A stretch of DNA of 64,000 nt, taken from the NCBI RefSeq assembly GCF_000021985.1, contig NC_011901.1, forward strand, positions 248,001 to 312,000. The letters are read 5' to 3'. The notes below the pieces were generated by a model, which saw only the letters and a list, made by a program, of their open reading frames with translations, ran no database searches and was not told where the DNA came from. This DNA comes from Thioalkalivibrio sulfidiphilus HL-EbGr7 (GTDB lineage: Bacteria > Pseudomonadota > Gammaproteobacteria > Ectothiorhodospirales > Ectothiorhodospiraceae). Shown in pieces: positions 1 through 64,000 of this stretch. The position numbers were made by a program, and so were the translations under genes. Numbering within the stretch: the first letter of the stretch is position 1; each line of letters begins with the position of its first letter.

Positions 1-1
1 C

Positions 2-1483
2 AAGACCCTGGGCATCATCGCGTTGACGTTGATCTGCCTGGCCGTCTCCACCGTTCACGCCACCCCCACGGACCGCATCATCATCAAGGTGAGCGAGACC
101 ATGCGTCCGGCCGTGCTGGCCGACGGCGCGCTGGCACCCCGCGCCCGGGAGCGGGTCTCGTCTCTGTCCGCCGCCGTGGGCCACGAGGTGGTCTACCTGC
201 GCGCCATGTCCGGCGGTGCCGACGTGGTGCGGTTGCCTCGTGCCATGCCCCTGGAACAGGTGCAGGCCATGGCCGAGGCCATGGCGCGGCTGCCGGGGGT
301 AGAGTATGCGGAGCCGGATGCACGAGTGTTTCCAATGGAAGTACTCAATGATCCCCTGTTCGGGCAACAGTGGCACCTGCAGCCGGTGCGCACGACCCCC
401 CCGCTCAACTATGGAATTGATGCTCCAGCCGCATGGTCCATCACTACTGGCGAGGCGGTGGTCGTGGCAATAGTGGACACCGGTATCTTATTTGCTCATG
501 AAGATCTTGAAGGAAAGGTGCTTGAAGCTGGTTACGATTTCATCAGTGCAGACCCAGATGGAGAGTATTTTACGGCTAATGATGGTGATGGTCGCGATCC
601 TGATCCCAGTGATCCAGGTGATTGGGTGACAGAGGAGGAGGCTGAAGAGCGGGAATGCCGTGTAAGTCACAGCTCATGGCATGGCACTCACATGGCAGGG
701 ATTGTTGCTGCTTCGACTAGTAATGGCAAAGGGATAGCTGGTGTCAGTTGGGGAGCAATGATTCTCCCAATCAGGGCGCTTGGGAAATGTGACGGCTACA
801 GTTCTGATGTTATCGATGCTATGCGTTGGGCTGCTGGATTGCCTGTAGCGGGTGTCCCAAACAATCATGATGCAGCCAAAATAATTAACATGAGTCTGGG
901 CGCTAACCAGTCTTGCACGGGTGCCTGGCTTGATGCGGTGAATGCTGTTCATGAGAAAGGTTCCTTGATTGTTGCTGCCGCTGGAAACGGCGGTGTTTCA
1001 ATGTCGAGTAGCAGGAACCATGTTGTACCAGGGGTTTGTCCTGGAGTCTTGACCGTTGCAGCCACTAACAAAGCTGGGGATCGCGCGTCGTTCAGCAACT
1101 ATGGTCCACAGATTGATTTGGGAGCGCCAGGCATCTGGGTCCTATCAACCTCGGATCAGGGAACAACCAGCCCACTCGATGACAGCCACTATGAGAACAA
1201 GTCAGGAACTAGTGTCTCAGCGCCGCAGGTTGCAGGTGTGGCGGCACTCCTGCTCAGCTACGACGATTCGCTGGATCGTCAAGATTTAATCTACTTGTTG
1301 ACATCCAATGTCACTCCATACCCTGAAGATAGCCTGTGCGCGGCAGGCGGCGGTTGCGGTAGTGGAGTGCTCAACGCGGGTTTGGCACTGATGGCGGTGA
1401 CAGAGTTCGATGGTCGTCCCCCGCCGCCCCGACCAGCGTCATCTGGTGGGGGGGGGGAGGGGCAATATCGATCTGGGCTATAA
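2..1483 (+). CDS. Secreted subtilisin-like (S8) serine protease, 5' end outside the window
   Basis: Exported endopeptidase. The frame is open to the window edge and the first 20 codons read as the end of a signal peptide (hydrophobic run ending STVHA), so the true start is upstream; TTG at 23 is only the first start codon visible. An inhibitor-I9-like propeptide follows to about base 330. The S8 triad is visible: Asp of IVDTG (codon 476), His of WHGTH (codon 680) and Ser of GTSVSAP (codon 1211). The reading frame ends just after a Gly-rich stretch, ASSGGGGEGQYRSGL, created by a G10 tract at 1448-1457. Adding one G would replace the last residues with a hydrophobic segment followed by Asn-Asn-Arg-Arg, a GlyGly-CTERM-like tail, ending at 1566 inside the convergent rhombosortase gene. 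From about 330 to 1400 the codons are visibly less G+C-rich than the propeptide region, suggesting a recombined catalytic domain. Confidence 0.93.
   Translation, partial: KTLGIIALTLICLAVSTVHATPTDRIIIKVSETMRPAVLADGALAPRARERVSSLSAAVGHEVVYLRAMSGGADVVRLPRAMPLEQVQAMAEAMARLPGVEYAEPDARVFPMEVLNDPLFGQQWHLQPVRTTPPLNYGIDAPAAWSITTGEAVVVAIVDTGILFAHEDLEGKVLEAGYDFISADPDGEYFTANDGDGRDPDPSDPGDWVTEEEAEERECRVSHSSWHGTHMAGIVAASTSNGKGIAGVSWGAMILPIRALGKCDGYSSDVIDAMRWAAGLPVAGVPNNHDAAKIINMSLGANQSCTGAWLDAVNAVHEKGSLIVAAAGNGGVSMSSSRNHVVPGVCPGVLTVAATNKAGDRASFSNYGPQIDLGAPGIWVLSTSDQGTTSPLDDSHYENKSGTSVSAPQVAGVAALLLSYDDSLDRQDLIYLLTSNVTPYPEDSLCAAGGGCGSGVLNAGLALMAVTEFDGRPPPPRPASSGGGGEGQYRSGL
1448..1457 (+). repeat. G10 homopolymer at the 3' end of the S8 protease gene
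   Basis: Ten consecutive G bases follow GGT at the point where a GlyGly-CTERM tail would begin. With 10 G the protein stops 8 codons after the tract. With 11 G (or 8 G) the frame continues to a stop at 1564-1566 and encodes Gly-rich, then hydrophobic (AISIWAITLIFFYAYLCIW), then basic residues. This could be a phase-variable slippage tract or an assembly error. Confidence 0.85.
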
Positions 1484-1496
1484 CGCTGATCTTTTT

Positions 1497-2078
1497 TTAT
1501 GCATATCTATGCATCTGGAATAACAGAAGACAAGCACTACACACAGCCCCCGCGAGCGCCCCGTAAAGATGCGCATCCACGATCACCGCGCCGCCGATCA
1601 GTTGTGCGGTGCCGGGGTCCTGGCCGGCGAACTGCTCCCAGGCGAGCTTGGCGATCAGACCCAGCAGTAGCAGACCCAGGCTGGGCTGGCGCTTCAGGCC
1701 GGCCAGGGCGCCGGCCGCGATCAGGCCGTGCAGGATGCCGGACAGGCCCACGTACCAGCCCACCGTGGGTGAGAAGGCCAGCAGTCCCAGATTTACACCC
1801 ACCGCACAGACCAACACCGTCATCCACCATTGCCAGAGCGGCAGTTGTCGGGCGAGGATGAGCCAGATGATGGCCAGACCGGCCAGGTTCATGGCCAGGT
1901 GGGCCCAGCCCAGGTGCATGAGCTGGCCGGTGACCAGGCGCCAGGGCTGTGCCAGCCATAGCCCCCGTTCCAGACGCAAGGCCTCCAGGCCGCCGAAGGC
2001 CTGGGCCAGCAGGGCGGCCAGGGCTAGCGTGAGAGGCAGCGCCCAGCGTGCCAGGCGCGGTTTTGCCGGGTTGTTCAT
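1497..2078 (-). CDS. rrtA: Rhombosortase, rhomboid-family intramembrane serine protease
   Basis: 193-residue polytopic membrane protein. Rhomboid features are visible: several hydrophobic segments, a catalytic-Ser motif GLSGILHG near residue 120, and a downstream His in VDAHLYGALAGA near residue 168. The compact size and this layout match rhombosortase, the protease that recognises GlyGly-CTERM tails at the inner membrane. It converges on the S8 protease gene and is divergent from gspG with 62 bp between starts, so enzyme, probable substrate and the T2SS pseudopilin cluster are contiguous. The start is ATG at 2076-2078. If the S8 gene gained one G, the two 3' ends would overlap by 70 bp. It could be another small rhomboid, but the neighbourhood strongly favours rhombosortase. 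Confidence 0.88.
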   Translation of the reverse strand: MNNPAKPRLARWALPLTLALAALLAQAFGGLEALRLERGLWLAQPWRLVTGQLMHLGWAHLAMNLAGLAIIWLILARQLPLWQWWMTVLVCAVGVNLGLLAFSPTVGWYVGLSGILHGLIAAGALAGLKRQPSLGLLLLGLIAKLAWEQFAGQDPGTAQLIGGAVIVDAHLYGALAGAVCSACLLLFQMHRYA

Positions 2079-2140
2079 GCAGCCGCCATGACAAAGTGTC
2101 AGACTATCGAAACAGGAACGAACGAGGTAGTGATCGAATC

Positions 2141-2590
2141 ATGAACTACAGCATCGCACACAAATCCCGCCGCATGGGCGGCTTCACCCTCATTGAGGTC
2201 ATGGTGGTGGTGGTCATTCTCGGCATTCTGGCCGCCATCGTGGTGCCGCGCATCATGGACCGGCCCGACGAGGCCCGCATCGCCAAGGCGCGCAACGACA
2301 TCCGCACGCTGGAACAGGCCCTGAACCTCTACCGACTGGACAACTTCCGCTATCCCACCACCGAGCAGGGCCTGCGCGCCCTGGTGGAACGACCCACCAC
2401 CTCCCCCGAGCCGCGCAACTGGCGTGCCGGAGGCTACCTGGACCGCCTGCCCATGGATCCCTGGGGCAACCCCTACGAATATGCCCATCCCGGTCGCCAT
2501 GGCGACATCGACATCTACAGCCTCGGCGCCGACGGCCGTCCCGGTGGTGACGGTGCGGATGCCGACATCGGTAACTGGAACATCAACTGA
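2141..2590 (+). CDS. gspG: T2SS major pseudopilin GspG
   Basis: Main subunit of the periplasmic pseudopilus that pushes folded substrates through the outer-membrane secretin. 149 residues from ATG 2141; an in-frame upstream extension to 2048 lacks pilin character and overlaps rrtA, so it was not used. Short basic leader, then a prepilin cleavage site G|FTLIE and the hydrophobic N-terminal helix. The C-terminal part has the GspG signature: DPWGNPY, then an Asp-rich calcium-binding segment near GADGRPGGDG. It is first of the gspGHIJK run, with gspH starting 3 bp downstream. Confidence 0.97.
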   Translation: MNYSIAHKSRRMGGFTLIEVMVVVVILGILAAIVVPRIMDRPDEARIAKARNDIRTLEQALNLYRLDNFRYPTTEQGLRALVERPTTSPEPRNWRAGGYLDRLPMDPWGNPYEYAHPGRHGDIDIYSLGADGRPGGDGADADIGNWNIN

Positions 2591-2593
2591 TCC

Positions 2594-3151
2594 GTGATCC
2601 CCTCGTCCGCCCATCGGGCCGCGCTGCGCACCCCGCAGCGGGGCTTCACCCTCATCGAAGTAATCGTGGTGGTGTTCATCGTGGGCATCATGGCCAGCTT
2701 CGCGGTGATCAGCATGGGCGGCGGCGGGCAGGACCGGGTGGTGGAGCAGGAGGCCCGCCGGGTCACCGCGCTGCTTGAGCTGGTGCGCGACGAGGGCATC
2801 CTCAGCGCCCGGGAGCAGGGCCTGGGCTTCACCGAACATGCCTATGTCTTCCTGCGCCGTTACCGGGTGGGCGACCGCACCTATGAATGGCTACCCGTGG
2901 AAGACGACCAGACCCTGCGCCGGCGGGACCTGGAAGACCTGGGGATCTCTTTCGCCCTGTACGTGGAGGGCACCCGGGTGAGCCTGCTCCGGGATGTCGA
3001 GAACCCGGGCGTTCAGGTCATTCTCGGCCCCAGTGGGGAGCTGACCGCCTTCGAACTGGAGATCATCACCGAGGGGGCGCGGCAGGCCTCGTGGGTGGTG
3101 CGCGGCCTGCCCGGCGGGCGCATCGAGCTGCGCCGGGGCGCTCGTACATGA
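2594..3151 (+). CDS. gspH: T2SS minor pseudopilin GspH
   Basis: Minor pseudopilin of the T2SS tip complex, 185 residues. It has a class III leader ending in a RG|FTLIEVIVVV-type prepilin peptidase site and one hydrophobic helix, followed by a beta-rich globular domain. The start is GTG at 2594, three bases after the gspG stop. The stop codon overlaps the ATG of gspI as ATGA, indicating translational coupling. Identification rests on the pilin signature plus its place between gspG and gspI. Confidence 0.93.
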   Translation: MIPSSAHRAALRTPQRGFTLIEVIVVVFIVGIMASFAVISMGGGGQDRVVEQEARRVTALLELVRDEGILSAREQGLGFTEHAYVFLRRYRVGDRTYEWLPVEDDQTLRRRDLEDLGISFALYVEGTRVSLLRDVENPGVQVILGPSGELTAFELEIITEGARQASWVVRGLPGGRIELRRGART

Positions 3152-3558
3152 TCCTTTGCCCTCGCCCGAGACGCCCTTACGGACAGCGCGGCTTCACCCT
3201 GCTGGAAGTCCTGGTGGCGGTGGTCATCCTGGCGGTGGCCATGGGCGCGCTCATCAAGGTGGGCAGCGAGAATGCCGCCAATGCCGCCTACCTGCGCGAC
3301 CGTACCCACGCCCACTGGGTGGGCATGAATCTGCTCACCCGCTACCGCATCGGCATGGAACCCCGGCAGATCGGCAGTCGCGAAGGGACGAGCGAGATGG
3401 GCGAGCGCACCTGGTACTGGCGGGCCACCGTCAGCGAGGCCAGCGTGGACGTGGAAGGCGTGACCCTGGGCGGCCTGGTGCGGGTGGAGGTGGAGGTGCG
3501 CGATCGGGACGACCGCGACCGGGAGCCGTTGGCGCGGGTGGTTGGGTTCATTTTATGA
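3148..3558 (+). CDS. gspI: T2SS minor pseudopilin GspI
   Basis: Tip-complex pseudopilin of 136 residues. ATG at 3148 overlaps the gspH stop, and the next gene starts inside its own stop (ATGA at 3555). The leader ends in QRG|FTLLEVLVAVVILA, typical of GspI. Body motifs expected for the family are present, such as the WYWRATV strand and VRVEVEVRD. A longer in-frame extension upstream (to 2887) lies wholly inside gspH and was rejected. Confidence 0.95.
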   Translation: MILCPRPRRPYGQRGFTLLEVLVAVVILAVAMGALIKVGSENAANAAYLRDRTHAHWVGMNLLTRYRIGMEPRQIGSREGTSEMGERTWYWRATVSEASVDVEGVTLGGLVRVEVEVRDRDDRDREPLARVVGFIL

Positions 3559-4409
3559 ACCAGTGGCTGGCCCGCATATCTCACCCCCCTTCTACTGCGG
3601 CCGCCGATACGCTCGCTGTGACGGGGCGTGCTCGCTCCGGCCGGCTTGACGTAGTGTCGGCTACGCCTGCGCCGTCCTGCGGTCCGCGCGCCCCGTCACA
3701 GCGGCGTCTCGACGCCCTCGCCACGAATGGGGGTGAGATATGCGGGCTGGTCTCAAGTGGCAAGTGGCAAGGCACTTCAAGTGCTACGGGGCTGCGGGGA
3801 TTCACGCTGCTGGAACTGCTGGTGGCCATGGCGGTGTTTGCGGTGGTGGCAATGATGGCCTACGGGGGGCTGAGCGCGGTGCTGGATTCCCGTCAGCACA
3901 CGGACCGGGCCTCGCGCAGCCTGAACGAACTGCAGATGGCCTTCACCCTGCTGGGGCGGGACTTCGAGCAGGTGGTGGCCCGGCCGGTGCGCGATCAATA
4001 CGGCGACCCGATGGCGCCCCTGCGCTTCAGCCCCTTCAGCGATCAGCCGCGCCTGGAACTGGTGCGCGCGGGCGGTGCCTTCGGCGCCCAGCGGGTGGCC
4101 TGGGAGATCCGCGAGGATCGCCTCTACCGGCTCACCTGGACGGTGCTCGACGGTGCCGATCCCGCCGAGCCTCAAGGCGTCATGCCCCTGTTGGGGGAAC
4201 CGAGCGCCGAAGGGGATGAGCCGGTGCAGGGCGTGCGTGCCTGGACCCTGCGCTTTCACTACCTGGACGAGACCGGCCAGTTCGCCGTGGCCGAGACCTG
4301 GCCCCTGGAGATCAATCCCCTGGCACCCGAGGCCCTGCCCCGGGCGGTGGAGCTGACCCTGGAACGCCAGGACGGCCAGCAGCTGACCCGCTGGTTCGCG
4401 CTGCCATGA
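3555..4409 (+). CDS. gspJ: T2SS minor pseudopilin GspJ with a 60-codon leader insertion
   Basis: Tip-complex pseudopilin of 284 residues. The prepilin site LRG|FTLLELLVAM lies about 82 residues after the ATG, whereas a leader is normally 6-20 residues. The extra length is explained by an inverted-repeat element at 3571-3746 flanked by CTGG on both sides (3567-3570 and 3747-3750). Both CTG codons are in the same phase, so removing one copy plus the element (180 bp) restores a leader of about 21 residues, beginning MNQWLVSSGKWQG. The mature domain appears intact. The ATG overlaps the gspI stop and the stop overlaps the gspK ATG. Whether prepilin peptidase still processes such a leader, or translation restarts at an internal GTG, cannot be read from sequence. 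Confidence 0.92.
   Translation: MNQWLARISHPPSTAAADTLAVTGRARSGRLDVVSATPAPSCGPRAPSQRRLDALATNGGEICGLVSSGKWQGTSSATGLRGFTLLELLVAMAVFAVVAMMAYGGLSAVLDSRQHTDRASRSLNELQMAFTLLGRDFEQVVARPVRDQYGDPMAPLRFSPFSDQPRLELVRAGGAFGAQRVAWEIREDRLYRLTWTVLDGADPAEPQGVMPLLGEPSAEGDEPVQGVRAWTLRFHYLDETGQFAVAETWPLEINPLAPEALPRAVELTLERQDGQQLTRWFALP
3571..3746. mobile_element. MITE-like inverted-repeat element inserted in gspJ
   Basis: The ends are an exact 18-bp inverted repeat: CCCGCATATCTCACCCCC at 3571-3588 and its complement at 3729-3746. A second, inner inverted repeat (GCTGTGACGGGGCG near 3615 and its complement near 3700) lies within. CTGG occurs directly on both outer sides and looks like a 4-bp target duplication. 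Nothing coding other than the through-running gspJ frame was seen. No other copy was noticed in the window. Confidence 0.75.
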
Positions 4410-5203
4410 GAACGACACGGCGCCGTCAACGGGGTGTGGCCCTGATCACCGCACTGCTGGTGGTGGTGCTGGCCACCCTGGCGGCGGTGGCCATGGTGGC
4501 ACGCCAGCACCTGGACATCCGTCGCGCGGGCAACATGCTGGGCCAGGATCAGGCCTACCTCATCGCGCTGGCCGCCGAGGGCTATGCCCTGGGCCTGCTG
4601 TCCTCGGATGACCGCGACTTGCCCTGGGAGGGTTGTATCTCCCCCCCCCTGTGGGTGACCCTTGAAGAGGCGCAGATGGAGGTCTGGCTCGAGGACATGC
4701 ACTGCCGGTTCAACCTCAACAACCTGGCGGCGCGGGACGATGCGGCGGCCAATGGTTTCATCCGACTGCTGGAAGGGGTGCGCGCCCAGACCCCCGACCT
4801 CAGTCTGGACCCGGAGGGGCTCACCGCGGCAGTACGTGACTGGATGAACCCGGAGACCGATGACCCGTACTACCGCCTGGCGACGCCGCCGTACCTGAGC
4901 GCGAACCGCCCGATGATCGTGGCCGCGGAACTGCGCCGGGTGCAGGGCATGAACAATGAGCTCTGGCAGGCGCTGTCGCCCTACGTGACCGCCCTGCCCG
5001 CCACCGGCACCACCATGAACCTGGAGTTCGCCGAACCGGTGCTGCAGGACGCCTTCCCGGATCGTGGCGAGGTGGTGGCCTCGCGGTTCTTCCGCCTGGG
5101 CGTGCATGCGGAACTGGGCGGTCGGCGCTTCCTGCTGTGCAGCCTGCTGGACACCGGCAACATCAGCGTGGTGTGGCGCAGCCAGTCGATGTGTGAAGAT
5201 TGA
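4406..5203 (+). CDS. gspK: T2SS minor pseudopilin GspK
   Basis: Caps the pseudopilus tip with GspI and GspJ. 265 residues, somewhat shorter than many GspK proteins. Typical features: basic leader, RGVALITALLVVVLATLAAV as cleavage region plus helix, Glu-less at the usual position, and a helical domain beginning with CRFNLNNL near residue 100 and the DWMNPET segment. The ATG overlaps the gspJ stop. It ends the first T2SS block; a 360-bp repeat-bearing gap separates it from gspL. Confidence 0.93.
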   Translation: MRTTRRRQRGVALITALLVVVLATLAAVAMVARQHLDIRRAGNMLGQDQAYLIALAAEGYALGLLSSDDRDLPWEGCISPPLWVTLEEAQMEVWLEDMHCRFNLNNLAARDDAAANGFIRLLEGVRAQTPDLSLDPEGLTAAVRDWMNPETDDPYYRLATPPYLSANRPMIVAAELRRVQGMNNELWQALSPYVTALPATGTTMNLEFAEPVLQDAFPDRGEVVASRFFRLGVHAELGGRRFLLCSLLDTGNISVVWRSQSMCED

Positions 5204-5254
5204 GGAAGGCGCAGAGGCAAGATACAAGAGACAAGATACAAGAGACAGGAAATC

Positions 5255-5323
5255 GTAGGTCGGGCTTCAGCCCGACAGCGATGTACGGTGAAACTTCGGC
5301 TATCGGGCTGAAGCCCGACCTAC
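5255..5323. repeat. REP palindrome, GTAGGTCGGGCTTCAGCCCGA type
   Basis: Perfect 21-bp inverted repeat (5255-5275 and 5303-5323) in the gspK-gspL gap, headed by GTAGG. The same family occurs at 44415-44483. Just upstream, 5219-5249 holds short direct repeats of the form AGATACAAGAGACA. Confidence 0.9.
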
Positions 5324-5400
5324 GAATCTGATGGTATGGAGAAGGATGTATTGGGCATGCGTATGTCCAACATCACATGCTCGAACTCACGAAAGGCGGT

Positions 5401-5479
5401 CCTCTCACAGTGACACGGAGACACGGGGAATGCGCAATGATGGATCTTTCTCCGTGTCCCCGTGCCTCCATGAGAGAAT
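5401..5479. repeat. Hairpin repeat unit, both arms of CAC flavour
   Basis: CCTCTCACAGTGACACGG at the left and CCGTGCCTCCATGAGAG at the right form a long imperfect inverted repeat. This is a homotypic member of the dispersed family described at 57264-58105. Confidence 0.8.
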
Positions 5480-5563
5480 AGGTTTTGGGTTCACTTGTAG
5501 CAATTCGAAGTCAGTGATCGATGTAATCATCTGGGCGAGCAATATGAATCGGTGCGCATTGCC

Positions 5564-6802
5564 ATGAACCAACAGACCCTGCTGCTGCGCCTGCCCGAAG
5601 GGGAGGGGGATGCACAGTTCGTGCTGCGGGATGCCGCGGGCGCGATCCGCGAGGCGGGGCAGGACAGTCTCGCCGCCCTGGCGGAGCGTGCCCGGGGACA
5701 GGCCGTGGTGGCGCTGACGCCCGGCCCCGAGGTCCTGCTCACCCGCGCACGGGTGCCGGCGCGCAATCCCCGCGCCCTGGCCCGGGCGCTGCCCTATGCC
5801 CTGGAAGACCAGCTGGCCGGCGACGTGGATAGCCTGCACTGCGTGCCGGGTGCGCGTCTGCCGGACGACAACATCAGCGTGGCCGTGGTGTCCCGTGCCC
5901 AGATGGATCAGTGGCGCGAGCAGTTGCGCGAGGCCGGGCTCGATCCCCGCTCCCTGGTGCCGGAGACGGCGCTCCTGCCCACCCATGGCGAGGGCTGGCT
6001 GCTGTGGCTGGAGCATGACTCGGCCTGGCTCAGCACGGGGCCGGGGGAGGGCATGGCCCTGGACCGGGACAACGCCGCCCTGCTGGTGCGGCTGCGCCTG
6101 GAGGAGACCGACGAGGAGGCGCGGCCAGGTCACCTGGAAGTGGTGCGCCATGGCCCGGCCCGTGACACCGACCAGGGGCTGGAGGCACTCGATGGACAGA
6201 CCCTGAAATGGCGCGACAGTGAGGCGACCCTGCTCGAGGAGATCGCTCAACAGCTGCCGGCAAAGCTGCCCTTCAACCTGCTCACAGGGCCCTACAGCCG
6301 GCGTGAGCAGCTGGGTCGCCTGTGGCGCCCCTGGCGCGCGGCCGCCGCGGTGCTGGCGGCCTGGGCCCTGATCCAGGTGGCGCTGGTGGTGGTGGACATC
6401 CAGCGTCTGGAGCGCGAGCGCGCCGCCCTGGACGCGCAGATGCGCGAGATCTACGAAACCGCGGTTCCCGGCAGCCGCGCCGGCGGTGACCCCCGTCGTC
6501 AGATGGAGAGTGCCCTGGCCGGACGCGGCCGCGAAGCAGGTGCAGCCGGGGCGGGCGACCTGGGCGAGGCCCTGGCACATACCGCCACGGTGCTGACCCG
6601 GCTGTCGGGATTGAGCATCCAGAGTCTGCGCTACCGCCCCGGTCAGATGGAACTGGACCTGCAGCTGGACAGCCTGCAGAGCCTGGACCGTCTCAAGCAG
6701 GAACTGGAGGCCGACGCGGCCTGGGCGGTGGAGATCCAGTCCGCCAGTGCCCGTGATGACGGGGTGGAAAGCCGCATCCAGATCCGGAGGGTTGGCTCAT
6801 GA
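5564..6802 (+). CDS. gspL: T2SS inner-membrane platform protein GspL
   Basis: Links the cytoplasmic ATPase GspE to GspM and the pseudopilus. 412 residues from ATG 5564; GTG at 5552 is a possible longer start. The N-terminal two thirds form the cytoplasmic actin-like domain. A single transmembrane segment (AAAAVLAAWALIQVALVVV) lies near residue 265, and the C-terminal ferredoxin-like periplasmic domain ends in the expected segment around LSIQSLRYRPGQMELDL. The stop overlaps the gspM ATG by 4 bp. Confidence 0.93.
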   Translation: MNQQTLLLRLPEGEGDAQFVLRDAAGAIREAGQDSLAALAERARGQAVVALTPGPEVLLTRARVPARNPRALARALPYALEDQLAGDVDSLHCVPGARLPDDNISVAVVSRAQMDQWREQLREAGLDPRSLVPETALLPTHGEGWLLWLEHDSAWLSTGPGEGMALDRDNAALLVRLRLEETDEEARPGHLEVVRHGPARDTDQGLEALDGQTLKWRDSEATLLEEIAQQLPAKLPFNLLTGPYSRREQLGRLWRPWRAAAAVLAAWALIQVALVVVDIQRLERERAALDAQMREIYETAVPGSRAGGDPRRQMESALAGRGREAGAAGAGDLGEALAHTATVLTRLSGLSIQSLRYRPGQMELDLQLDSLQSLDRLKQELEADAAWAVEIQSASARDDGVESRIQIRRVGS

Positions 6803-7275
6803 AGGCCTGGTGGGAAGGTTTGAATCAGAGGGATCGTCGCATCCTGATGGTGGGCGGAGCACTGCTGTGCCTCCTGTTGCCCTACATGCTCATCTGGCAG
6901 CCGCTTCATGATCGCGCCGAACGCCTGGAGCGCACCCTGGTGGCGCAGCGGGCTGACGTGAGCTGGATGCAGCAGGCCGCCGCGCAACTGCGCGCCACGG
7001 CAGCGACAGGTCGCACCCCAACGCCCGCCGGCCAGTCCCTGCTCGGCATGATCGACCGCACCGTGCGCGAGGGTCAGCTCGGCGGCACCGTGCGCCGCGT
7101 GCAGCCGGAGGGTGCCAACACCGTGCGCGTCTGGCTGGAGGATGCGCCCTTCGATGAACTGATGACCTGGCTGGGCACCCTGGAGACCCGCCACGGCATT
7201 CGCGCCACCAGCCTGGTGGTGGACCGTCAGGCGACACCGGGGCGTGTGAATGCGAGGCTCACCCTGGAAGGGTGA
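6799..7275 (+). CDS. gspM: T2SS inner-membrane platform protein GspM
   Basis: Partner of GspL, 158 residues. Short cytoplasmic start, one transmembrane helix (ILMVGGALLCLLLPYMLIW), a short coiled coil and a periplasmic ferredoxin-like domain. The family pattern around FDELMTWLGTLE near residue 120 is present. The start overlaps gspL, so the two are coupled. A 264-bp gap with a REP and a hairpin repeat follows before gspN. Confidence 0.93.
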   Translation: MKAWWEGLNQRDRRILMVGGALLCLLLPYMLIWQPLHDRAERLERTLVAQRADVSWMQQAAAQLRATAATGRTPTPAGQSLLGMIDRTVREGQLGGTVRRVQPEGANTVRVWLEDAPFDELMTWLGTLETRHGIRATSLVVDRQATPGRVNARLTLEG

Positions 7276-7317
7276 GTTGAAGTGGGAAGTGTGAATTGGG
7301 AAGTGGGAAGGAAAGCC

Positions 7318-7346
7318 GTAGGCCGGATAAGCGCAGCGCATCCGGC
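7318..7346. repeat. REP half-site, GTAGGCCGGATAAGCGCAGC type
   Basis: GTAGGCCGGATAAGCGCAGCGCATCCGGC, itself a short palindrome (GCCGGAT...ATCCGGC). The same family recurs at 10774-10855 and 14020-14097. The preceding bases, 7277-7310, carry a GAATTGGGAAGTG motif related to the 27-bp inverted repeat at 43353-43429. Confidence 0.8.
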
Positions 7347-7374
7347 ACAAGTCGATGTCAGCAGATCTAATCGC

Positions 7375-7458
7375 ACAAAGAGCGCGGAGACGCAGAGGCC
7401 GCAAAGGGTTTTTAATCACAAAACTTTGCGCTCTCTGCGCCTTTGCGTTCTCTGCGTA
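7375..7458. repeat. Hairpin repeat, divergent GCG flavour
   Basis: CAAAGAGCGCGGAGACGCAGAG and, after an AT-rich loop, TTTGCGCTCTCTGCGCCTTTGC form an imperfect inverted repeat. It resembles the main hairpin family but lacks the CTCTCGCGGAGG head. Confidence 0.7.
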
Positions 7459-7539
7459 ATCAGCGTTGCCAAGGCTGGCCTACATGCAAACGCCTGACAC
7501 CTTCCGCCTCACCCCTTACGAACAACCGAGACATCCGAT

Positions 7540-8325
7540 TTGAAAACCGAACACACCCACAAGCGCCGCTGGCTGCTCTGGCTCATCATCGGGCTGCTGG
7601 CCTACGGCTTGTTTCTGCTGACCCTGCTGCCGGCGGGACTCGCCTGGGATCAGGCTCGTGCAAGGGGCATGGTGCCCGCGGGCGTGGAAGTGCAGGGCAT
7701 CACGGGCACCCTGTGGAACGGCGCGGCCGTGCGCGCCGTGCTGCCCGGTGGACTGCAGGTAAACGACCTGCAGTGGCGCGCCACCTTCACCAGCCTGCTG
7801 GCCATGCGCCTGGGCTGGGACCTGGAGGCCCGGCCCCAGGGCGGTCGCGTCGCGGCCCACGTGGCCGTGGGGCCCGGCACGGTGGTGCTGGCCGGGGTGC
7901 GCGGCGACATGCCGGCCGCGCCGGTGGTGGCGCCCTTCATGACCTGGCCGGTGCGGGTGAACGGCCGGCTGGTGCTGGATCTGGAGCGCCTGCAGCTGGC
8001 CTACAGCGGTCAGGTGCGTGAGGCCCGCGGCGTGCTGGGCTGGATCGATGCCGCGGCCGGCATCCCCGAGCCGCTGCCCCTGGGCGATCTGCGCGCCGAG
8101 ATCTCTGATACCGGCGAGGGCGGTCTGCGCCTCAGCATCCAGGACCAGGGCGGCCCGCTGATCGCCGAGGGAGTCGCCGAGATCTCCACCGCCAGTGGCT
8201 ACCGGGTGGAGGGTGTCGCCGGCACCCGCGAAGGCGCCCATCCCAACATCGGCCAGGCCCTGCGCATGATCGGCAACCCGGGGCGTGACGGGCGTGTGCC
8301 GGTGCGTATCAACGGCAGGTTCTGA
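7540..8325 (+). CDS. gspN: T2SS protein GspN
   Basis: Accessory T2SS protein anchored in the inner membrane, 261 residues. One N-terminal helix (WLLWLIIGLLAYGLFLLTLL) is followed by a periplasmic beta-rich domain containing the GITGTLWNG motif near residue 54 that is typical of GspN. The start is TTG at 7540, because no ATG or GTG fits the conserved N-terminus. It is the last T2SS gene here; gspC, D, E and F are absent from the window and must lie elsewhere. Confidence 0.9.
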   Translation: MKTEHTHKRRWLLWLIIGLLAYGLFLLTLLPAGLAWDQARARGMVPAGVEVQGITGTLWNGAAVRAVLPGGLQVNDLQWRATFTSLLAMRLGWDLEARPQGGRVAAHVAVGPGTVVLAGVRGDMPAAPVVAPFMTWPVRVNGRLVLDLERLQLAYSGQVREARGVLGWIDAAAGIPEPLPLGDLRAEISDTGEGGLRLSIQDQGGPLIAEGVAEISTASGYRVEGVAGTREGAHPNIGQALRMIGNPGRDGRVPVRINGRF

Positions 8326-8573
8326 TCTTCACGAAGAACATCCCTTCCTGCTCGAGGTGGTCTCGTTTTGCTCACGGCAGATGGGTTCACCTGTCCGTCT
8401 CAATGACAACACCCCAGCACAGGAACCGTGATCGACTTGACACTTTCCTGCGCTGTCATATTTGCATGCGCAAGTTTCACATTCCGTTTACCTGATAGTC
8501 GTCATCCGGTCATCTGTGGCCACTAATCTCCCGGCTTTCCGAACCACCCCCGTGATAGCCAGGAGATCCACAC

Positions 8574-10661
8574 ATGAGCAACAAGAAGATTGGGCCGATC
8601 ATCGACCTCGGTGACGGCGACGAGCCGGAAACCAATTTCTCCAACAACCGCAGCTTCGCCGACGTGGTGGAAGCCCGCATGAGTCGCCGCACGGTGCTCA
8701 AGGGCAGCCTTGCCACCGCCATCACCGGCATCTTCGGCGGTGTCGCCCTGACCGGCTGCGACTCCAGCTCCTCCTCCGGGACTGGCACGGGCTCTGCCCC
8801 CCAGCTGCTGGGCTTCGACGCCGTGCCCGTGAGCGAGCTCGACGAAGTGGTCGTGCCCAGCGGCTACAGCACCCAGGTGCTGGCCGAATGGGGCCGTTCG
8901 ATCAGCAACCCCACCATTCTCTACGATCTCCCCATCACGGGTGAGCAGCAGGGCGATGCCATCGGTTCCCACCACGACGGCATGCACTTCTTCCCCATCG
9001 AGGGGACGGACCCCTACGAGGGCAGCTCCGAGGACGGCCTGCTGGTGATGAACCACGAGTACGTGGAGCCTCGCTACATGCACGCCTCCGCCATCGGCCA
9101 GTCCCTGAGCCGCAGCGCCTATCCCACCTATGACGATGAAGGCGTCGTGCGTCGTGTGGCCGACGAGGTGCTCGCCGAGATGAACGCCCACGGCGTGACC
9201 GTGGTGCGCGTGCAGAAGCAGCTGAACGGCGAGTGGGCCGTGGTGGCCGATGCCCGTAACCGTCGCATCACTGCGCTGACCCCCATGGAGATCAGCGGCC
9301 CGGTGCGTGGCACTGACTTCGTCAAGACCAAGTACGACCCCACGGGCACCATGACCCGCGGCACCCTCAACAACTGTGGTCATGGTGTGACCCCGTGGAA
9401 TACCTACGTTGCCGCCGAAGAGAACTGGGCCGGTTACTTCCGCACCGGTGCCGAGCGTCCCCGTGAGCAGGCCCGCTACGGCGTGGGCACCGGTGCCTTC
9501 TCCCGCTACGGCTGGGAGCGTGCCGACGCGGATCCGGAGAGCAACGACGAGGCCTATGCCCGCTTCGACGTGACCCCCACCGGCGCCAGCGCCCTTGAAG
9601 ACTACCGCAACGAGCCCAACTGCTTCGGCTGGATGGTAGAGATCGACCCGTTCGACCCGGACAGCACCCCGGTCAAGCGCACGGCCCTGGGTCGCTTCGC
9701 CCACGAGGGCGTGGTGTTCCATCCTGCCGTGGAAGGTCAGCCCGTGGTCTGCTACTCCGGTGACGACTCCGGTAACCAGTACATCTACAAGTTCGTCTCC
9801 GGCCAGTCCTACTTCCAGGCGACCGCCGGCGGTCATCTGCTGGACAACGGCACCCTGTACGTGGCCAAGTTCAACGACGACGGCACCGGCGAGTGGCTGC
9901 CCCTGGTGTTCGGCCAGGGCCCGCTGGTCGCGCCCCTGTTCAACAGCCAGGCCGACGTGCTGGTCAACACCCGCTTGGCCGCCGACACCGTCGGCGCCAC
10001 CAAGATGGACCGTCCCGAATGGGGCGCGGTGGATCCCAACACCGGCGAGGTGTACTTCACCCTGACCAACAACTCCGGTCGTACGGCCGAGAACACCGAC
10101 GCTGCCAACCCCCGCGGTCCGAACCGTCATGGGCAGATCATCCGCTGGCGCGAGGACGGCAACAACACTTCCGCCCTGTCCTTCACCTGGGATCTGTTCG
10201 TGCTGGCCGGTGACACCAGCGAGGATGCCATCGTGGGTGGCTTCGATCTCAACGGCGACGCCCTGACCGAAGACAACATCTTCAGCTCGCCGGACGGCCT
10301 GTGGATCGACGCTGACAGCCGCCTGTGGATCCAGACGGACATGAGCGAAAGCGTGGTGAACACCAACCCCACCTACGCCATGATGGGCAACAACATGATG
10401 CTCGCCGGCAACCCCTTCACCGGCGAGATCCGTCGCTTCTTCACCGGCACCCTGGGCCAGGAGATCACCGGCGTGATCACCACCCCGGATCAGACCACCA
10501 TGTTCATCAACCAGCAGCATCCGGGTGCCACGATTACGGCAGCCGAGTTCGCCTCCGGTGACATCGCCGGCTTGGGCAACTGGCCCCTGGGTGGCAACAA
10601 CTACGCCCGTTCCGCCACGGTGGTCATCACCAAGGACGACGGTGGTGTGATCGGCAGCTGA
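8574..10661 (+). CDS. phoX: PhoX-type (DUF839) alkaline phosphatase, probable Tat lipoprotein
   Basis: Calcium/iron-dependent phosphomonoesterase family, exported folded; 695 residues. Twin-arginine signal SRRTVLKG near residue 37 is followed by a hydrophobic segment ending in ALTGC, a lipobox, so the mature protein may be lipidated. Family blocks: GLLVMNHEY, NNCGHGVTPWNTY, HEGVVFHP, YSGDDSGNQYIYKF, RPEWGAVDPNTGEVYF and SSPDGLWID. A good ribosome site (AGGAG) precedes ATG 8574. The upstream gap (8326-8573) has CTGTCAT at 8453, one half of a Pho box without a convincing second half. A strong terminator follows. It stands alone, 248 bp after gspN; T2SS export is possible but not shown. Confidence 0.93.
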   Translation: MSNKKIGPIIDLGDGDEPETNFSNNRSFADVVEARMSRRTVLKGSLATAITGIFGGVALTGCDSSSSSGTGTGSAPQLLGFDAVPVSELDEVVVPSGYSTQVLAEWGRSISNPTILYDLPITGEQQGDAIGSHHDGMHFFPIEGTDPYEGSSEDGLLVMNHEYVEPRYMHASAIGQSLSRSAYPTYDDEGVVRRVADEVLAEMNAHGVTVVRVQKQLNGEWAVVADARNRRITALTPMEISGPVRGTDFVKTKYDPTGTMTRGTLNNCGHGVTPWNTYVAAEENWAGYFRTGAERPREQARYGVGTGAFSRYGWERADADPESNDEAYARFDVTPTGASALEDYRNEPNCFGWMVEIDPFDPDSTPVKRTALGRFAHEGVVFHPAVEGQPVVCYSGDDSGNQYIYKFVSGQSYFQATAGGHLLDNGTLYVAKFNDDGTGEWLPLVFGQGPLVAPLFNSQADVLVNTRLAADTVGATKMDRPEWGAVDPNTGEVYFTLTNNSGRTAENTDAANPRGPNRHGQIIRWREDGNNTSALSFTWDLFVLAGDTSEDAIVGGFDLNGDALTEDNIFSSPDGLWIDADSRLWIQTDMSESVVNTNPTYAMMGNNMMLAGNPFTGEIRRFFTGTLGQEITGVITTPDQTTMFINQQHPGATITAAEFASGDIAGLGNWPLGGNNYARSATVVITKDDGGVIGS

Positions 10662-10720
10662 TCACGGATGAAATCGAAGGGGCAGGGAGGCCCCGGTTTT
10701 TCCATCTCCTCCGATTGTCT

Positions 10721-10748
10721 CGGCCCGCCTCGTGCGGGCCGTTTTTTT
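10721..10748 (+). terminator. Rho-independent terminator of phoX
   Basis: An 8-bp stem CGGCCCGC with GCGGGCCG and loop CTCGT, followed by seven T. Confidence 0.93.
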
Positions 10749-10773
10749 GGGAAGATGCAAGGGAGAATGATGC

Positions 10774-10855
10774 GTAGGCCGGATAAGGCACAGCCGCATC
10801 CGGCATGCGCCTGTGCCAGGGCGATTGGCGGATGCGCTGCGCTTATGCGCCCTAC
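10774..10855. repeat. REP pair, GTAGGCCGGATAAGGC type
   Basis: GTAGGCCGGATAAGGCACAG at the left and GCGCTTATGCGCCCTAC at the right bracket inner GCATCCGGC-like palindromes. It is typical of GTAG-headed REP elements dispersed by RAYT transposases; no RAYT gene is in the window. Confidence 0.8.
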
Positions 10856-10948
10856 GATACTGCGGGTCAGGGCCAGTGAGTTGCGGATGAAGTCTCCAGT
10901 GGATTGCCGTTATGATGGGCCATCGTCTGAAACAGGAACCGGATCCGA

Positions 10949-11710
10949 ATGCATAGTCGTGGTTTGAGGATGTATCTAAGGGCATGGCTGATGGTATTGC
11001 TGGCGAGTGTCCTGCTTGCCGGCTGCGCCACCCAGGGCGTGCGCCCGGCCGATGACGACACCGCTGCCTACCGGGCGGTCGTGGAGGCCGTCTCGGCCAG
11101 TGACTGCGCCGCCGCGCGCCAAGCCCTGCAAGTCATGCAGGCGCAGCATCCCAACAGCCCGCGCCTGCCTGACGCACGGATCGAGACCGCCTATGCCTGC
11201 CTGAGCGGGGGTGAGCTTGCCGAGGCCGAGGAACTGGTCATCACCTTCCTGGAACAACACCCAGGACACCCCTCCGAGGAATACGGACGCTACCTGCACG
11301 CCCTGGTCGCCTATGCCCGCTGGAAGGAGCTGCCGCCCGACACGCCGTCGGTGCGCGTCGCGGCCCAGGCACGCCAGACCTTCGGGCGTATCCGGGTGCT
11401 GGTGAGCCAGTATCCTGAGACGGCCTACGCCAGTGATCTGCGCATGATGCTGACGGACCTGCGTGAAGGCCTGGCACGGGTGGAACTGGAGACCATCGCC
11501 ACCGACCTGCAGGCCGGGCGACACCAGGCGGTGATCTCCCGGGCGAACTACGTCCTCAACCACTACGCCGCCACCGAGTCCGCGCCCTTCGCACTGGCCG
11601 CGCTGATCAATGCCCACCGGGCCCGGGGTGAGGAGGCGGCCGCCCGGACACACCTGTATCGACTGGAGTCGGACTGGCCGGATCACCCGGTGCTGCAGAC
11701 GCTGCAATAG
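10949..11710 (+). CDS. BamD-like outer-membrane lipoprotein with TPR-type helices
   Basis: 253-residue lipoprotein: a hydrophobic signal ends in the lipobox LLAGC (Cys near residue 26), then an all-helical region rich in TPR spacing (SDCAAARQALQVMQ, LAEAEELVITFLEQHPG, RQTFGRIRVLVSQYP). The repeat pattern and the QHPGHPSEEY segment resemble the BamD/YfiO family of the outer-membrane assembly machine. The chromosomal BamD proper may be elsewhere, so a paralogue is possible. ATG 10949 is used; ATG 10970 would also leave an intact signal peptide. It lies upstream of a TonB receptor on the same strand, 108 bp apart. Confidence 0.75.
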   Translation: MHSRGLRMYLRAWLMVLLASVLLAGCATQGVRPADDDTAAYRAVVEAVSASDCAAARQALQVMQAQHPNSPRLPDARIETAYACLSGGELAEAEELVITFLEQHPGHPSEEYGRYLHALVAYARWKELPPDTPSVRVAAQARQTFGRIRVLVSQYPETAYASDLRMMLTDLREGLARVELETIATDLQAGRHQAVISRANYVLNHYAATESAPFALAALINAHRARGEEAAARTHLYRLESDWPDHPVLQTLQ

Positions 11711-11818
11711 CCGCCGATCCGCCCCTCCCCGAGGAGGCGCTTGCCGGACAGGGGAGTGGGGTCATTTGCATCCGGCCAACGGCCCGGGCAGGCTGGTCCA
11801 CCGACTTTTTAACGATCC

Positions 11819-13846
11819 ATGGTCATGTTTCCACGTCCGTACCAGTCCGCCCTGCTGTGCGTCGCGTTGAGCCTGCCGCTGACCGTGGCGGCCGAGACCC
11901 AGCGTCTGGAACCGCTCACCGTCACGGCCCCCCGCCTGGAACGTCCCTGGCTCGACACCCCCGCCGCCCTGGGCGTGGTGGAACGTGAAGACCTGGAGCA
12001 GGCCCGCCAGGGCCTGCAGCTGGACGAATCCCTGGTGCGCATCCCCGGCGTCACCGCCCAGAACCGCTACAACTTCGCCCAGGACCTGCGCGTCTCTATG
12101 CGCGGCTTCGGCGCCCGGTCCGCCTTCGGCATCCGCGGCGTGAAGCTGCTGGTGGACGGCATCCCCGAGACCACCACCGACGGCCAGAGCCAGGTGGATG
12201 CCATCGACCTCACTGCCCTGGAGCGCATCGAGGTCATCCGCGGCCCGTCCTCGGTGCTCCACGGCAACGCCACCGGCGGCGTGCTGGACATCACCACCCG
12301 ATCGGGTCCGCCCGAGACCTTCCTGCAGCCGCGCCTCGAGGCAGGCAGCTTCGGCTACCGGCGCATCGGTGTCCAGGCGGGCGGGCAGGCCGAGGATCTC
12401 GCCTGGCACGTGAGCGGCTGGGACTTCGCCATGGACGGCTACCGGGACCACAGCGTTGCGGAGAAGCGCCTGCTGCATTCTCGCCTGGACTGGGACCTGG
12501 CCGCGGGGCACCGCCTGACGGCGCTTGCCACGTTTCTGGACGCGCCGCGCACCGATGATCCGGGCGCGCTGACCGCCGCCGAGGTGGCGGCAGACCGTCG
12601 CGCCGCGAACCCCAACGCCATTGCCTATAACGCCGGGCAGTCCGTCACCCAGGAGCGCCTGGGCCTGGTGTATCGGGGGGATCTGAGCGAAGGGGAGTCC
12701 CTGCAGGCGCGGGTGTTCCACACCTGGCGCAATTTCGACAATCGCCTGCCCTTCGAGAGCGGCGGCATGGTCGGTTACGACCGGGCCTTTTATGGCGCGG
12801 GCGTGCAGTACACCCGCGCCAACCGTCTGGGAGACCTGCCCGGTCGCGTGACCCTGGGTCTGGACCTGGAGCGCCAGCAGGATGACCGTCGCCGCCATGA
12901 CAATCTGCTGGGGGTGCGTGGCGATCTGGTCCTCGAACAGCGCGAGACCGCCGAGGCCGCCGGTGTGTTCCTGCAGCAGGAGATCGACCTCACGGAGCGG
13001 TTGCAGAGCACCCTGGGTCTGCGCCGCGACTGGGTGCGTTTCGCGGTGGATGATCGATTCCTGAGCGACGGTGATGACTCGGGAAGTCGCACCTTCCAGG
13101 AAACCAGTCATTCCCTGGGCCTGAGCTACGCCTGGCATCCGCAGCATCGCATCTACGGGACCTACGGCACCGCCTTCGAGACGCCCACCTTCACCGAGTA
13201 CGCCAACCCGGCGGGCGGTGGCTTCAATCCCGCCATCGCACCCCAGCAGGCGCGCAACCTGGAACTGGGCTTCAAGGGATTCGCGGGAGCGGTGCAGTAC
13301 GACCTGGCCGTGTTCAGGGTGGACGTGCGCGACGAGCTGGTGCCCTACGAATTGGATCGTATCTATTACGAGAACGCCGGACGCACCCGGCGCCAGGGTC
13401 TGGAGGCGGGCTTGAGCTGGTTCGCCTCGACGGAATGGACATTCACCGGCGCTTGGACCTGGTCAGATTTCACCTTCAGGGAGTTCGAGGACGATGGTGT
13501 GGACCTGGCCGGGCGCGAGCTGCCTGCCATCCCCCGCCAGCAGCTGTTCCTGGAGGCCGCCTGGCGCCCGGGGCGGGACTACTACATCCTCGACATGCTG
13601 GCCCTGGACCGCCAGTACGCGGACAACGCCAACACCGAGCGGGTGTCCGACACGGCGATCTTCAACGCCCGCGCCGGCCGGGTGTTCCGACAGGATGGTT
13701 GGGACGTGGAAACCTTTATCGCCGTGAACAACCTGTTCGATCAGGACTATTTCGCCAACATCCGGCCCAACGCGGCCTTAGGGCGCTACTACGAGCCAGC
13801 GCCGGGCAGAAACTTCTTCGTCGGCCTGCACGTGACCCGGCGTTAG
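11819..13846 (+). CDS. TonB-dependent outer-membrane receptor
   Basis: 675-residue ligand-gated porin for uptake of a siderophore or other metal complex. A signal peptide ends near VAAE, followed by a TonB-box-like stretch (EPLTVTAP). The plug domain runs to about residue 160, with MRGFGARSAFGIRGVKLLVDGIP and IEVIRGPSSVLHGNA as family blocks. A 22-strand barrel region follows, with NLFDQDYFANIRP near the C-terminus. The last residues are VTRR instead of the usual terminal aromatic, slightly atypical for BAM recognition. No regulator or transport genes lie alongside, so the substrate is not inferable; the general type is FecA/PupA-like. Confidence 0.92.
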   Translation: MVMFPRPYQSALLCVALSLPLTVAAETQRLEPLTVTAPRLERPWLDTPAALGVVEREDLEQARQGLQLDESLVRIPGVTAQNRYNFAQDLRVSMRGFGARSAFGIRGVKLLVDGIPETTTDGQSQVDAIDLTALERIEVIRGPSSVLHGNATGGVLDITTRSGPPETFLQPRLEAGSFGYRRIGVQAGGQAEDLAWHVSGWDFAMDGYRDHSVAEKRLLHSRLDWDLAAGHRLTALATFLDAPRTDDPGALTAAEVAADRRAANPNAIAYNAGQSVTQERLGLVYRGDLSEGESLQARVFHTWRNFDNRLPFESGGMVGYDRAFYGAGVQYTRANRLGDLPGRVTLGLDLERQQDDRRRHDNLLGVRGDLVLEQRETAEAAGVFLQQEIDLTERLQSTLGLRRDWVRFAVDDRFLSDGDDSGSRTFQETSHSLGLSYAWHPQHRIYGTYGTAFETPTFTEYANPAGGGFNPAIAPQQARNLELGFKGFAGAVQYDLAVFRVDVRDELVPYELDRIYYENAGRTRRQGLEAGLSWFASTEWTFTGAWTWSDFTFREFEDDGVDLAGRELPAIPRQQLFLEAAWRPGRDYYILDMLALDRQYADNANTERVSDTAIFNARAGRVFRQDGWDVETFIAVNNLFDQDYFANIRPNAALGRYYEPAPGRNFFVGLHVTRR

Positions 13847-13855
13847 ATGCAACGA

Positions 13856-14097
13856 GTAGGTTGGACCGAGCGCGGCGATGTCCAACATCGCGTCGCTGAT
13901 GAGCGCCTTGTTGGGGTTCGTGCCTCATCCCAAGCTACCTGATCCGCATGCGGACCGAGGTCGCGGTTGGCGGGCTCTCCTGTCCGCGGCGGGGTCGCCG
14001 CTCCTACGCGGGTGCAGGTGTAGGCCGGATAAGCGCAGCGCATCCGGCGAATGGTGCAGGGGAATGCCGGATGCGGCTTGTGCCTTATCCGGCCTAC
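13856..14097. repeat. Cluster of three REP-type palindromes
   Basis: 13856-13887 is a GTAGGTTGGACCGAGCGCGG type ending ATGTCCAACAT. 13986-14009 is the GGCGGGGTCGCCGCTCCTAC type, also seen near 58020. 14020-14097 is a full GTAGGCCGGATAAGC...CTTATCCGGCCTAC inverted repeat. They fill most of the 391-bp gap between the TonB receptor and the next gene; nothing else was seen there. Confidence 0.8.
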
Positions 14098-14237
14098 GCG
14101 AGCCGCCTGTGTAGGAGGCACGACCCCGGGCCGAACCGCCGCGCCGGGACCGGCCCCGCCCAGCCGTGATAAGCTCTCCCGCACTCCGGGCAGCCTGCCT
14201 GACACCGATTCACCGATCACACCCGAGGAATGACCAG

Positions 14238-14717
14238 ATGTGGATTCGCAACGCTTCCCTGTCCCTGATCCTGTTGATTGCCTTGGCATGGCTGGCGGGC
14301 TGCTCGTCGCCGTCCAATGAGGAGGCCGGCGCGCAAGGCGTCTCCGGCGGCGCGGAACAGTCCGCCGTGCAGGTGGACGATCCCGAGGTCCAGGCGGTGG
14401 TCGACGCCTGGCTGGAGCGGCTGGATGCAGGCGACCACGAGGCCACCTGGGCGATGGCGGGCAGCCTGTTCAAGGCCGAGCTGAGTGCCGAACAGTGGGG
14501 CGAGGCCATGGCCGAGATGCGCGAGAACATGGGCGCCGTGACCCAGCGCCGGTTGCACGAGTACACCGTCGAGACCATCATGCCCGGCGTGCCGGAAGGC
14601 CGCTACGCGATGTTCGAATACCGTTCCGTGTTCGAGAAGCAGGACCAGGGCGCGGAGCTGGTGGTCTGCGCCCGTGAAGAGGGCGAATGGCGGGTGGTGG
14701 GCTATTTCGTGCAGTGA
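14238..14717 (+). CDS. DUF4019-type lipoprotein
   Basis: 159 residues from ATG 14238; the longer frame to 14166 lacks signal-peptide character. An N-terminal signal ends in the lipobox LAWLAGC (Cys near 20). The mature part has the DUF4019 layout: VDAWLERLDAGDHEATWAMA, then QWGEAMAEMRENMGAVTQRRL, and ends YRSVFEKQ...WRVVGYFVQ. The function of the family is unknown. The gene stands alone between REP elements. Confidence 0.8.
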   Translation: MWIRNASLSLILLIALAWLAGCSSPSNEEAGAQGVSGGAEQSAVQVDDPEVQAVVDAWLERLDAGDHEATWAMAGSLFKAELSAEQWGEAMAEMRENMGAVTQRRLHEYTVETIMPGVPEGRYAMFEYRSVFEKQDQGAELVVCAREEGEWRVVGYFVQ

Positions 14718-14742
14718 GGCGCGAAACCCAGCGCCTGATTCC

Positions 14743-14812
14743 GTGTAGGAGCCCCGACCCCGGGGCGAACCTCACCGCCGGCTGGTTCGCCCCGAAGTCG
14801 GGGCTCCTACAC
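14743..14812. repeat. REP palindrome, GTAGGAGCCCCGAC type
   Basis: GTGTAGGAGCCCCGAC at the left and GTCGGGGCTCCTACAC at the right are perfect complements, with CGGGGCGAA/TTCGCCCCG nested inside. It sits 26 bp after the DUF4019 gene and could also act in 3'-end formation. Confidence 0.85.
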
Positions 14813-14947
14813 TGTTTCTCCGGCAACCGAAAATACGCGCTGTGACGCGCGGTTGCTGACAAGCCGATTAATTGGCTTGATTCGCCCGATGCGCTCCGTT
14901 TATCGGGCCTACGATCTGACGCCTGTCCCCTTTCCCCTCACGCCCAT

Positions 14948-15148
14948 TCAATTCGGCGGCCCGCCCGGCCCGATATCCTTGTCCTTGGCGATCAGGTACA
15001 CACCGCCGGCCGCCATGGCCATCCACAGGACCAGGGACCAGGCTCCCATCATCTCCCACAGGTGCCCCATGAACAGCAGCATCACGGCGGCGAGGCCCAG
15101 GATCACGTTGCCCAGGATGAAGTGAAGGCGTTTCTTGTCTTCCTGCAT
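14948..15148 (-). CDS. Small two-helix inner-membrane protein
   Basis: 66 residues from ATG 15148; a TTG at 15163 would add five residues. It begins MQEDKKRLHF, has two hydrophobic helices (LGNVILGLAAVMLLFMGHLW and WSLVLWMAMAAGGVYLIA) and a short charged tail. I do not recognise the family. Codon bias fits the genome and the frame shows no shadow character, so it is probably real. It is divergent from the large sorting-tail gene at 15376. Confidence 0.65.
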   Translation of the reverse strand: MQEDKKRLHFILGNVILGLAAVMLLFMGHLWEMMGAWSLVLWMAMAAGGVYLIAKDKDIGPGGPPN

Positions 15149-15202
15149 GGATTTGCCGTTCAAGTGGTCTGAATGGTGGCGCCAGTATACCAGCCGGATG
15201 AC

Positions 15203-15259
15203 ACCTGATCTGCGTCAGGTCATCAGCAAAAAGCCCGCGTATTGTACTTCCGTACAATA
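15203..15259. promoter_or_regulatory. Two operator-like palindromes upstream of the beta-helix gene
   Basis: ACCTGA-TCTGCG-TCAGGT at 15203-15220 is a perfect 6-bp inverted repeat. TATTGTAC-TTCC-GTACAATA at 15240-15259 is a perfect 8-bp inverted repeat. The second matches the palindrome at 54099-54120 upstream of the MrtJ-like gene in all but a few bases (GTATTGkAC-N4-GTmCAATAy). Both sites lie in the divergent gap with the small membrane protein, 117-173 bp before ATG 15376. Confidence 0.6.
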
Positions 15260-15321
15260 TTCAGTCATCCCTCCCTGCACTAAAGCTAATAGCACTTACG
15301 GCCATTGTGGTCGTACGGGCA

Positions 15322-15369
15322 TTCCGGGCCAAGGGCCGGAAATGTTTACGGGCGTGTCGCCCGAGGGAG
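15322..15369 (+). promoter_or_regulatory. Hairpin-rich 5' leader next to the ribosome site
   Basis: TTCCGG/CCGGAA (15322-15341) and CGGGCG-TGT-CGCCCG (15349-15363) are two successive stems, immediately followed by AGGGAG at 15364-15369, seven bases before ATG 15376. The second stem abuts the ribosome-binding site. No known riboswitch class was recognised. Confidence 0.4.
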
Positions 15370-15375
15370 TGAACG

Positions 15376-17319
15376 ATGTCTGTTCTGAATCGCAGTCTGT
15401 TGGGGGTGGCGGTGCTGGCCGCCCTGGGTGCTAATGCTCAGGCGCAAGAGCCGCCACCGCCTGCCCCCGTTGACTCGGGCGTGGTGATCGAGGTGGCTGA
15501 TTTCATTGATGCAGTCGGAGAGTGTGTCCTCCCCGAAGTGGAGGGCGGGCCGGTGGTCTGCCCGAGCCTGCGTGCGGCGGTGATGTTCTCCAACGACAAC
15601 CGCGACGAAGCCGTGTTCCACACCATCTACCTGGAGGCCGGGACCTACCTGCTGGGTATCGTCGGACTCGACGAGGCGCCGGAATTTTTTGATCCGGGTG
15701 ATGAGGGTACCGCTGAATGGGTCGCTCGCAGCGATGCTGATGCCGCTATTGGCGACCTGGACCTCACCCAGAGTGTGCACATCATCGGCGCCGGGCCAGG
15801 GCAGACGGTCGTGCGTTGGATAACTTTGCCAACTTATGATGGGGAAACGGGTGCTCGTATCATCGATGAAGATCCTGCTACGGGCGACCGCGTCTTCCAC
15901 ATCCAGACCACCGACCAGAACGTCGGGCAGGTGGTCATCGAGGGCCTGACCGTGATGGGCGGCGAGGTGGGCGTGGTGCCCAATACCGACTGCGCCGTCG
16001 TGGATAACCCCTACGACCTGGACGTGCGCGCCGCTGAGAACTGCGAGATCACCCAGTTCCGTCGCATGGGTGGCGCCATCGCTGTCGGCATGGGTGCTGC
16101 CATCGTGGAATACGAGGAAGAAGTCCACGGCGGTGGTGGCGGCGGCAACCCCGATGGCGGGCCCTTCCCGGGCGGCAAGCCCGGCGAGGAGGAAGGATTC
16201 GTGATCGGCCAAGTGGTGCTTCGCAATGTAGTGGTGGCCGACAGCTGGTCCGGTGCCGACGGCGGTGGTGTCTACAACATCGCTCCCATGGTGATGGAGA
16301 ACGTCTGGATCACCGGCAACATTGCCGCGGGTGGCAACGGCGGCGGCATGTACAACGAAGCCCTGCTCACCATGACCAACACCACCATCGGTCGGTTCTT
16401 CGACGAAGCTACGATCGCCTCCCTGCTGGGCGAGGGTGTAAACGAAGACCTGATCCAGCTTGATCCAGAAGACCAGGGTTATATCCGAAATGCAGGTAAT
16501 GTGGGAGAGAACGGCGGTGGCTTCTTCGCCACCGGCAGCCCCGAGTCTGAGGTGACCATGCGGCAGAGTGCCATCAATGGCAACGAAGCCGTAGGCGGCG
16601 GTGCCATTGCCGCGCGGTCTGGCATCACGGTCAACCTGGAGAACGTGACGGTGAGCGGAAACGTGGCCCGTGACGTGGCCGGTGGTGTCAATACCAACGG
16701 GACCGTCAACCTGGTGAACAGCACCGTGGCAAACAACGAGACGGAAGGCGATTCACCCTTCGGTGGTGCGGGCCTGAACAGTTTCGGTGATGGCAGCTTT
16801 ACCATGGTGAACACGCTGATTGCCGGGAACTTCCAGATCAGGGACGAAGAGGAAGGTGAGCCCGAGGTGATTCTGGCCAACTGCGGTTGCACGGGTGGTG
16901 GTGGCTGCGAGGGTGCCTTCGACTCGGAGGGATACAATCTGGAGGATGCCGATACCTGCAACCTGGTCAACACCAACGACCAGCTGAACACCGACCCGCT
17001 GGTCGGTGCGCTGGCCTTCAACAACGCGGGCCTGCCGGGCCTGACCGAGACCCACGCCTTGCTGGTGGGCAGTCCGGCGCTGAACGCTGCCCTCAACGAT
17101 GCCTGCCCGGACTTCGATCAGCGCGGTCTGGCCCGTCCCCAGGGCGCGGACTGCGACATCGGCGCCTACGAGCTGGCAGTGAGTGGCGGCGGTGGTGGTG
17201 GCGGCGGTGGCGGTTGCACCCTGGGCGGTCGCGGTGTGACTGATCCCCTGCTGCCCGGTCTGGTGTTGCTGGCGCTGGCCTGGCTCGGGCTGCGTCGCAG
17301 GAGCAACGCAGGGAAGTAG
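15376..17319 (+). CDS. Secreted CSLREA/beta-helix protein with Gly-rich JDVT/GlyGly-type C-terminal sorting tail
   Basis: 647-residue exported protein. A signal peptide ends near ANAQA. VCPSLRAAVMFSN near residue 57 is the CSLREA-like start of a right-handed beta-helix, followed by repeated strands (VVLRNVVVADSWSGADGGGVYN, VTMRQSAINGNEAVGGGAI, VNLVNSTVANN) and a choice-of-anchor-Q-type end (PDFDQRGLARP, DIGAYEL). The tail is a Gly10 run, Cys, eight residues, DPLLPGL, a hydrophobic helix and RRR. It aligns without gaps to the tail of the 54831-57173 protein (Cys, 8 residues, D-x-x-L-P-G-L), so both are probably handled by the same intramembrane protease. A low-G+C patch lies around 15660-15880. 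A terminator follows. Surface anchoring or release after T2SS export is inferred. Confidence 0.87.
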   Translation: MSVLNRSLLGVAVLAALGANAQAQEPPPPAPVDSGVVIEVADFIDAVGECVLPEVEGGPVVCPSLRAAVMFSNDNRDEAVFHTIYLEAGTYLLGIVGLDEAPEFFDPGDEGTAEWVARSDADAAIGDLDLTQSVHIIGAGPGQTVVRWITLPTYDGETGARIIDEDPATGDRVFHIQTTDQNVGQVVIEGLTVMGGEVGVVPNTDCAVVDNPYDLDVRAAENCEITQFRRMGGAIAVGMGAAIVEYEEEVHGGGGGGNPDGGPFPGGKPGEEEGFVIGQVVLRNVVVADSWSGADGGGVYNIAPMVMENVWITGNIAAGGNGGGMYNEALLTMTNTTIGRFFDEATIASLLGEGVNEDLIQLDPEDQGYIRNAGNVGENGGGFFATGSPESEVTMRQSAINGNEAVGGGAIAARSGITVNLENVTVSGNVARDVAGGVNTNGTVNLVNSTVANNETEGDSPFGGAGLNSFGDGSFTMVNTLIAGNFQIRDEEEGEPEVILANCGCTGGGGCEGAFDSEGYNLEDADTCNLVNTNDQLNTDPLVGALAFNNAGLPGLTETHALLVGSPALNAALNDACPDFDQRGLARPQGADCDIGAYELAVSGGGGGGGGGGCTLGGRGVTDPLLPGLVLLALAWLGLRRRSNAGK

Positions 17320-17343
17320 TTCGTTAAATCAGTGGTGAAACGG

Positions 17344-17375
17344 GAACGGGGGCGATTTCGCCCCCGTTCTTTTTT
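17344..17375 (+). terminator. Rho-independent terminator of the beta-helix gene
   Basis: An 11-bp perfect stem GAACGGGGGCG/CGCCCCCGTTC with loop ATTT, followed by six T. Confidence 0.95.
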
Positions 17376-17467
17376 GCTTTGCCCTGACCCGCATCTTGCG
17401 CCAGGGATTGCGAATGAGGGTGGTCACACGTCCTGCTTCGCGCAGTCGTCTTAGAGGCGAAGCGTAG

Positions 17468-17541
17468 CCATAGGGCGGGCCGTGCCCGCCATCAGCGGCG
17501 GGTTCGCGGTCAGCAGGCGGCCATGGGCCGCCCTATGGGCA
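17468..17541. repeat. REP-like palindrome, CATAGGGCGG type
   Basis: GCCATAGGGCGG at the left and CCGCCCTATGGGC at the right form an inverted repeat, with nested CCCGCC...GGCGGG. It lies between two convergent genes. Confidence 0.75.
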
Positions 17542-17575
17542 AGTGAGACCGAGATGCTGCGGTGCACTCTGCGGA

Positions 17576-20500
17576 CTAGTGATACTGCGGCGGCAGTTCC
17601 GCCGAAGGCCGGTCCAGGTGATAGCCCTGGGCCATGTCCACGCCGAACTCGCGCAGCATGGCGAGCGTCTCGGCATCCTCCACGAACTCCGCCACCGTGA
17701 GCTTGTCCAGGCCCTTGGCCACGTCGATCATGGCCTTGACGAAGGCCTGATTGTCCCGGTTGTTGGGCAGGTCGCGGATGAACATGCCGTCGATCTTGAG
17801 GATCTGTACGCCCAGGTATTTCAGGTAGGCGAAGGTGGAGAAGCCGGAGCCGAAATCATCCAGGCCGATCAGGCAGCCGGTCTGGTGCAGGGCCTCGATG
17901 AAACGCTGGGCGTCCTGCATCTCGGAGACGGCGGCGGTCTCGGTCAGCTCCACGATCAGGCGCCTGGGCTCCACATCGTGGCGTTGCAGCAGGTCCTGGA
18001 TGTACTGGGGCAGGCCGGGCTCATCGAAGCTGCGTCCGGAGATGTTCACCGCCAGCGCGCGCAGTTTCGGATGTTTCGCCAGGAGCCCGATGCTCTGGCG
18101 CAGCACCCAGCGGTCGATCTCCAGGATCTGGCCGGTCTTCTCCGCCACGGGGATGAACTGGCCGGGCATGATGAGGCGTTCGCCGTCGGCGGGATCGCGC
18201 ATGCGCACCAGGGTCTCCACGTGACTCAGTTCCCCGTCGGCGGTGGAGTAGATGCCCTGGAAGTGCAGCTCCAGGCTTTCCTCCCGCAGGGCCTGGTCGA
18301 TGCGTCCGCGCCAGGTCATGCGCGCCATCATGGCCTTGGAATGATTGCGACTGGGGTCGTACAGGGACCAGGTGTTCTTGCCGTTGCTCTTGGCCTGGTA
18401 CATGGCGGTGTCCGCGTGGGCGACGAGGTCCTCCACGTTGTCGCCGTGTTCCGGGAAGAAGGCGATGCCGATGCTGGCGGTCAGGCGCAGGTTGCTGCCC
18501 CGGAAACGGAACGGGATGGCGGAGATGGCGCGGGCGATGCGCTCGGCCAGTTGCGAGGGTTCATCGTCATGGCGTATCTCCGCGAGCACGGCGAACTCGT
18601 CTCCACCCAGTCGCGCGAACACCTCTCCGGAGCGGACCAGGCTCGAAACCTCGCCGGCGGCACGCACCAGCACGGTGTCGCCGGCCCGGTGGCCGAAGGT
18701 GTCGTTGATGTACTTGAACTCGTCCAGGTCGAAGTACAGCAGGGCGAAGCGGCTGTCGTTGCGCTGGGCGCTGCTGATCATGCGATCCAGGTGTTCCTGG
18801 AAACGATGGCGGTTGTACAGTCCCGTCAGCGCATCGTGCTGGGCCATGTAGATCAGCTGCTGGGCGGTCTGGCGCTCGCGGGTGATGTCCTCGTAGATCC
18901 ACAGCCGGCCGAGCACGGGCCCGTCGGGATCGGCGACCGGGTAGGAGAGCTGGGTGAGCACCCGACCGTCGTAGAGATCCACCTCGAAGCGTTCGCTGAT
19001 TTCGTGGGTGTCCAGCACATGCAGGATGTGCCTGGATGCGTGGTCCGGGCGGGCGAGGCGATGGGTGGAGTGTTTCAGCACCTCGCGGCTGGGGCGGCCG
19101 ATGAGGTCCACCGGCTCGCCGATGGCCCACATGCGGCGGAAGGCGGGATTGACGTATTCCACGCGGCCATTGGTGTCCTCGAACAGGATGCCGATGCTCA
19201 TGCCTGAGAGCAGCGCCGCCATGCGGCTTTGTTCGCGCCGGGTGATGGCCAGCAATTCCGTTTGGCGGCGTTCGGAGACCTGCAGGTCTCCGAGTGCCTT
19301 GAGCAGGGACTTTTCCTGTTCCTTGCGTTGGCTGATGTCCCGGGTGATGGCCACGTAGCGGGGTCGTTCATCCGGGAGGACGACGTATTGCAGGGAGACT
19401 TCCAGTTGCAGATCCCTGCCGTCCCGGGTCCGGTGCAGGGTTTCGAACACCAGGCTGTCCCGTTTCTCGGTGCGCAGCACCTCGATGAAACGGCGGAAGC
19501 GCGGTTCGGGAAACTCCGGCTTGATGTCATAGGGGTGCAGGGTGAACAGTTCTTGCGCGCTGTAGCCCAATTGCTTGATCGCACCCCGGTTGACGTAGAT
19601 GAACTCCAGGGTCTCGGCATCGAACATGAACACCGAATCCTGGGTCAGGTCCAGGGTGTGCTTGAAGGCCTCCAGGGCGGCGCGCTGATGTCGCAGGTCC
19701 TCGTTGGCCGCCACCAGCCTGCTGGCGTCTATCACGTGTCCCTGCAGGAACAGCAGGTTCCCGTGTTCGTCATGGATGCCCTGCCCGCGCTCCTGGACCC
19801 AGCGCGGCGTGCCGTCCCGGGTGACGATGCGGTAGGAAAGCGAAAACGACCGTCTTTGATTCAAGGCCTGCTGGACTTCGTGCCAGACCCTGTCCCGGTC
19901 CTCGGGATGGGTCAGGGAGCCCATGGTCACCACTTCGGGATCCAGGAAGTCCATGGGACGGTAACCGCTCAGTTCCTCCACGTTGCCGGCCAGATAGACC
20001 AGGGACCATTGGGGGTCGTTCTTGCTGCGATAGACGAAGCCGTCGATGGTGCCGAGTACGCGGAGCAGGTCCTCGTTGCTGAGGCTGCCGGCCTGCCTGA
20101 CAAGGGCCATGAGGGCGATGCACGCGGCGATGGCGCACAGGGAGCGAGCCAGCTGCACCGGGAAGCCGGTGATGGCCAGGAAGTCCCACTGGGTGGGCAG
20201 CCAGGGGGGCAGGCCTTGGGACGTGACGGTCAGAAACGGCGTCAACAGGCCGTAGACCATCAGGGCCCCCGCCAGGGTGCCGATCCAGGCAGGCTGGGCG
20301 CGAAACCCGGCGCTGGTATCGAGACGATGTGGCGCGGGCTTGCGGCTCGTCCACAGGGCCAGGGCGGCGAGCAGGGCGCCGGGGGTACCGAGAAAGTAGC
20401 GCGCGCCGGTGGCCAGGCCTTCGAGCGGTTGTGTGGACAACAGAACCAGGCCCAGTACCGCGAGCCCGGCCGCACCGTAGATCAGGCGTGGATCCAGCCA

Positions 20501-20872
20501 GACTGTGGGCCACAGGTCCGCCATGCAGCGCCGGCCGAATTCCAGCAGGGGAATGAAGGAGACGAACAGCAACAGCTGAGCGGAGTGGATCAGCCCGTCG
20601 GCGGCACCCTCCTGCAGCCGGACCCATTCCGTGAACTCCAGGATGCCGTGCAGCATGCCGAAGGCCGCCAGCCAGCCCAGGTGTCGGGAGAAGGGCAGAT
20701 TGGCGTCCTGGCGCGGCAGCAGGAAGGCCGTGACACCCAGTACGAAAAAGGACAGGCCATAGACCTGGTAGATCAGTCCGAGGTGGCCCTCCACCCAACC
20801 GTTCACATAGCCGTCCTTGCGTAGGGGGTGACGTGGGGATCGGTCAACGACTGCGCGGACGTCTCCCGGCAT
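17576..20872 (-). CDS. Membrane-bound PAS-GGDEF-EAL c-di-GMP turnover protein
   Basis: 1098 residues. The N-terminal 270 residues carry about seven hydrophobic segments (a membrane sensor). Three PAS/PAC modules follow (about 280-400, 410-530 and 545-670). Next is a GGDEF domain with intact RLGGDEFAV near residue 760; the preceding RSGE does not match an RxxD inhibitory site. Last is an EAL domain in which the EAL triplet reads ETL (HVETLVRM), but Glu, LAVNISGRSF, VELTET, DDFGSGFSTF, LKIDG and QGYHLDRP are kept. Both synthesis and breakdown of c-di-GMP are therefore plausible. Start ATG 20872 is the first possible; a start nearer the first helix (about 20812) is also possible. It is transcribed alone. 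Confidence 0.93.
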   Translation of the reverse strand: MPGDVRAVVDRSPRHPLRKDGYVNGWVEGHLGLIYQVYGLSFFVLGVTAFLLPRQDANLPFSRHLGWLAAFGMLHGILEFTEWVRLQEGAADGLIHSAQLLLFVSFIPLLEFGRRCMADLWPTVWLDPRLIYGAAGLAVLGLVLLSTQPLEGLATGARYFLGTPGALLAALALWTSRKPAPHRLDTSAGFRAQPAWIGTLAGALMVYGLLTPFLTVTSQGLPPWLPTQWDFLAITGFPVQLARSLCAIAACIALMALVRQAGSLSNEDLLRVLGTIDGFVYRSKNDPQWSLVYLAGNVEELSGYRPMDFLDPEVVTMGSLTHPEDRDRVWHEVQQALNQRRSFSLSYRIVTRDGTPRWVQERGQGIHDEHGNLLFLQGHVIDASRLVAANEDLRHQRAALEAFKHTLDLTQDSVFMFDAETLEFIYVNRGAIKQLGYSAQELFTLHPYDIKPEFPEPRFRRFIEVLRTEKRDSLVFETLHRTRDGRDLQLEVSLQYVVLPDERPRYVAITRDISQRKEQEKSLLKALGDLQVSERRQTELLAITRREQSRMAALLSGMSIGILFEDTNGRVEYVNPAFRRMWAIGEPVDLIGRPSREVLKHSTHRLARPDHASRHILHVLDTHEISERFEVDLYDGRVLTQLSYPVADPDGPVLGRLWIYEDITRERQTAQQLIYMAQHDALTGLYNRHRFQEHLDRMISSAQRNDSRFALLYFDLDEFKYINDTFGHRAGDTVLVRAAGEVSSLVRSGEVFARLGGDEFAVLAEIRHDDEPSQLAERIARAISAIPFRFRGSNLRLTASIGIAFFPEHGDNVEDLVAHADTAMYQAKSNGKNTWSLYDPSRNHSKAMMARMTWRGRIDQALREESLELHFQGIYSTADGELSHVETLVRMRDPADGERLIMPGQFIPVAEKTGQILEIDRWVLRQSIGLLAKHPKLRALAVNISGRSFDEPGLPQYIQDLLQRHDVEPRRLIVELTETAAVSEMQDAQRFIEALHQTGCLIGLDDFGSGFSTFAYLKYLGVQILKIDGMFIRDLPNNRDNQAFVKAMIDVAKGLDKLTVAEFVEDAETLAMLREFGVDMAQGYHLDRPSAELPPQYH

Positions 20873-21241
20873 GAAGACACGCGCCCTAACATTGATGCGT
20901 CAGTGGATGTCATGAGCCGCACCGTGGTTCCGACCGATTCAAGACTCGTGAAATCAGGGTCTTGCGATGGAGGTTATGCCATTGCCGGGTCAAAGGCCAG
21001 AGGGGCGGTTCGCGCCCCGGTGCCCGCGGAACCTCACGCCGGCCGCCCTGTCGAACGCGGCGATGAACCGATTTACGGTTCGGCCGGCATCGCGGCAGCC
21101 TGATGCTGCCGAGCGCCGGTATCGAGAATCCGAGGACTCGGCATCGAGTGATGGGATTTCGGCGCTGCCAAGCGGTTCCGAGCCAGGTTCTGACGATTGT
21201 TCCGAAAGATCCGCAAACATCGATACACAAGGAGATTTGCC
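20873..21241. other. 369-bp gap between divergent genes, nothing recognised
   Basis: Holds the upstream regions of the PAS-GGDEF-EAL gene (minus) and the cytochrome gene (plus). Frames here lack domain signal. The sequence before 21242 is moderately A-rich, with AGGAG at 21229-21233 serving as the ribosome site for the cytochrome. Confidence 0.6.
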
Positions 21242-21709
21242 ATGTTCCGCACCCGCAAACTGGTTGCCGCCCTGGCTCTGGTATTCGCCCCCGTGGTTTC
21301 CGCGAGCCCCATGAACGAGGTCACCTATCGGGAGCACATCCGTCCGCTCTGGGAGAACAATTGCGCCCAGTGTCATGGCGCGACGGCGCCCTACCGGGGC
21401 GAGTTCAGGGAGGACCGGGCGCGCTATGAGCGTGAAAACAAGGGCCCGCGCATGGACACCTATGCGGATCTGGTCTACTTCATCGCCTGGCCGTCGACCG
21501 GCGCCCTCATGCGTCGCCTGGACGACGGCGGCAACACCGCCAACGGCAAGCCCGGCAACATGTACCAGTATCTGGGTGGCAGCGAAGAGGAACGCCAGAA
21601 GAACCTGGCCCTGTTCAGGGCCTGGGTGGGGGGCGACGAGGCCTGGACCATGAAGCGCTCGGGGGAGATCAGCAAGGAAGAGCTGGAACGCTTCAAGCTG
21701 GCGTACTGA
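21242..21709 (+). CDS. Periplasmic monoheme cytochrome c
   Basis: 155 residues. Signal peptide (KLVAALALVFAPVVSASP), then one heme-attachment motif CAQCH near residue 39 within ENNCAQCHGATAPYRGEF. A Met suitable as distal ligand occurs several times (for example GNMYQYLGG). Covalent heme attachment in the periplasm and an electron-carrier role follow from the motif; the partner is unknown. ATG 21242 is chosen over the longer frame to 21197 because the signal peptide and AGGAG ribosome site fit. No redox enzyme gene is adjacent. Confidence 0.85.
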   Translation: MFRTRKLVAALALVFAPVVSASPMNEVTYREHIRPLWENNCAQCHGATAPYRGEFREDRARYERENKGPRMDTYADLVYFIAWPSTGALMRRLDDGGNTANGKPGNMYQYLGGSEEERQKNLALFRAWVGGDEAWTMKRSGEISKEELERFKLAY

Positions 21710-21784
21710 CCGTCTCTTGCGGGGTCGCTGGGACGCAGAGGACCGGCGATCCGCCCGGGATCCGGATGACACCCCCCGGGTCAT

Positions 21785-21840
21785 GCAGAGGGCGCAAAAG
21801 GTTTTTCCCAAAAACCTCCGCGCCCTCTGCGTCTTTGCGT
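21785..21840. repeat. Hairpin repeat, divergent copy
   Basis: GCAGAGGGCGCAAAAGGTTTTT and AAAAACCTCCGCGCCCTCTGC form an imperfect inverted repeat, with a following TTTGCG...CCGCG piece. The rest of the 455-bp gap (21710-22164) holds a partial GGCCCGGGGTCGGGCCTCCTAC REP near 21887 and the upstream region of the HPF gene. Confidence 0.65.
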
Positions 21841-22164
21841 ACTCCGCGTTAACAGATCCGTCCGGCACCCTCCCGGCCACGATTCGGCCCGGGGTCGGGC
21901 CTCCTACGGGTAAGGTCCGTACGCGACACTTCCTCTGGTCGTGGCGAGCCATCGAAACACGCCCGACTCCACTGGAACCATCGAACAAGCTCAAGAAACC
22001 CCGTGTCTCCACGGCGCCGTAAGGAAACGGTCTTTCCCGGCCCGGGGAGCTGACCTGCATCAATGGTCAACCCGTGGCGTGGGTCTATACTTTTCAACAG
22101 GTCCCGCGGACCCCCTTCCCATCCCCGATGGCCTGCCGAACCCCCGGCGGGCGGGAGTCATCTC

Positions 22165-22743
22165 ATGAATGCAGAACGCGTCCCCCTGGTGGAAGTGACC
22201 TTTCGCAACATGGATCCGTCGCCTGCCGTGGAGGACAAGGTGCGTGCCCAGATCGAAAAGCTCGGGCAGTTCCATGACCACATCATGGCCTGCCGGGTGG
22301 TGGTGGAGGCGGGCCACCGGCATCACCACAAAGGCAATCTCTATCACGTGCGCATCGACCTCACCGTGCCCAACGGCGAGCTGGTGGCCAGCCGGGAACC
22401 CTCCGGGCACCATGCCCACGAGGATGTCTATGTCGCCGTCCGCGATGCCTTCGATGCCATGCGCCGGCAGCTCCAGGACCGGCTGCGCAAGCAGCGGGGC
22501 AGGGTGAAGCATCACGAGACGCCGCCCCACGGCGTGGTCCGGGAGATCGCCCCCATGTCCGATTACGGTCTGATCGAGACCCCGGACGGCCGGGAGATCC
22601 GCTTCACCAGCAAGAGCGTGGTGGACTACGACTTCGCCAGGCTGGAGGTGGGCGACCGGGTCTGGTTCACGGAGGTGGACAGCGATGACGGGCCGGCGGC
22701 CAGCACGGTGCATGTGGAAGGCAAGCATCACATCGTGGGTTGA
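22165..22743 (+). CDS. HPF/RaiA-type ribosome-associated protein fused to a cold-shock-like domain
   Basis: 192 residues from ATG 22165; the frame upstream to 22063 has no domain character. Residues 1-105 fit the HPF/RaiA (S30AE) fold: VEVTFRNMDPSPAVEDKV, VVVEAGHRHHHKGNLYHVRIDL, VYVAVRDAFDAMRRQLQD. Residues 120-185 resemble a cold-shock OB fold: HGVVREIAPMSDYGLIETPDG and EVGDRVWF. Such fusions are thought to bind ribosomes and RNA in stress or stationary phase. The next gene, a CBS-domain protein, starts 35 bp downstream and is probably co-transcribed. Confidence 0.85.
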   Translation: MNAERVPLVEVTFRNMDPSPAVEDKVRAQIEKLGQFHDHIMACRVVVEAGHRHHHKGNLYHVRIDLTVPNGELVASREPSGHHAHEDVYVAVRDAFDAMRRQLQDRLRKQRGRVKHHETPPHGVVREIAPMSDYGLIETPDGREIRFTSKSVVDYDFARLEVGDRVWFTEVDSDDGPAASTVHVEGKHHIVG

Positions 22744-22778
22744 CCTGTGGCGTGGTCGAATCCCGGGAGGAGACAAAC

Positions 22779-23228
22779 ATGAAAGTCGGTGAATTCTGCA
22801 ATCGCGACGTGGTGGTCATGGGCGGCGAGGAGTCCGCCCAGGCGGCCGCGGCGCTGATGCGCGCGCATCACGTGGGCGACGTGGTGCTGGTGGAGGACAG
22901 GGGTGGCGTCACCACGCCGCTGGGTATCGTCACCGACCGGGACCTGGTGCTGGAGGTGATGGTGCCGGGTGTGGATGCCGCGTCGCTAGCCGCTCGTGAC
23001 CTGGTCACCGCGCCGCTGGTCACGGTACGGGAGGATCAGGGCCTGTTCGATGCCCTGGAGCTGATGCGCGCCAGGGGCGTGCGCCGCCTGCCGGTGGTGA
23101 ACGGGAAGGGCGCGCTGCTCGGCATCCTGGCCGTCGACGACCTGGTGGGCCTCATGGGGGAGATGCTGTCGCGGCTGTCCTCGGTGGTGGCGCGGCAGGT
23201 CGTGCGCGAGGAAAAGCAAAGACCCTGA
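22779..23228 (+). CDS. CBS-domain protein
   Basis: 149 residues with a tandem CBS pair (Bateman module), which normally binds adenosyl compounds. CBS1 covers residues 5-65 (SAQAAAALMRAHHVGDVVLV, LGIVTDRDLV); CBS2 covers 75-130 (LFDALELMRARGVRRLPVVN, LLGILAVDDLVGLM). No catalytic domain is attached. GGGAGGAG about 8 bp before ATG 22779 is a strong ribosome site and decides the start over the longer frame at 22740. It probably forms an operon with the HPF-like gene. Confidence 0.9.
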   Translation: MKVGEFCNRDVVVMGGEESAQAAAALMRAHHVGDVVLVEDRGGVTTPLGIVTDRDLVLEVMVPGVDAASLAARDLVTAPLVTVREDQGLFDALELMRARGVRRLPVVNGKGALLGILAVDDLVGLMGEMLSRLSSVVARQVVREEKQRP

Positions 23229-23338
23229 AGGTCCCGGTAAGACCTGTCGCACGCACCGGAACTGGGGCGATGCAGTCATGATCCTGTCACAGTCGGCTCC
23301 TATGGTTTTCCTCCCACCAGCCAGCCCGGGAGAAAGCC

Positions 23339-24316
23339 ATGAGTGCCGTCCCTGCCCCCCATCCCCGCGCCGGAGAGCGGGTTCCTGAGTTCCTGCTGCC
23401 GCCAGTCGATGGCGTGCCGTCTACCTTCTACGAGCGTTTCTGTGGCCGTCCCGCCGTGCTGTTGCTGGGTGCGGATGCGCAGTCGCTGGCGCCCTTTGCG
23501 TCGCTTGGCGCACGGGCCGGCGTGATGGGGCTGGTGCCTGGGCACGGAGGTAAGGCGATTGAAGCGTCCATTCCGGTCATGGGCGATGACGGGCGCATCG
23601 CCCGGGCCCTGGGCGAGTCCTATCCCGCCCGCGGCGCGCTGGCCTGGATCCTGGACGGCACCCTTCGGCTGGTCGCGCGACTGCCCGATGCCGACGCAGA
23701 CACCGTGGCTGCCTGGCTGGACACGCTGCCCCAGGGTGAGGACAGTCCAGCCGTGGTCGAGGCAACGGCCCCGGTGCTGATGCTGCCCGATGTGGTCTCG
23801 CCGGATCTGTGCGAGGCGCTCATCCGTTGTCACGAGTCAGCGCATTTCGACAGCGGCATGGTGCGCATGGTGGACGGCAAACCGGCCCTGGTGCCCGACT
23901 ACGGTGCCAAGCGCAGGTTGGATCACCGACTGGTGGATGAGGCACTGACGGACAGGTTGACGGAGGTCCTGTCCCGGCGCGTGCTGCCGGGTATTGCGAC
24001 GGCCTTCAACTACCGGGTGACGCGTTTCGAGCCCTTCAAGGTGGTGTGCTATGAATCCAGCACCGGCGGTTACTTCCGTCGTCACCGGGACAACGTGACC
24101 CCCGACGCACGGCACCGGCGCTTCGCGCTCTCCATCAATCTCAACGACGGCTACCAGGGCGGCAACCTGGTGTTCCCGGAATTCGGCCGGCAGGGCTATC
24201 GCCCGCCCAGAGGTGGCGCCATCGTGTTCTCGGGCGGGTTGCTGCACGAGGCGACGGATGTGACAGGCGGACGTCGCTATGTGTTGCTGAGTTTCCTTTG
24301 GGGTGAAGACGTTTAG
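23339..24316 (+). CDS. 2OG-Fe(II) oxygenase with N-terminal peroxiredoxin-like domain
   Basis: 325 residues. Residues 10-140 look like a peroxiredoxin/thioredoxin-fold domain (GERVPEFLLPPVDG, then YERFCGRPAVLLLG), with one Cys where a redox Cys could lie (RFCGRP). The C-terminal half is a prolyl-4-hydroxylase-type double-stranded beta-helix: the iron ligands HRD in RRHRDN and the distal His of LLHEATDVTGGRRYVL, with the RR that binds 2-oxoglutarate. The substrate is unknown. ATG 23339 follows GGGAGAAAGCC. It stands alone, tail to tail with the HD-GYP gene, 9 bp apart. Confidence 0.87.
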   Translation: MSAVPAPHPRAGERVPEFLLPPVDGVPSTFYERFCGRPAVLLLGADAQSLAPFASLGARAGVMGLVPGHGGKAIEASIPVMGDDGRIARALGESYPARGALAWILDGTLRLVARLPDADADTVAAWLDTLPQGEDSPAVVEATAPVLMLPDVVSPDLCEALIRCHESAHFDSGMVRMVDGKPALVPDYGAKRRLDHRLVDEALTDRLTEVLSRRVLPGIATAFNYRVTRFEPFKVVCYESSTGGYFRRHRDNVTPDARHRRFALSINLNDGYQGGNLVFPEFGRQGYRPPRGGAIVFSGGLLHEATDVTGGRRYVLLSFLWGEDV

Positions 24317-24325
24317 CTGGTTGCC

Positions 24326-27268
24326 TTATTGAGCCGTATCGCGTGTGTTACCAGGCTGTACTGGGGTTCGCGCACCTCGCACGATCTCGAGATAATCGTC
24401 CTCATCGATGTTGTCGATCTGTTCCGGGCGAAGGTATCGTTCGGCGTAGAGCAGATACAGGCGCTCGCGGATGAAGACCTCGAAGAGTTGCGGGTCCAGG
24501 TGGTTTCCACGTGCCATGTCAGCCATGATTTGCAAAGACTCCGAAAGGGTCTTCGCGGGCTTGTAAGGCCTGTCCGCGGCGGTCAGGGCCTCGAACACAT
24601 CGGCGATAGCCAGCACGCGGGCCGGGATGCTGAGTTGCTTCGCGTTCAGGCGTCTGGGATAGCCGGTGCCGTCGAGTTTTTCGTGGTGATTGCCGGCAAT
24701 CTCGGGAACAGGCCGCAGGTGCCGGGGCAGGGGCAGACGATTCAGCATGATGATGGTCTGCACGATGTGGTCGTTGACGTGGAAACGTTCCTCGTCGGTC
24801 AGGGTGCCGCGGGGGATGCTCAAGTTGTGCAGTTCGCCGAGGTTCAAGGCGTGTTTCGGCAAGGACATGTCGAAGCCCCAGAGATTGCGCGGATCGTCCC
24901 GGCTCACTGGGGGGCGGCGCTCGCCCCAGCGCACGATGTGGTCGTGGCGGTCCTGCAGCAGGGTTTCTTCAACAGGCAGTGAGTCGGGCGGGCTGTCTGC
25001 CAGGCGGCGCAGCTCCTCTCCGGACAGGCCGATGCGCTTGTCGAAATGCCGCCACCAACGTTGCTGCGCGATGCGCCGCAGCTCTCCCAGGTGAGCTTCA
25101 TCCATGGACTCCGCACCCAGATTGGCCTGGGCGATCAGGGCATAATCGGATTGAAGTTGCTGCTCTCGCTGGGTGAGTCGTTGCATCAACGCGCCTGCGT
25201 CGCCCCCTTCGGCCAGGCCACGCCAGTAGTCGATGCGGGCATCCCGCAGCAGGACTTCGAAGCGGGTACGGATCTCGTGGATGCGGTTGTACAGGGTCTC
25301 CAGCTTGGTGGCCTTGTCGACCACGTGCTCGGGGCTGGTGATCTTGCCGCAGTCATGCAGCCAGGCAGCCATGCGGAAGGCCTCCATCTCCTCTTCGCTG
25401 AGCTGAAAATCCGCGTAGGGTCCGGTGTCGAGGCTGTTCAGTCGTTCCACCATGCACGTCGCCAGCACGGGTACCCGCTCGCAGTGACCGCTGGTATAGG
25501 GCGATTTGGCATCGATGGCATCCGCCAGCAGCTGGATCACGGCGTCGAGGAGTTTTTTCTGTGCCTCGAACATCTGGCGGGTCTCGATGGCCACGGCCGC
25601 AGTCCCCGAGAGCTCCTCCACGAAGCTACGGAAAGACAGGTCTTGACGGCGCACGCCGTACTCGTCCACGGGTGAGGTGAGCACCAGAAATCCCTGGAGT
25701 TCGCCATCCCTGAGTCGCAGTACCTGGGTGTACAGAGCGTCACTCGGACTCAGGGTGCGACTGACGATGCTAGCGATGGCCGCATCCTGTTCCTGCCAGT
25801 CCTCGGCATCGAGTTGGAAGTGCGAGGAGAGGGGTGAGCGGTCGATCTGGAAATGACCATACCGTGCGACCAGCTGGAAGTGGTTGCTGGCATCGTCAAG
25901 TAGATAGATGGCGCCGCCATCGACCCTGAACGAGGTGACCAGTTGTTCGAGTACGGAGTCGAGCATGTTCACCAGCGATTTTTCCCGGCTCAGGGTCTGA
26001 CTGATGCGCAAGAAATTGTTGATGGTGTGGGACATGCTCTGAAGGGTCTCGTCCAGATGGCATGCCTCGCGGAGGCGGGTGCGAAGCGGGCTCGTTGGGG
26101 TGAAGTCGAACTCCGTCAGCCGACCCACCCGATCCGCCAGTTGTTTCATGGGGCGGGCAATGCGTCGGCCCAGGTACCAGCCAGCGGGGAGGAATAGCAG
26201 GACCAGGAGGATCGCGAGCAATGCCTGGCGAGTGATGATGCGCCTCGCATCTGCGAGCAGTTCATCGCCGGGGATGCTGATCAATATATCGGTGCCACTG
26301 CCTGGAAATGCGGCCAGCGGCATGCGGATGCCGTACCAGGTCTGTCCATCGATGTTGAAATTCACCGCGGTGCCGACGGGAGGCGACATTGTGAACAGAT
26401 GGGCGAGACTCGGTATGCCGACCTCCTCCAGGAGGGGCAGTCTGGGCATGTCCGTGTCGAGGTGCAGGAGCCGCTCCATGTCCGGATAAGCGAGTATCCG
26501 GGCGCCGGGGCTGACGATGGTAGCTTCGGTGCCGGGTGTTAGCCGCATGCGTTGCATCTCCGGACCCAGATCGGCCAGTGCGGCGTCCAGACCCACGACG
26601 GCGCGCCCTCTCGCGCTGGTGCGGGCCAGCGTGATGCCAACCTCCCGCGTGGTGAAGAACACGTAGGGCCGGGTGATGATGATGTCCTGACCCTGTGCGG
26701 CATCCAGATACCAGGGGCGTGTGCGTGGGTCGTAGTGGTAGTCCGGCTGGCTGCGTCGCTCCAGAAGACGCCGGCTGGCATCGTAGAACCACCATTCCCC
26801 GATCAAGTCACCGGCGGCGTCACGGTGGATGGTTTGCACCATGTAGACAGCCGTGGGTGGAGCTGAGAAACGCCGCCGCAGGCTCGGATCATCGATGCTT
26901 CGTACCAGCAGGAATTCGCCGTTGGTGTAGCCCATGTAGAAGGCGCTGATTACCGGGTTGCTGTCCAGAACCTCGAACCCTACCGGCAGACGGTCCATAC
27001 GCGTGGCCATGTCCTGTGCCTCGGCCATGGGGTCGATGCTCAGCAGGCGCAGGGTCACCTCGGCGGGCTGCAACAGGCGACGTACCTGTTCATCGATGGT
27101 GCGTGACAATTGCTGCGCCGCATCGGTGCCCGCGGAGATGAGTAAGCGTTCCGCGGCCTGCTTGCCCTGAAGGAGCAGGAGTACAGTGACGGCCACCATG
27201 GCAAAAACGATGCTGCCGGCGACCAGCGGCTGTAATGAAATGCCTTGCCTGGCCTTGTATCCCTGCAT
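24326..27268 (-). CDS. Membrane Cache-HAMP-GAF-HD-GYP phosphodiesterase with an insertion in the HD-GYP domain
   Basis: 980 residues, a c-di-GMP-specific phosphodiesterase type. TM1 lies at residues 14-35; a periplasmic double-Cache domain runs from about 40 to 350 (RSQPDYHYDPRTRPWYL is typical); TM2 (LLAILLVLLFLPAGWYLGR) is near 365, followed by HAMP. A GAF domain spans about 430-600 (SVLEQLVTSFRVDGGAIYLL). The HD-GYP domain has TSGHCERVPVLA, the HD pair in WLHDCGK near residue 637, then HHEKLDGTGYP near 860 and DVFEALTAADRPYKP. The distance between the HD and HHE motifs is about 217 residues, some 150 more than usual. Start ATG 27268. Confidence 0.93.
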   Translation of the reverse strand: MQGYKARQGISLQPLVAGSIVFAMVAVTVLLLLQGKQAAERLLISAGTDAAQQLSRTIDEQVRRLLQPAEVTLRLLSIDPMAEAQDMATRMDRLPVGFEVLDSNPVISAFYMGYTNGEFLLVRSIDDPSLRRRFSAPPTAVYMVQTIHRDAAGDLIGEWWFYDASRRLLERRSQPDYHYDPRTRPWYLDAAQGQDIIITRPYVFFTTREVGITLARTSARGRAVVGLDAALADLGPEMQRMRLTPGTEATIVSPGARILAYPDMERLLHLDTDMPRLPLLEEVGIPSLAHLFTMSPPVGTAVNFNIDGQTWYGIRMPLAAFPGSGTDILISIPGDELLADARRIITRQALLAILLVLLFLPAGWYLGRRIARPMKQLADRVGRLTEFDFTPTSPLRTRLREACHLDETLQSMSHTINNFLRISQTLSREKSLVNMLDSVLEQLVTSFRVDGGAIYLLDDASNHFQLVARYGHFQIDRSPLSSHFQLDAEDWQEQDAAIASIVSRTLSPSDALYTQVLRLRDGELQGFLVLTSPVDEYGVRRQDLSFRSFVEELSGTAAVAIETRQMFEAQKKLLDAVIQLLADAIDAKSPYTSGHCERVPVLATCMVERLNSLDTGPYADFQLSEEEMEAFRMAAWLHDCGKITSPEHVVDKATKLETLYNRIHEIRTRFEVLLRDARIDYWRGLAEGGDAGALMQRLTQREQQLQSDYALIAQANLGAESMDEAHLGELRRIAQQRWWRHFDKRIGLSGEELRRLADSPPDSLPVEETLLQDRHDHIVRWGERRPPVSRDDPRNLWGFDMSLPKHALNLGELHNLSIPRGTLTDEERFHVNDHIVQTIIMLNRLPLPRHLRPVPEIAGNHHEKLDGTGYPRRLNAKQLSIPARVLAIADVFEALTAADRPYKPAKTLSESLQIMADMARGNHLDPQLFEVFIRERLYLLYAERYLRPEQIDNIDEDDYLEIVRGARTPVQPGNTRDTAQ

Positions 27269-27376
27269 GATGCGTCCTTAGTTGCTTCCAGTGCCATGCC
27301 ACCGTCTCGGGCACCTGGCCTGAGTGTGCCGCAGTGGGCCGAATGACTCAGCGTCCCCCTCTGCGGCTCCATGGTA

Positions 27377-28195
27377 TCAGCAATTGGCCCTGGGCTTGAT
27401 GGCTTCGATGTGGGCGGAAAGCACATAGTCCTCGACGCCGCGCCCAGGCGCCCAGTCCCTGATGAACTCCCTGGATTCATCCTTGGGCGTGATGCGGATG
27501 TCGGAGAATCCCGCCTCGTACAGCATGGCGTGCAGGTCCGCCAGCAGCGGCGCGCCGGCGATGCAGCCGGCGTGGAGCACGGGGTCGTTTCTCATCTCCT
27601 CGGGCAGTTCCGTGCCGGCCACTACGTCGGAGATGGCCAGGCGTCCGCCGGGCCTGAGGATGCGGAAGGCCTCGCGGAACACCTGGGGCTTGTCGGGGGA
27701 GAGGTTGATCACGCAGTTGGAGATGATCACGTCGGCGGCGTTGTCCGCCACCGGCAGGTGCTCGATCTCGCCCAGACGGAACTCCACGTTGTTGAAGCCG
27801 CCCTTCTCGGCATTGGCGCGCGCCTTGCTCACCATGGCGGGGGTCATGTCCACGCCGATCACCTTCCCGGTCACGCCCACCTCGGCCGATGCCAGGAAAC
27901 AGTCGAAACCGCCGCCGCTGCCCAGGTCCACCACCACCTCGCCGGGCTTGAGGCTCGCGATGGCACGGGGGTTGCCGCAGCCAAGCCCCATGTCGGCACC
28001 CTCGGGCACGGTGGCCAGGTCCTGCGCTGAATAACCGAGGCGGGTGGAGATCAGGGTGTTGATGGCGGTGTCATCGGAGACACCGCAGCAACTGGATGCC
28101 TCGCCGCAGCCGTCGCCGCTGTTGCTGGCCTCGGCGACCCTCGCATAGCTCTCGCGCACGTGCTGGCGCAGTTCGTCTGCCTTCTTCTGGCTCAT
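27377..28195 (-). CDS. arsM: Arsenite S-adenosylmethionine methyltransferase ArsM
   Basis: 272-residue cytosolic enzyme that methylates arsenite, giving volatile or less retained species. SAM-binding motif VVDLGSGGGFDCFLA near residue 88, and motif post-I GVDMTP. Conserved Cys expected for As(III) binding: the CC pair in ASSCCGVSD near 35, NCVINLS near 150 and HAGCIAGAP near 210. An ars operon is not adjacent; the gene appears solitary. Start ATG 28195 is followed by MSQKKADELRQHVRESYA, the usual family N-terminus. Confidence 0.92.
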   Translation of the reverse strand: MSQKKADELRQHVRESYARVAEASNSGDGCGEASSCCGVSDDTAINTLISTRLGYSAQDLATVPEGADMGLGCGNPRAIASLKPGEVVVDLGSGGGFDCFLASAEVGVTGKVIGVDMTPAMVSKARANAEKGGFNNVEFRLGEIEHLPVADNAADVIISNCVINLSPDKPQVFREAFRILRPGGRLAISDVVAGTELPEEMRNDPVLHAGCIAGAPLLADLHAMLYEAGFSDIRITPKDESREFIRDWAPGRGVEDYVLSAHIEAIKPRANC

Positions 28196-28342
28196 GGCCT
28201 GATACCTGAATGACTGGGATAGGCCATTATTCTATGCCCGATCCGATTCCACTGCAGTGACTGATCGGTGTTTATGACAACGCGTTGATGAGGGTCATGG
28301 TCAGGGTACCGGGATTGGCCTACGCTCCATGAAAGCTTCCGG

Positions 28343-29635
28343 ATGAGGGGTCTGCTCATGGGTCGTCAGTCAACAAGGCATGTCAGGTCATCAGGCGCAC
28401 GCGCACTCGCAACGGCCGCATTGGCTGCGGTCATGGCGGCGCCCGCGTCGGGCCAGGTGCTCAGTCCCGAGCGGGATCTGCCAGAACCCGCACAGTTGCC
28501 CTCCGCTGAAGCCCCGGCGCCCGAGACGCGCGAGGGTGGATTCAAGTTCACACCGTCCTTCACCTTCGCCTACCAGTACGACGACAACCTCTACGCCACG
28601 GACAGCGACACGGTCAGCGATACCGTGCTGAGGGCGAGACTCAATGGCACGCTGGAATCCCAGTGGCAGCGTCACGCCCTGAAGCTGGAGGCCGGCACCA
28701 CCATTTCCCGCTACATGGATTTCAGTTCCGAGGACACGGAGGATTACTGGCTGAACCTCTCCGGGCGCCGGGACCTCAGCCCGCGGAGCAACCTGTTCGG
28801 CGGCGTCTCGGTCGAGCGCGCCCACGAGGCGCGTGGCACGGCCGAGTCGTTCGGCGGAGACGAGCCGACCCTCTACGACAAGCGACGCATCAACCTGGGT
28901 CTGCGCACCGCATCGGGCGCCAACGGGCTCACCCTGGCGGGCAGCGTGGTGGAGTACGACTATCGCAACACGCCGGCGGGTGGCGGCATCCTGTTCAACG
29001 ATGACCGCGATCGCGTGCATTCCACTTTCGGGGTGCGTGCGAGCCACGACTACAACCCGCGCTGGACCCTCTTCGCCCAGGCCACCTCTGACCTGCGCGA
29101 CTATGACCTGCGCTTTGATGACGCCCTCTACCAGCGTGATTCCTCGGGCTATCGCGTCTCGGTCGGTGCACGATTCGCCGAGGCCCAAAGACTGCAGGCC
29201 GAGTTCATGGTGGGTTACCTGTCCCAGGACTACGACGACCCGCGCTTTGATACGGTGAGCGCGGCGGACTACAAGGCGAGCCTGCGCTGGTTTCTGTCCC
29301 GCAGCAGCCACCTGAGCGTGAATCTGGACCAGTCACTGGAGGAGACCACGTTGCCCGGTTCGCCGGGATACCTGTATCGCAAGCTGAGTGGTTCCTGGAG
29401 CCAGCGGTTCACGGACAGGCTTTTCGGAAAATTCAGCGCGGCATTCGCCACGGCCGATTATCGGCAGGTGGCATTGGAGGATGATTACTACGATCTCGGC
29501 GCGGGGCTGAGCCATGTGCTTGCGAAAGGCATCCTGTTGAACCTGGATTACCGTCATCTGCAGCGGGATTCGAGTCAGCCCGGAGAGGATTTCTCCCGTA
29601 ATCAGTACACGCTGTCCATATCGGGACGTTTCTGA
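28343..29635 (+). CDS. Outer-membrane beta-barrel protein (putative porin, BBP2-like)
   Basis: 430 residues: a signal peptide (TAALAAVMAAPASGQ), a short Pro/Glu-rich linker, then a long series of alternating amphipathic strands starting FKFTPSFTFAYQYDDNLYAT and ending in Phe (YTLSISGRF), the canonical barrel end. The pattern resembles putative beta-barrel porin 2 proteins often linked to exopolysaccharide secretion, but no polysaccharide genes are here. Start ATG 28343; ATG 28358 is equally plausible. Function is not assignable beyond location. Confidence 0.8.
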   Translation: MRGLLMGRQSTRHVRSSGARALATAALAAVMAAPASGQVLSPERDLPEPAQLPSAEAPAPETREGGFKFTPSFTFAYQYDDNLYATDSDTVSDTVLRARLNGTLESQWQRHALKLEAGTTISRYMDFSSEDTEDYWLNLSGRRDLSPRSNLFGGVSVERAHEARGTAESFGGDEPTLYDKRRINLGLRTASGANGLTLAGSVVEYDYRNTPAGGGILFNDDRDRVHSTFGVRASHDYNPRWTLFAQATSDLRDYDLRFDDALYQRDSSGYRVSVGARFAEAQRLQAEFMVGYLSQDYDDPRFDTVSAADYKASLRWFLSRSSHLSVNLDQSLEETTLPGSPGYLYRKLSGSWSQRFTDRLFGKFSAAFATADYRQVALEDDYYDLGAGLSHVLAKGILLNLDYRHLQRDSSQPGEDFSRNQYTLSISGRF

Positions 29636-29878
29636 GGTGCCGCCTTTCACGCAGATGTGCGCGTGGGTAGTTCAAGCAAAGAGTGTCCCGCGTCACGATT
29701 TTTTCGTGCGCTGGAGCACGCTTTACAACATGCATGAATGGAAGTGTGTCGGCCGTCAAGATTCTGGCACTTATCCATGGAGCCTGTACGGTCTATAAGC
29801 GTCTACTAATAGGACTGAAGCAGAAATTATCCAACCTGTGCTTCGGTCGCGATGACTCAATCATATGAGGATTTTGAG

Positions 29879-30226
29879 ATGACGAAGATCAAGACGTTTG
29901 CCGCCGCTGTTGCCCTGGCCTCCCTGTTCACCGGTCCGGTGGCCCTTGCCGATCACAACAGCATCTTCGGAGAAGGCACGGCCAACATGCCGAACGATAT
30001 TCACAACACCCGGATCGACACCATGGGTGACGATGGTGATGCCTTCGCGGACTTCGTGCGCTACGGCGGCGGTGCTGACTCCGTCAACCGTTTTCTGGAT
30101 GACGACAGCAGCTCCCTGGTCGCCTCCATGGGCGGCGGCTCGGTGGACACGTCGCGCGGCGCCAGTGCCGCCGGTGGCTCCGCGATGGGCGGCAGTGATG
30201 TGACCCGCGGCGGTTCGCGTCGCTGA
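29879..30226 (+). CDS. Small exported protein of unknown function
   Basis: 115 residues from ATG 29879 (GAGG ten bases upstream); the frame to 29852 was rejected. The signal peptide is TKIKTFAAAVALASLFTGPVALADHNS. The mature part is acidic (DTMGDDGDAFADFVRYGGGADSV), then Gly/Ser-rich with GG-S repeats, ending basic (RGGSRR). No family recognised. The 243 bp upstream are distinctly less G+C-rich than the neighbours, and a strong terminator follows, so it is probably an independently expressed, abundant product. Confidence 0.7.
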   Translation: MTKIKTFAAAVALASLFTGPVALADHNSIFGEGTANMPNDIHNTRIDTMGDDGDAFADFVRYGGGADSVNRFLDDDSSSLVASMGGGSVDTSRGASAAGGSAMGGSDVTRGGSRR

Positions 30227-30252
30227 TCTGATCTCTGAGCGTTACCTCAACC

Positions 30253-30282
30253 ATGCCCCGCCACAAGGCGGGGCATTTTTTT
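30253..30282 (+). terminator. Rho-independent terminator
   Basis: A 10-bp stem ATGCCCCGCC/GGCGGGGCAT with loop ACAA, followed by a run of seven T. Confidence 0.95.
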
Positions 30283-30363
30283 GTGCGGCGCGCGAGAGAG
30301 TGTCGTGTCTCCGCGGTTCCCCGTGAGCATCGTTTCTTGTGATGGTAAAGCGAAAGACTGGAT

Positions 30364-30690
30364 CCTCTCGCGGAGGCGCAGGGACGCAGAGAAAGTCTTT
30401 TGATCAGAAAACCCTGTCACTCCGTGGCTCCGCGAGAGCGGTCGGATTTGTATATGGACCTGGGGATTCGGTTCAAAAAAAATGGTGTCTCTCGCAAAGC
30501 CGCCAAGACGCGAAGAAGGGCATTTCATGTCATAAACCCCGCGCCGCCGCGTCTTTGCGAGAGAATGCTTTTTTCGGTAGGAAAACCAAAGGCGGTTCTC
30601 CCGCGGAGGCGCAGATTTTGTAGGATGGGCAAAGCAACGCGTGCCTATGCCGAGAGGGTTTGATGGGTGCGCTGCGCTTCACCCATCCTG
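30364..30690. repeat. Hairpin array plus REP element
   Basis: An X-type unit at 30364-30438 (GCG-flavour left arm, CAC-flavour right arm) and a Z-type unit at 30487-30573 (CTCTCGCAAAGCC arms). A truncated left arm near 30595 is interrupted by a REP at 30620-30690 (GTAGGATGGGCAAAGCAACG...CACCCATCC). It accounts for most of the 485-bp gap before hrpA. Confidence 0.85.
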
Positions 30691-30711
30691 CGAGCTTCAC
30701 GAGAGGTGGGT

Positions 30712-33700
30712 TTAAGCTCCCCCCTTGTCCAACGACTTGCGCGCCTCCTCCAGCCGCTTCACCGAGGCCTTCTCGATCGTGCCGAGTTCCTGGGCGAACA
30801 GACCCACGCGCAGTTCCTCGATGAGCCAGCGGTAATGCACCAGCGCCTCTGATGGCGCATCACCCGCGGCCACGAGCCGCGCCTTGCAGTCCTCCCATAA
30901 AGGCTCCACGTCCACGCGCATGCGCCGGTCCTTGTCGGGGGCATGATCCAGGCGCTCCAGGCGTTTCTCGATGGCGGCGAGATAGCGGGGGATCTGCTCC
31001 AGCCACGGGCGCGGTGTCTCCCGCACGAAGTGCGGCCGCACCAGGTGATCCAGCTGGTCGCGGATGTCGGCGGCCGCCTCGATCCAGGACAGGGGCAGGT
31101 TGCCCTTGAGCCGCGCGCGGATGCGCTGGTAGGGGCCGAGGATGCGCGCGCTCAGCTCGCACAGGGCCTGGGTCTCGGACACCAGTTCGCCGCGGCCCGC
31201 TTCGAGCCGGGCCTCGAAGCCTTCCCGGTCCCGGGGCCAGGGCTCGGCCATGAACACCCGCTCCACGCCGGCGAACGCCAGGTCATCCTTGAGGGCGTCG
31301 CAGCGGTCCACGGGGTTGTACTGCAGACACAGGGTCTGGATGCCGGGCAGGTTGCGGTAGAGGTATTTCACCGGCTCCCGGGCGCGCAGCATGAACAGGC
31401 GCCTGAGCCCTGCCCGGTGGATCTGTCGCGCCTTGGCGGGACTGTCGGCCAGGGTGAGGTCCACATGGTCAATGCGATCGACCAGGGCCGGATAGCCGCG
31501 TAGCTGCGCACCGTGCTGTTCGAAGCCCACGTGATCCGGCAGCTCGCCGAAGTCCCAGTCCATGAGCCCCTGCCGTTCGAATCCCCGGGGGCGCTGGGCG
31601 GCGAAGCTCTCACGGGCCCGGCCGGAGAGCCGGTCACGCAGCTCGGCAAGATCCCGTCCGGTGGCCAGGGTCTGGTTCTTCCTGTCCACCACCCGGTAGC
31701 GCAGTTGCAGGTGCGGCTCCAGGGTCTCCGGGCGCCAGGCATCGGCGGGGATCTCGGTGCCGGTGATGGCGCGCAGCACACGGGACAGGGCGAGGGTCAG
31801 CGGGCCGTCGGGTGGGCCCAGGCGGCCCAGGCACGCATGGGCGAAATCGGGTGCGGGCACGAAGTTGCGGCGCAGGCCCTTGGGCAGGCTCTTGATCAGC
31901 GCGGTGAGCTTTTCCTCCAGCAGGCCGGGCACCAGCCATTCGCCCACGTAGGGATCGAGACCGTTGAGCGCGGCCAGGGGCACGGTGAGCGTCACGCCGT
32001 CGTCCTCCGCGCCGGGCTCGAAGCGATAGGAGAGCGGCAGGCGGATGCCGCCGGTCTCCAGGTGGTCGGGGAAGCGTTCCGGGCCCAGGGTGCCGGTGTC
32101 CTGTTGCAGCAGGGCCTCGCGGCTGAGCTTGAGGATCTGCGGGTCGTCCCGCTCCGCCTGTTTGCGCCAGCGCTCGAAGGAGGCGGCGTCGTGCACCTCG
32201 GCGGGGATGCGGGCGTCGTAGAAGTCGTAGAGCACCTGTTCGTCCGCCAGCAGGTCCCGGCGCCGGCCCCGGGCCTCCAGGTCCTCGATCTCCCGGATCA
32301 GGGCCAGGTTGTGCTTGAGCGCCGCTGCCTGGCTGCGCAGCCGCCCGGCCACCAGGCCCTCGCGGATGAACACCCGGCGCGCATCGGCGGGATCGATGCG
32401 CCCGTAGTTCACGCGCTTCTTCGGGTGCACCGTGAGCCCGTAGAGGGTGACCCGGTCGTAGGCGCCCACGGTGCCCCGGCGCTCCTCGAAGTGGGGCTCG
32501 AAGTAGTGATGCTTGAGCTGGTGGGGCGCGACCGTCTCCAGCCACTCGGGCCGGATGGCGGCGCACTCCCGGGCATAGACCTTGGTGGTCTCGGCGATCT
32601 CCGCGGCCATGACCCAGGCGGGCGCCTTCTTGAACAGGCCCGAGGCCGGGTGGATGTGAAAGCGGCGGTTGCGCGCGCCCAGGTAGTCGCCACGTTCGGT
32701 CTTGAGGCCCACCTGGCTCACCAGGCCGGCGAGCAGGGCGCGGTGGATGGCCTCCGGCTCCGCCGGCTGCTGGTTTTCCTTGAGCCCCAGTTCCCCGAGG
32801 GCCTGGCGCAGTTGCCCGTGCAGATCCTGCCACTCGCGCATGCGGATGAAGGAGAGAAACCCTTCCCGGCACCAGGCGCGCAGCTTGGCCCTGGTGAGGT
32901 GGCGCTGCTGCTCGCGCCAGTCGTCCCAGAGCTTCAGCCAGCTAAGAAAATCCGAGCCCGCCTCCCGGTAACGGGCGTGGGCCTCGTCCGCCGCCTGGCG
33001 TTTTTCGGCGGGACGCTCCCGGGGGTCCTGGATGGCCAGGAAGGCGACGATGCGCAGCAGTTCCACCACCGCGCCCTCTCGCCCGGCGGCCAGGAGCATG
33101 GCGCCCAGGCGAGGGTCCACCGGCAGGCGGGCGAGCTTGCGGCCGGTGCCGGTGATGCGGTGTCTGCCGTCCACCGCGCCCAGTTCCTCCAGCAGCTTGA
33201 AGCCGTCGCGGATCAGGCGCGGGTCCGGCGGGTCCACGAAGGGGAAGTGTTCCGGATCGCCCAGGCCCAGGTTGGCCATCTGCAGGATCACCGAGGCCAG
33301 GTTGGAGCGCAGGATCTCCGGGTCGGTGAACGCGGGGCGCAGGGTGAAATCGTCCTCCGAGTACAGGCGGATGCACACGCCCGGTCCCAGACGGCCGCAG
33401 CGGCCGGAACGCTGATTGGCGGAGGCCTGGGACACCGGCTCGAGCGACAGGCGCTGCACCCGGGAGCGCCAGGCATAGCGGGCGATGCGCGCCAGACCCG
33501 TGTCCACCACGTAACGGATGCCCGGCACTGTGAGCGCGGTCTCCGCCACGTTGGTGGCCAGAACCACGCGCCGGCCCGTGTGGGGGGCGAAGACCTTGTT
33601 CTGCTCGGTGGCCGAGAGGCGCGCGTACAGGGGCAGGATCTCGGTGTGCCTGGGGTGATGCTTGCGCAGGGCCTCCGCCGCCTCGCGGATCTCCCGCTCG

Positions 33701-34584
33701 CCGGGCAGGAACACCAGCACGTCGCCCGGTCCCTCGGCGGCCAGCTCGTCCACCGCCTCCAGCAGCGCGGTGTTCAGGTCCCGCTCGCTGTCCTCGTCCT
33801 CCGACTGCACCGGCCGGTAGCGGGTCTCCACCGGGTAGGTGCGACCCGGCACCTGGTAGATGGGCGCCTCACCAAAGTGGGCGGCGATGCGATCCGGGTC
33901 CAGGGTGGCGGAAGTGATGATCAGCTTCAGGTCCGGGCGCCTGGGCATGAGGCCCTTGAGGTAGCCCAACAGGAAGTCGATGTTGAGGCTTCGCTCGTGG
34001 GCCTCGTCGATGATCAACGTGTCGTAGGCCCGCAGGTCCGGATCGCTGCGCAGTTCGGCGAGCAGGATGCCGTCGGTCATGAGCTTGATATAGCTCTCGG
34101 GCCGGGTGTGATCCGAGAAGCGTACCTTGAAGCCCACCGCCTCGCCGATCCGCGAGTCCAGCTCCTCGGCGATGCGGGACGCCACCGAGCGTGCGGCGAT
34201 GCGTCGGGGCTGGGTGTGGCCGATGAGTCCGTCCACGCCGCGCCCCAGTGCCAGGCAGATCTTGGGCAGCTGGGTGGTCTTGCCGGAGCCGGTCTCGCCG
34301 CAGATCACCACGACCGGGTGCTCGCTGATCAGCTTGGCGATTTCGTCCCGGTGTTCCGAGACCGGCAGGTCCTCGGGGAAGCGGGTTATGGGCAGACTGG
34401 CCAGGCGCGCCGCACGGGCCGCGCGGGAGGCCTCGATGCGGCCTTCCAGATCCACCGCCATGCGGTCGGCGGGCTTGCCCGAGGCGATGCGCCTTTGCAG
34501 GCGCGCAAGGTCGCGGGCCAGGGCATCGCGGTCCCGGGACAGGCACTCGGAGATCAGGGCGGACAGGGTGTCGGGGGAGATCAA
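30712..34584 (-). CDS. hrpA: ATP-dependent RNA helicase HrpA (DEAH box)
   Basis: 1290 residues, the usual HrpA length; it acts on mRNA and stalled ribosomes. Helicase core: Walker A GETGSGKTTQ near residue 95, DEAH in LIIDEAHERS near 190, motif SATLD, and motif VI region QRSGRCGRLGPGVC near 395. HA2/OB-fold follows, then the HrpA-specific DUF3418 C-terminal region to the end (for example RWLIEELRVGLFAQELGT). The start is ATG 34584. It is divergent from a small toxin-antitoxin-like pair with 125 bp between starts, where TATACT at about 34650 is a possible -10 element. Confidence 0.97.
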   Translation of the reverse strand: MISPDTLSALISECLSRDRDALARDLARLQRRIASGKPADRMAVDLEGRIEASRAARAARLASLPITRFPEDLPVSEHRDEIAKLISEHPVVVICGETGSGKTTQLPKICLALGRGVDGLIGHTQPRRIAARSVASRIAEELDSRIGEAVGFKVRFSDHTRPESYIKLMTDGILLAELRSDPDLRAYDTLIIDEAHERSLNIDFLLGYLKGLMPRRPDLKLIITSATLDPDRIAAHFGEAPIYQVPGRTYPVETRYRPVQSEDEDSERDLNTALLEAVDELAAEGPGDVLVFLPGEREIREAAEALRKHHPRHTEILPLYARLSATEQNKVFAPHTGRRVVLATNVAETALTVPGIRYVVDTGLARIARYAWRSRVQRLSLEPVSQASANQRSGRCGRLGPGVCIRLYSEDDFTLRPAFTDPEILRSNLASVILQMANLGLGDPEHFPFVDPPDPRLIRDGFKLLEELGAVDGRHRITGTGRKLARLPVDPRLGAMLLAAGREGAVVELLRIVAFLAIQDPRERPAEKRQAADEAHARYREAGSDFLSWLKLWDDWREQQRHLTRAKLRAWCREGFLSFIRMREWQDLHGQLRQALGELGLKENQQPAEPEAIHRALLAGLVSQVGLKTERGDYLGARNRRFHIHPASGLFKKAPAWVMAAEIAETTKVYARECAAIRPEWLETVAPHQLKHHYFEPHFEERRGTVGAYDRVTLYGLTVHPKKRVNYGRIDPADARRVFIREGLVAGRLRSQAAALKHNLALIREIEDLEARGRRRDLLADEQVLYDFYDARIPAEVHDAASFERWRKQAERDDPQILKLSREALLQQDTGTLGPERFPDHLETGGIRLPLSYRFEPGAEDDGVTLTVPLAALNGLDPYVGEWLVPGLLEEKLTALIKSLPKGLRRNFVPAPDFAHACLGRLGPPDGPLTLALSRVLRAITGTEIPADAWRPETLEPHLQLRYRVVDRKNQTLATGRDLAELRDRLSGRARESFAAQRPRGFERQGLMDWDFGELPDHVGFEQHGAQLRGYPALVDRIDHVDLTLADSPAKARQIHRAGLRRLFMLRAREPVKYLYRNLPGIQTLCLQYNPVDRCDALKDDLAFAGVERVFMAEPWPRDREGFEARLEAGRGELVSETQALCELSARILGPYQRIRARLKGNLPLSWIEAAADIRDQLDHLVRPHFVRETPRPWLEQIPRYLAAIEKRLERLDHAPDKDRRMRVDVEPLWEDCKARLVAAGDAPSEALVHYRWLIEELRVGLFAQELGTIEKASVKRLEEARKSLDKGGA

Positions 34585-34709
34585 GGGCGGAATGGACAGG
34601 ATGATTCGGGATGAACAGGATACTGCAGATGGCTGGGTTGCAGGAGGTCTATACTTGGCCTGGGGACCCGGTGGAAGGGTTTCAGCATGCCGAGAAAGGA
34701 CTCTCGCCG

Positions 34710-34946
34710 GTGAAGACTACACGCTACTTCCAGGCTGTTCGTGCACGGGCTGATCGAGCAATGATTTGTGATGAATGGATTCGGCGGGTCATTGATCGGC
34801 CGGAGCGCGAGTCCATTCAGGCAGATGGACGTATTCGCCGATGGGCAAGAATTGCCGAGTACGGTGGAAGATACCTGCGGGTCGTACTGCTGTCCGACGG
34901 GGTGACGGTACACAACGCATTTTTCGACAGAGGTTTCAGGCCATGA
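34710..34946 (+). CDS. Small protein, DUF4258-like; first gene of a toxin-antitoxin-like pair
   Basis: 78 residues from GTG 34710, chosen because AAAGGA ends nine bases upstream and the conserved-looking part starts there (VKTTRYFQAVRARADRAM). The core is EWIRRVIDRPERESIQADGRIRRWARI, then GGRYLRVVLLSDGVTVHNAFFDR, resembling DUF4258-type proteins (compact, basic, RelE-sized). Its stop overlaps the ATG of a DUF2283 gene as ATGA. The pairing is typical of toxin-antitoxin modules, but toxicity is inference only. Confidence 0.7.
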   Translation: MKTTRYFQAVRARADRAMICDEWIRRVIDRPERESIQADGRIRRWARIAEYGGRYLRVVLLSDGVTVHNAFFDRGFRP

Positions 34947-35140
34947 AGCTCAAGTATTTCGAGGATACGGACACCCTCTACATCGAGTTCCGAAGCGATG
35001 ACATCGCGGAGTCGAGGGATCTCGACGAGAACACCGTGATTGATCTGGATGCTCAGGGAAACGTCTGCGCAATCACGTTCGAACATGCCAGCAAGAGGAC
35101 GGATGTGCATCACCTGACCCTGGAGGGAATCGCAGCGTAG
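34943..35140 (+). CDS. DUF2283 family small protein, possible antitoxin partner
   Basis: 65 residues. The DUF2283 pattern is clear: MKLKYFEDTDTLYIEFR, then ESRDLDENTVIDLDAQGNVCAITFEHAS. It is acidic, in contrast with the basic upstream partner, and translationally coupled through a 4-bp overlap. The biochemical role of the family is unproven; the gene context suggests an antitoxin or accessory protein. Confidence 0.82.
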   Translation: MKLKYFEDTDTLYIEFRSDDIAESRDLDENTVIDLDAQGNVCAITFEHASKRTDVHHLTLEGIAA

Positions 35141-35225
35141 GGAAGGTCACGGTGACCGCATTGCATTTCAGTGTGGCCGGTATGGGCTGCACGATGTTCG
35201 ATTTCAACCACTGAAGGAAGGAACC

Positions 35226-35492
35226 ATGAAGCGTGGAACGCAAAAAACGGATCGGGAATTCCATCGTCGTATTCTCATGCTGGAAGTCTCCGGCATCCCG
35301 GGATACCTGCTGGTCGGCCTCGGCCTGTTCGGGTATTTCGATGACAATCCCGGGGCGCTTCACCCGCTGCTGGGTGATGCAAACATGGTGGCGGTGATCC
35401 TGGCAGTAGGTGGTGCGCTCATGCTCATCAATCTCGGCCTGGTCACGCGTCTGATCATCGAGCGAGGACGGCGCCAGCGCGCAGGGGCATGA
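35226..35492 (+). CDS. Small two-helix membrane protein
   Basis: 88 residues: a charged N-terminus, two hydrophobic segments (PGYLLVGLGLFGYF and MVAVILAVGGALMLINLGLVTRL) and a basic C-terminus (IERGRRQRAGA). AAGGAAGGAACC just before ATG 35226 is a strong ribosome site. No family recognised. The following 225 bp to the rhodanese gene show nothing identifiable. Confidence 0.72.
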   Translation: MKRGTQKTDREFHRRILMLEVSGIPGYLLVGLGLFGYFDDNPGALHPLLGDANMVAVILAVGGALMLINLGLVTRLIIERGRRQRAGA

Positions 35493-35717
35493 GCGCTCGG
35501 TGGGTGGTCTCTAATCAGGCCGCCCCGGATTGCATCTGCGGCTGGACGATGCGGGTGCATCCGGTTCGATATGGCGTGAACCGCGAACTGGAAGAGGGAT
35601 CGGGGATGGACGCGACCCGCTGCTGTTTAATCCATCTCCCCCAACACCCCCCTGGAGATTGAACATCCGGTCATCATGAGTGTCTCACCGAATCCAATTC
35701 TGTAGAGCTGACATGCC

Positions 35718-36092
35718 ATGAAACATTCCGAAGAATTTCTGCGTCTTGCCAACGAGGCCCGTGAACGCATCCAGGAAGTGGATCCCGCCCAGGTGGATGA
35801 GAAGCGTGGGGCCGGCGCAGTGGTCATCGACGTGCGTGACCGGGAGGAGTATGAGCAGGGGCACATGGAAGGGGCCACCAATGTGAGCAGAGGTACCCTG
35901 GAGATGCGTATCAGCGAGGTGGTGCCGGACAAGGATGCCCCCATCATCTGCTATTGCTCAGGTGGCAACCGCGGCGCCCTGGCCGCCGACACCCTGCAGA
36001 GGATGGGTTACAGGAATGCCGTGTCCATCGCCGGGGGCCTCAAGGCCTACATGGACGCCCTGGCCAGGAAGTCGTCTTCTCAGGATTCGTGA
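35718..36092 (+). CDS. Single-domain rhodanese-like sulfurtransferase
   Basis: 124 residues. Rhodanese fold motifs: VVIDVRDREEYEQGHMEGATNV near residue 35, and the active-site loop CYCSGGNRGALAAD near 75, where Cys-Ser-Gly-Gly-Asn-Arg fits the CX4R persulfide-carrying loop. The C-terminal block is GYRNAVSIAGGLKAY. Likely a cytosolic sulfur carrier, plausible in a sulfur-oxidising bacterium. It lies 29 bp upstream of the Lon-like gene on the same strand. Confidence 0.9.
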   Translation: MKHSEEFLRLANEARERIQEVDPAQVDEKRGAGAVVIDVRDREEYEQGHMEGATNVSRGTLEMRISEVVPDKDAPIICYCSGGNRGALAADTLQRMGYRNAVSIAGGLKAYMDALARKSSSQDS

Positions 36093-36121
36093 GAGATGAG
36101 TCCCCCCGTAGGGGATCTGCT

Positions 36122-38620
36122 ATGTTTCCGGATGAGGGCGCCCTGATCGCGCCCGACCCGGAGTCCCACTGGATGTCTGAATCCCACAAGAAGAAGTCTT
36201 CACCGGACGGCCCGTCCGCCACAGCACTTTCCGCGGATGCCCTGTTCCACGGCTGCGATCCGGCCCTGCTGGATTTCGAGACCACCGCCGATCTTCCCGA
36301 TCTGGATCATGTCATGGGCCAGGAGCGTGCCCTGGAGGCCCTGGACTTCGGCATCGAGATGGCCCATGAGGGCTACAACCTCTACGTGCTCGGTTCCACG
36401 GGCCTGGGCAAGCGCAGCCTGGTGAACCGGCTGCTGGGCGAGTCCGCGGCCAGGCGCCCGGTGCCCAGCGACTGGTGCTACATCAACGACTTCGACACCC
36501 CCCATCGTCCCCGCGCCCTGCGCCTGCCGGCGGGTACGGGTCAGGCCCTGCGCCGGGACATGCAGCAGGCCGTGGAGGACATCATCACTGCCCTGGCTGC
36601 GGCCTTCCAGAGCGAGGCATACCGCAGCCAGGCCCAGGAAATCCACGACGAATTCAAGGAGCGTGACGAGCAGGCATTTGCCGCCCTGCGCGAGAAGGCC
36701 GAGCGCGAGCACGTGGTGCTGTTGCGCACCCCGGGTGGCTACACCCTTGCGCCCACCCGCGAGGGTGAGATCCTGGACGCCGACGACTTCGCCAAGCTGC
36801 CGGAGGATGAGCAGAAGGCCATCGAGAAAGTGGTGGAGGAACTCAAGCAGGACCTCAAGCAGCTCATCGCCCAGATCCCCCGCTGGCAACGGGAGATGCG
36901 CGAGCGCCACAAGGAGCTGAGCCTCAGCGTCTCCAGCTTCACCCTGGACCAGCACCTGGGGGAACTGCGCAGGAAATACCAGGATCTGGACGAGGTGCAG
37001 GCCTACATCGACGCCCTGCGCAAGGACCTGCTGGAGAACGCCGAGCAGATCCGCAGCCTGGGCGAGGAGGAGGGCGGCGGCCCCAATCCCGCCGGGCAGG
37101 CGGCCCGCCAGCTCAACCGCTACAAGATCAACGTGCTGGTGGACCACGCGCACACCGAGGGCGCGCCAGTGGTCTACGAGGACAATCCCACCTACCAGAA
37201 CCTGGTGGGCCGGGTGGAACACACGGTGCAGTTCGGCACCCTGGTCACCGATTTCTCCCTGATCAAGTCCGGCGCCCTGGCCCGGGCCAACGGCGGCTAC
37301 CTGGTGCTGGATGCGGACAAGGTGCTGAGCCATGCCTTTGCCTGGCAGGGACTCAAGCGTGCCCTGCGCGCCAGGGAGGTGCGCATCGAATCCCTGGAGG
37401 CCATGCTCAGCATCGCCAGCACCACGACCCTGGAGCCGGAGCCCATTCCCCTGGACCTGAAGGTGGTCCTGGTGGGCGACCGCCTGCTCTACTACCTGCT
37501 CCAGGAATACGATCCGGAGTTCGGCCGCCTATTCAAGGTGGCCGCGGATTTCTCCGAGGACATCCGCCGGGACGACGAAGCCACCCGGCTGTACGCGCGC
37601 CTGATCGCCTCCCGGCAGAGAACGGCAAATCTGCGTCCCCTGGGCCGGGATGCGGTGGCCCGGGTGATCGAGCAGGCCGCGCGCCGCGCCGAGGACGGCG
37701 AGCGCCTGTCCCTGCACATGGGCAGCCTGGATGACCTGCTGCGTGAGGCGGACTACTGGGCCGGCAAGGCGGGTGCCGAGCGGGTGCAGGCCGAGCATGT
37801 GCAGCAGGCCGTCGCGGCGGGCATCCGCCGTGCCAGTCGCATTCGCGAACGGGTGCACGAGGAGATCACGCGCGGCATCCAGCTGGTGGACGTGGACGGC
37901 GAGCGCATCGGCCAGGTCAACGGCCTGTCGGTGATCAGCCTGGGCGAGTTCAGCTTCGGCCGCCCCTCGCGCATCACCGCCACCGCGCGCCTGGGCGAGG
38001 GCGAGGTGGTGGATATCGAGCGGGAGGTGGAACTGGGCGGCGCCATCCATTCCAAGGGCGTGCTGATCCTCTCCAGCTATCTGGCCTGGCGTTACAGCAC
38101 CGACCTGCCCCTGTCGCTCGCCGCGAGCCTCACCTTCGAACAGTCCTACGGCCTGGTGGAGGGCGACAGCGCCTCGGTGGCGGAGCTGTGCGCCCTGCTC
38201 TCGGTGCTCGCGGACGCGCCCATCCGCCAGTCCCTGGCGGTGACCGGCTCCGTAAACCAGCACGGCGAGGTGCAGGCCATCGGCGGCGTGAATGAGAAGA
38301 TCGAGGGCTTCTTCGATGTCTGCGCCGCCCGGGGGCTCACGGGCCGCCAGGGCGTGATCATCCCGGCCAGCAACCGTCCTCATCTCATGCTGCGCCATGA
38401 CGTGGTGGAGGCGGTGCGCGAGGGTCGCTTCCACGTCCATGCGGTGAGCCACGTGGACCAGGCCTCCACCCTGCTCACGGGCCTGCAGGCCGGCGTGCCC
38501 GACGAGGCCGGGCAATGGCCGCCGGAAAGCCTCAATGCACGGGTGCAGGCGCGGCTGACCACCCTGGCGCAGTTGCGCCAGGCCTTCTCGGGGCGTGACG
38601 GTGACAACCCGCCTCACTGA
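36122..38620 (+). CDS. Lon-like ATP-dependent protease (LonB/AAA_32 type)
   Basis: 832 residues from ATG 36122, preceded by AGGGG seven bases away; ATG 36173 is an alternative. N-terminal AAA region with an atypical Walker A, GSTGLGKRS near residue 95, and a long coiled-coil insert (about 190-330) typical of the AAA_32 family. The C-terminal Lon protease domain has the catalytic Ser in EGDSASVAEL and Lys in GGVNEKIEGFF. Unlike LonA there is no LON substrate-binding N-domain. It could degrade damaged proteins; substrates are unknown. The next gene overlaps its end by 26 bp. Confidence 0.93.
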   Translation: MFPDEGALIAPDPESHWMSESHKKKSSPDGPSATALSADALFHGCDPALLDFETTADLPDLDHVMGQERALEALDFGIEMAHEGYNLYVLGSTGLGKRSLVNRLLGESAARRPVPSDWCYINDFDTPHRPRALRLPAGTGQALRRDMQQAVEDIITALAAAFQSEAYRSQAQEIHDEFKERDEQAFAALREKAEREHVVLLRTPGGYTLAPTREGEILDADDFAKLPEDEQKAIEKVVEELKQDLKQLIAQIPRWQREMRERHKELSLSVSSFTLDQHLGELRRKYQDLDEVQAYIDALRKDLLENAEQIRSLGEEEGGGPNPAGQAARQLNRYKINVLVDHAHTEGAPVVYEDNPTYQNLVGRVEHTVQFGTLVTDFSLIKSGALARANGGYLVLDADKVLSHAFAWQGLKRALRAREVRIESLEAMLSIASTTTLEPEPIPLDLKVVLVGDRLLYYLLQEYDPEFGRLFKVAADFSEDIRRDDEATRLYARLIASRQRTANLRPLGRDAVARVIEQAARRAEDGERLSLHMGSLDDLLREADYWAGKAGAERVQAEHVQQAVAAGIRRASRIRERVHEEITRGIQLVDVDGERIGQVNGLSVISLGEFSFGRPSRITATARLGEGEVVDIEREVELGGAIHSKGVLILSSYLAWRYSTDLPLSLAASLTFEQSYGLVEGDSASVAELCALLSVLADAPIRQSLAVTGSVNQHGEVQAIGGVNEKIEGFFDVCAARGLTGRQGVIIPASNRPHLMLRHDVVEAVREGRFHVHAVSHVDQASTLLTGLQAGVPDEAGQWPPESLNARVQARLTTLAQLRQAFSGRDGDNPPH

Positions 38621-39287
38621 GCTGCGCCTCAAGCGCATCCTGCTGGCCATGGACGTGTCCGGGCCGATGCCCGCCACCCTGTCCTTCGCCGTGACCCTGG
38701 CCGCTCGCTTCGAGGCTGAGTTCCAGGCCCTGGTGCTTGCCCAGACCCAGCTGGCGCGGGCCGCGGCGCTGCCCTTTGCCACGGAGGTCAGCCTGCTGGC
38801 CGGCATGGAGCGCCGCCTCAGCACGGCCAGTCTGCAACGCAGCCTGGAGGGCCTGAGCGCCCGGCTCAACGCCATGATCACGGAGCTGACCGCGCCCGCA
38901 CGGGTGCCCTGGTCCCTGGCACCGGCCGGCAAGTCCGCCTGGGAGGAACTGCTGCTGGAACTTGGGGAAGGCAGTCTGCTGGTGCTTGGCCATGACGGCC
39001 ATCACCTGCCCGTCGCCGGCGGACCCGTCGAGGACGGCGTGTGTGTCCTCTACGACGACAGCCCCGCCGGTCATGCCGCCCTGGCCCTGGCCGATGCCCT
39101 GGACCGCCGGGCGACCCCGTTGCACGTCGCCTCCGGAGACGAACCTTCAGCGACGCGCGTGCTCGCGCGTCTTACATCCCTGCGGCCCCGCATCCTGATC
39201 CTGCCGGCGGCCTTCCTCGCCCAACACGCGGCCGCGCTGCGTCCGCTGCTGACACGCCTGGGATGCACGGTGCTGGTGGTCGGGTAG
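38595..39287 (+). CDS. Universal-stress-like protein
   Basis: 230 residues from GTG 38595, overlapping the Lon-like gene by 26 bp. It begins LKRILLAMDVSGPMPATLSFAVTLAARFEAEF, the beta1-alpha1 of a UspA fold, with a middle part like an alpha/beta hydropathy pattern and a second weak repeat. The ATP-binding GxxG(S/T) loop is not obvious, and LVLGHDGHHLP is the nearest match. Co-transcription with the Lon-like gene is likely. Assignment is tentative. Confidence 0.7.
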   Translation: MTVTTRLTELRLKRILLAMDVSGPMPATLSFAVTLAARFEAEFQALVLAQTQLARAAALPFATEVSLLAGMERRLSTASLQRSLEGLSARLNAMITELTAPARVPWSLAPAGKSAWEELLLELGEGSLLVLGHDGHHLPVAGGPVEDGVCVLYDDSPAGHAALALADALDRRATPLHVASGDEPSATRVLARLTSLRPRILILPAAFLAQHAAALRPLLTRLGCTVLVVG

Positions 39288-39745
39288 GTTGGGGTGAGCG
39301 AAGCGAACCCCAACAGGGCGTACGACGAAAATCAAAAGCGATTCTCTCGCGGAGGCGCAGAGACGCGGAGAAAGGCTATTGATCATAATTCTCCAGTGCC
39401 TCTGTGGCTCCGTGAGAGTATGGGTTTTGGGTTTGACTTCGAGGCTTCGGTTCAAAACGAAAGCCGGGTCCTCTCACGGGGGCACGGAGCCACGGAGGAA
39501 AGGCACTGGGTTCAAAAAATCGAAAATCCATTCTCTCGCAGAGGCGCAGAGGCGCGGAGAAAAAACCTTGATCAGAAAACCCCGTGTCTCTGTGGCTCCG
39601 TGAGAGTATGGGCTTTGGGTTTGGCTTCGAGGCCCAGGTTCAAAACAAAAGCCAGGCCCTCTCACGGAGACACTGAGCCACGGAGGAATGGTTTTTCATT
39701 TCAAAACCCCTGCGCCTCCGCGCCTCTGCGAGAGAACAGGTTTTA
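39285..39745. repeat. REP plus hairpin array between the Usp-like gene and pcm
   Basis: REP GTAGGTTGGGGTGAGCGAAGCGAACCCCAAC at 39285-39314. Then come an X unit (about 39343-39418), a lone CAC-flavour left arm (about 39469), another X unit (about 39530-39606) and a Y unit (CAC-left, GCG-right, about 39659-39735). It fills the gap; no gene seen. Confidence 0.87.
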
Positions 39746-39754
39746 AAATCCAAC

Positions 39755-40432
39755 CTACGGGACATCCTCTTTCCCCACCAGCGGCACGAAGACCACGGCC
39801 AGAATGCTGCGGGTCTTGAGTTCGCCGTCCTCGCCCTTGATGCCCAGGACCAGGTCCTGGCCGTACCAGCCGGTGTTCACCGGGATCACCATGCGTCCAC
39901 CGGGGCGCAGCTGATCCACCAGGGCCTCGGGGATGTCCTCGGCGGCGGCGGTGACGATCACAGCGTCGAAGGGCGCCGCCTCGGGCCAGCCCAGGCGGCC
40001 ATTGCCGGCGCGCACGTGGACGTTGCCGTAGCCCATCTCTTCGAGGCGGGTCTTTGCCTGCGCCGCCAGTTCCGGCACCACCTCGATGCTGTAGACCTCC
40101 CCGGCGAGCTCCCCCAGCAGGGCCGCCTGGTAGCCGGAGCCGGTGCCGATCTCCAGCACCCGGCTCTCTGGCGTGAGCTCCAGGAGCTGAGTCATCAACG
40201 CCACCACGTAGGGCTGGGAGATGGTCTGCCCGTAGCCGATGGACAGCGCCGTGTTCTCCCAGGCCATGTCCAGGCTGCGCTCCGGCACGAAGCGGTCCCG
40301 GGGCACCTGGCGGATGGCCTCCAGGATGCGCGGGTCCGGGGCGTCCAGGCCGGTACTGCCGGCGGTCTCGCGGAAGTCACGCTTGAGGGTGTCGATCAGG
40401 GCCTGGATGTATTTGCGGCGTTGTTCGTGCAT
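39755..40432 (-). CDS. pcm: Protein-L-isoaspartate O-methyltransferase
   Basis: 225 residues from ATG 40432; the upstream frame to 40537 is in repeat DNA. The enzyme repairs isoaspartyl damage by SAM-dependent carboxyl methylation. Motifs: RDRFVPE near residue 45, SIGYGQTISQPYVVA near 70, SAM motif I VLEIGTGSGYQAALL near 95, then YSIEVVPELA and PFDAVIVTAAAEDIP. Length and motif order are normal. In many gammaproteobacteria pcm neighbours surE and rpoS; here it does not, being enclosed by repeat arrays. Confidence 0.96.
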   Translation of the reverse strand: MHEQRRKYIQALIDTLKRDFRETAGSTGLDAPDPRILEAIRQVPRDRFVPERSLDMAWENTALSIGYGQTISQPYVVALMTQLLELTPESRVLEIGTGSGYQAALLGELAGEVYSIEVVPELAAQAKTRLEEMGYGNVHVRAGNGRLGWPEAAPFDAVIVTAAAEDIPEALVDQLRPGGRMVIPVNTGWYGQDLVLGIKGEDGELKTRSILAVVFVPLVGKEDVP

Positions 40433-40512
40433 GGGAGTGCCCCGCGTGTCTCCATCCTCTAAATGTAGCGCTTCGGGGCGGGATCGGTGCTGATATGGGA
40501 GGGAAAACCTGA

Positions 40513-40882
40513 TCCTCTCACGGGGGCACGGAGCCACGGAGAAAAGGCTCCTTATTCAATCAACCTGAAATGCGATTCTCTCGCGGAGGCGCTGGGACGC
40601 GGGGAAAGGCATTTGATCAGAAAACCCCGCGCCTCCGCGCCTCTGCGAGAGGATGGGTTTTGTGCGGGAGAGAAAACCACAAAAACGATGTTCTCGCGGA
40701 GGCGCAGGGACGCAGAGAAAGGCGCTTGATCAGGAAACCCCGTGCCCCCGTGGCTCCGTGAGAGGACAGGGTGTTGTCCGGCTTCGGGACTTCATGGAAA
40801 ACCTTATCTCTCGCAAAGCCGCGAAGGCGCCAAGAAAATCGATCAAAAGAATTTCTTAGCGTCTTTGCGTCTTCGCGAGAGA
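40513..40882. repeat. Hairpin array between pcm and the SPOR gene
   Basis: A CAC-flavour left arm (about 40513), then a homotypic GCG unit (about 40575-40651), an X unit (about 40692-40765, with TTGATCAGGAAACCCC loop) and a Z unit (about 40808-40882, CTCTCGCAAAGCC arms). No gene seen in 40433-40898. Confidence 0.87.
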
Positions 40883-40898
40883 CCGGGTTTGACCGAGA

Positions 40899-41506
40899 TC
40901 AGCCCGATTCGGGCAGCTTCATGAGCAGGGTCTGGATCTGGTTGGCGTGCAGACGCTCGCGCACCTTATTCAGCTCTGCGGTGTCGCGGAAGGGGCCGAC
41001 GCGCACCCGGTGCCAGGTGTCGGAATTGACCTGCACCCGCTGGATGTCCGCCTGCACGCCGAGCAGGGCCAGGCTGGCCTTCATGCGGTCGGCCTCCTGG
41101 AACTGGCGGAAGGAGCCGGCCTGGAGCATGTACACGCCGGGCTCCTCCACCCGCTGGGGCGCGGGGGCGGGCTCGCCGGGGCGGCTGGGGCGGGTCTCCG
41201 GTTCGGGGACCACCACTTCCAGCTCCGGCAGCATGGTGTAGAAGTCGAAGCGCGGGCGGGGCGGGGCCGGGATCTCCTCGGCCTGCGGGCGGCGTACGTC
41301 CCGGGTCTCCCGCGGGGCGGGGGCCGGTGCCGGGGTCGCCGCCACCCGGGGTTCGGCGGGGGCGCTGTCGCGGCCGTCCAGGTAGACCAGGAAGGCGGCG
41401 AACAGGCCCACGGTCAGGCCCGCCACACCCCACACCCAGCCGGGCACACCGCTGGACTTCTTCTTGCGACTACGGCTGGTGGAATGCTTGTAGTCCCGGG
41501 TGGCCA

Positions 41507-41510
<4 letters not shown>
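40899..41510 (-). CDS. SPOR-domain membrane protein (FtsN-like)
   Basis: 203 residues: a basic cytoplasmic start (TSRSRKKKS), one transmembrane helix ([22 protein letters not shown]), a long Pro/Ala-rich periplasmic linker, and a C-terminal SPOR domain ([41 protein letters not shown]) that binds denuded peptidoglycan at the septum. The start overlaps the argS stop (ATGA), the argS-SPOR pairing found widely in gammaproteobacteria. It may be the FtsN equivalent or an auxiliary cell-division protein. Confidence 0.88.
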
Positions 41511-43267
<1,757 letters not shown>

Positions 43268-43352
43268 AGTGGGAGGGTCCGGCAGAGGTGGATGGGGGAG
43301 ATCGAAACGCCAATTCTAGCGGTTTGGGGCCTGGCGCCCAAGGGGACACTTG

Positions 43353-43429
43353 GAAGTACGAAGGGTGAATTGGGAAGTGCGAAGTGAACGGCCTTTTCTT
43401 CCCACTTCCCAATTCACCCTTCGTACTTC
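43353..43429. repeat. Perfect 27-bp inverted repeat between two minus-strand genes
   Basis: The arms at 43353-43379 and 43403-43429 are exact complements (arm begins GAAGTACGAAGGGTGAATTG), with a 23-bp loop. The right arm overlaps the stop of the upstream gene by 2 bp. Single related arms occur near 7277-7310 and 46640-46670. Confidence 0.92.
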
Positions 43430-43931
43430 ATTCGAGGTAGGAGTCCATCACCTGCCAGGTGATGTTGCCGTACGCCACCTCGTACTGGAGCAGCATCTGC
43501 CCCCGGATGTGGCCGTCCTCGAAGATGGCCAGCACCCAGCGGTCGTTGAGCACGTGGATGCCGTCGGGCAGGAAGTGCATGGTGCCGCCCAGGACCGGCT
43601 CGTGGGGGATCAGCTCCGGCTGGTTCAGCAGCTCGTCGCGCAGGCGCTCGGCGGGGTTGGTGATCCCCAGGCGGTTCAGGCGGCGCACCTGGGCATTGGT
43701 CAGGCCCACGTCGGCGCGTACCTGCACCTCCCGGTTGAGGTAGCGGGCGAGATGCATCTGCAGGCGCAGGTTCTCTTCGTTGGCGGCGGCCACGTCCTTC
43801 TCCAGGCCGGCGCCGCGCAGCATGTAGATGAACAGCACCACCACCAGGAACACCATGAAGCCGGCCCAGGCGATACGTTCCGCCTTGCGGCTGCGGTCGG
43901 GGCCCTGGTCGTCAGGGATGTCGTGCGGCAT
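43428..43931 (-). CDS. Single-pass membrane protein with coiled coil, unknown function
   Basis: 167 residues. A charged N-terminus is followed by a transmembrane helix (WAGFMVFLVVVLFIYML) at about 22-40, a short coiled coil (EKDVAAANEENLRLQMHLARYL), and a periplasmic C-terminal domain ending GNITWQVMDSYLE. No family recognised. The topology resembles small division or secretion accessory proteins but this is not evidence of role. It could be transcribed into argS. Confidence 0.75.
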   Translation of the reverse strand: MPHDIPDDQGPDRSRKAERIAWAGFMVFLVVVLFIYMLRGAGLEKDVAAANEENLRLQMHLARYLNREVQVRADVGLTNAQVRRLNRLGITNPAERLRDELLNQPELIPHEPVLGGTMHFLPDGIHVLNDRWVLAIFEDGHIRGQMLLQYEVAYGNITWQVMDSYLE

Positions 43932-44025
43932 GGGTCTGTACTCCGTATGTTCAAGTGGCGGGCAGTGTGCCGGGGCGTCCGGCGGGCTTCAAGTATCCGG
44001 TCTGGGTAAAAACCTACTAAGGCGG

Positions 44026-44330
44026 TCCTCTCACGGGGGCACGGGGCCACGGAGGGAAAGCAACAAACCCAAAGGCGGTTCTCTCGCGGAGGCGCAGGGG
44101 CGTGGAGAAAAGCCTTTGATCAGAAAACCCCGTGTCTCTGTGGCTCCGTGAGAGGATGGGTTTTGGGGTTCGTTCCGAGGCTCCGGTACGAAAACCCGAT
44201 CTCTCGCGAAGACGCCAAGACGCGAAGAAAGGCACTTCATTATGAATTTCTTTGCGTCTTCGCGAGAGACCTGCCTTCAGGTTTTTCCCCCAAAAGCCTT
44301 ACCCCGCGCCTCTGCGTCTCTGCGAGAGAA
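44026..44330. repeat. Hairpin array
   Basis: A CAC-flavour left arm (about 44027), an X unit (about 44079-44155), a Z unit (about 44201-44270, CTCTCGCGAAGACGCC arms) and a lone GCG-flavour right arm (about 44303-44330). No gene seen between 43932 and 44505. Confidence 0.87.
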
Positions 44331-44414
44331 TAGGTCTTTTCTCGAAAATCACAGGGCGGTCGAGGCAAAGTCACATCCAGCCCCCGGTGACCGGCAACAA
44401 AGCGAGGGGCCTGT

Positions 44415-44483
44415 GTAGGTCGGGCTTCAGCCCGACAGGCGCGGCTTCGGTGGGCTCCGGCGTCGGGCTGAAGCCCGACCTAC
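44415..44483. repeat. REP palindrome, GTAGGTCGGGCTTCAGCCCGA type
   Basis: Perfect 21-bp arms at 44415-44435 and 44463-44483, the same element as 5255-5323 with a different loop. Confidence 0.92.
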
Positions 44484-44505
44484 GGGTGACTACGGTGAGG
44501 TTCTG

Positions 44506-45246
44506 TTAATTCAGACGCTCCCGCATGACCTCCTGCTCATCGAGCGCCGCCTCCAGCCAGCGGGCCGCCGCCTCAACAGGCTCCTCGGTCCCGGACAGAC
44601 CCAGCTCGATCTGCTGACGGTGCTCGGTGCTGGGCAGGCTGGCGAGGCGCACGCCGGGGAAGCGGGCGAGCAGCTCCTCCATCATGGGGATCAGCTCGCT
44701 CTCGTGGGCCCCCTTGAGCAGCCACAGGCGCTCGATGCGCGGCACCCGGCCGTGCAGGTGCGGATAATGGGTGTCCAAAACCCACTCCACCATGGGCCAG
44801 GCCATGTTGGGGAAGCCGGGCACGCAATGGTGATGGCCCAGGCTGAAGCCCGGGACCTGGTTGACCGGGTTGGGGATCAGCCGGCTGCCCTCGGGCAGTT
44901 CCGCCATGCGGATGCGGTTGGGGTAGGCGTCGGGGCCGAAGCGCGCCTCCAGGAGGGCCACCGCCTCCGGGTGGCGGGTGATCTCCACCCCGGCGGCCGC
45001 CGCCAGGCACTGGCGGGTACGGTCGTCGGGGGTGGCGCCGATGCCGCCGAAGGAGAGCACCAGGTCGCCGCTGGCCAGGGTCTCGCGGAAGGTTCGGGTG
45101 AGCAGGTCCGGGTCGTCGCCCACGATCCTCACCCAGGCCAGCTCCATACCGCGCTGGGCCAGGGCCCCGGTGAGGAAGGCCTGGTGCTTGTCCCGGCGTT
45201 TGCCGGAGAGGATCTCGTCACCGATGATCAGGGCGCCGATGTGCAT
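44506..45246 (-). CDS. Molybdopterin-binding-domain protein (CinA N-terminal type)
   Basis: 246 residues. MoCF-biosynthesis fold: GALIIGDEILSGKRRDKHQAFL at the N-terminus, LVLSFGGIGATPDDRTRQCLA near residue 70, and NPVNQVPGFSLGH near 130. It corresponds to the CinA N-terminal domain without the C-terminal amidase (YgaD) half. The role is uncertain: the domain binds molybdopterin-like or nucleotide ligands, and stand-alone copies are common. It stands between repeats. Confidence 0.87.
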   Translation of the reverse strand: MHIGALIIGDEILSGKRRDKHQAFLTGALAQRGMELAWVRIVGDDPDLLTRTFRETLASGDLVLSFGGIGATPDDRTRQCLAAAAGVEITRHPEAVALLEARFGPDAYPNRIRMAELPEGSRLIPNPVNQVPGFSLGHHHCVPGFPNMAWPMVEWVLDTHYPHLHGRVPRIERLWLLKGAHESELIPMMEELLARFPGVRLASLPSTEHRQQIELGLSGTEEPVEAAARWLEAALDEQEVMRERLN

Positions 45247-45344
45247 GGTGGGTGTCTCGAAAGGCGTTGTCAGCCACAGAGGGCACGGAGGTCACAGAGG
45301 ACAGACCGCAAAAGGCTGACGTTGTTCTGAAAACCTGAAAGGCG

Positions 45345-45474
45345 GTTCTCTCGCGGAGGCGCAGGGACGCGGGGAAAAGCTGTTTATTTAAAAATCCCTG
45401 CGCCACCGCGAGGAAAACGCCTTTGACGTTTTCCCCAAAAGCCTTTCCCCGCGCCTCCGCGCCTCTGCGAGAGA
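45345..45474. repeat. Hairpin unit, GCG flavour on both sides
   Basis: CTCTCGCGGAGGCGCAGGGACG at the left and CCGCGCCTCCGCGCCTCTGC at the right, with an extra partial CTGCGCCACCGCGAGG between. It lies just downstream of hemH (minus strand). Confidence 0.82.
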
Positions 45475-45481
45475 AACGGGT

Positions 45482-46591
45482 TTAATCCTTCGCCCCCATA
45501 CCCAGGGCCCGCGCGCGGCTGGCTTCGGCGGCGGACTGCCGGGCGGTGGCGTCGTAGCCGGGGTTGGCCTCGGGCCAGCCCTGGACGTTGCGCAGCACCA
45601 GGTCCGCCAGGGCGTCCAGGTGGTCCGGGTTGTCGTTGAGCGCCGGGATGTAGTGGAACTCGCCGCCGCCGGCGTGCTGGAAGATCTCCCGGTTCTCGCC
45701 GGCGATCTCCTCGATGGTCTCCAGGCAATCGGCGGAGAAGCCGGGGCAGACCACGTCCAGACGACCCAGTTTTTCCTCCCCCAGGGCCTTCACGGTCATG
45801 TCCGTGTAGGGCTTGAGCCATTCCGCCTTGCCGAAGCGGGACTGGAAGGTCACCACCCACTCGCCTTCCTTGAGGCCCAGGCGCTCGGCCAGCTGACGGC
45901 CGGTGGCGTGGCACTGGCAGTGGTAGGGGTCGCCGGCCAGCAGGTAGCGCTTGGGCACGCCGTGGAAGGACATGAGCAGCTTGCTCCCCCGGCCGTGCTG
46001 GTCCCAGTAGGCGCGCACGCTCTCGGCCAGGGCGTCCAGGTAACCGGCATCACTGTGGTAATCGCTCACGAAGCGCAGGCCGGGCACCCAGCGCCAGCGG
46101 CGCAGCACCCTGGAGACCTGGTCGAAGGTGGAGCCGCCGGTGGAGCCGGAATACTGGGGATACAGGGGCAGCACCAGGATGCGCCGGGCGCCGGCCTCGC
46201 GCAGGCGCATGAGGCCGCTCTCGATGGAGGGCTGCCCATAGCGCATGGCCAGTTCCACCTTCACCGGCCCGGGCAGACGCTCGCTCAGGCGCGTGGCCAC
46301 ACCTTCGGCCTGGCGCCGGCCGATGACCAGCAGGGGCGAGCCCTCCTCGGTCCAGACCTGCTCGTAGAGCTTCGCGCTGCGCCTGGGGCGCACGTTGAGG
46401 ATGATGCCGTTGAGGATCAGCCACCAGGCGGCCCGGGGGATTTCCACCACCCGCGGATCCCAGAGGAACTCCTTCAGATAGCGGCGCAGGGCCTTGGGCG
46501 TGGGGGCGTCGGGGGTGCCCAGGTTGGTGACCAGCACGCCCAGGATCTCGGGGCTGCCGTGGCGGTAGTCGGATTCACCGTCGAAGCGCAT
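45482..46591 (-). CDS. hemH: Ferrochelatase
   Basis: 369 residues from ATG 46591; ATG further upstream at 46636 adds 15 residues without family similarity. It inserts Fe2+ into protoporphyrin IX in the last step of protoheme synthesis, at the inner membrane. Motifs: VLVTNLGTPDAP near residue 20, LPLYPQYSGSTGGSTFDQV near 140, the metal-binding His in MSFHGVPKRY near 210, and the catalytic Glu in CPGFSADCLETIEEI near 290. The window also encodes several cytochromes c, consistent with heme demand. Confidence 0.97.
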   Translation of the reverse strand: MRFDGESDYRHGSPEILGVLVTNLGTPDAPTPKALRRYLKEFLWDPRVVEIPRAAWWLILNGIILNVRPRRSAKLYEQVWTEEGSPLLVIGRRQAEGVATRLSERLPGPVKVELAMRYGQPSIESGLMRLREAGARRILVLPLYPQYSGSTGGSTFDQVSRVLRRWRWVPGLRFVSDYHSDAGYLDALAESVRAYWDQHGRGSKLLMSFHGVPKRYLLAGDPYHCQCHATGRQLAERLGLKEGEWVVTFQSRFGKAEWLKPYTDMTVKALGEEKLGRLDVVCPGFSADCLETIEEIAGENREIFQHAGGGEFHYIPALNDNPDHLDALADLVLRNVQGWPEANPGYDATARQSAAEASRARALGMGAKD

Positions 46592-46687
46592 GGGAGTTAT
46601 TCGGGGTTTGGGGAATGTATCAAAGGATACAGACAAATGAAGTGAGAAGGGCGAATTGGGAAGGGCGAAATCTAACCCCGAAAGGCG

Positions 46688-46940
46688 ATCCTCTCACGGG
46701 GGCACGGAGCCACGGGGGAAAGAAATTTGGGTCAAAACCTCAAAGGCCGTTCTCTCGCGGAGGCGCAGGGGCGCGGAGAAAGGCTTATTGATCAGGAAAT
46801 CCCCGTGCCTCCGTGGCTCCGTGAGAGGATGGGTTTTGGGGGTCGCAAGGTCAAAGGCATGGCCTCTCACGGGGGCGCGGAGCCACGGAGGAAAGGCCTT
46901 ATAGTTCAAAACCCCTGCGCCTCCGCGCCTCTGCGAGAGG
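46688..46940. repeat. Hairpin array
   Basis: Order: CAC-left (about 46688), X unit (GCG-left 46750, CAC-right ending about 46830), Y unit (CAC-left about 46863, GCG-right ending about 46940). A GAATTGGGAAGGGCG piece at about 46650 resembles the 43353 inverted repeat. No gene seen in 46592-47005. Confidence 0.87.
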
Positions 46941-47005
46941 ATGGGTTTTTGGCTTTGATTCCTGGGCTTCGCGAGAGAACAAGGCTTTTCGGCCCGAGGT
47001 CGGTC

Positions 47006-47656
47006 CTACGCGAGGGTGCGGCGCCGTAGCGGGCTGGTGCGCGGGAAATGGGACTGCAGGAACTCCATCTGGTCGGCGAGGATGCGCCGGCCCTGGAGGT
47101 AGATGTATTCGGCGTGGGTGGGCACGAAGGGCACGGCCAGGAGCTGCATGCCGGCCTGTTCGGGGGTGCGCCCGGCCTTGTGGTTGTTGCAGCGCTTGCA
47201 GGCGGTGACCACGTTGCGCCAGTGGTCGGCGCCGTTCTGGCTCAACGGGGTGACGTGGTCCCGCGACAGCTCGTGGGACGGATGGGACTGGCCGCAGTAG
47301 AGGCACAGGTGGGCATCACGCTTGAACAGGGCGGGGTTGTTCAGTGGCGGCACGTAGCCGGCGTGGATGGAGCGGTTGGAGCCGTAGGTGGCGATGATGG
47401 AATTGACCTCCACCACGCTCTGCCGCCCGGTGGCGGCGCAGATGCCGCCATGGACGCGATACAGCAGGGTGCCGCAGGTGTAGGCCACCTGTTCGGCGTG
47501 GTAGAGGCGGACCGCCTGCTGGTAGTTGATCCACTCCAGCGGCATGCCGGCTGCGTCGGTACGCAGCACCTGTTGATTCAACTCGAACACCGGGTGACCC
47601 TCGGCGAGCTTGTTGGCTGCTGCGCTGACTTTATCGTTACCGGCCCCGCAAAGCAA
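47006..47656 (-). CDS. HNH endonuclease family protein
   Basis: 216 residues. The C-terminal HNH/zinc module is clear: CLYCGQSHPSHELSRDH, then VTPLSQNGADHWRNVVTACKRC with the second Cys pair, and NNHKAGRTPEQ. The N-terminal part (PVFELNQQVLRTDAAGMPLEW) is the conserved domain common to this chromosomal HNH family. The start is uncertain: TTG at 47656 is the furthest, and a GTG near PVFEL is possible. The biological role is unknown; it is frequently a chromosomal housekeeping-type gene, not a mobile element. Confidence 0.82.
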   Translation of the reverse strand: MLCGAGNDKVSAAANKLAEGHPVFELNQQVLRTDAAGMPLEWINYQQAVRLYHAEQVAYTCGTLLYRVHGGICAATGRQSVVEVNSIIATYGSNRSIHAGYVPPLNNPALFKRDAHLCLYCGQSHPSHELSRDHVTPLSQNGADHWRNVVTACKRCNNHKAGRTPEQAGMQLLAVPFVPTHAEYIYLQGRRILADQMEFLQSHFPRTSPLRRRTLA

Positions 47657-47900
47657 TTATCAGGCCGTTACAAGGGGATGACGGTCAAAACCCGCGAAAA
47701 AAGAGGGTTTCGCCGGGCCGGCCCTGACACTTTGTATTCAAACAGGCCGAAGAATCCGATACCATACCCCCCTTTTTCGGAGCGGATCGGCAAGAATCCG
47801 CGCCCAGAAGACACTGATTCCACAGACATCCTGTTCCCGCCATGCGTCCGGCAAAGGGTCATCCCGACCCCGGATCCCGCGCCGGCTGACGGAGTGAGTT

Positions 47901-49025
47901 ATGCCCATAAAACTGGCCGTGCCCAAAGAAACCGCGCCCGGCGAGCGCCGGGTCGCCCTGGACCCCAGCGTGGTCGCCAAGCTGACCAAGATGGGGATCG
48001 AAGTCCTGGTCCAGAAAGGGGCCGGTGAATCCGCCCATTTCCCCGACGCCGCCTACGCCGACGCCCGCCTGGTGGACGATGCCGCGGCCGAGGCCGATGT
48101 CCTGGTCAAGGTGGCCCCGCCCAGCGTGGACGAGGTCAACCGCATGAAGGACGGCGCCACCCTGGTGGGCTTCTTCCATGCCCACAAGAACCCGGAACTG
48201 GTGAAGGCCATGCAGGCCAAGAAGATCACCAGCTTCGCCATGGAACTCATTCCCCGCATCTCCCGTGCCCAGAGCATGGACGCCCTGTCCTCCCAGGCGG
48301 CCGTGGGCGGCTACAAGGCCGCGATCATGGGTGCGGACCTCTCCTGCCGCTTCTTTCCCATGCTCACCACCGCCGCCGGCACCATCCGCCCGGCCAAGGT
48401 GCTGGTGATCGGCGCCGGCGTGGCGGGCCTTCAGGCCATCGCCACCGCGCGGCGCCTGGGCGCCATCGTCGAGGCCTACGACGTGCGTTCCGCCACCAAG
48501 GAACAGGTGGAGTCCCTGGGCGCCAAGTTCCTGGACCTGGGCGTGAAGGCGGAAGGCGAGGGCGGTTACGCCCGCGAGCTGACCGAGGACGAGAAGAAAC
48601 AGCAGCAGGAGGCCCTGGCCAAGTTCATCAGCCAGACCGACGTGCTGATCACCACTGCTGCCATCCCCGGCCGTCCGTCGCCCAAGCTCATCCCCGCCTC
48701 CATGGTGGCCGGCATGAAGCCCGGCGCGGTGATCGTGGACCTGGCCGCAGAGGGTGGCGGCAACTGCGAGCTGACCCAGCCCGGCGAGACCATCGCGCAT
48801 GGCAACGTCATCATCCACGGCCCCCTGAACATCCCCTCCCAGGTGGCCCTGCACGCCAGCGAGATGTACGCCAAGAACCTGCTCAACTTCCTGTCGCCGC
48901 ACATCAAGGAAGGTGAGTTCACCCCCGACTGGGAAGACGAGATCATCGCCAAGAGCTGCCTCACGCACGCCGGCGAGATCAAACACGAAGCGACCCGCAG
49001 CCTGGTGGAAGGAGGTCAGTCATGA
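47901..49025 (+). CDS. pntAA: NAD(P) transhydrogenase subunit alpha part 1
   Basis: 374 residues, NAD(H)-binding subunit (domain I) of the proton-translocating transhydrogenase that makes NADPH from NADH using proton motive force. Motifs: KETAPGERRVAL near the N-terminus, Rossmann VLVIGAGVAGLQAIATA near 170, SRAQSMDALSSQ near 125, and the RQD-loop-equivalent region. The alpha subunit is split, as in many proteobacteria. It overlaps pntAB by 4 bp. Confidence 0.96.
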   Translation: MPIKLAVPKETAPGERRVALDPSVVAKLTKMGIEVLVQKGAGESAHFPDAAYADARLVDDAAAEADVLVKVAPPSVDEVNRMKDGATLVGFFHAHKNPELVKAMQAKKITSFAMELIPRISRAQSMDALSSQAAVGGYKAAIMGADLSCRFFPMLTTAAGTIRPAKVLVIGAGVAGLQAIATARRLGAIVEAYDVRSATKEQVESLGAKFLDLGVKAEGEGGYARELTEDEKKQQQEALAKFISQTDVLITTAAIPGRPSPKLIPASMVAGMKPGAVIVDLAAEGGGNCELTQPGETIAHGNVIIHGPLNIPSQVALHASEMYAKNLLNFLSPHIKEGEFTPDWEDEIIAKSCLTHAGEIKHEATRSLVEGGQS

Positions 49026-49312
49026 TCGAGGGTTTCGTCGCACTCTATATCTTCATGCTCGCCGCCTTCACCGGCTACGAGGTGATCTCCAAGGTGCCGG
49101 TGATCCTGCACACACCGCTGATGTCCGGCTCCAACTTCGTGCACGGCATCGTGCTGGTGGGCACCATGGTGGCCCTGGGCCACGCCAGCACCCCGCTTGA
49201 GCAGCTGATCGGCTTCGTCGCCGTGATCCTGGGCGCGGGCAACGCCGTGGGCGGCTACGTGGTGACCGAACGCATGCTCGAGATGTTCAAGAGCAGCAAG
49301 GGAGGCAAGTAA
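49022..49312 (+). CDS. pntAB: NAD(P) transhydrogenase subunit alpha part 2
   Basis: 96 residues with three transmembrane helices (VALYIFMLAAFTGYEVI, GIVLVGTMVALGH, IGFVAVILGAGNAVGGYVV), the first part of the membrane domain II. ATG 49022 overlaps the pntAA stop, and pntB begins immediately after its own stop at 49313, so the three genes are one operon. Confidence 0.96.
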   Translation: MIEGFVALYIFMLAAFTGYEVISKVPVILHTPLMSGSNFVHGIVLVGTMVALGHASTPLEQLIGFVAVILGAGNAVGGYVVTERMLEMFKSSKGGK

Positions 49313-50701
49313 ATGAGCTTCATCATCAATGCTGCCTACTTCATCGCGGCGGTCCTGTTCATCGTCGGCCTCAAGCAGATGGCCTCGCCGGTCAACGCCC
49401 GGCGCGGCATCATCTGGGCCGGCGTGGGCATGGTCATCGCCACCCTCGTCACCTTCGTGCACCCGGAAGTCTCCGGGCTGGTCAACTACCTGCTGATCGT
49501 GCTCGGCATCGGCATCGGCGGCGCGCTGGCCTGGTGGACCGGCAAGAAGGTCCCCATGACCGACATGCCGCAGATGATCGCGCTGTACAACGGCATGGGC
49601 GGCGGCGCCGCCGCCGGCATCGGTCTGATCGCTCTGCTGCAGGCCGGCAAGTACGAGATGTCGTTCATCATCCAGTTCATCGCCGTGCTGGGTGTGCTGA
49701 TCGGCTCCGTGGCCTTCTCCGGCTCGCTCATCGCCTACGCCAAGCTCCAGGGCATCATGAAGAAGACCCTGCGCTTCGGTGGCCAGCAGTGGCTCAACCT
49801 GGCCGTGTTCGGCATCACCGTCATCAGCGGCCTGATCCTGGCCTTCAGCGGTGCCGAGGTCAGCGGCAACGTGCTGCTGGTGTTCTTCGTGCTGGCGCTG
49901 GTGTTCGGCGTGCTCATGACCCTGCCCATCGGCGGCGCGGACATGCCCGTGGTGATCTCGCTGTACAACGCGCTGACCGGTCTGGCGGTGGGCTTCAAGG
50001 GCCTGGTGCTGGACAACCCGGCGCTGATGATCGCCGGTATCGTGGTGGGTGCCGCCGGTACCCTGCTGACCCAGCTCATGGCCAAGGCCATGAACCGGCC
50101 CATCAGCAACGTGCTGTTCAGCCACTTCGGTGCCGCCGGTACCGGCGAGGCCGCCGAGGTCACCGGCAGCATGAAGTCCATCGAGGCCAGTGATGCCGGC
50201 GTGATGATGGCCTTCGCCGACAAGGTGATCATCGTGCCCGGTTACGGCATGGCCGTGGCCCAGGCCCAGCACAAGATCTGGGAACTGACCCAGATCCTGC
50301 AGGAGCGCGGCGTGACCGTGAAGTTCGCTATCCACCCGGTGGCGGGCCGCATGCCCGGTCACATGAACGTGCTGCTCGCCGAGGCCGGCGTGCCCTACGA
50401 CATCATCTACGACCTGGACGAGATCAACAGCGAGTTCAAGACCGCCGATGTGGCCGTGGTGATCGGCGCCAACGACGTGGTCAACCCCGTCGCCCGCACC
50501 GATCCGAACAGCCCGATCTACGGCATGCCGATCCTCAATGCCGACCAGGCCAAGAACGTCATCGTCATCAAGCGTGGCCAGGGTGCCGGTTTCTCCGGCG
50601 TGGAGAACCACCTGTTCTTCGCCGACAACACCCGCATGCTCTACGGCGACGGCCAGAAGGTGGCCGCAGAGCTGATCTCCAGCATCAAGGAAATCAGCTG
50701 A
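49313..50701 (+). CDS. pntB: NAD(P) transhydrogenase subunit beta
   Basis: 462 residues: about nine transmembrane helices to residue 270 (remainder of domain II), then the NADP(H)-binding domain III with VIIVPGYGMAVAQAQH near 300, HPVAGRMPGHMNVLLAEA near 345, NSEFKTADVAVVIGANDVVNP near 380 and RGQGAGFSGVEN near 430. All are typical and intact. It ends the pnt operon; a strong terminator follows. Confidence 0.97.
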   Translation: MSFIINAAYFIAAVLFIVGLKQMASPVNARRGIIWAGVGMVIATLVTFVHPEVSGLVNYLLIVLGIGIGGALAWWTGKKVPMTDMPQMIALYNGMGGGAAAGIGLIALLQAGKYEMSFIIQFIAVLGVLIGSVAFSGSLIAYAKLQGIMKKTLRFGGQQWLNLAVFGITVISGLILAFSGAEVSGNVLLVFFVLALVFGVLMTLPIGGADMPVVISLYNALTGLAVGFKGLVLDNPALMIAGIVVGAAGTLLTQLMAKAMNRPISNVLFSHFGAAGTGEAAEVTGSMKSIEASDAGVMMAFADKVIIVPGYGMAVAQAQHKIWELTQILQERGVTVKFAIHPVAGRMPGHMNVLLAEAGVPYDIIYDLDEINSEFKTADVAVVIGANDVVNPVARTDPNSPIYGMPILNADQAKNVIVIKRGQGAGFSGVENHLFFADNTRMLYGDGQKVAAELISSIKEIS

Positions 50702-50730
50702 GGTCGGTCATCAGGCTGACGCAGACGAGA

Positions 50731-50756
50731 AAGCCCGGTGTGAGCCGGGCTTTTTT
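50731..50756 (+). terminator. Rho-independent terminator of the pnt operon
   Basis: An 8-bp stem AAGCCCGG/CCGGGCTT with loop TGTGAG, followed by six T. Confidence 0.94.
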
Positions 50757-50781
50757 GTGTCTGTTGGAACGGAAAAGATGA

Positions 50782-51397
50782 TCCTCTCACGGGGGCACGG
50801 AGCCACGGGGGAGACGCGCTAAACATCAAAGGCGATTTTCTCGCGGAGGCGCGGAGGCGCGGAGGCGCGGAGGCGCAGGGAAAGGCATTTTGATCAGAAA
50901 ACCCCGTGTCTCCGTGGCTCCGTGAGAGGATGGGGTTTTGGGTTAGATCCGAGGCTTCGATATGAAAACCCGATCTCTCGCAAAGCCGCAAAGGCGCGAA
51001 GAAAGATTCTGTAGGATGGGCAAAGCAACGCGTGCCCATGCCGACGGGGTTTGATGGGTGCGCTGCGCTTCACCCATCCTACGGCTTTATCAGGAAACCC
51101 CGTGCCTCCGTGGCTCCGTGAGAGGACCCGCCTTTGACTTTATAATAGCCATCCTCTCACGGAGGCACGGGGCCACAGAGGAAAGGCATTTCATTTCATC
51201 CCCCCTTCGCGTCTCTGCGCCTCTGCGAGAGAATGGATTTTCCAACAAGAAAAAACCAAAAGCTCGATGTTCTCGCGGAGGCGCGGAGATGCAGAGAAAA
51301 GCCTTTACTCAACAAAACCCGTGGCTCCCGTGAGAGGACAAAGGTGTTTTAAAAATCACAAAGCCTTTCTCCGCGTCCCCGCGCCTCCGCGAGAGAA
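50782..51397. repeat. Long hairpin array with REP insertion
   Basis: CAC-left (50782); an X unit whose GCG-left arm carries four tandem GCGGAGGC copies (50843-50874) and a CAC-right arm near 50930; a Z-left arm (about 50980) cut by the REP at 51011-51082; a CAC-right arm (about 51105-51125); a Y unit (about 51153-51230); an X unit (about 51268-51337); a GCG-right arm (to 51397). It fills the gap between pntB and the cytochrome gene. Confidence 0.88.
51011..51082. repeat. REP palindrome, GTAGGATGGGCAAAGC type
   Basis: GTAGGATGGGCAAAGCAACG at the left and GCGCTTCACCCATCCTAC at the right. The same family as 30620-30690. Here it lies between a Z-type left arm and a CAC-type right arm, as if inserted into or replacing half-units. 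Confidence 0.87.
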
Positions 51398-51412
51398 TCA
51401 TGTTTTCGGGTT

Positions 51413-53320
51413 TTACGGGATCTCAACCTCCGCCTCCGCCAGCACCACAGACGCAGGCGGCACCATCTCGTACATCTTCTGGAAGCGATCCACCCGCGGG
51501 TTGTCGGTGCCGTGCAGGCTGGCGACGAAGCTGGGGCGCACGGACTGGAACATCAGGCGCGCCTCCACGTGGAACGGGCCGGTGCGGCCTGCCGTGTCCA
51601 CCCGGTAGCGCACCACGTCCTGGCCGCTGCCCTGGCTTGGAAAATCGGGGCTGAAGTCCGCATCGTTCTCGGGTACACCGAAGATCCCCGTGATCCCGCC
51701 GTCCGCCACGCCCAGGCCTTCGCCCAGATCAAAGCCGCGCTCGTAACCCCGTGGCGGGATGCGGTTGTCTTTCAGGTAGTGGTCAGCGAACAGCAGCACG
51801 TAAGTGATGTCCCCGTTCACGTCGCCCATTACGGACTCGTAGATCGCCACCTGCGTGGGATCGTCGATCACGTCCCGGTGCGGTTCGTAGCAGGTACTGA
51901 TATCGAAGGGATCGGTCCACTCGTGGCGTGACAGGCAGGCGGGATGCGTGTGCGCCGCGTCCACTGCCAGACGGCCGTACGCGTCCACCGCGCCCGACTC
52001 GAACACCGCCTGCTCCGCAGCATCCAGCACCCGCAGGTGCAGCCACATGCGCCGGGATGGAAAACCCGTGGGGAGCTTGTGGCCGGCCTTGTTGGTGATG
52101 CGCACCGGAATCTCCAGCACGCTGTCGGCCTGCGTGACGGCGGCGATCTCCAGGTCGGCCGCGCGGCTTTCCAGGAACGCCCGGGTTTCATCGATCTTGT
52201 TCTGGAAACCGGCCTCGGTCGTATCCAGCAGGCCCAGCACCTCGCGAAACTCGCGGAACAGCGTCAGCAGGTAGGTATTGCCGCCCACCATGGCGTGGTA
52301 GTTGAAGGGCCCTCGCTCAGGCCAGCCTCCCGGCGGAGCTGAACCGTTCAGGGTGGCGATCTTCGTCCGATACTCGTCGGACGGCACAGGCATGTGGCAG
52401 TCCTGACACTGTCGCGTCGTATCCCCGCGGGAGAACACGCTGTTCTGCCATTCCAGGTAGGCGGTCTGTTCGGGGAATTCATCACCGGTGAGTTCACGGT
52501 CATTGACGGACACCACGGGGGTGAACAGGGTGTGGCAGGTGGCGCAGTGGGCCGAGGTGCCCATGTGCGGCCCGTAGGTAGGATCATAGTTGACGTTCAT
52601 CTGCATGGCGTTGCCACGCGGGTCGTCGTATGGCCCGTAGATCGCCCTGAGCCCCGGCTCGATCCGAAAGCCGCCGGTGAAGGAGCCCCCGGTCCCCAGC
52701 GCGGGGATATTCCCCGTGCCGCCGGGCTGGATCTGGTGGCACAGGGTGCAGCTCACCCCTTCCCGGGCATGCATGCCCTCCAGCGCGGTCTCGAAGCGAT
52801 AAAGGCCGCCCGTCTCGTCGATGGCGCCGGTGTGAATCGCGTGGGTGCGCCCCATGGGCGCATGGCAGGTCAGGCACTTGTCCTCGATGACGCCGGCCAG
52901 GTGCGGCAAGACGTCCGTCTCCGAGAGCATCTTGGCCTGGAAATAGGGGTCGGCGAAGGCGTTGGCCATCATGGTGTGGCGCCAGTCGGTGAAGGGGCTC
53001 ACGTCCTTGCCCTCGTACCACATCACGTCGGGCACGTTGGGTGTTGCCTTGTGACAGGCGGCACATTCCAGTGCCCCGGCGAAGGCGCCCAGGTGACCCC
53101 AGGTGGGCGAGAAGGGGGTCTCCTGGAACAGCCCCGTGACAGGTGGGGGATCTCCGTTGCCCGGCGCGGTGCTGTCGCTGGAGTCGCCCAGGCAGCCGGT
53201 GAGCAGCAGGACCAGTCCGCCCAGGAGAAAGACACCGAAGCGTCGCGCCGCGCCGCCCGTCGTCGGGTTCGTTTTGCTGGACATGGCTACGCCCAACGGG
53301 TAAGACTTGAAAGTCTCCAT
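51413..53320 (-). CDS. Five-heme cytochrome c lipoprotein
   Basis: 635 residues. ATG 53320 is chosen because GGAG lies eight bases upstream; ATG 53284 has no ribosome site. The signal segment has RR near the n-region and a lipobox LLLTGC (Cys near 43), so it is probably an outer-membrane lipoprotein. Five CxxCH motifs: CAACH (about 86), CLTCH, CTLCH, CATCH and CQDCH, all in the first 360 residues. A C-terminal beta-rich region (VRITNKAGHKLPTGFPSRRMWL) resembles multiheme cytochrome C554-related proteins. It may pass electrons across or out of the periplasm; the partner is unknown. It starts only 30 bp from the divergent regulator gene. Confidence 0.9.
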   Translation of the reverse strand: METFKSYPLGVAMSSKTNPTTGGAARRFGVFLLGGLVLLLTGCLGDSSDSTAPGNGDPPPVTGLFQETPFSPTWGHLGAFAGALECAACHKATPNVPDVMWYEGKDVSPFTDWRHTMMANAFADPYFQAKMLSETDVLPHLAGVIEDKCLTCHAPMGRTHAIHTGAIDETGGLYRFETALEGMHAREGVSCTLCHQIQPGGTGNIPALGTGGSFTGGFRIEPGLRAIYGPYDDPRGNAMQMNVNYDPTYGPHMGTSAHCATCHTLFTPVVSVNDRELTGDEFPEQTAYLEWQNSVFSRGDTTRQCQDCHMPVPSDEYRTKIATLNGSAPPGGWPERGPFNYHAMVGGNTYLLTLFREFREVLGLLDTTEAGFQNKIDETRAFLESRAADLEIAAVTQADSVLEIPVRITNKAGHKLPTGFPSRRMWLHLRVLDAAEQAVFESGAVDAYGRLAVDAAHTHPACLSRHEWTDPFDISTCYEPHRDVIDDPTQVAIYESVMGDVNGDITYVLLFADHYLKDNRIPPRGYERGFDLGEGLGVADGGITGIFGVPENDADFSPDFPSQGSGQDVVRYRVDTAGRTGPFHVEARLMFQSVRPSFVASLHGTDNPRVDRFQKMYEMVPPASVVLAEAEVEIP

Positions 53321-53350
53321 GCTCAATACTCCGGCAGGTCCCATCGTTCG

Positions 53351-54007
53351 ATGATCCTCATCGCTACGAATGAACCTGCGCGTCTGGAACGTTGGCGTGT
53401 GGCAGCCGGGCGTTTCTCCAAAGAGCTGGTGGATGCCCGGACCATTGGTGTGGTCCATCAGGGCCTCGCCCGGAAACCCGATGCCCTGGTGCTGCTGGAT
53501 CTGGACCTGCCGGATCTCAATGACGGCGACGGGGTGGAGGCGCTGCTGGCCGAATTCCACAACGCCCGGATCCTTGCCTTTTCCTCCCATTACAGCGACG
53601 CGGAAGGCGAAGTGCTGGTGGGTGTCGGTGTCCAGGGCTACCTGTCCATGGATGCCCCGGCCGATCGCATCACCCAGGCGCTGGATCGGGTCATGCAGGG
53701 TGAGATGTGGCTGACGCGCCATCTTATGGAATACATCCTCAAGCACGACCAACAGGCCCGGGCCATGCGGCGAAACACCGGCGTGCACAGCAAGCTCATG
53801 GAGCTGACGCCGCGCCAGCTGGAGGTCGCTCTGATGGTGGCCAACGGGCTGTCCAACAAGGCCATCGGCAAGCGCCTCATGATCAGCGAGCGCACCGTGA
53901 AGGCCCATGTCTCCGCCATCCTCGAGCGGACCGCCGCCCAGAGCCGGACCGAACTGGCCGTGCAGCTGAGCGACTACACCCCTGCCGGCAACCGGCAGCA
54001 GCACTAG
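53351..54007 (+). CDS. NarL/LuxR-type response regulator
   Basis: 218 residues from ATG 53351; a much longer upstream frame runs antisense through the cytochrome gene and is not real. The N-terminal receiver-like domain has the probable phospho-acceptor Asp in VLLDLDLPDLND near residue 50 and a hydrophobic loop like FSSHYSDAEGEVLV. The C-terminal LuxR HTH is clear: LTPRQLEVALMVANGLSNKAIGKRL, then SERTVKAHVSAIL. No sensor kinase is adjacent. It lies directly upstream of the palindrome at 54099-54120 and the mrtJ-like gene, and is a candidate regulator of the sorting system and of the divergent cytochrome. Confidence 0.87.
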   Translation: MILIATNEPARLERWRVAAGRFSKELVDARTIGVVHQGLARKPDALVLLDLDLPDLNDGDGVEALLAEFHNARILAFSSHYSDAEGEVLVGVGVQGYLSMDAPADRITQALDRVMQGEMWLTRHLMEYILKHDQQARAMRRNTGVHSKLMELTPRQLEVALMVANGLSNKAIGKRLMISERTVKAHVSAILERTAAQSRTELAVQLSDYTPAGNRQQH

Positions 54008-54098
54008 CCGTCTTCCTGAAATCCCACCTCCTCCTTGTCGGGGCCACAATGTCCTGAGAAGGCCAGTTCATATACATAGCCTGATTTCCCCCCCATGA

Positions 54099-54120
54099 GT
54101 ATTGGACGAAAGTCCAATAC
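54099..54120. promoter_or_regulatory. Operator-like palindrome upstream of the mrtJ-like gene
   Basis: GTATTGGAC-GAAA-GTCCAATAC, perfect 9-bp arms, 25 bp before the earliest start of the mrtJ-like gene and after the regulator's stop. It closely matches the palindrome at 15240-15259. As RNA it would also be a GNRA-capped hairpin, but there is no T-run, so it is a weak terminator candidate at most. Confidence 0.6.
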
Positions 54121-54144
54121 CCGGCCATTTGATCTTTTGCCATT

Positions 54145-54687
54145 GTGCGCACCAATAACAACGCTGCGTACATGGTGGATTTGGGCATGGCAGGTTGCAT
54201 GGGGCAGATACAGAAACCCGGCTCGGACCGGGTGATCGTCGCAAGAAACCTGTGGGCAGACCCCCATCTGCACGCCGTGTTGTTCGGTACTCTGGCCACG
54301 GGCATCGCCCTGTGGTGGTGGCTGCCTACGGGCTTCGCCGAACCCGTCACCTCGGATCCCTGGCGCCTGCTCGGCTTCCTGATCCTCTATCCCATCCTCG
54401 AAGAATGGTTGTTCCGCGGCATCCTGCAGGGCGAACTGCTGCGCCATGCCTGGGGCCGTGTGCGGCGCCTGGGACTCAGCCATGCGAATCTCTTGACCAG
54501 CGTCATCTTCATGCTTTTCCACCTGGTCCATCACCCCTGGTACTGGGCACTGGCGGTGATCGTTCCGTCCCTGGTGCTGGGGTACTTCAGAGAACGTTAT
54601 GCCGGTCTGTGGATGCCTATGGTGTTGCACGGGCTATTCAACCTGGCCTTCCTGCTGGCCGGACTCGGTTGGGGTGGTGTCCTCTGA
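54145..54687 (+). CDS. mrtJ: CPBP-family glutamic intramembrane protease, MrtJ-like
   Basis: 180 residues. CPBP/Abi motifs: EEWLFRGILQGELL near residue 95 (the catalytic Glu pair plus Arg), FHLVHHPWYW near 132 and HGLFNLAFLL near 165. Several transmembrane helices are present. Small CPBP proteases of this shape, named MrtJ in NCBI family annotation as I recall, serve JDVT-CTERM sorting signals. The neighbouring gene at 54831 encodes a Gly-Gly-Gly-Cys tail ending RRR, which supports that. Start uncertain: GTG 54145 is the furthest; ATG 54172, 54187 or 54199 are possible. The symbol is from memory, not a search. Confidence 0.75.
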   Translation: MRTNNNAAYMVDLGMAGCMGQIQKPGSDRVIVARNLWADPHLHAVLFGTLATGIALWWWLPTGFAEPVTSDPWRLLGFLILYPILEEWLFRGILQGELLRHAWGRVRRLGLSHANLLTSVIFMLFHLVHHPWYWALAVIVPSLVLGYFRERYAGLWMPMVLHGLFNLAFLLAGLGWGGVL

Positions 54688-54830
54688 ACCGCTGGAAGAT
54701 TGCGATGCATTCACAAGGGCGCGCGGGAACGTGCCCGTAGGACGAACAGGGAGCACCAGGCTGACCACCGCCACAGCTTCACGAAAGGCGGCAAGAGAAT
54801 TTTATCGTCCTGTCTACGGGAGTAATTGAT

Positions 54831-57173
54831 ATGCGATTTGCATTGACACCGATTGCTGCGGGTGTGGGTCTGGCCATGATGGCCGGGCTGGCCGGCGCGG
54901 CGACTCAGCTGGAATTCGAGCCGACCATTGATCTGTCAGTGCCGGAAGAGCCGGCTGGCGAAGGCACGGCCCTAGGCATCAGCGCCAACAAGAGCAAGCT
55001 GTTCCGTCACCAGGACGGTACGCTGGTCATGATCTATGGCGATGCGGTGACGCCGCCTGTTGGGGTCGATGAGGAAGACTTCCTGGTTTACGACCTGAAA
55101 GGACAGGCGGAGCGTACGCCCCGTGACATCTTCGTGCGCACCTGCCAGGATGGCGCCGATCGTGGCGATGGCACCACGAAGACCTGTAACGTCGAGTCCG
55201 ACTGGACGGCACCCGTCAACGTGTCCCAGGCAGCGACCCTGAGCAGCATCGAATCCGACTGGCGTGGCGAGGGTCTGGAAACCTACTGGGGAGACGCCGA
55301 GAAACCCAACGGCTTCATCAACCCCCAGACCGGCATGACCGTGGTGAGCTGGGTGAGCCACTACTGCCCGGGGCTCGTTGACGGCGAACCGACCGCCATA
55401 ACGGCTCCTGAAATTGATCGAGCCCCTACGTCTCAGCGCGCACGACTCTACATCGAGCGCGACAGCCGCGTGATCCCCTTCACCTGCACCTGGGTGGCCC
55501 ATTCTCTGGACCGGGGCGTGACCTGGCAGCCTGCCGTGCAGCTCAGCACTGGTGAGCGCGCCGCCAAGCAGGATGTGAACCGAGGCACCCAGACCTGGTG
55601 GGCGGTGACCTGGCAGGAAGACCCCACCGGCCTTGAACTGGGCCAGGCGGAAGGCCCCGGTGACGGTGCCTCCGGCGCCAACATCAGTGGCGGTACGGAT
55701 GTGTGGTACGCGCGGGCCACGGCAGTCGGCACGGGCTGGGCGGACAGCGGTGTAGACAACAGCACCATGACCTGGCTGCCGGCCGTGCGCCTGACGGACA
55801 ACTTCGAGGGCAAGAGCGGCACCCCGGGCAGTCTGAACATCGTCTTCGACAATATCGGTAACCCGGTGGATGACGATGATATCGAGAAGGGTCGTGCCGG
55901 TGCCGCGCGCGCCAACCTGGGTTCGGTGGCGAACACCGTGATCGTGGCCTGGGAGGAAACCAAGGGTTCCCAGGGCCTGGATGAAGGCAAATTCATCCGC
56001 TACCTGAGCTTCCCCTACAACACGCCGCCCCAGGGTGGTGAGATCGAGGGCATCACCGTGGGTACGCCCGGCTGCATCATCAGCGATCCCGAGCGCAACG
56101 CCCGGCGGGTGCGTTTCGTGACCCAGAGCCCGGCGGACGCAGGCACCGGCGGTATCCAGATCGGCATCTTCTGGAAGGAAGGCGTGGTCTCCCAGGGCGG
56201 TCCCTCGGACATCATGTTCCGTGCCGGTATCGGTGGCGTAGCAGCCAGCAACATGCTGCCGGCCGTGGATTCCGGTTGTGCCACCTCGGTGTACGAGGAG
56301 ACGCAGCTGCTGAACCACGATCGGGCCCAGAACATCTCCAGCCAGACTAAGCTGGTGGCTTCGTCGGGTTACAACAACCTGCATGACGACACCCAGGAAC
56401 AGTTCACGGAGAATGCCCTGGCCCATCGCGGTCTGCTGCGCGGTCGCGACATGTGGCTCGGCTACAGCTACACCGAGAACCTGGCCCTGCTCACCTACCT
56501 GAACGCGGACAACTACAACTTCTGGATCCGCAAGTTCAACGTGGACGCCTTCAACGCCGACCCCGACTCGGCCTGGGCACGCCCGGTGCGTGTCACCAGC
56601 CAGGAGGATCCCAGCGTGAACGTGCGTGAGCCACGCCTGGTGGGTACGCCTCAGAGCGGCCCGGCCTGTGATCCGGGTGCGGGCCTGACCGAGGAGTGCC
56701 GTAACGCCGATGTGTTCTTCGTGGCCTGGGGTACCCAGACCAACGTGTCTCCCTGGGCGCCGGTAGAGGCCGAGGAGCTGGGTCTGTACATCACCCGGAC
56801 CACGGACGCCGGTCAGACCTTCGAGCCGGTGGTGCAGCTGTCCACGGCGCAGGGTGTCTTCGGTGGCCCGCTGGTGGATGACGAGGAGGCAGAGCGCGCC
56901 TTCGAGTCTCAGCTTCAGGCACGGCCGGATGGCAACAAGATCTATGCCGTGTGGAACCAGGATGTGACCGATCCTTTGACGGGTGAGTCGACCGGTGAGA
57001 CCAATGCCGTGTTCACCAGCGGCGTGCCGGTGGAGATCCCGGTGACCCCGCGTCGTAGCAGTGGCGGTGGTTGTGCCTACAATCCCGGTGCCGCCATGGA
57101 CTGGACCCTGCCTGGCCTGATTGCGGCGGCCCTGCTGGCCCTGGGCTGGCGCCGTCGGATGAATCGCGGCTGA
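54831..57173 (+). CDS. Large secreted protein (choice-of-anchor-O-like) with JDVT/GlyGly-type sorting tail
   Basis: 780 residues: a signal peptide (AGVGLAMMAGLAGAA), then a beta-rich extracellular domain with repeated strand motifs such as LVMIYGDAV, VVSWVSHYCPG, VIVAWEETKGSQG and MWLGYSYTENLALLTY, reminiscent of sialidase-like propellers and of the choice-of-anchor O family. The tail is SSGGGC, eight residues, DWTLPGL, a hydrophobic helix and WRRR. It aligns gaplessly with the tail of the 15376-17319 protein. It starts 143 bp after mrtJ and may be its cognate substrate. A terminator follows. Catalytic residues were not identified; function beyond export and C-terminal processing is unknown. 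Confidence 0.85.
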   Translation: MRFALTPIAAGVGLAMMAGLAGAATQLEFEPTIDLSVPEEPAGEGTALGISANKSKLFRHQDGTLVMIYGDAVTPPVGVDEEDFLVYDLKGQAERTPRDIFVRTCQDGADRGDGTTKTCNVESDWTAPVNVSQAATLSSIESDWRGEGLETYWGDAEKPNGFINPQTGMTVVSWVSHYCPGLVDGEPTAITAPEIDRAPTSQRARLYIERDSRVIPFTCTWVAHSLDRGVTWQPAVQLSTGERAAKQDVNRGTQTWWAVTWQEDPTGLELGQAEGPGDGASGANISGGTDVWYARATAVGTGWADSGVDNSTMTWLPAVRLTDNFEGKSGTPGSLNIVFDNIGNPVDDDDIEKGRAGAARANLGSVANTVIVAWEETKGSQGLDEGKFIRYLSFPYNTPPQGGEIEGITVGTPGCIISDPERNARRVRFVTQSPADAGTGGIQIGIFWKEGVVSQGGPSDIMFRAGIGGVAASNMLPAVDSGCATSVYEETQLLNHDRAQNISSQTKLVASSGYNNLHDDTQEQFTENALAHRGLLRGRDMWLGYSYTENLALLTYLNADNYNFWIRKFNVDAFNADPDSAWARPVRVTSQEDPSVNVREPRLVGTPQSGPACDPGAGLTEECRNADVFFVAWGTQTNVSPWAPVEAEELGLYITRTTDAGQTFEPVVQLSTAQGVFGGPLVDDEEAERAFESQLQARPDGNKIYAVWNQDVTDPLTGESTGETNAVFTSGVPVEIPVTPRRSSGGGCAYNPGAAMDWTLPGLIAAALLALGWRRRMNRG

Positions 57174-57202
57174 TCCAAAGCGTAACCTCCGTGAGTCCCT
57201 TG

Positions 57203-57229
57203 ACCCCCGCCTCGTGCGGGGGTTTTTTT
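57203..57229 (+). terminator. Rho-independent terminator of the 54831-57173 gene
   Basis: An 8-bp stem ACCCCCGC/GCGGGGGT with loop CTCGT, followed by seven T. Its loop and shape resemble the phoX terminator. Confidence 0.93.
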
Positions 57230-57263
57230 GGGCGGTTCAAAGGCGTAAATCGGAAAGGCTTGG

Positions 57264-58105
57264 TCCTCTCACGGGGGCACAGGGCCACGGAGGAAATGCT
57301 TTTCATTTCAAAACCCCCGCGCCTCCGCGTCTCTGCGAGAGGATGGGTTTTTCCAGCCAGGAAACCCAAAAATCGATGTTCTCGCGGAGGCGCAGGGGCG
57401 CGGGGAAAGGCGTATTGATCAGAAAACCCCGTGGCTCCGTGAGGGGATGGGTTTTGGGTTCGGTCCGGGGTTTCGATAATAAAAACCGATCTCTCGCGAA
57501 GCTGCCAAGGCGCGTCCTCTCACGGAGCCACGGGGCCACGGAGGAAGGGTATTGCTTTTCAATACTTCCGCGTCTCCGCGTCTCCGCGTCTCTGCGAGAG
57601 AATGGGTTTTGTCTGGCCAGGAAACCCAAAAATCGATGTTCTCGCGGAGGCGCAGGGGCGCGGGGAAAGGCATTTTGATCAGAAAACCCCGTGCCTCCGT
57701 GGCTCCGAGAGGGGATGGGTTTGGGGGCGGTCAGAGGCTTCGATATGAAAACCCGATCTCTCGCCAAGCCGCGAAGCCGCAAAGAACCCATTTTTTCATG
57801 TCTTTCTTCGCGCCTTGGCGGCTTGGCGAGAGGATCTGGTTTGTCCTGGAAACAAACCAAAGGCGGGTCCTCTCACGGAGACACGGAGACACGGAGACAC
57901 GGAGACACGGAGACACGGAGACACGGAGGAAAGGCTTTTCATCTCAAAAACCTCTGCGTCTCCGCGCCTCTGCGAGAGAATAGGTTTTGGGGTTTCTGTC
58001 TGAAGCTCGGGCAGTTCGCGGCGGGGTCGCCGCTCCTACAGGCGGAGGCTAAGGTGGAGGCCTTATGATCAAGAAACCCCCGTGGCCCCGTGTCTCCGTG
58101 AGAGG
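57264..58105. repeat. Largest hairpin-repeat array
   Basis: Units in order: Y (57264-57342), X (about 57378-57448), a Z-left half (about 57490), Y (57516-57601), X (57638-57716), Z (57757-57834), Y with tandem CACGGAGA copies (57868-57980), then a lone CAC-right arm (about 58069-58105). The left part of the last unit is replaced by a GGCGGGGTCGCCGCTCCTAC REP near 58021-58040. X means GCG-flavour left arm with CAC-flavour right arm; Y is the reverse; Z has AAG-flavour arms on both sides. No gene seen. Confidence 0.9.
57874..57929. repeat. 8-bp tandem repeat CACGGAGA, about seven copies
   Basis: Exact tandem copies of CACGGAGA run from 57874 to 57929 inside the left arm of a Y-type hairpin unit. 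A matching tandem of GCGGAGGC (four copies) lies at 50843-50874. Confidence 0.95.
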
Positions 58106-58242
58106 ACAGGCTTTCGGGTTTATGACGTGTGCATGGGGTAACATCACCTGCCGTGTCAAGCTCTTTGCCGAGGGTTATGCACAGGAATTGGCGGGCTGGA
58201 ATGCCACTGCCCGAAGATGTCAAGACTTATGTGCGCTGGCCG

Positions 58243-58400
58243 TAAAAAATATACAACTCTTTGTTTTTGAATAATAAATATCATTGGTCATTTTTTGTTC
58301 AAGTTAACAGCCGGCCAATGATCACGGGCTTTGCGCCAGTTTTGTGACATTCTATCCACATAGTTATCCACAGGTTTTGTGGAAAAGCATGTTATCCCTC
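58243..58400. promoter_or_regulatory. AT-rich segment with clustered DnaA boxes, candidate origin-like site
   Basis: 58243-58306 is strikingly AT-rich for this window (AATAATAAATATC, TTTTTTGTTC). Downstream are TTATCCACA at 58364-58372 (perfect DnaA box), CTATCCACA at 58352-58360 (one mismatch), TTTTCCACA on the minus strand at 58378-58386 (one mismatch) and a weaker TTATCCCTC at 58392-58400. It lies directly upstream of priA, a replication gene. It could be oriC, a DnaA-controlled promoter or a titration site. Confidence 0.6.
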
Positions 58401-58461
58401 AGTGAAAGAATGAGTTAGCGTTCTTTGCGGGAAATCACATAAACAAACACGCCTAACTTGG

Positions 58462-60675
58462 ATGAAATCCGAATCCCCCATTGCCATCTGCCGGGTCGCC
58501 GTGCCGGGCCCCTTGCCGGAGGCCCTGGATTACCGGGTGCCCGAGCGGGGCGAGCCGCCCGTGCCCGGCGCCCGGGTGCGGGTGGATCTGGGGCGCCGGC
58601 AGGTGGTGGGCGTGGTCACGGCACTGGCGTCCACGAGCGAGATCCCGCGCAACCGGCTGCGGCCGGTGCGCGAGGTGCTGGACGAGGCGTCCTTGCTGGA
58701 CGACACCCTGATGGCCCTGCTCACCTGGGCGGCGGACTACTACCACCATCCCGTGGGCGAGGTACTGAACCAGGCCTTGCCGGTGCTGCTGCGCCAGGGG
58801 CGGGAGGCCCAGGCGGCCACCCGCAGCGTCTACCGGCTAAGCGACGCGGGTGCACAGGTCGATCCGGCAACCCTGACCCGGGCCCCTCGCCAGTCTGCGC
58901 TGCTGGCACTACTCAGGGAGGCGCCTGGCGGGCTTTCCGCCGGAGAACTGGAGGATGAACCTCCGGGGAACTGGGGCGGCGTCCTGCGGGCCGTGGTGGA
59001 GCGCGGCTGGGTGGAGCGGATTGAACGGGCGCTGGACGCGATTGACGGTCCGTGCCCTGCCCGGGCAGGCCCTGCCCTCAACGAGGCCCAGGCGGCGGCG
59101 GTGGAGGCCGTGCGGGGCCACTTCGGGCAGTTCGCACCCCATCTGCTGCAGGGGGTCACGGGCAGCGGCAAGACCGAGGTCTACCTGCAGCTGATCGAGG
59201 CCGCCCTGGCCGAGGGGCGGCAGACCCTGGTGCTGGTGCCGGAGATCGCGCTTACGCCCCAGCTGGTGCGCCGCTTCCGCAGCCGGCTGGCCTGCCCGGT
59301 GGCGGTGCTGCATTCCGGGCTCGGTGAACGGGAGCGGCTGGACGGCTGGCTGGCGGCCCGAAGCGGCGCGGCCGGCGTGATCATCGGCACCCGCTCGGCG
59401 GTGTTCGTGCCCTGGGCAAGGCCGGGGCTCATCATCGTGGACGAGGAGCACGACGGCTCGTTCAAGCAGCACGAGGGTTTCCGCTACCACGCCCGGGACG
59501 TGGCGGTGAAGCGGGCGCATCTCGAATCCGTGCCGGTGCTGCTGGGTTCGGCCACGCCCTCCTTCGAGAGCCTGGCCAACGTGACCCGGGGGCAGTACAC
59601 CCGGCTGCGCCTGCGGGAGCGGGCGGGCGGCGCGGCGCCTCCCCGGGTGGAGCTGCTGGACCTGCGCCGTCAGACCCTGGACGAGGGCCTGTCACTGGGT
59701 CTGATGGACCGCATGCAGCGCCACCTGGAGGCCGAGGGGCAGGTGCTGCTGTTTCTGAATCGCCGGGGCTTCGCGCCGACGCTCCTGTGTCACGACTGCG
59801 GCTGGGTGGCGGAATGCCCCCGTTGCGATGCGCGCATGACCTGGCACCAGGGCGACGGGCGCATCCGCTGCCATCACTGCGGCCACGAACGCAACCGTCC
59901 GCGACATTGCCCCGCCTGCGGCAGCGTAAGCCTCGGTGGTCTGGGCCAGGGCACCGAGCGGGTGGAGGCGGCCCTGGAGCGGCATTTCCCCGGGCACTCA
60001 GTCGCCCGCCTGGACCGGGACAGCACCCGGCGCAAGGGGGCCCTGGAGGCGGTGCTGGAGGACGTGCGTTCCGGCAGGCATCGCATCCTGGTGGGTACCC
60101 AGATGCTCGCCAAGGGGCATCACTTTCCGGACGTGACCCTGGTGGGGATCCTGGATGCGGACCAGGGCCTGTTCAGCGCCGATTTCCGCGCCGCCGAGCG
60201 CATGGCGCAGATGATGGTGCAGGTGGCCGGGCGCGCCGGACGCGCGGGCCGCGCCGGCGAGGTGGTGATCCAGACCCATCACCCGGATCACCCCCTGTTG
60301 CTGACCCTGGTGCACCAGGGCTACGAGGCCTTCGCCGAGGCGGCCCTGGCCGAACGCCGGGTGGCCGGCCTGCCGCCCTACACGAGCCTGGTCCTGCTGC
60401 GTGCCGAGGCCACGGGCCAGCAGGCGCCCAACGACTTCCTGGAGGCGGCCCGCCGCAGCCTGGAGGCCCTGCGGCCGGATTCGGTGCAGATCTGGGGCCC
60501 GGCCCCCGCGCTGATGGAACGCCGCGCCGGGCGCTACCGGGCGCAGCTGATGATCCAGAGCGCGTCGCGCCCCGCCCTGCAGCGCGCCCTGCGCGCCTGG
60601 ACGCCGGGGCTCGCGCAGTTGCCCGGGGCGAGGAAGGTGCGCTGGGTGCTGGATGTGGATGCGCTGGAGATGTGA
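58462..60675 (+). CDS. priA: Primosomal replication-restart helicase PriA
   Basis: 737 residues. PriA loads the replicative helicase at abandoned forks. The N-terminal 3'-DNA-binding domain begins near residue 10 (RVAVPGPLPEALDYRVPE). Helicase motifs: Walker A GVTGSGKTEVYLQL near 233 and DEEH in IIVDEEHDGSFKQHEG near 325. Eight zinc Cys appear in CHDCGWVAECPRCD, then CHHCGHERNRPRHCPACGS near 440-480. The C-terminal signature GTQMLAKGHHFPDVTLVGIL is near 555. ATG 58462 is the first start; the upstream DnaA-box region suggests DnaA-linked control. It is not adjacent to argS, which is 15 kb away. Confidence 0.97.
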   Translation: MKSESPIAICRVAVPGPLPEALDYRVPERGEPPVPGARVRVDLGRRQVVGVVTALASTSEIPRNRLRPVREVLDEASLLDDTLMALLTWAADYYHHPVGEVLNQALPVLLRQGREAQAATRSVYRLSDAGAQVDPATLTRAPRQSALLALLREAPGGLSAGELEDEPPGNWGGVLRAVVERGWVERIERALDAIDGPCPARAGPALNEAQAAAVEAVRGHFGQFAPHLLQGVTGSGKTEVYLQLIEAALAEGRQTLVLVPEIALTPQLVRRFRSRLACPVAVLHSGLGERERLDGWLAARSGAAGVIIGTRSAVFVPWARPGLIIVDEEHDGSFKQHEGFRYHARDVAVKRAHLESVPVLLGSATPSFESLANVTRGQYTRLRLRERAGGAAPPRVELLDLRRQTLDEGLSLGLMDRMQRHLEAEGQVLLFLNRRGFAPTLLCHDCGWVAECPRCDARMTWHQGDGRIRCHHCGHERNRPRHCPACGSVSLGGLGQGTERVEAALERHFPGHSVARLDRDSTRRKGALEAVLEDVRSGRHRILVGTQMLAKGHHFPDVTLVGILDADQGLFSADFRAAERMAQMMVQVAGRAGRAGRAGEVVIQTHHPDHPLLLTLVHQGYEAFAEAALAERRVAGLPPYTSLVLLRAEATGQQAPNDFLEAARRSLEALRPDSVQIWGPAPALMERRAGRYRAQLMIQSASRPALQRALRAWTPGLAQLPGARKVRWVLDVDALEM

Positions 60676-60704
60676 GTTGGGGGGTGAAAAAACCCGAAAG
60701 GCGA

Positions 60705-60894
60705 TTCTCTCGCGGAGGCGCAGGGGCGCGGGGAAAAAGACCTTTGAATTAAAACCCCGTGCCTCTGTGGCTCCGTGAGAGGAATGGGTTTTGTGTGGGA
60801 GACCGACGGAAAACATCGTCCTCTCACGGGGACACGGAGCCACGGAGAGAAGCATTTATTTCAATAACCCTGCGCCTCTGCGCCTCTGCGAGAG
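60705..60894. repeat. Hairpin pair after priA
   Basis: An X unit (60705-60782) followed by a Y unit (60820-60894). Confidence 0.88.
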
Positions 60895-60921
60895 CATCGG
60901 TTTTGCCTTTCCGGAAACAAA

Positions 60922-60949
60922 AAAGCCCCGCGCAGTTGCGCGGGGCTTT
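60922..60949 (-). terminator. Rho-independent terminator of the choice-of-anchor-I-type gene
   Basis: A 13-bp perfect stem AAAGCCCCGCGCA/TGCGCGGGGCTTT with a two-base loop. Read on the minus strand it runs into a T-rich stretch (complement of AAACAAAAAA), just downstream of the gene ending at 60970. Confidence 0.92.
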
Positions 60950-60969
60950 GTCTTAAAAAGTGCTTCTGT

Positions 60970-62625
60970 TTACCGCCGACCCACCAGGCGCTCGCGCGCG
61001 ATGCGGAACACGGTGGTGGTGCCGCTCACCTCATTGGCCACCACCAGCAGGGGCACGCCTGGGATGGGGCTCTTGGACGCCTCGATCACGATCAGGCCTT
61101 CGGCGCCCAGGTCGCCGGCTGCGGGGGTGCCGGGTTCATCGCTGAAGTCGCGGTTGTTGAAGTACTGCACGAAGCGCGGGGCATAGGGATCGGTGATGTC
61201 ATAGATCATCACGCCGCCGATACGCTCCAGGCCCACGAAGGCGTAGGTGCTTCCCCAGAGCTTGGCCACGGTCACGCCCTCGGGCTCGGGACCCTTGTCG
61301 TCGCTGCGGGTCTCGAAGCTGTTTTCCCGGTGGTTGGAGTTGAAGTGCTCCGGGAACATCTCGGCGGTGATGCGCTCGTAGTCGGAACCGCTGTCGTAGA
61401 CCATTTCCAGCTCGCTGTTCCAGATGGAGAAGGAACGGGCGCCGAAGGCGTAGATGTCCTGGTAGCAGCTGCCGTCCTCGCGCAGGCCCGTGGCGGCGGT
61501 TACCGTGAGCCGGCCCATGTTGGCGTTGTCGCGCAGCTGGGTGAGGTTGGTGATGCCCATCTCGTTGCTGGCGTAGAAGGCATTGAAGCGCTCGGAATCC
61601 GGGCACACGGGGATGCTGCCGGAGAGCGCTCGGAAACGGGACTCCTCGCTGTAACCGGCATAGTCCCGGGCGTCACCCTCGTTGGCGGTGACGATGTAGG
61701 TGTTGCCCCGGTACTCGTAGCTGGCGATGGAGTCCGGCTGGTAGATGCCGAGCACGGGCCAGTTGGTGATGTTGATGCGGCCGTCCCGGTCGCTCACGTC
61801 CAGCTCGTTGCCGGACAACAGGTGATCCTTGAAGCCCAGGCCGCGAAGCTCGGTGAACTCGCCCGCATCGATATCCAGCACGGCAATGGCGTTGTTCTCC
61901 TGCAGGGCCACCCAGGCGGTCTTCGAATCCTTGGAGACGGTGATGTACTCGGGCTCCAGGTCCTGGGCCACGGTGGCGCCGGGGCCGAAGATGCGGATGG
62001 AGGGGTCCAGTTCCGCGTCGTTGAACTTGCGGAAACCGGCGGCGCGCACGTGGGCCTGGGTGAGCGTGGTGATGTCATTGGGCAGGTCGATGATGCTCAC
62101 CGAACCCTCGGGGTCGATGCTGTAGTCGTCGCTGGGCTCGCCCTCGTTGGCCACCAGCACGCGCTTGCCGTCGGGGGTGAAGGTGACCATGTCGGGCAGG
62201 GCGCCCACTTCCACGTCGGCCAGCACGTTTCCGTCGGTGTCCAGGAACACGGCGCGGCCCGGATTGGTGCGCACGGCGGCCTCGATCACCGCCACCACCA
62301 GGCCCTTGTGCACGTCCACGCTGTTGACCACGGAACCGTACGCGGACAGGTCGATGTTGAACAGCAGGGTGGGCATGGAAGGCTCGCGGATGTCCAGCAC
62401 GTCCAGCTGGCCGCTGAAGGCGTTGACCACGAACAGGCGCTGGGTCTTCGGATCGTGGGCCACGATCTCGGCGGAGGACTGGTCGAAGATGCCGCTGGCA
62501 TAGGTGCCGATGGGCTGGATGCTCAGGGCAAACGGCGTGGCGGCCAGTGCGGCGGGCGTGGCGACGGCCAGGCCCAGGGCCAGGACATAGGGATTGAGGC
62601 GCTTGCGCAGGGTGCTGGATGACAT
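60970..62625 (-). CDS. Exported choice-of-anchor-I-type beta-propeller protein
   Basis: 551 residues. Signal peptide (LALGLAVATPAALAA), then a propeller-like domain with recurring segments: RLFVVNAFSGQLDVLDI, VLVANEGEPSDDYSIDPEGSVSIID, AWVALQENNAIAVLDIDAGE, TANEGDARDY and GGVMIYDITDPYAPRFVQYFNN. This matches choice-of-anchor I proteins, a family sometimes annotated as alkaline-phosphatase-like or surface glycoprotein. It ends in RERLVGRR without a sorting tail, so it is probably periplasmic or secreted. The start is ATG 62625; the upstream gap to 63196 is repeats. The function is not established. Confidence 0.85.
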   Translation of the reverse strand: MSSSTLRKRLNPYVLALGLAVATPAALAATPFALSIQPIGTYASGIFDQSSAEIVAHDPKTQRLFVVNAFSGQLDVLDIREPSMPTLLFNIDLSAYGSVVNSVDVHKGLVVAVIEAAVRTNPGRAVFLDTDGNVLADVEVGALPDMVTFTPDGKRVLVANEGEPSDDYSIDPEGSVSIIDLPNDITTLTQAHVRAAGFRKFNDAELDPSIRIFGPGATVAQDLEPEYITVSKDSKTAWVALQENNAIAVLDIDAGEFTELRGLGFKDHLLSGNELDVSDRDGRINITNWPVLGIYQPDSIASYEYRGNTYIVTANEGDARDYAGYSEESRFRALSGSIPVCPDSERFNAFYASNEMGITNLTQLRDNANMGRLTVTAATGLREDGSCYQDIYAFGARSFSIWNSELEMVYDSGSDYERITAEMFPEHFNSNHRENSFETRSDDKGPEPEGVTVAKLWGSTYAFVGLERIGGVMIYDITDPYAPRFVQYFNNRDFSDEPGTPAAGDLGAEGLIVIEASKSPIPGVPLLVVANEVSGTTTVFRIARERLVGRR

Positions 62626-62782
62626 GGCTAGACTCCCTTGTTGTTGGATTTGGGAATGGAATCATCCGGCGTGATCGTGACAGGGTGATTTCAGCAGGGC
62701 TCTGAAAACTGTAAAGAATTCCGTCGGCTGTGGGTTGCGTATTGCGCGCCTCGCAACTTGTACGAAAAAACCCTAAAGGCGG

Positions 62783-63140
62783 TTCTCTCGCGGAGGCGCG
62801 GAGGCGCAGAGGCGCGGAGAAAAGGCTTTTGAATAAAAACCCCGTGTCTCCGTGGCTCCGTGAGAGGAATTTGTTTTGTATTGGATCCGGCAAATAAACC
62901 GTATCTCTCGCAAAGCCGCGAAGGCGCGAAGAATGCAACTTTTGGGTTTCTTTGCGTCTTCGCGTCTTGGCGAGAGGATGGGCTTTGTGTGGGTGACCTA
63001 CCTAAAATATTGTCCTCTCACGGGGGCACGGAGCCACGGAGGAAAGGCTTTTTGATTCAATCCCCCTGCGCCTCCGCGTCTCTGCGAGAGAATCGTGTTT
63101 TGATCAAGGAACTACGTGCCCCCGTGGCTCCGTGAGAGAA
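62783..63140. repeat. Hairpin array between two divergent genes
   Basis: An X unit (62783-62871) with an expanded GCGGAGGC left arm, a Z unit (about 62904-62978), a Y unit (63014-63092) and a lone CAC-right arm (63117-63140). 62626-62780 holds only the upstream region of the minus-strand gene, with TTGCG-CGCCT-CGCAA near 62736. Confidence 0.88.
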
Positions 63141-63196
63141 ATGCCTTTCGGCTCGCGGATCGGCCAGGTCAGACGTTACGCGCTAGACTCCATGTC

Positions 63197-64000
63197 ATGA
63201 GACGCCATCACTTCATCGTCGTGCTGATTGCGATCCTCGTGGCCCTGGTCTTCGCGCTCTGGCCGTGGATGACCGGTGACCAGGAGGCGCCCGAGACGCC
63301 GGTCGAGCCTGTTGGCCAGCTGGACGACTATCCACGGGGCTCGGCGATCCCCTGGCAGCCCTGGGGTGATGCCGCGCAGTCGCGGGCGGCTCGGGAGGGC
63401 AAGGGGTTGTTCGTGTATTTCCATGGGCAGTGGTGCACCTGGTGCCGGGAGTACCAGCGCGACAGCCTGGAGCATCCTGAGACCGTCACCGTGATCGAGC
63501 AGGGCTTCGTGCCGGTGCTGGTGAACGTGGATCAACGCCGGGACCTGTTCACCCGCCTGGGAGGCCGCGGCCTGCCGTTCACTGTGATCATGGATGACCA
63601 GGGTGACGTGCTGGGCCGGTTCACGGGACACGTGGGCGCCGGCGATCTGCAGGGCCTGTTGCGCGAGGCGGCGGTGCGCATTGCCACGGCCCAGGCGGTC
63701 CCGGCGGGACTGGACGCCCTGCTGGACGGTGACCCGGAGCAATTCATCGCCTTTCTGGATGAGACATATGATCCGGGTCAGCACCGGCTGAGCCGCGCCG
63801 CGGTGGTCGGCAGCTTGAGCAAGCGGCCACAGCCCATGACCTACCGCCTGCTGCTCCATGAGGATCACTGGCGTGCGCGCATCCCGTACATGCTGGATGT
63901 GTTGCGCGATGATCTCAGCGATCCCGTGGACGGCGGGTTCTTCTTTTTCTTCGATCCCGACCAGCCCAATCCCCTGACCGCAGTGGAGACCTCCAAGGTG
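63197..64000 (+). CDS. Membrane-anchored thioredoxin-like (DUF255-type) protein, 3' end outside the window
   Basis: Open frame of 268 codons from ATG 63197 to the window edge, without a stop. An N-terminal hydrophobic anchor (FIVVLIAILVALVFALWPWM) precedes a thioredoxin fold: GKGLFVYFHGQWCTWCREYQ near residue 70 with the redox pair CTWC, EQGFVPVLVNVDQRRDLF, and GLPFTVIMDDQGDVLGRF with the cis-Pro equivalent. This resembles DUF255/YyaL-type N-terminal domains and DsbD-gamma-like proteins. A different ATG at 63192 is followed two codons later by a stop, so it is not the start. The remainder cannot be judged here. Confidence 0.82.
   Translation, partial: MRRHHFIVVLIAILVALVFALWPWMTGDQEAPETPVEPVGQLDDYPRGSAIPWQPWGDAAQSRAAREGKGLFVYFHGQWCTWCREYQRDSLEHPETVTVIEQGFVPVLVNVDQRRDLFTRLGGRGLPFTVIMDDQGDVLGRFTGHVGAGDLQGLLREAAVRIATAQAVPAGLDALLDGDPEQFIAFLDETYDPGQHRLSRAAVVGSLSKRPQPMTYRLLLHEDHWRARIPYMLDVLRDDLSDPVDGGFFFFFDPDQPNPLTAVETSKV

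Follow-up and report, generated by a model that had tools for sequence, protein, structure and literature searches.

In V. cholerae, the surface retention of VesB requires the tail of the protein, rhombosortase, and the T2SS, and VesB without an intact tail is released (PMC6219818). Where a genome has a sole GlyGly-CTERM target, it is usually encoded beside the rhombosortase (Haft and Varghese 2011, PMC3237569). The same study listed the genome of HL-EbGr7 among three that have a rhombosortase but no recognised GlyGly-CTERM protein (Table 2). For such orphans, the proposed causes were problems with sequencing or with gene finding, or else decay or divergence.

The window analysed here is a stretch of 64,000 nucleotides from Thioalkalivibrio sulfidiphilus HL-EbGr7, whose genome is a single contig of 3,464,554 bp. 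At its start, a protease gene and the rhombosortase gene face each other among the gsp genes. The displaced tail at the end of the protease gene is very probably the missing target of the HL-EbGr7 rhombosortase. The probability that this tail is real, ancestral, and displaced by a G tract is put at about 0.9.

The G tract and the two reading frames

The features of the locus are as follows (positions are those of the window unless a locus is named).
L001:2412-3626, upstream of the window: gspF
1..1483 (+): deposited form of the S8 (subtilase) protease, including a signal peptide and a propeptide (PF00082, 5.7e-57, ORF residues 150-437)
334..1546 (+): divergent, low-GC protease body, without the ~215-residue spacer of the same-genus orthologues
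1448..1457 (+): G10 tract in Gly codons (direct reading; orthologues without the tract)
1458..1566 (+): probable displaced GlyGly-CTERM tail, readable with 8 or 11 G, homologous to the in-frame tails of G044, G045, and G043
1462..1518 (+): hydrophobic helix of the tail, AISIWAITLIFFYAYLCIW, with a mean hydropathy like that of the orthologues
1519-1530 (+): NNRR basic cluster of the tail, directly after the helix
1497..1566: convergent overlap of tail and rhombosortase gene, 70 bp in the shifted frame (also 70 bp in 3/3 same-genus orthologues; G131 and G254 have 73 bp)
1497..2078 (-): rhombosortase gene, running towards the protease gene (TIGR03902, 153.6 bits, cutoff 84)
2141..2590 (+): gspG, the nearest T2SS gene beyond the rhombosortase gene and divergent from it

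The protease gene begins with an ATG located 14 bp ahead of the window (L001:3987). The sequence-only reading had claimed a run of ten G in this gene, and exactly ten can be counted at 1448-1457 (+), inside Gly codons. In the deposited frame, the protein ends with PRPASSGGGGEGQYRSGL and a stop at 1483, which leaves 13 bp to the rhombosortase gene; its C-terminus, SSGGGGEGQYRSGL, is the Gly-rich stub that had been described for the ten-G protein. With 8 or 11 G, the reading continues as GGGGAISIWAITLIFFYAYLCIWNNRRQALHTAPASAP to a stop at 1564-1566, in the order Gly-rich stretch, helix AISIWAITLIFFYAYLCIW, NNRR, QALHTAPASAP, and stop, and the layout that had been proposed for it (Gly-rich, hydrophobic helix, NNRR, open to 1566) was found as such. 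The third frame past the tract has a stop too. The tripartite C-terminus, with its Gly motif, hydrophobic helix, and basic residues, is present in the shifted frame and absent from the deposited one. The convergent rhombosortase gene that had been placed directly downstream was verified by TIGR03902, for which it is the only match above the cutoff in the genome, and the arrangement can be refined by the 70 bp overlap with the protease in the shifted frame.

Two further observations concern the neighbouring genes. Between gspF and the protease, there is a small gene (L001:3627-3982) whose product is a likely lipoprotein. It resembles the propeptide of the protease itself (38% identity over 69 residues, E 3e-13), and it may perhaps be a stand-alone inhibitor or folding helper. 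On the other side, at most 0.5 kb separates the rhombosortase gene from gspG, with the two always divergent, in 16 of the 54 rhombosortase loci of a non-random sample. These loci (L001, with window positions 1497-2590, L060-L062, L143, L144, L155, L156, L159, L161, L167, L168, L173, L176, L177, and L181) span several gammaproteobacterial families. Haft and Varghese (2011) saw no sign that rhombosortase is a marker of a T2SS subclass (PMC3237569). The physical position of rhombosortase within T2SS gene clusters bears on the coupling of secretion and surface retention.

The tail in orthologues and in profile searches

Three further genomes of the genus (G044, G045, and G043) have an orthologous protease-rhombosortase pair between gspF and gspG, and the tail is in frame in all three; the protease ends with SSGGGGGVLSFWLFGILFAYTGLCVRRSRRYPPAATPASAP in G044 and SSGGGGALAPWFLAVLLAYAGLLRFRRIRMPPQASPARAP in G045. 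The Gly codons of the orthologues are GGT and GGC, and they form no tract: at the homologous site of the three loci (L060, L061, and L062), the longest G run is 3. The shifted frame of the window, aligned without gaps to the first 24 residues of the G044 tail, gives 8/24 identical and 13/24 positive positions. According to residue shuffles, such a match has a p of ~1e-5, while the other two frames score negative; for the G045 tail, the p is 1.3e-4. With 8 G, the number of Gly residues in the window tail would equal that of G044. The three genomes, and the window only via the shifted frame, have the tail stop at a point 70 bp into the rhombosortase gene, where it faces the conserved HLYGALAG region of rhombosortase. 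In another family, G131 and G254 show the order gspF-protease-rhombosortase-gspG, a GlyGly tail, and a 73-bp overlap. The tail was in frame in 5/5 syntenic relatives examined, and the window record is therefore the exception. As judged from these sequence comparisons, the shifted frame represents the ancestral state. Another genome of the genus, G042 (99% complete), has no detectable gspG, rhombosortase, or close protease orthologue.

The tail does not appear to be worn. Its NNRR basic cluster is weaker than the basic end of the orthologues, a point against its reading as a tail. The identity between the window and G044 tails is 8/24, compared with 9/24 between G044 and G045, and the corresponding values for the S8 body are 57% and 62%. 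Divergence is thus no greater than between intact tails, and there is no excess decay in the window tail. The displacement should then be an artefact, very recent, or reversible.

Profile searches require caution. Neither TIGR03501 nor TIGR03867 matches the shifted tail of the window, and TIGR03501 has no matches across the genome. Both models also fail on the undisputed in-frame tail of G044; the G045 tail passes TIGR03867 MprA_tail (26 bits vs 19.7). The silence of the public HMMs therefore carries little weight. The sequence-only reading had suggested the lack of an HMM match to the alternative frame as part of a refutation; none was found, and the test has no power when the tail of the closest orthologue is missed likewise. 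A custom profile was built from the tails of 15 relatives, with the window sequence excluded. Its top match genome-wide is window 1450-1563, a weak one (19.1 bits, E 0.008), and none of its weaker matches in the genome combines a Gly motif, a helix, and a basic end. Because G001, which has no rhombosortase at the threshold used, gives a match with E 0.003, the custom-profile score alone is not decisive. A TIGR03867 scan of class-wide genomes, intended to gather tails, gave matches in 3/369 and was dropped as too insensitive. The identification of the out-of-frame stretch as a GlyGly-CTERM tail, with the neighbouring rhombosortase as its natural partner, is strongly supported by the comparative data, namely the orthologues, the overlap, and the residue match.

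The DNA flanking the protease body matches G044 with 91-92% identity, on one side as far as window 333 and on the other from 1547 onwards. The body between the flanks (334-1546) has a protein identity of 57% with G044 and a GC content of about 50–57%, as if it had been exchanged or were fast-evolving. The G044 body is also low in GC, yet it differs from that of the window. In the S8 tree, the window protease sits at the end of a long branch within the clade of its genus; a sister relation to G044 was not recovered, although support for the fork between the two is not firm. As a donor of the low-GC body, no candidate was found: beyond the genus, identity does not exceed ~49% even in the best matches, and the tree keeps the body with the genus. 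Certain more distant S8 proteases likewise bear the tail shortly past the S8 domain, so a short spacer does not have to indicate a defect.

Possible causes of the displacement

Long runs of G or C are rare in this genome (G000). When overlapping matches are merged and the expectation is derived from base composition, 27 runs of at least 8 bases are observed against ~586 expected, which makes them about twentyfold rarer, and only four runs reach at least 10. The G10 tract is unusual for this reason, yet a run in Gly codons can arise without selection. A further 10-base G/C run (G000:C1:655558-655567, in L008/L120) is located three codons short of the end of an ORF of >370 codons; it may mark another displaced end, or just the place where the gene ends.

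In our judgement, a homopolymer miscount is the most likely cause of the displacement, followed by a real recent frameshift and then by a reversible switch. For a miscount of the tract in the 454/Sanger assembly, the chances are about even. The genome was assembled in 2008 from Sanger (8.19x) and 454 (23.3x) data and finished (PMC3072093), and the commonest 454 errors are indels (PMC3116506). The sequence-only reading had offered a slippage switch or an assembly error; the error is rated somewhat likelier because of this hybrid origin, and, as to the switch, the same-genus orthologues lack the tract. Against a miscount stand the 8.19x Sanger coverage and the finishing, and against a blanket artefact, the 9-base and 11-base G/C runs that sit in open frames elsewhere. 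The long G/C runs were also considered as a control of assembly quality and put aside as weakly informative, with two in open frames and the rest ambiguous. The finished genome with its Sanger coverage would, conversely, suit a real one-way loss, in which a recent slippage mutation led to an untagged protease and a rhombosortase without a target. The tract is sufficiently long for slipping, and the gene has a body that is divergent and rearranged. This loss is possible but doubtful, given a tail without excess decay and an intact rhombosortase gene.

A reversible slippage switch would mean that the tract length changes at a high rate and that a clone mixes tailed protease at the surface with untailed, released protease. 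The G tract would then be a true hypermutable switch of location (surface via rhombosortase versus release), not of enzyme production. The tract sits exactly in the Gly codons just ahead of the sorting helix in a genome that otherwise strongly avoids long G/C runs, the tail has not decayed, and in V. cholerae, VesB that has lost its tail is released instead of staying at the surface (PMC6219818). Nevertheless, the switch is unlikely: the tract occurs in none of the same-genus orthologues, and it lies at the 3' end, whereas homopolymer contingency tracts are typically found near the 5' end (PMC2831843). A literature search for phase variation together with rhombosortase returned no case of a phase-varied sorting signal. 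If the tract does toggle, phase-variable localisation could be put to the test in a harmless chemolithotroph. Homopolymer runs can be slippery. Slippage of RNA polymerase or the ribosome on the run might allow the G10 gene to produce a certain amount of tailed protein, but the slippage described in PMC6260861 concerns A/T runs and not G runs, and such recoding appears improbable. Least credible of all is a coincidence in which the shifted frame is no sorting tail. The public HMMs gave no match, and a stop-free stretch of 34 codons is by itself unremarkable (P ~0.19 in base shuffles); coincidence is contradicted by the orthologues, the residue similarity, the position of the stop, and the overlap length.

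Proposed function and comparison with known systems

With the tail taken as ancestral and displaced, the gene would encode an MprA-like S8 protease that properly ends in a GlyGly-CTERM tail and is the only evident target of the rhombosortase next to it; the tail would be out of frame in the record through a G tract in its Gly codons that is written as 10. By analogy with VesB of V. cholerae, the tailed protease would be exported and then held at the inner membrane by its tail. Rhombosortase would cut after the Gly motif, probably with lipid modification, and the T2SS encoded around the protease would pass the cut protein to the cell surface, while a protease without the tail would be secreted free. 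The living strain, or a very recent ancestor, most likely makes the tailed form.

The displaced tail agrees with the rule of Haft and Varghese (2011) that the sole target is encoded beside the enzyme. One of the three published orphan rhombosortases is very probably settled in this way, and the near-perfect pairing of enzyme and target is restored. The case indicates that one homopolymer call can conceal a sorting signal and that public tail HMMs can miss even an intact member such as that of G044.

The locus shares with the GlyGly-CTERM/rhombosortase system a secreted serine protease, a Gly-rich motif, a single helix, and a basic end, as well as a TIGR03902 rhombosortase, a T2SS, and a sole target adjoining the enzyme. 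It differs in that the tail is out of frame as deposited and in that the pair is placed inside the gsp cluster, in convergent orientation with a 70 bp overlap. Like the MprA protease (NCBIfam TIGR03867), it has an S8 protease with such a tail, and the orthologue in G045 passes the model; the tails of the window and G044 do not. Homopolymer phase variation, such as that of the poly(G) in H. pylori pldA (cited in PMC2831843), is similar in that a long coding G run sets the frame. In the window, however, the run is at the 3' end, the orthologues are without a tract, and the tract length is that of one genome of the species. Unlike most known contingency loci, a switch at this site would alter only the destination of the enzyme.

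Follow-up and report, generated by a model that had tools for sequence, protein, structure and literature searches.

Concentric flavour palindromes in a modular octamer repeat family of Thioalkalivibrio sulfidiphilus

The genome of Thioalkalivibrio sulfidiphilus HL-EbGr7 carries dispersed mirror-image repeats whose heterotypic hairpins, originally predicted to be reciprocal X units (G left arm, C right arm) and Y units (C left arm, G right arm), are the left and right halves of concentric palindromes (G[C C]G or C[G G]C) in which each layer is homotypic. Our analysis covered the single 3,464,554-bp contig (genome-wide in what follows) and, within it, the window, a stretch of 64,000 nt at bases 248001-312000; right- and left-pointing arms are written > and <, and the letters G, C and A stand for the arm flavours. 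We lean slightly towards reading these repeats as a BIME-like family that acts at the DNA level, is recognised by a putative protein and uses orthogonal arm flavours as pairing codes, and we hold the anatomy with far more confidence than the function.

An arm consists of CTCT followed by degenerate octamers of the form CRCNRRGN, in three flavours. A relaxed finder, which includes a few lone arms within genes, parsed 294 arms genome-wide, comprising 133 of flavour G, 98 of C, 62 of A and one mixed; exactly three octamers were present in 262 of them, bearing out the original description of arms as three degenerate 8-nt modules, and the other arms had two to seven. With a strict finder, 67 arms were detected in the window, compared with 0.8 in base shuffles and 1.1 in dinucleotide-block shuffles, and a 26-nt arm pattern gave 321 matches genome-wide versus 7 with the reversed control. 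The sites come from pattern searches, so that the numbers of sites and arms are at-least values from which degenerate copies may be missing. Arms of five to seven octamers, seen at window positions 57870-57929 and 50838-50881 and at loci L037 and L057, suggest tandem slippage inside arms.

Outside the octamers, CTCT is preceded by a flank of the form AAAACCnnT[T/C]. The consensus of 115 outer edges is A-rich, next C-rich, next T[T/C] and then CTCT, with A-rich positions at -10 to -8, C-rich positions at -6/-5 and a T at -2 in G and C arms. Position -1 is mostly T in G and A arms and C in C arms (chi-square p 5e-25; flank profiles of 293 arms), indicating that the flavour code extends past the octamers. 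The spacer between neighbouring units is made of two such flanks facing each other; in an isolated A unit at 2,245,505, the flanks are perfectly inverted (AAAACCGGTT and AACCGGTTTT), and the GGTTTT that lies a few bases past the stem at many right edges, which could recall the T run of an intrinsic terminator, is part of this palindromic flank and is mirrored at the left.

Eleven window sites have at least two arms, close to the dozen or so arrays that had been estimated. The features of the window are the following.

57256..58115: array C>G<G>C<A>C>G<G>C<A>A<C>G<C<, with C[GG]C palindromes (the third one partial) interleaved with A units, plus outer flanks
57266..57341, + strand: Y unit, C arm 57266-57293, G arm 57314-57341
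57379..57445, + strand: X unit, G arm 57379-57406, C arm 57426-57445 (two octamers)
57314..57406: facing homotypic G arms of the Y unit at 57266..57341 and the X unit at 57379..57445, an inverted repeat with palindromic spacer GATGGGTTTTT...AAACCCAAAAATC, predicted to fold as one hairpin
57517..57713: second C[GG]C palindrome, Y 57517-57600, X 57639-57713
57758..57832: homotypic A-flavour hairpin
57870..57929, + strand: C arm with seven octamers (tandem growth)
5402..5476: isolated homotypic C>C< unit
30365..30617: site G>C<A>G<G>
39344..39734: site G>C<C>G>C<C>G<
40515..40881: site C>G>G<G>C<A>A<
44028..44328: site C>G>C<A>A<G<
45348..45473: site G>..G<
46691..46939: site C>G>C<C>G<
50784..51395: site C>G>C<A>C<C>G<G>G<, its A arm and next C arm separated by a GTAG-type REP
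60707..60894: concentric doublet G>C<C>G<
62785..63138: site G>C<A>A<C>G<C<

Flavours were not combined at random. Short hairpins (loop of at most 30 nt) genome-wide comprised 31 CG, 25 GC, 20 AA, 8 CC and 7 GG, with 8 others, and 56 of the 71 G/C hairpins were heterotypic (2x2 Fisher p 1.3e-6, OR 0.072; 19/21 within the window and 37/50 outside it). The predicted systematic heterotypy was thereby confirmed genome-wide, and random pairing of flavours, the test that the prediction itself had named, was rejected. Heterotypy depended on context: isolated G and C hairpins were homotypic in 9/10 cases, contradicting the claim that only the A (AAG) flavour is regularly homotypic, as opposed to 55/61 heterotypic G/C hairpins in multi-arm sites (OR 82, p 6e-7). 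When all flavours were taken together, 12/13 lone short hairpins were homotypic and 63/86 of those in multi-arm sites heterotypic. Facing arms of neighbouring units across the long spacer were homotypic in 36/41 cases (GG 17, CC 19, GC 2, CG 3; p 1.1e-6). These Fisher tests count units, which arrays duplicate, rather than independent events; with one hairpin per site, short frames were heterotypic in 28 cases versus homotypic in 13, and facing arms homotypic in 31 versus heterotypic in 2.

The same order extended to whole sites. Flavour-concentric arrangements were found at 11 of 12 four-arm sites, versus 1.55 in shuffles (seven G>C<C>G<, two C>G<G>C< and two G>A>A<G<), and the two layers differed in flavour at 11/11 of them, the sample on which the statement that layers always differ is based. 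Among two-arm sites, 18/24 were concentric and five of the remaining six were same-direction pairs. The maximum number of nested homotypic pairs was 110 of 140, compared with 69.3 (sd 5.2) in 300 within-strand flavour shuffles, whose own maximum was 82. The concentric symmetry together with the difference between layers makes X and Y halves of one mirror-symmetric element, so that the frame originally chosen is half a unit off for doublets and correct for isolated units. The loops ascribed to X and Y are a local feature: TGATCA was present in 9/11 X loops and TTCAAAA in 3/8 Y loops within the window, as opposed to 1/14 and 0/23, respectively, elsewhere. As simple reverse complements of each other, X and Y were rejected: the relation applies at genome position 315-316 kb, where some 'Y' units are inverted X by loop and arm ends, but window Y loops share the polarity of X.

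Folding predictions were in keeping with this architecture. With RNA parameters, each of seven G>C<C>G< doublets from the rest of the genome (one lying within a five-arm site) was predicted to form a single concentric hairpin. With DNA parameters, applied to both strands of seven doublets having three octamers in every arm (six of the previous seven plus window 60707-60894), the concentric fold was predicted to be better than two local hairpins by a mean of 33.4 kcal/mol. In an all-one-flavour control, in which the inner arms were given the outer flavour, the predicted margin fell to 7.0 kcal/mol, and the outer arms no longer paired mutually in 3/14 strand-cases under the same parameters. As modelled here, the flavour difference favours the concentric fold over local hairpins. 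That distinct arm sets with a common CRCNRRGN grammar might serve as an orthogonal folding code, forcing long single-stranded or cruciform DNA into one nested fold and suppressing local hairpins, is an idea we put forward tentatively and with more doubt than belief.

In this architecture, a half-unit comprises the outer flank, CTCT and three octamers of one flavour; two facing half-units of the same flavour form a hairpin unit, and layering two different flavours yields the concentric forms G[C C]G, C[G G]C and G[A A]G. In the model that we propose, selection may act on the DNA via a putative protein reading CRCNRRGN, and the flavours would be orthogonal pairing codes that lead single-stranded or cruciform DNA to adopt a single concentric hairpin in place of two local hairpins. 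Old sites would be retained and reshuffled by recombination or conversion, no fresh insertion having been seen.

A competing explanation, which we consider possible although rather unlikely, holds that these are REPIN- or MITE-like mobile elements, still active through a transposase in trans, with X/Y as an inverted doublet. The dispersal of the copies, the conserved outer flanks, the similar hairpins in other phyla and the patchy presence in the genus speak for it. The hairpin pattern occurred in 4 of 96 genomes from the genus, family and class (own genome 86, G004 108, G003 42, G005 1); within the genus, the own genome, G003 and G004 were positive and G001 and G002 negative. Elsewhere, arms outnumbered the control in a deltaproteobacterial MAG (70 versus 0), Bythopirellula (29 versus 3), a Planctomycetaceae MAG (19 versus 1) and an unclassified MAG (10 versus 0). 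The hairpins of the deltaproteobacterial MAG, Bythopirellula and Thioalkalivibrio G003 resemble ours in combining CTC with CRCNRAGN modules (octamer or nonamer), inverted arms and a short loop, and differ in being mostly single-layer and of one or mixed flavour, with no concentric doublets among the examples. Those from the deltaproteobacterial MAG and Bythopirellula were single hairpins, and among the matches listed for G003 the hairpins were single and of A flavour, with a 9-nt step ahead of the third module. The recurrence of the octamer grammar in Deltaproteobacteria and Planctomycetes hints at a widespread, unnamed and putative octamer-reading protein. Octamer matches in Streptomyces and Actinomadura contained no arm and were taken as chance. 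Scans of viral sequences gave one contig each; a contig filed as viral, IMGVR_UViG_3300005512_000221 (L135), has three C-flavour octamer hairpins and is possibly host sequence.

The stability of the sites weighs against ongoing mobility. An octamer scan of named genomes assigned 21 of 27 stretches to strain ALJ17 (labelled T. sulfidiphilus), in which we searched for the flanks of 16 isolated sites. Fourteen were assessable (L066 and L070 with one flank matched in part), the two outside the assessment being L046, with flanks on two contigs, and L074, with no hit. Octamer units were present at 14/14 assessable sites, 11 of them with an identical flavour string, and no empty site was found among these 14 in this one relative. 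At the assessable sites, the strain comparison that had been suggested returned shared occupancy and no absences, together with three switches affecting both arms. Two further ALJ17 arrays, one where the window genome lacks the region (L116) and one by a diverged gene (L099), are not usable as empty-site tests. Transposase genes likewise gave the mobile reading no support: of 35 Y1_Tnp loci (mostly about 3 kb; five from the own genome and 30 of 46 matches in seven other genomes), none contained an octamer hairpin, the closest being one stray weak mixed arm in L164, and association with RAYT genes was rejected on these loci. Ten window ORFs were tested against Pfam; seven matched (priA, ferrochelatase, both transhydrogenase subunits, argS, PCMT and a choice-of-anchor protein) and are housekeeping or ordinary, three had no match, and no transposase was among the ten. 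The recognising nuclease or transposase sought on the original suggestion was thus not found among the loci and ORFs covered. GTAG-type REPs surround the Y1 genes at L080 and L081, and the locus of another Y1_Tnp gene (L078, 633-1299) has ten copies of a 44-nt segment with a constant core and about 70-nt spacing, resembling a CRISPR.

Sites that are shared between the strains can nevertheless change flavour. Listing the HL-EbGr7 state against the ALJ17 state, with no direction of change implied, both arms had switched at L055 (A>A< versus C>C<), L076 (G..A..G versus C>C<) and L037 (G>G< versus A>C<C>A<), and each state at these three sites was flavour-symmetric at its ends. In array arms aligned gap-free between the strains, flavour was kept in 108/111. 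A further unit exchange is possibly represented by L042 and L094 (own A>A<G>G< versus C>G<C>C< in ALJ17), whose orthology is drawn from one matching flank only. HL-EbGr7 also has an extra segment of roughly 7 kb (window 51.1-58.0 kb) with an array on each side, which is absent at this place from ALJ17, G002 and G003; its ORFs of 878 and 780 aa have no Pfam match. In ALJ17, no more than about 530 bases separate a match to window 58057-59526 from the match to window 46876-51086 that comes after it, with one long array there, and the corresponding interval is about 1.35 kb in G002 and G003. Recombination does occur at octamer sites, as both-arm switches and the correspondence of the two arrays around the 7-kb segment to one array in ALJ17 demonstrate. 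In G002 and G003, gaps matching window arrays (L198, L199, L204 and L205) contain short-module repeats of other kinds, GGAAGTGGGAAGTGTGAATTGGGAAGT... as well as nonamers GCCACAGAGGTCACAGAG that have an inverted partner, which suggests that several modular repeat families share intergenic hot spots.

The repeats might instead work as RNA, in the form of 3' UTR hairpins with a role in mRNA protection, mRNA processing or ribosome stalling, like that reported for REPs near stop codons, and we judge this unlikely. By gene calls from a home-made GC-frame heuristic, 3/68 sites lay inside an ORF call, and element edges were within 40 nt of a stop codon in 41/79 cases facing gene 3' ends versus 8/52 facing 5' ends; this crowding of gene 3' ends leaves room for a 3'-UTR role, and REPs at most 15 nt from an ORF are linked with translational control in the RepRanger study (PMC12306157). 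Against it, 18/68 sites lay between convergent genes, and both strands fold. Across 110 homotypic nested pairs, 2114/2576 positions matched and 332 mismatches were one-strand wobbles, 166 on each strand; where flanking genes were co-oriented, G-U wobbles (G-U/A-C mismatches) showed no sense-strand excess (108 sense versus 120 antisense, p 0.47). The missing strand bias speaks against selection on an RNA structure, and an RNA-strand signature was rejected. No Rfam RNA family matched the window at gathering score.

Divergence between HL-EbGr7 and ALJ17 suggests that selection may act on the octamers as DNA sequence. Over 124 of the 294 arms, octamer positions 1, 2, 3, 5 and 7 differed by 1.6, 3.2, 1.1, 1.9 and 2.1%, position 6 by 10.4% and positions 4 and 8 by 17.3 and 18.5%, with reference values of 1.4% for CTCT, 17.0% for loops, 13.9% for spacers and 12.6% for third codon positions. 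The pattern was unchanged when arms were ascertained on the ALJ17 side and pattern-matching arms were separated, and at 11 isolated sites found by flanks alone, positions 4/8 differed in 22/154 comparisons and positions 1/2/3/5/7 in 10/384. Positions 4 and 8 of paired arms did not covary beyond shuffles in either frame, ruling out compensatory pairing at the variable positions and indicating that selection does not maintain perfect pairing there. It is CRCNRRGN itself that seems to be under constraint, and conservation by position, rather than mere complementarity, is a sign of sequence recognition. The arms could also be plain protein sites whose palindromy is incidental. The roughly tenfold contrast between octamer positions provides a concrete 8-bp motif with which to hunt for a candidate binding protein.

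Concerted evolution without function, in which gene conversion among copies maintains the octamer consensus and the flavour symmetry goes back to a small number of founder palindromes, would account for whole-unit flavour switches at fixed sites and for loops shared locally within arrays. It appears improbable to us, as isolated units are equally constrained by position while the sequence between their arms diverges by 19%, and unbiased conversion gives no reason why positions 4 and 8 are free in all flavours. Least of all, and very improbably, could X and Y be reciprocal recombination products of GG and CC hairpins, since such an exchange, which fits the presence of both parental and mixed combinations, would leave solitary X or Y units, whereas 1/13 isolated short hairpins is heterotypic and has a poor right arm; of the pairing or recombination rule put forward originally, the non-random pairing stands genome-wide and the reciprocal origin gives way to halves of concentric palindromes.

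By likeness, the octamer repeats may be taken as an untagged family that would work like REP, BIME and REPIN elements. With the GTAG/CGTC-tagged REPs described in PMC3733652 they share dispersed extragenic palindromes, inverted doublets (head-head and tail-tail dimers) and structured spacers; several of those families prefer heterodimers, as here, and the CGTC repeats likewise have no associated transposase in that account. They differ in having three 8-nt modules per arm versus stems of 5-13 bp, three flavours and concentric symmetry (PMC3733652), and no GTAG or CGTC tag was found at the unit edge (115 outer edges, 293 arm flanks), which instead has AAAACCnnT[T/C]CTCT. The preference of REP dimers for unlike partners is said there to have 'no obvious explanation' (PMC3733652). 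It gains a simple, testable form here, in which layers self-pair and neighbouring layers differ, which would block local mispairing.

Like REPINs and BIMEs, the family has two inverted hairpin units with a spacer, foldable as one long hairpin, and arrays of alternating orientation (PMC3116915, PMC2817692), and its inverted doublets are extragenic, with 11/12 four-arm sites concentric and 3/68 sites in ORFs. It departs from the REPINs and BIMEs of these sources in its layered flavour code and in that none of its members flanks a Y1 (RAYT-type) gene among the 35 tested. Bacterial MITEs such as Correia, RUP, ERIC and YAPL are also intergenic fold-back repeats of 100-200 bp (PMC2229807), and inverted outer flanks were seen on octamer units; the modular octamer arms set our family apart from the MITEs described in that source. 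No match to octamer strings of 14-15 nt or to nested flavour palindromes was found in the open-access literature searched, and the REP published for HL-EbGr7 in PMC2817692 is a different sequence, GTAGGTCGGCCTTCAGGCCGAC. Octamer arrays also enclose GTAG-type REP-like palindromes, at window 51003-51096 and about 58010-58042 (GTAGGATGGGC...GCCCATCCTAC; GCGGCG...CGCCGCTCCTAC hairpin), one of them flanked by an A arm and a C arm, so that one repeat family is nested within another.
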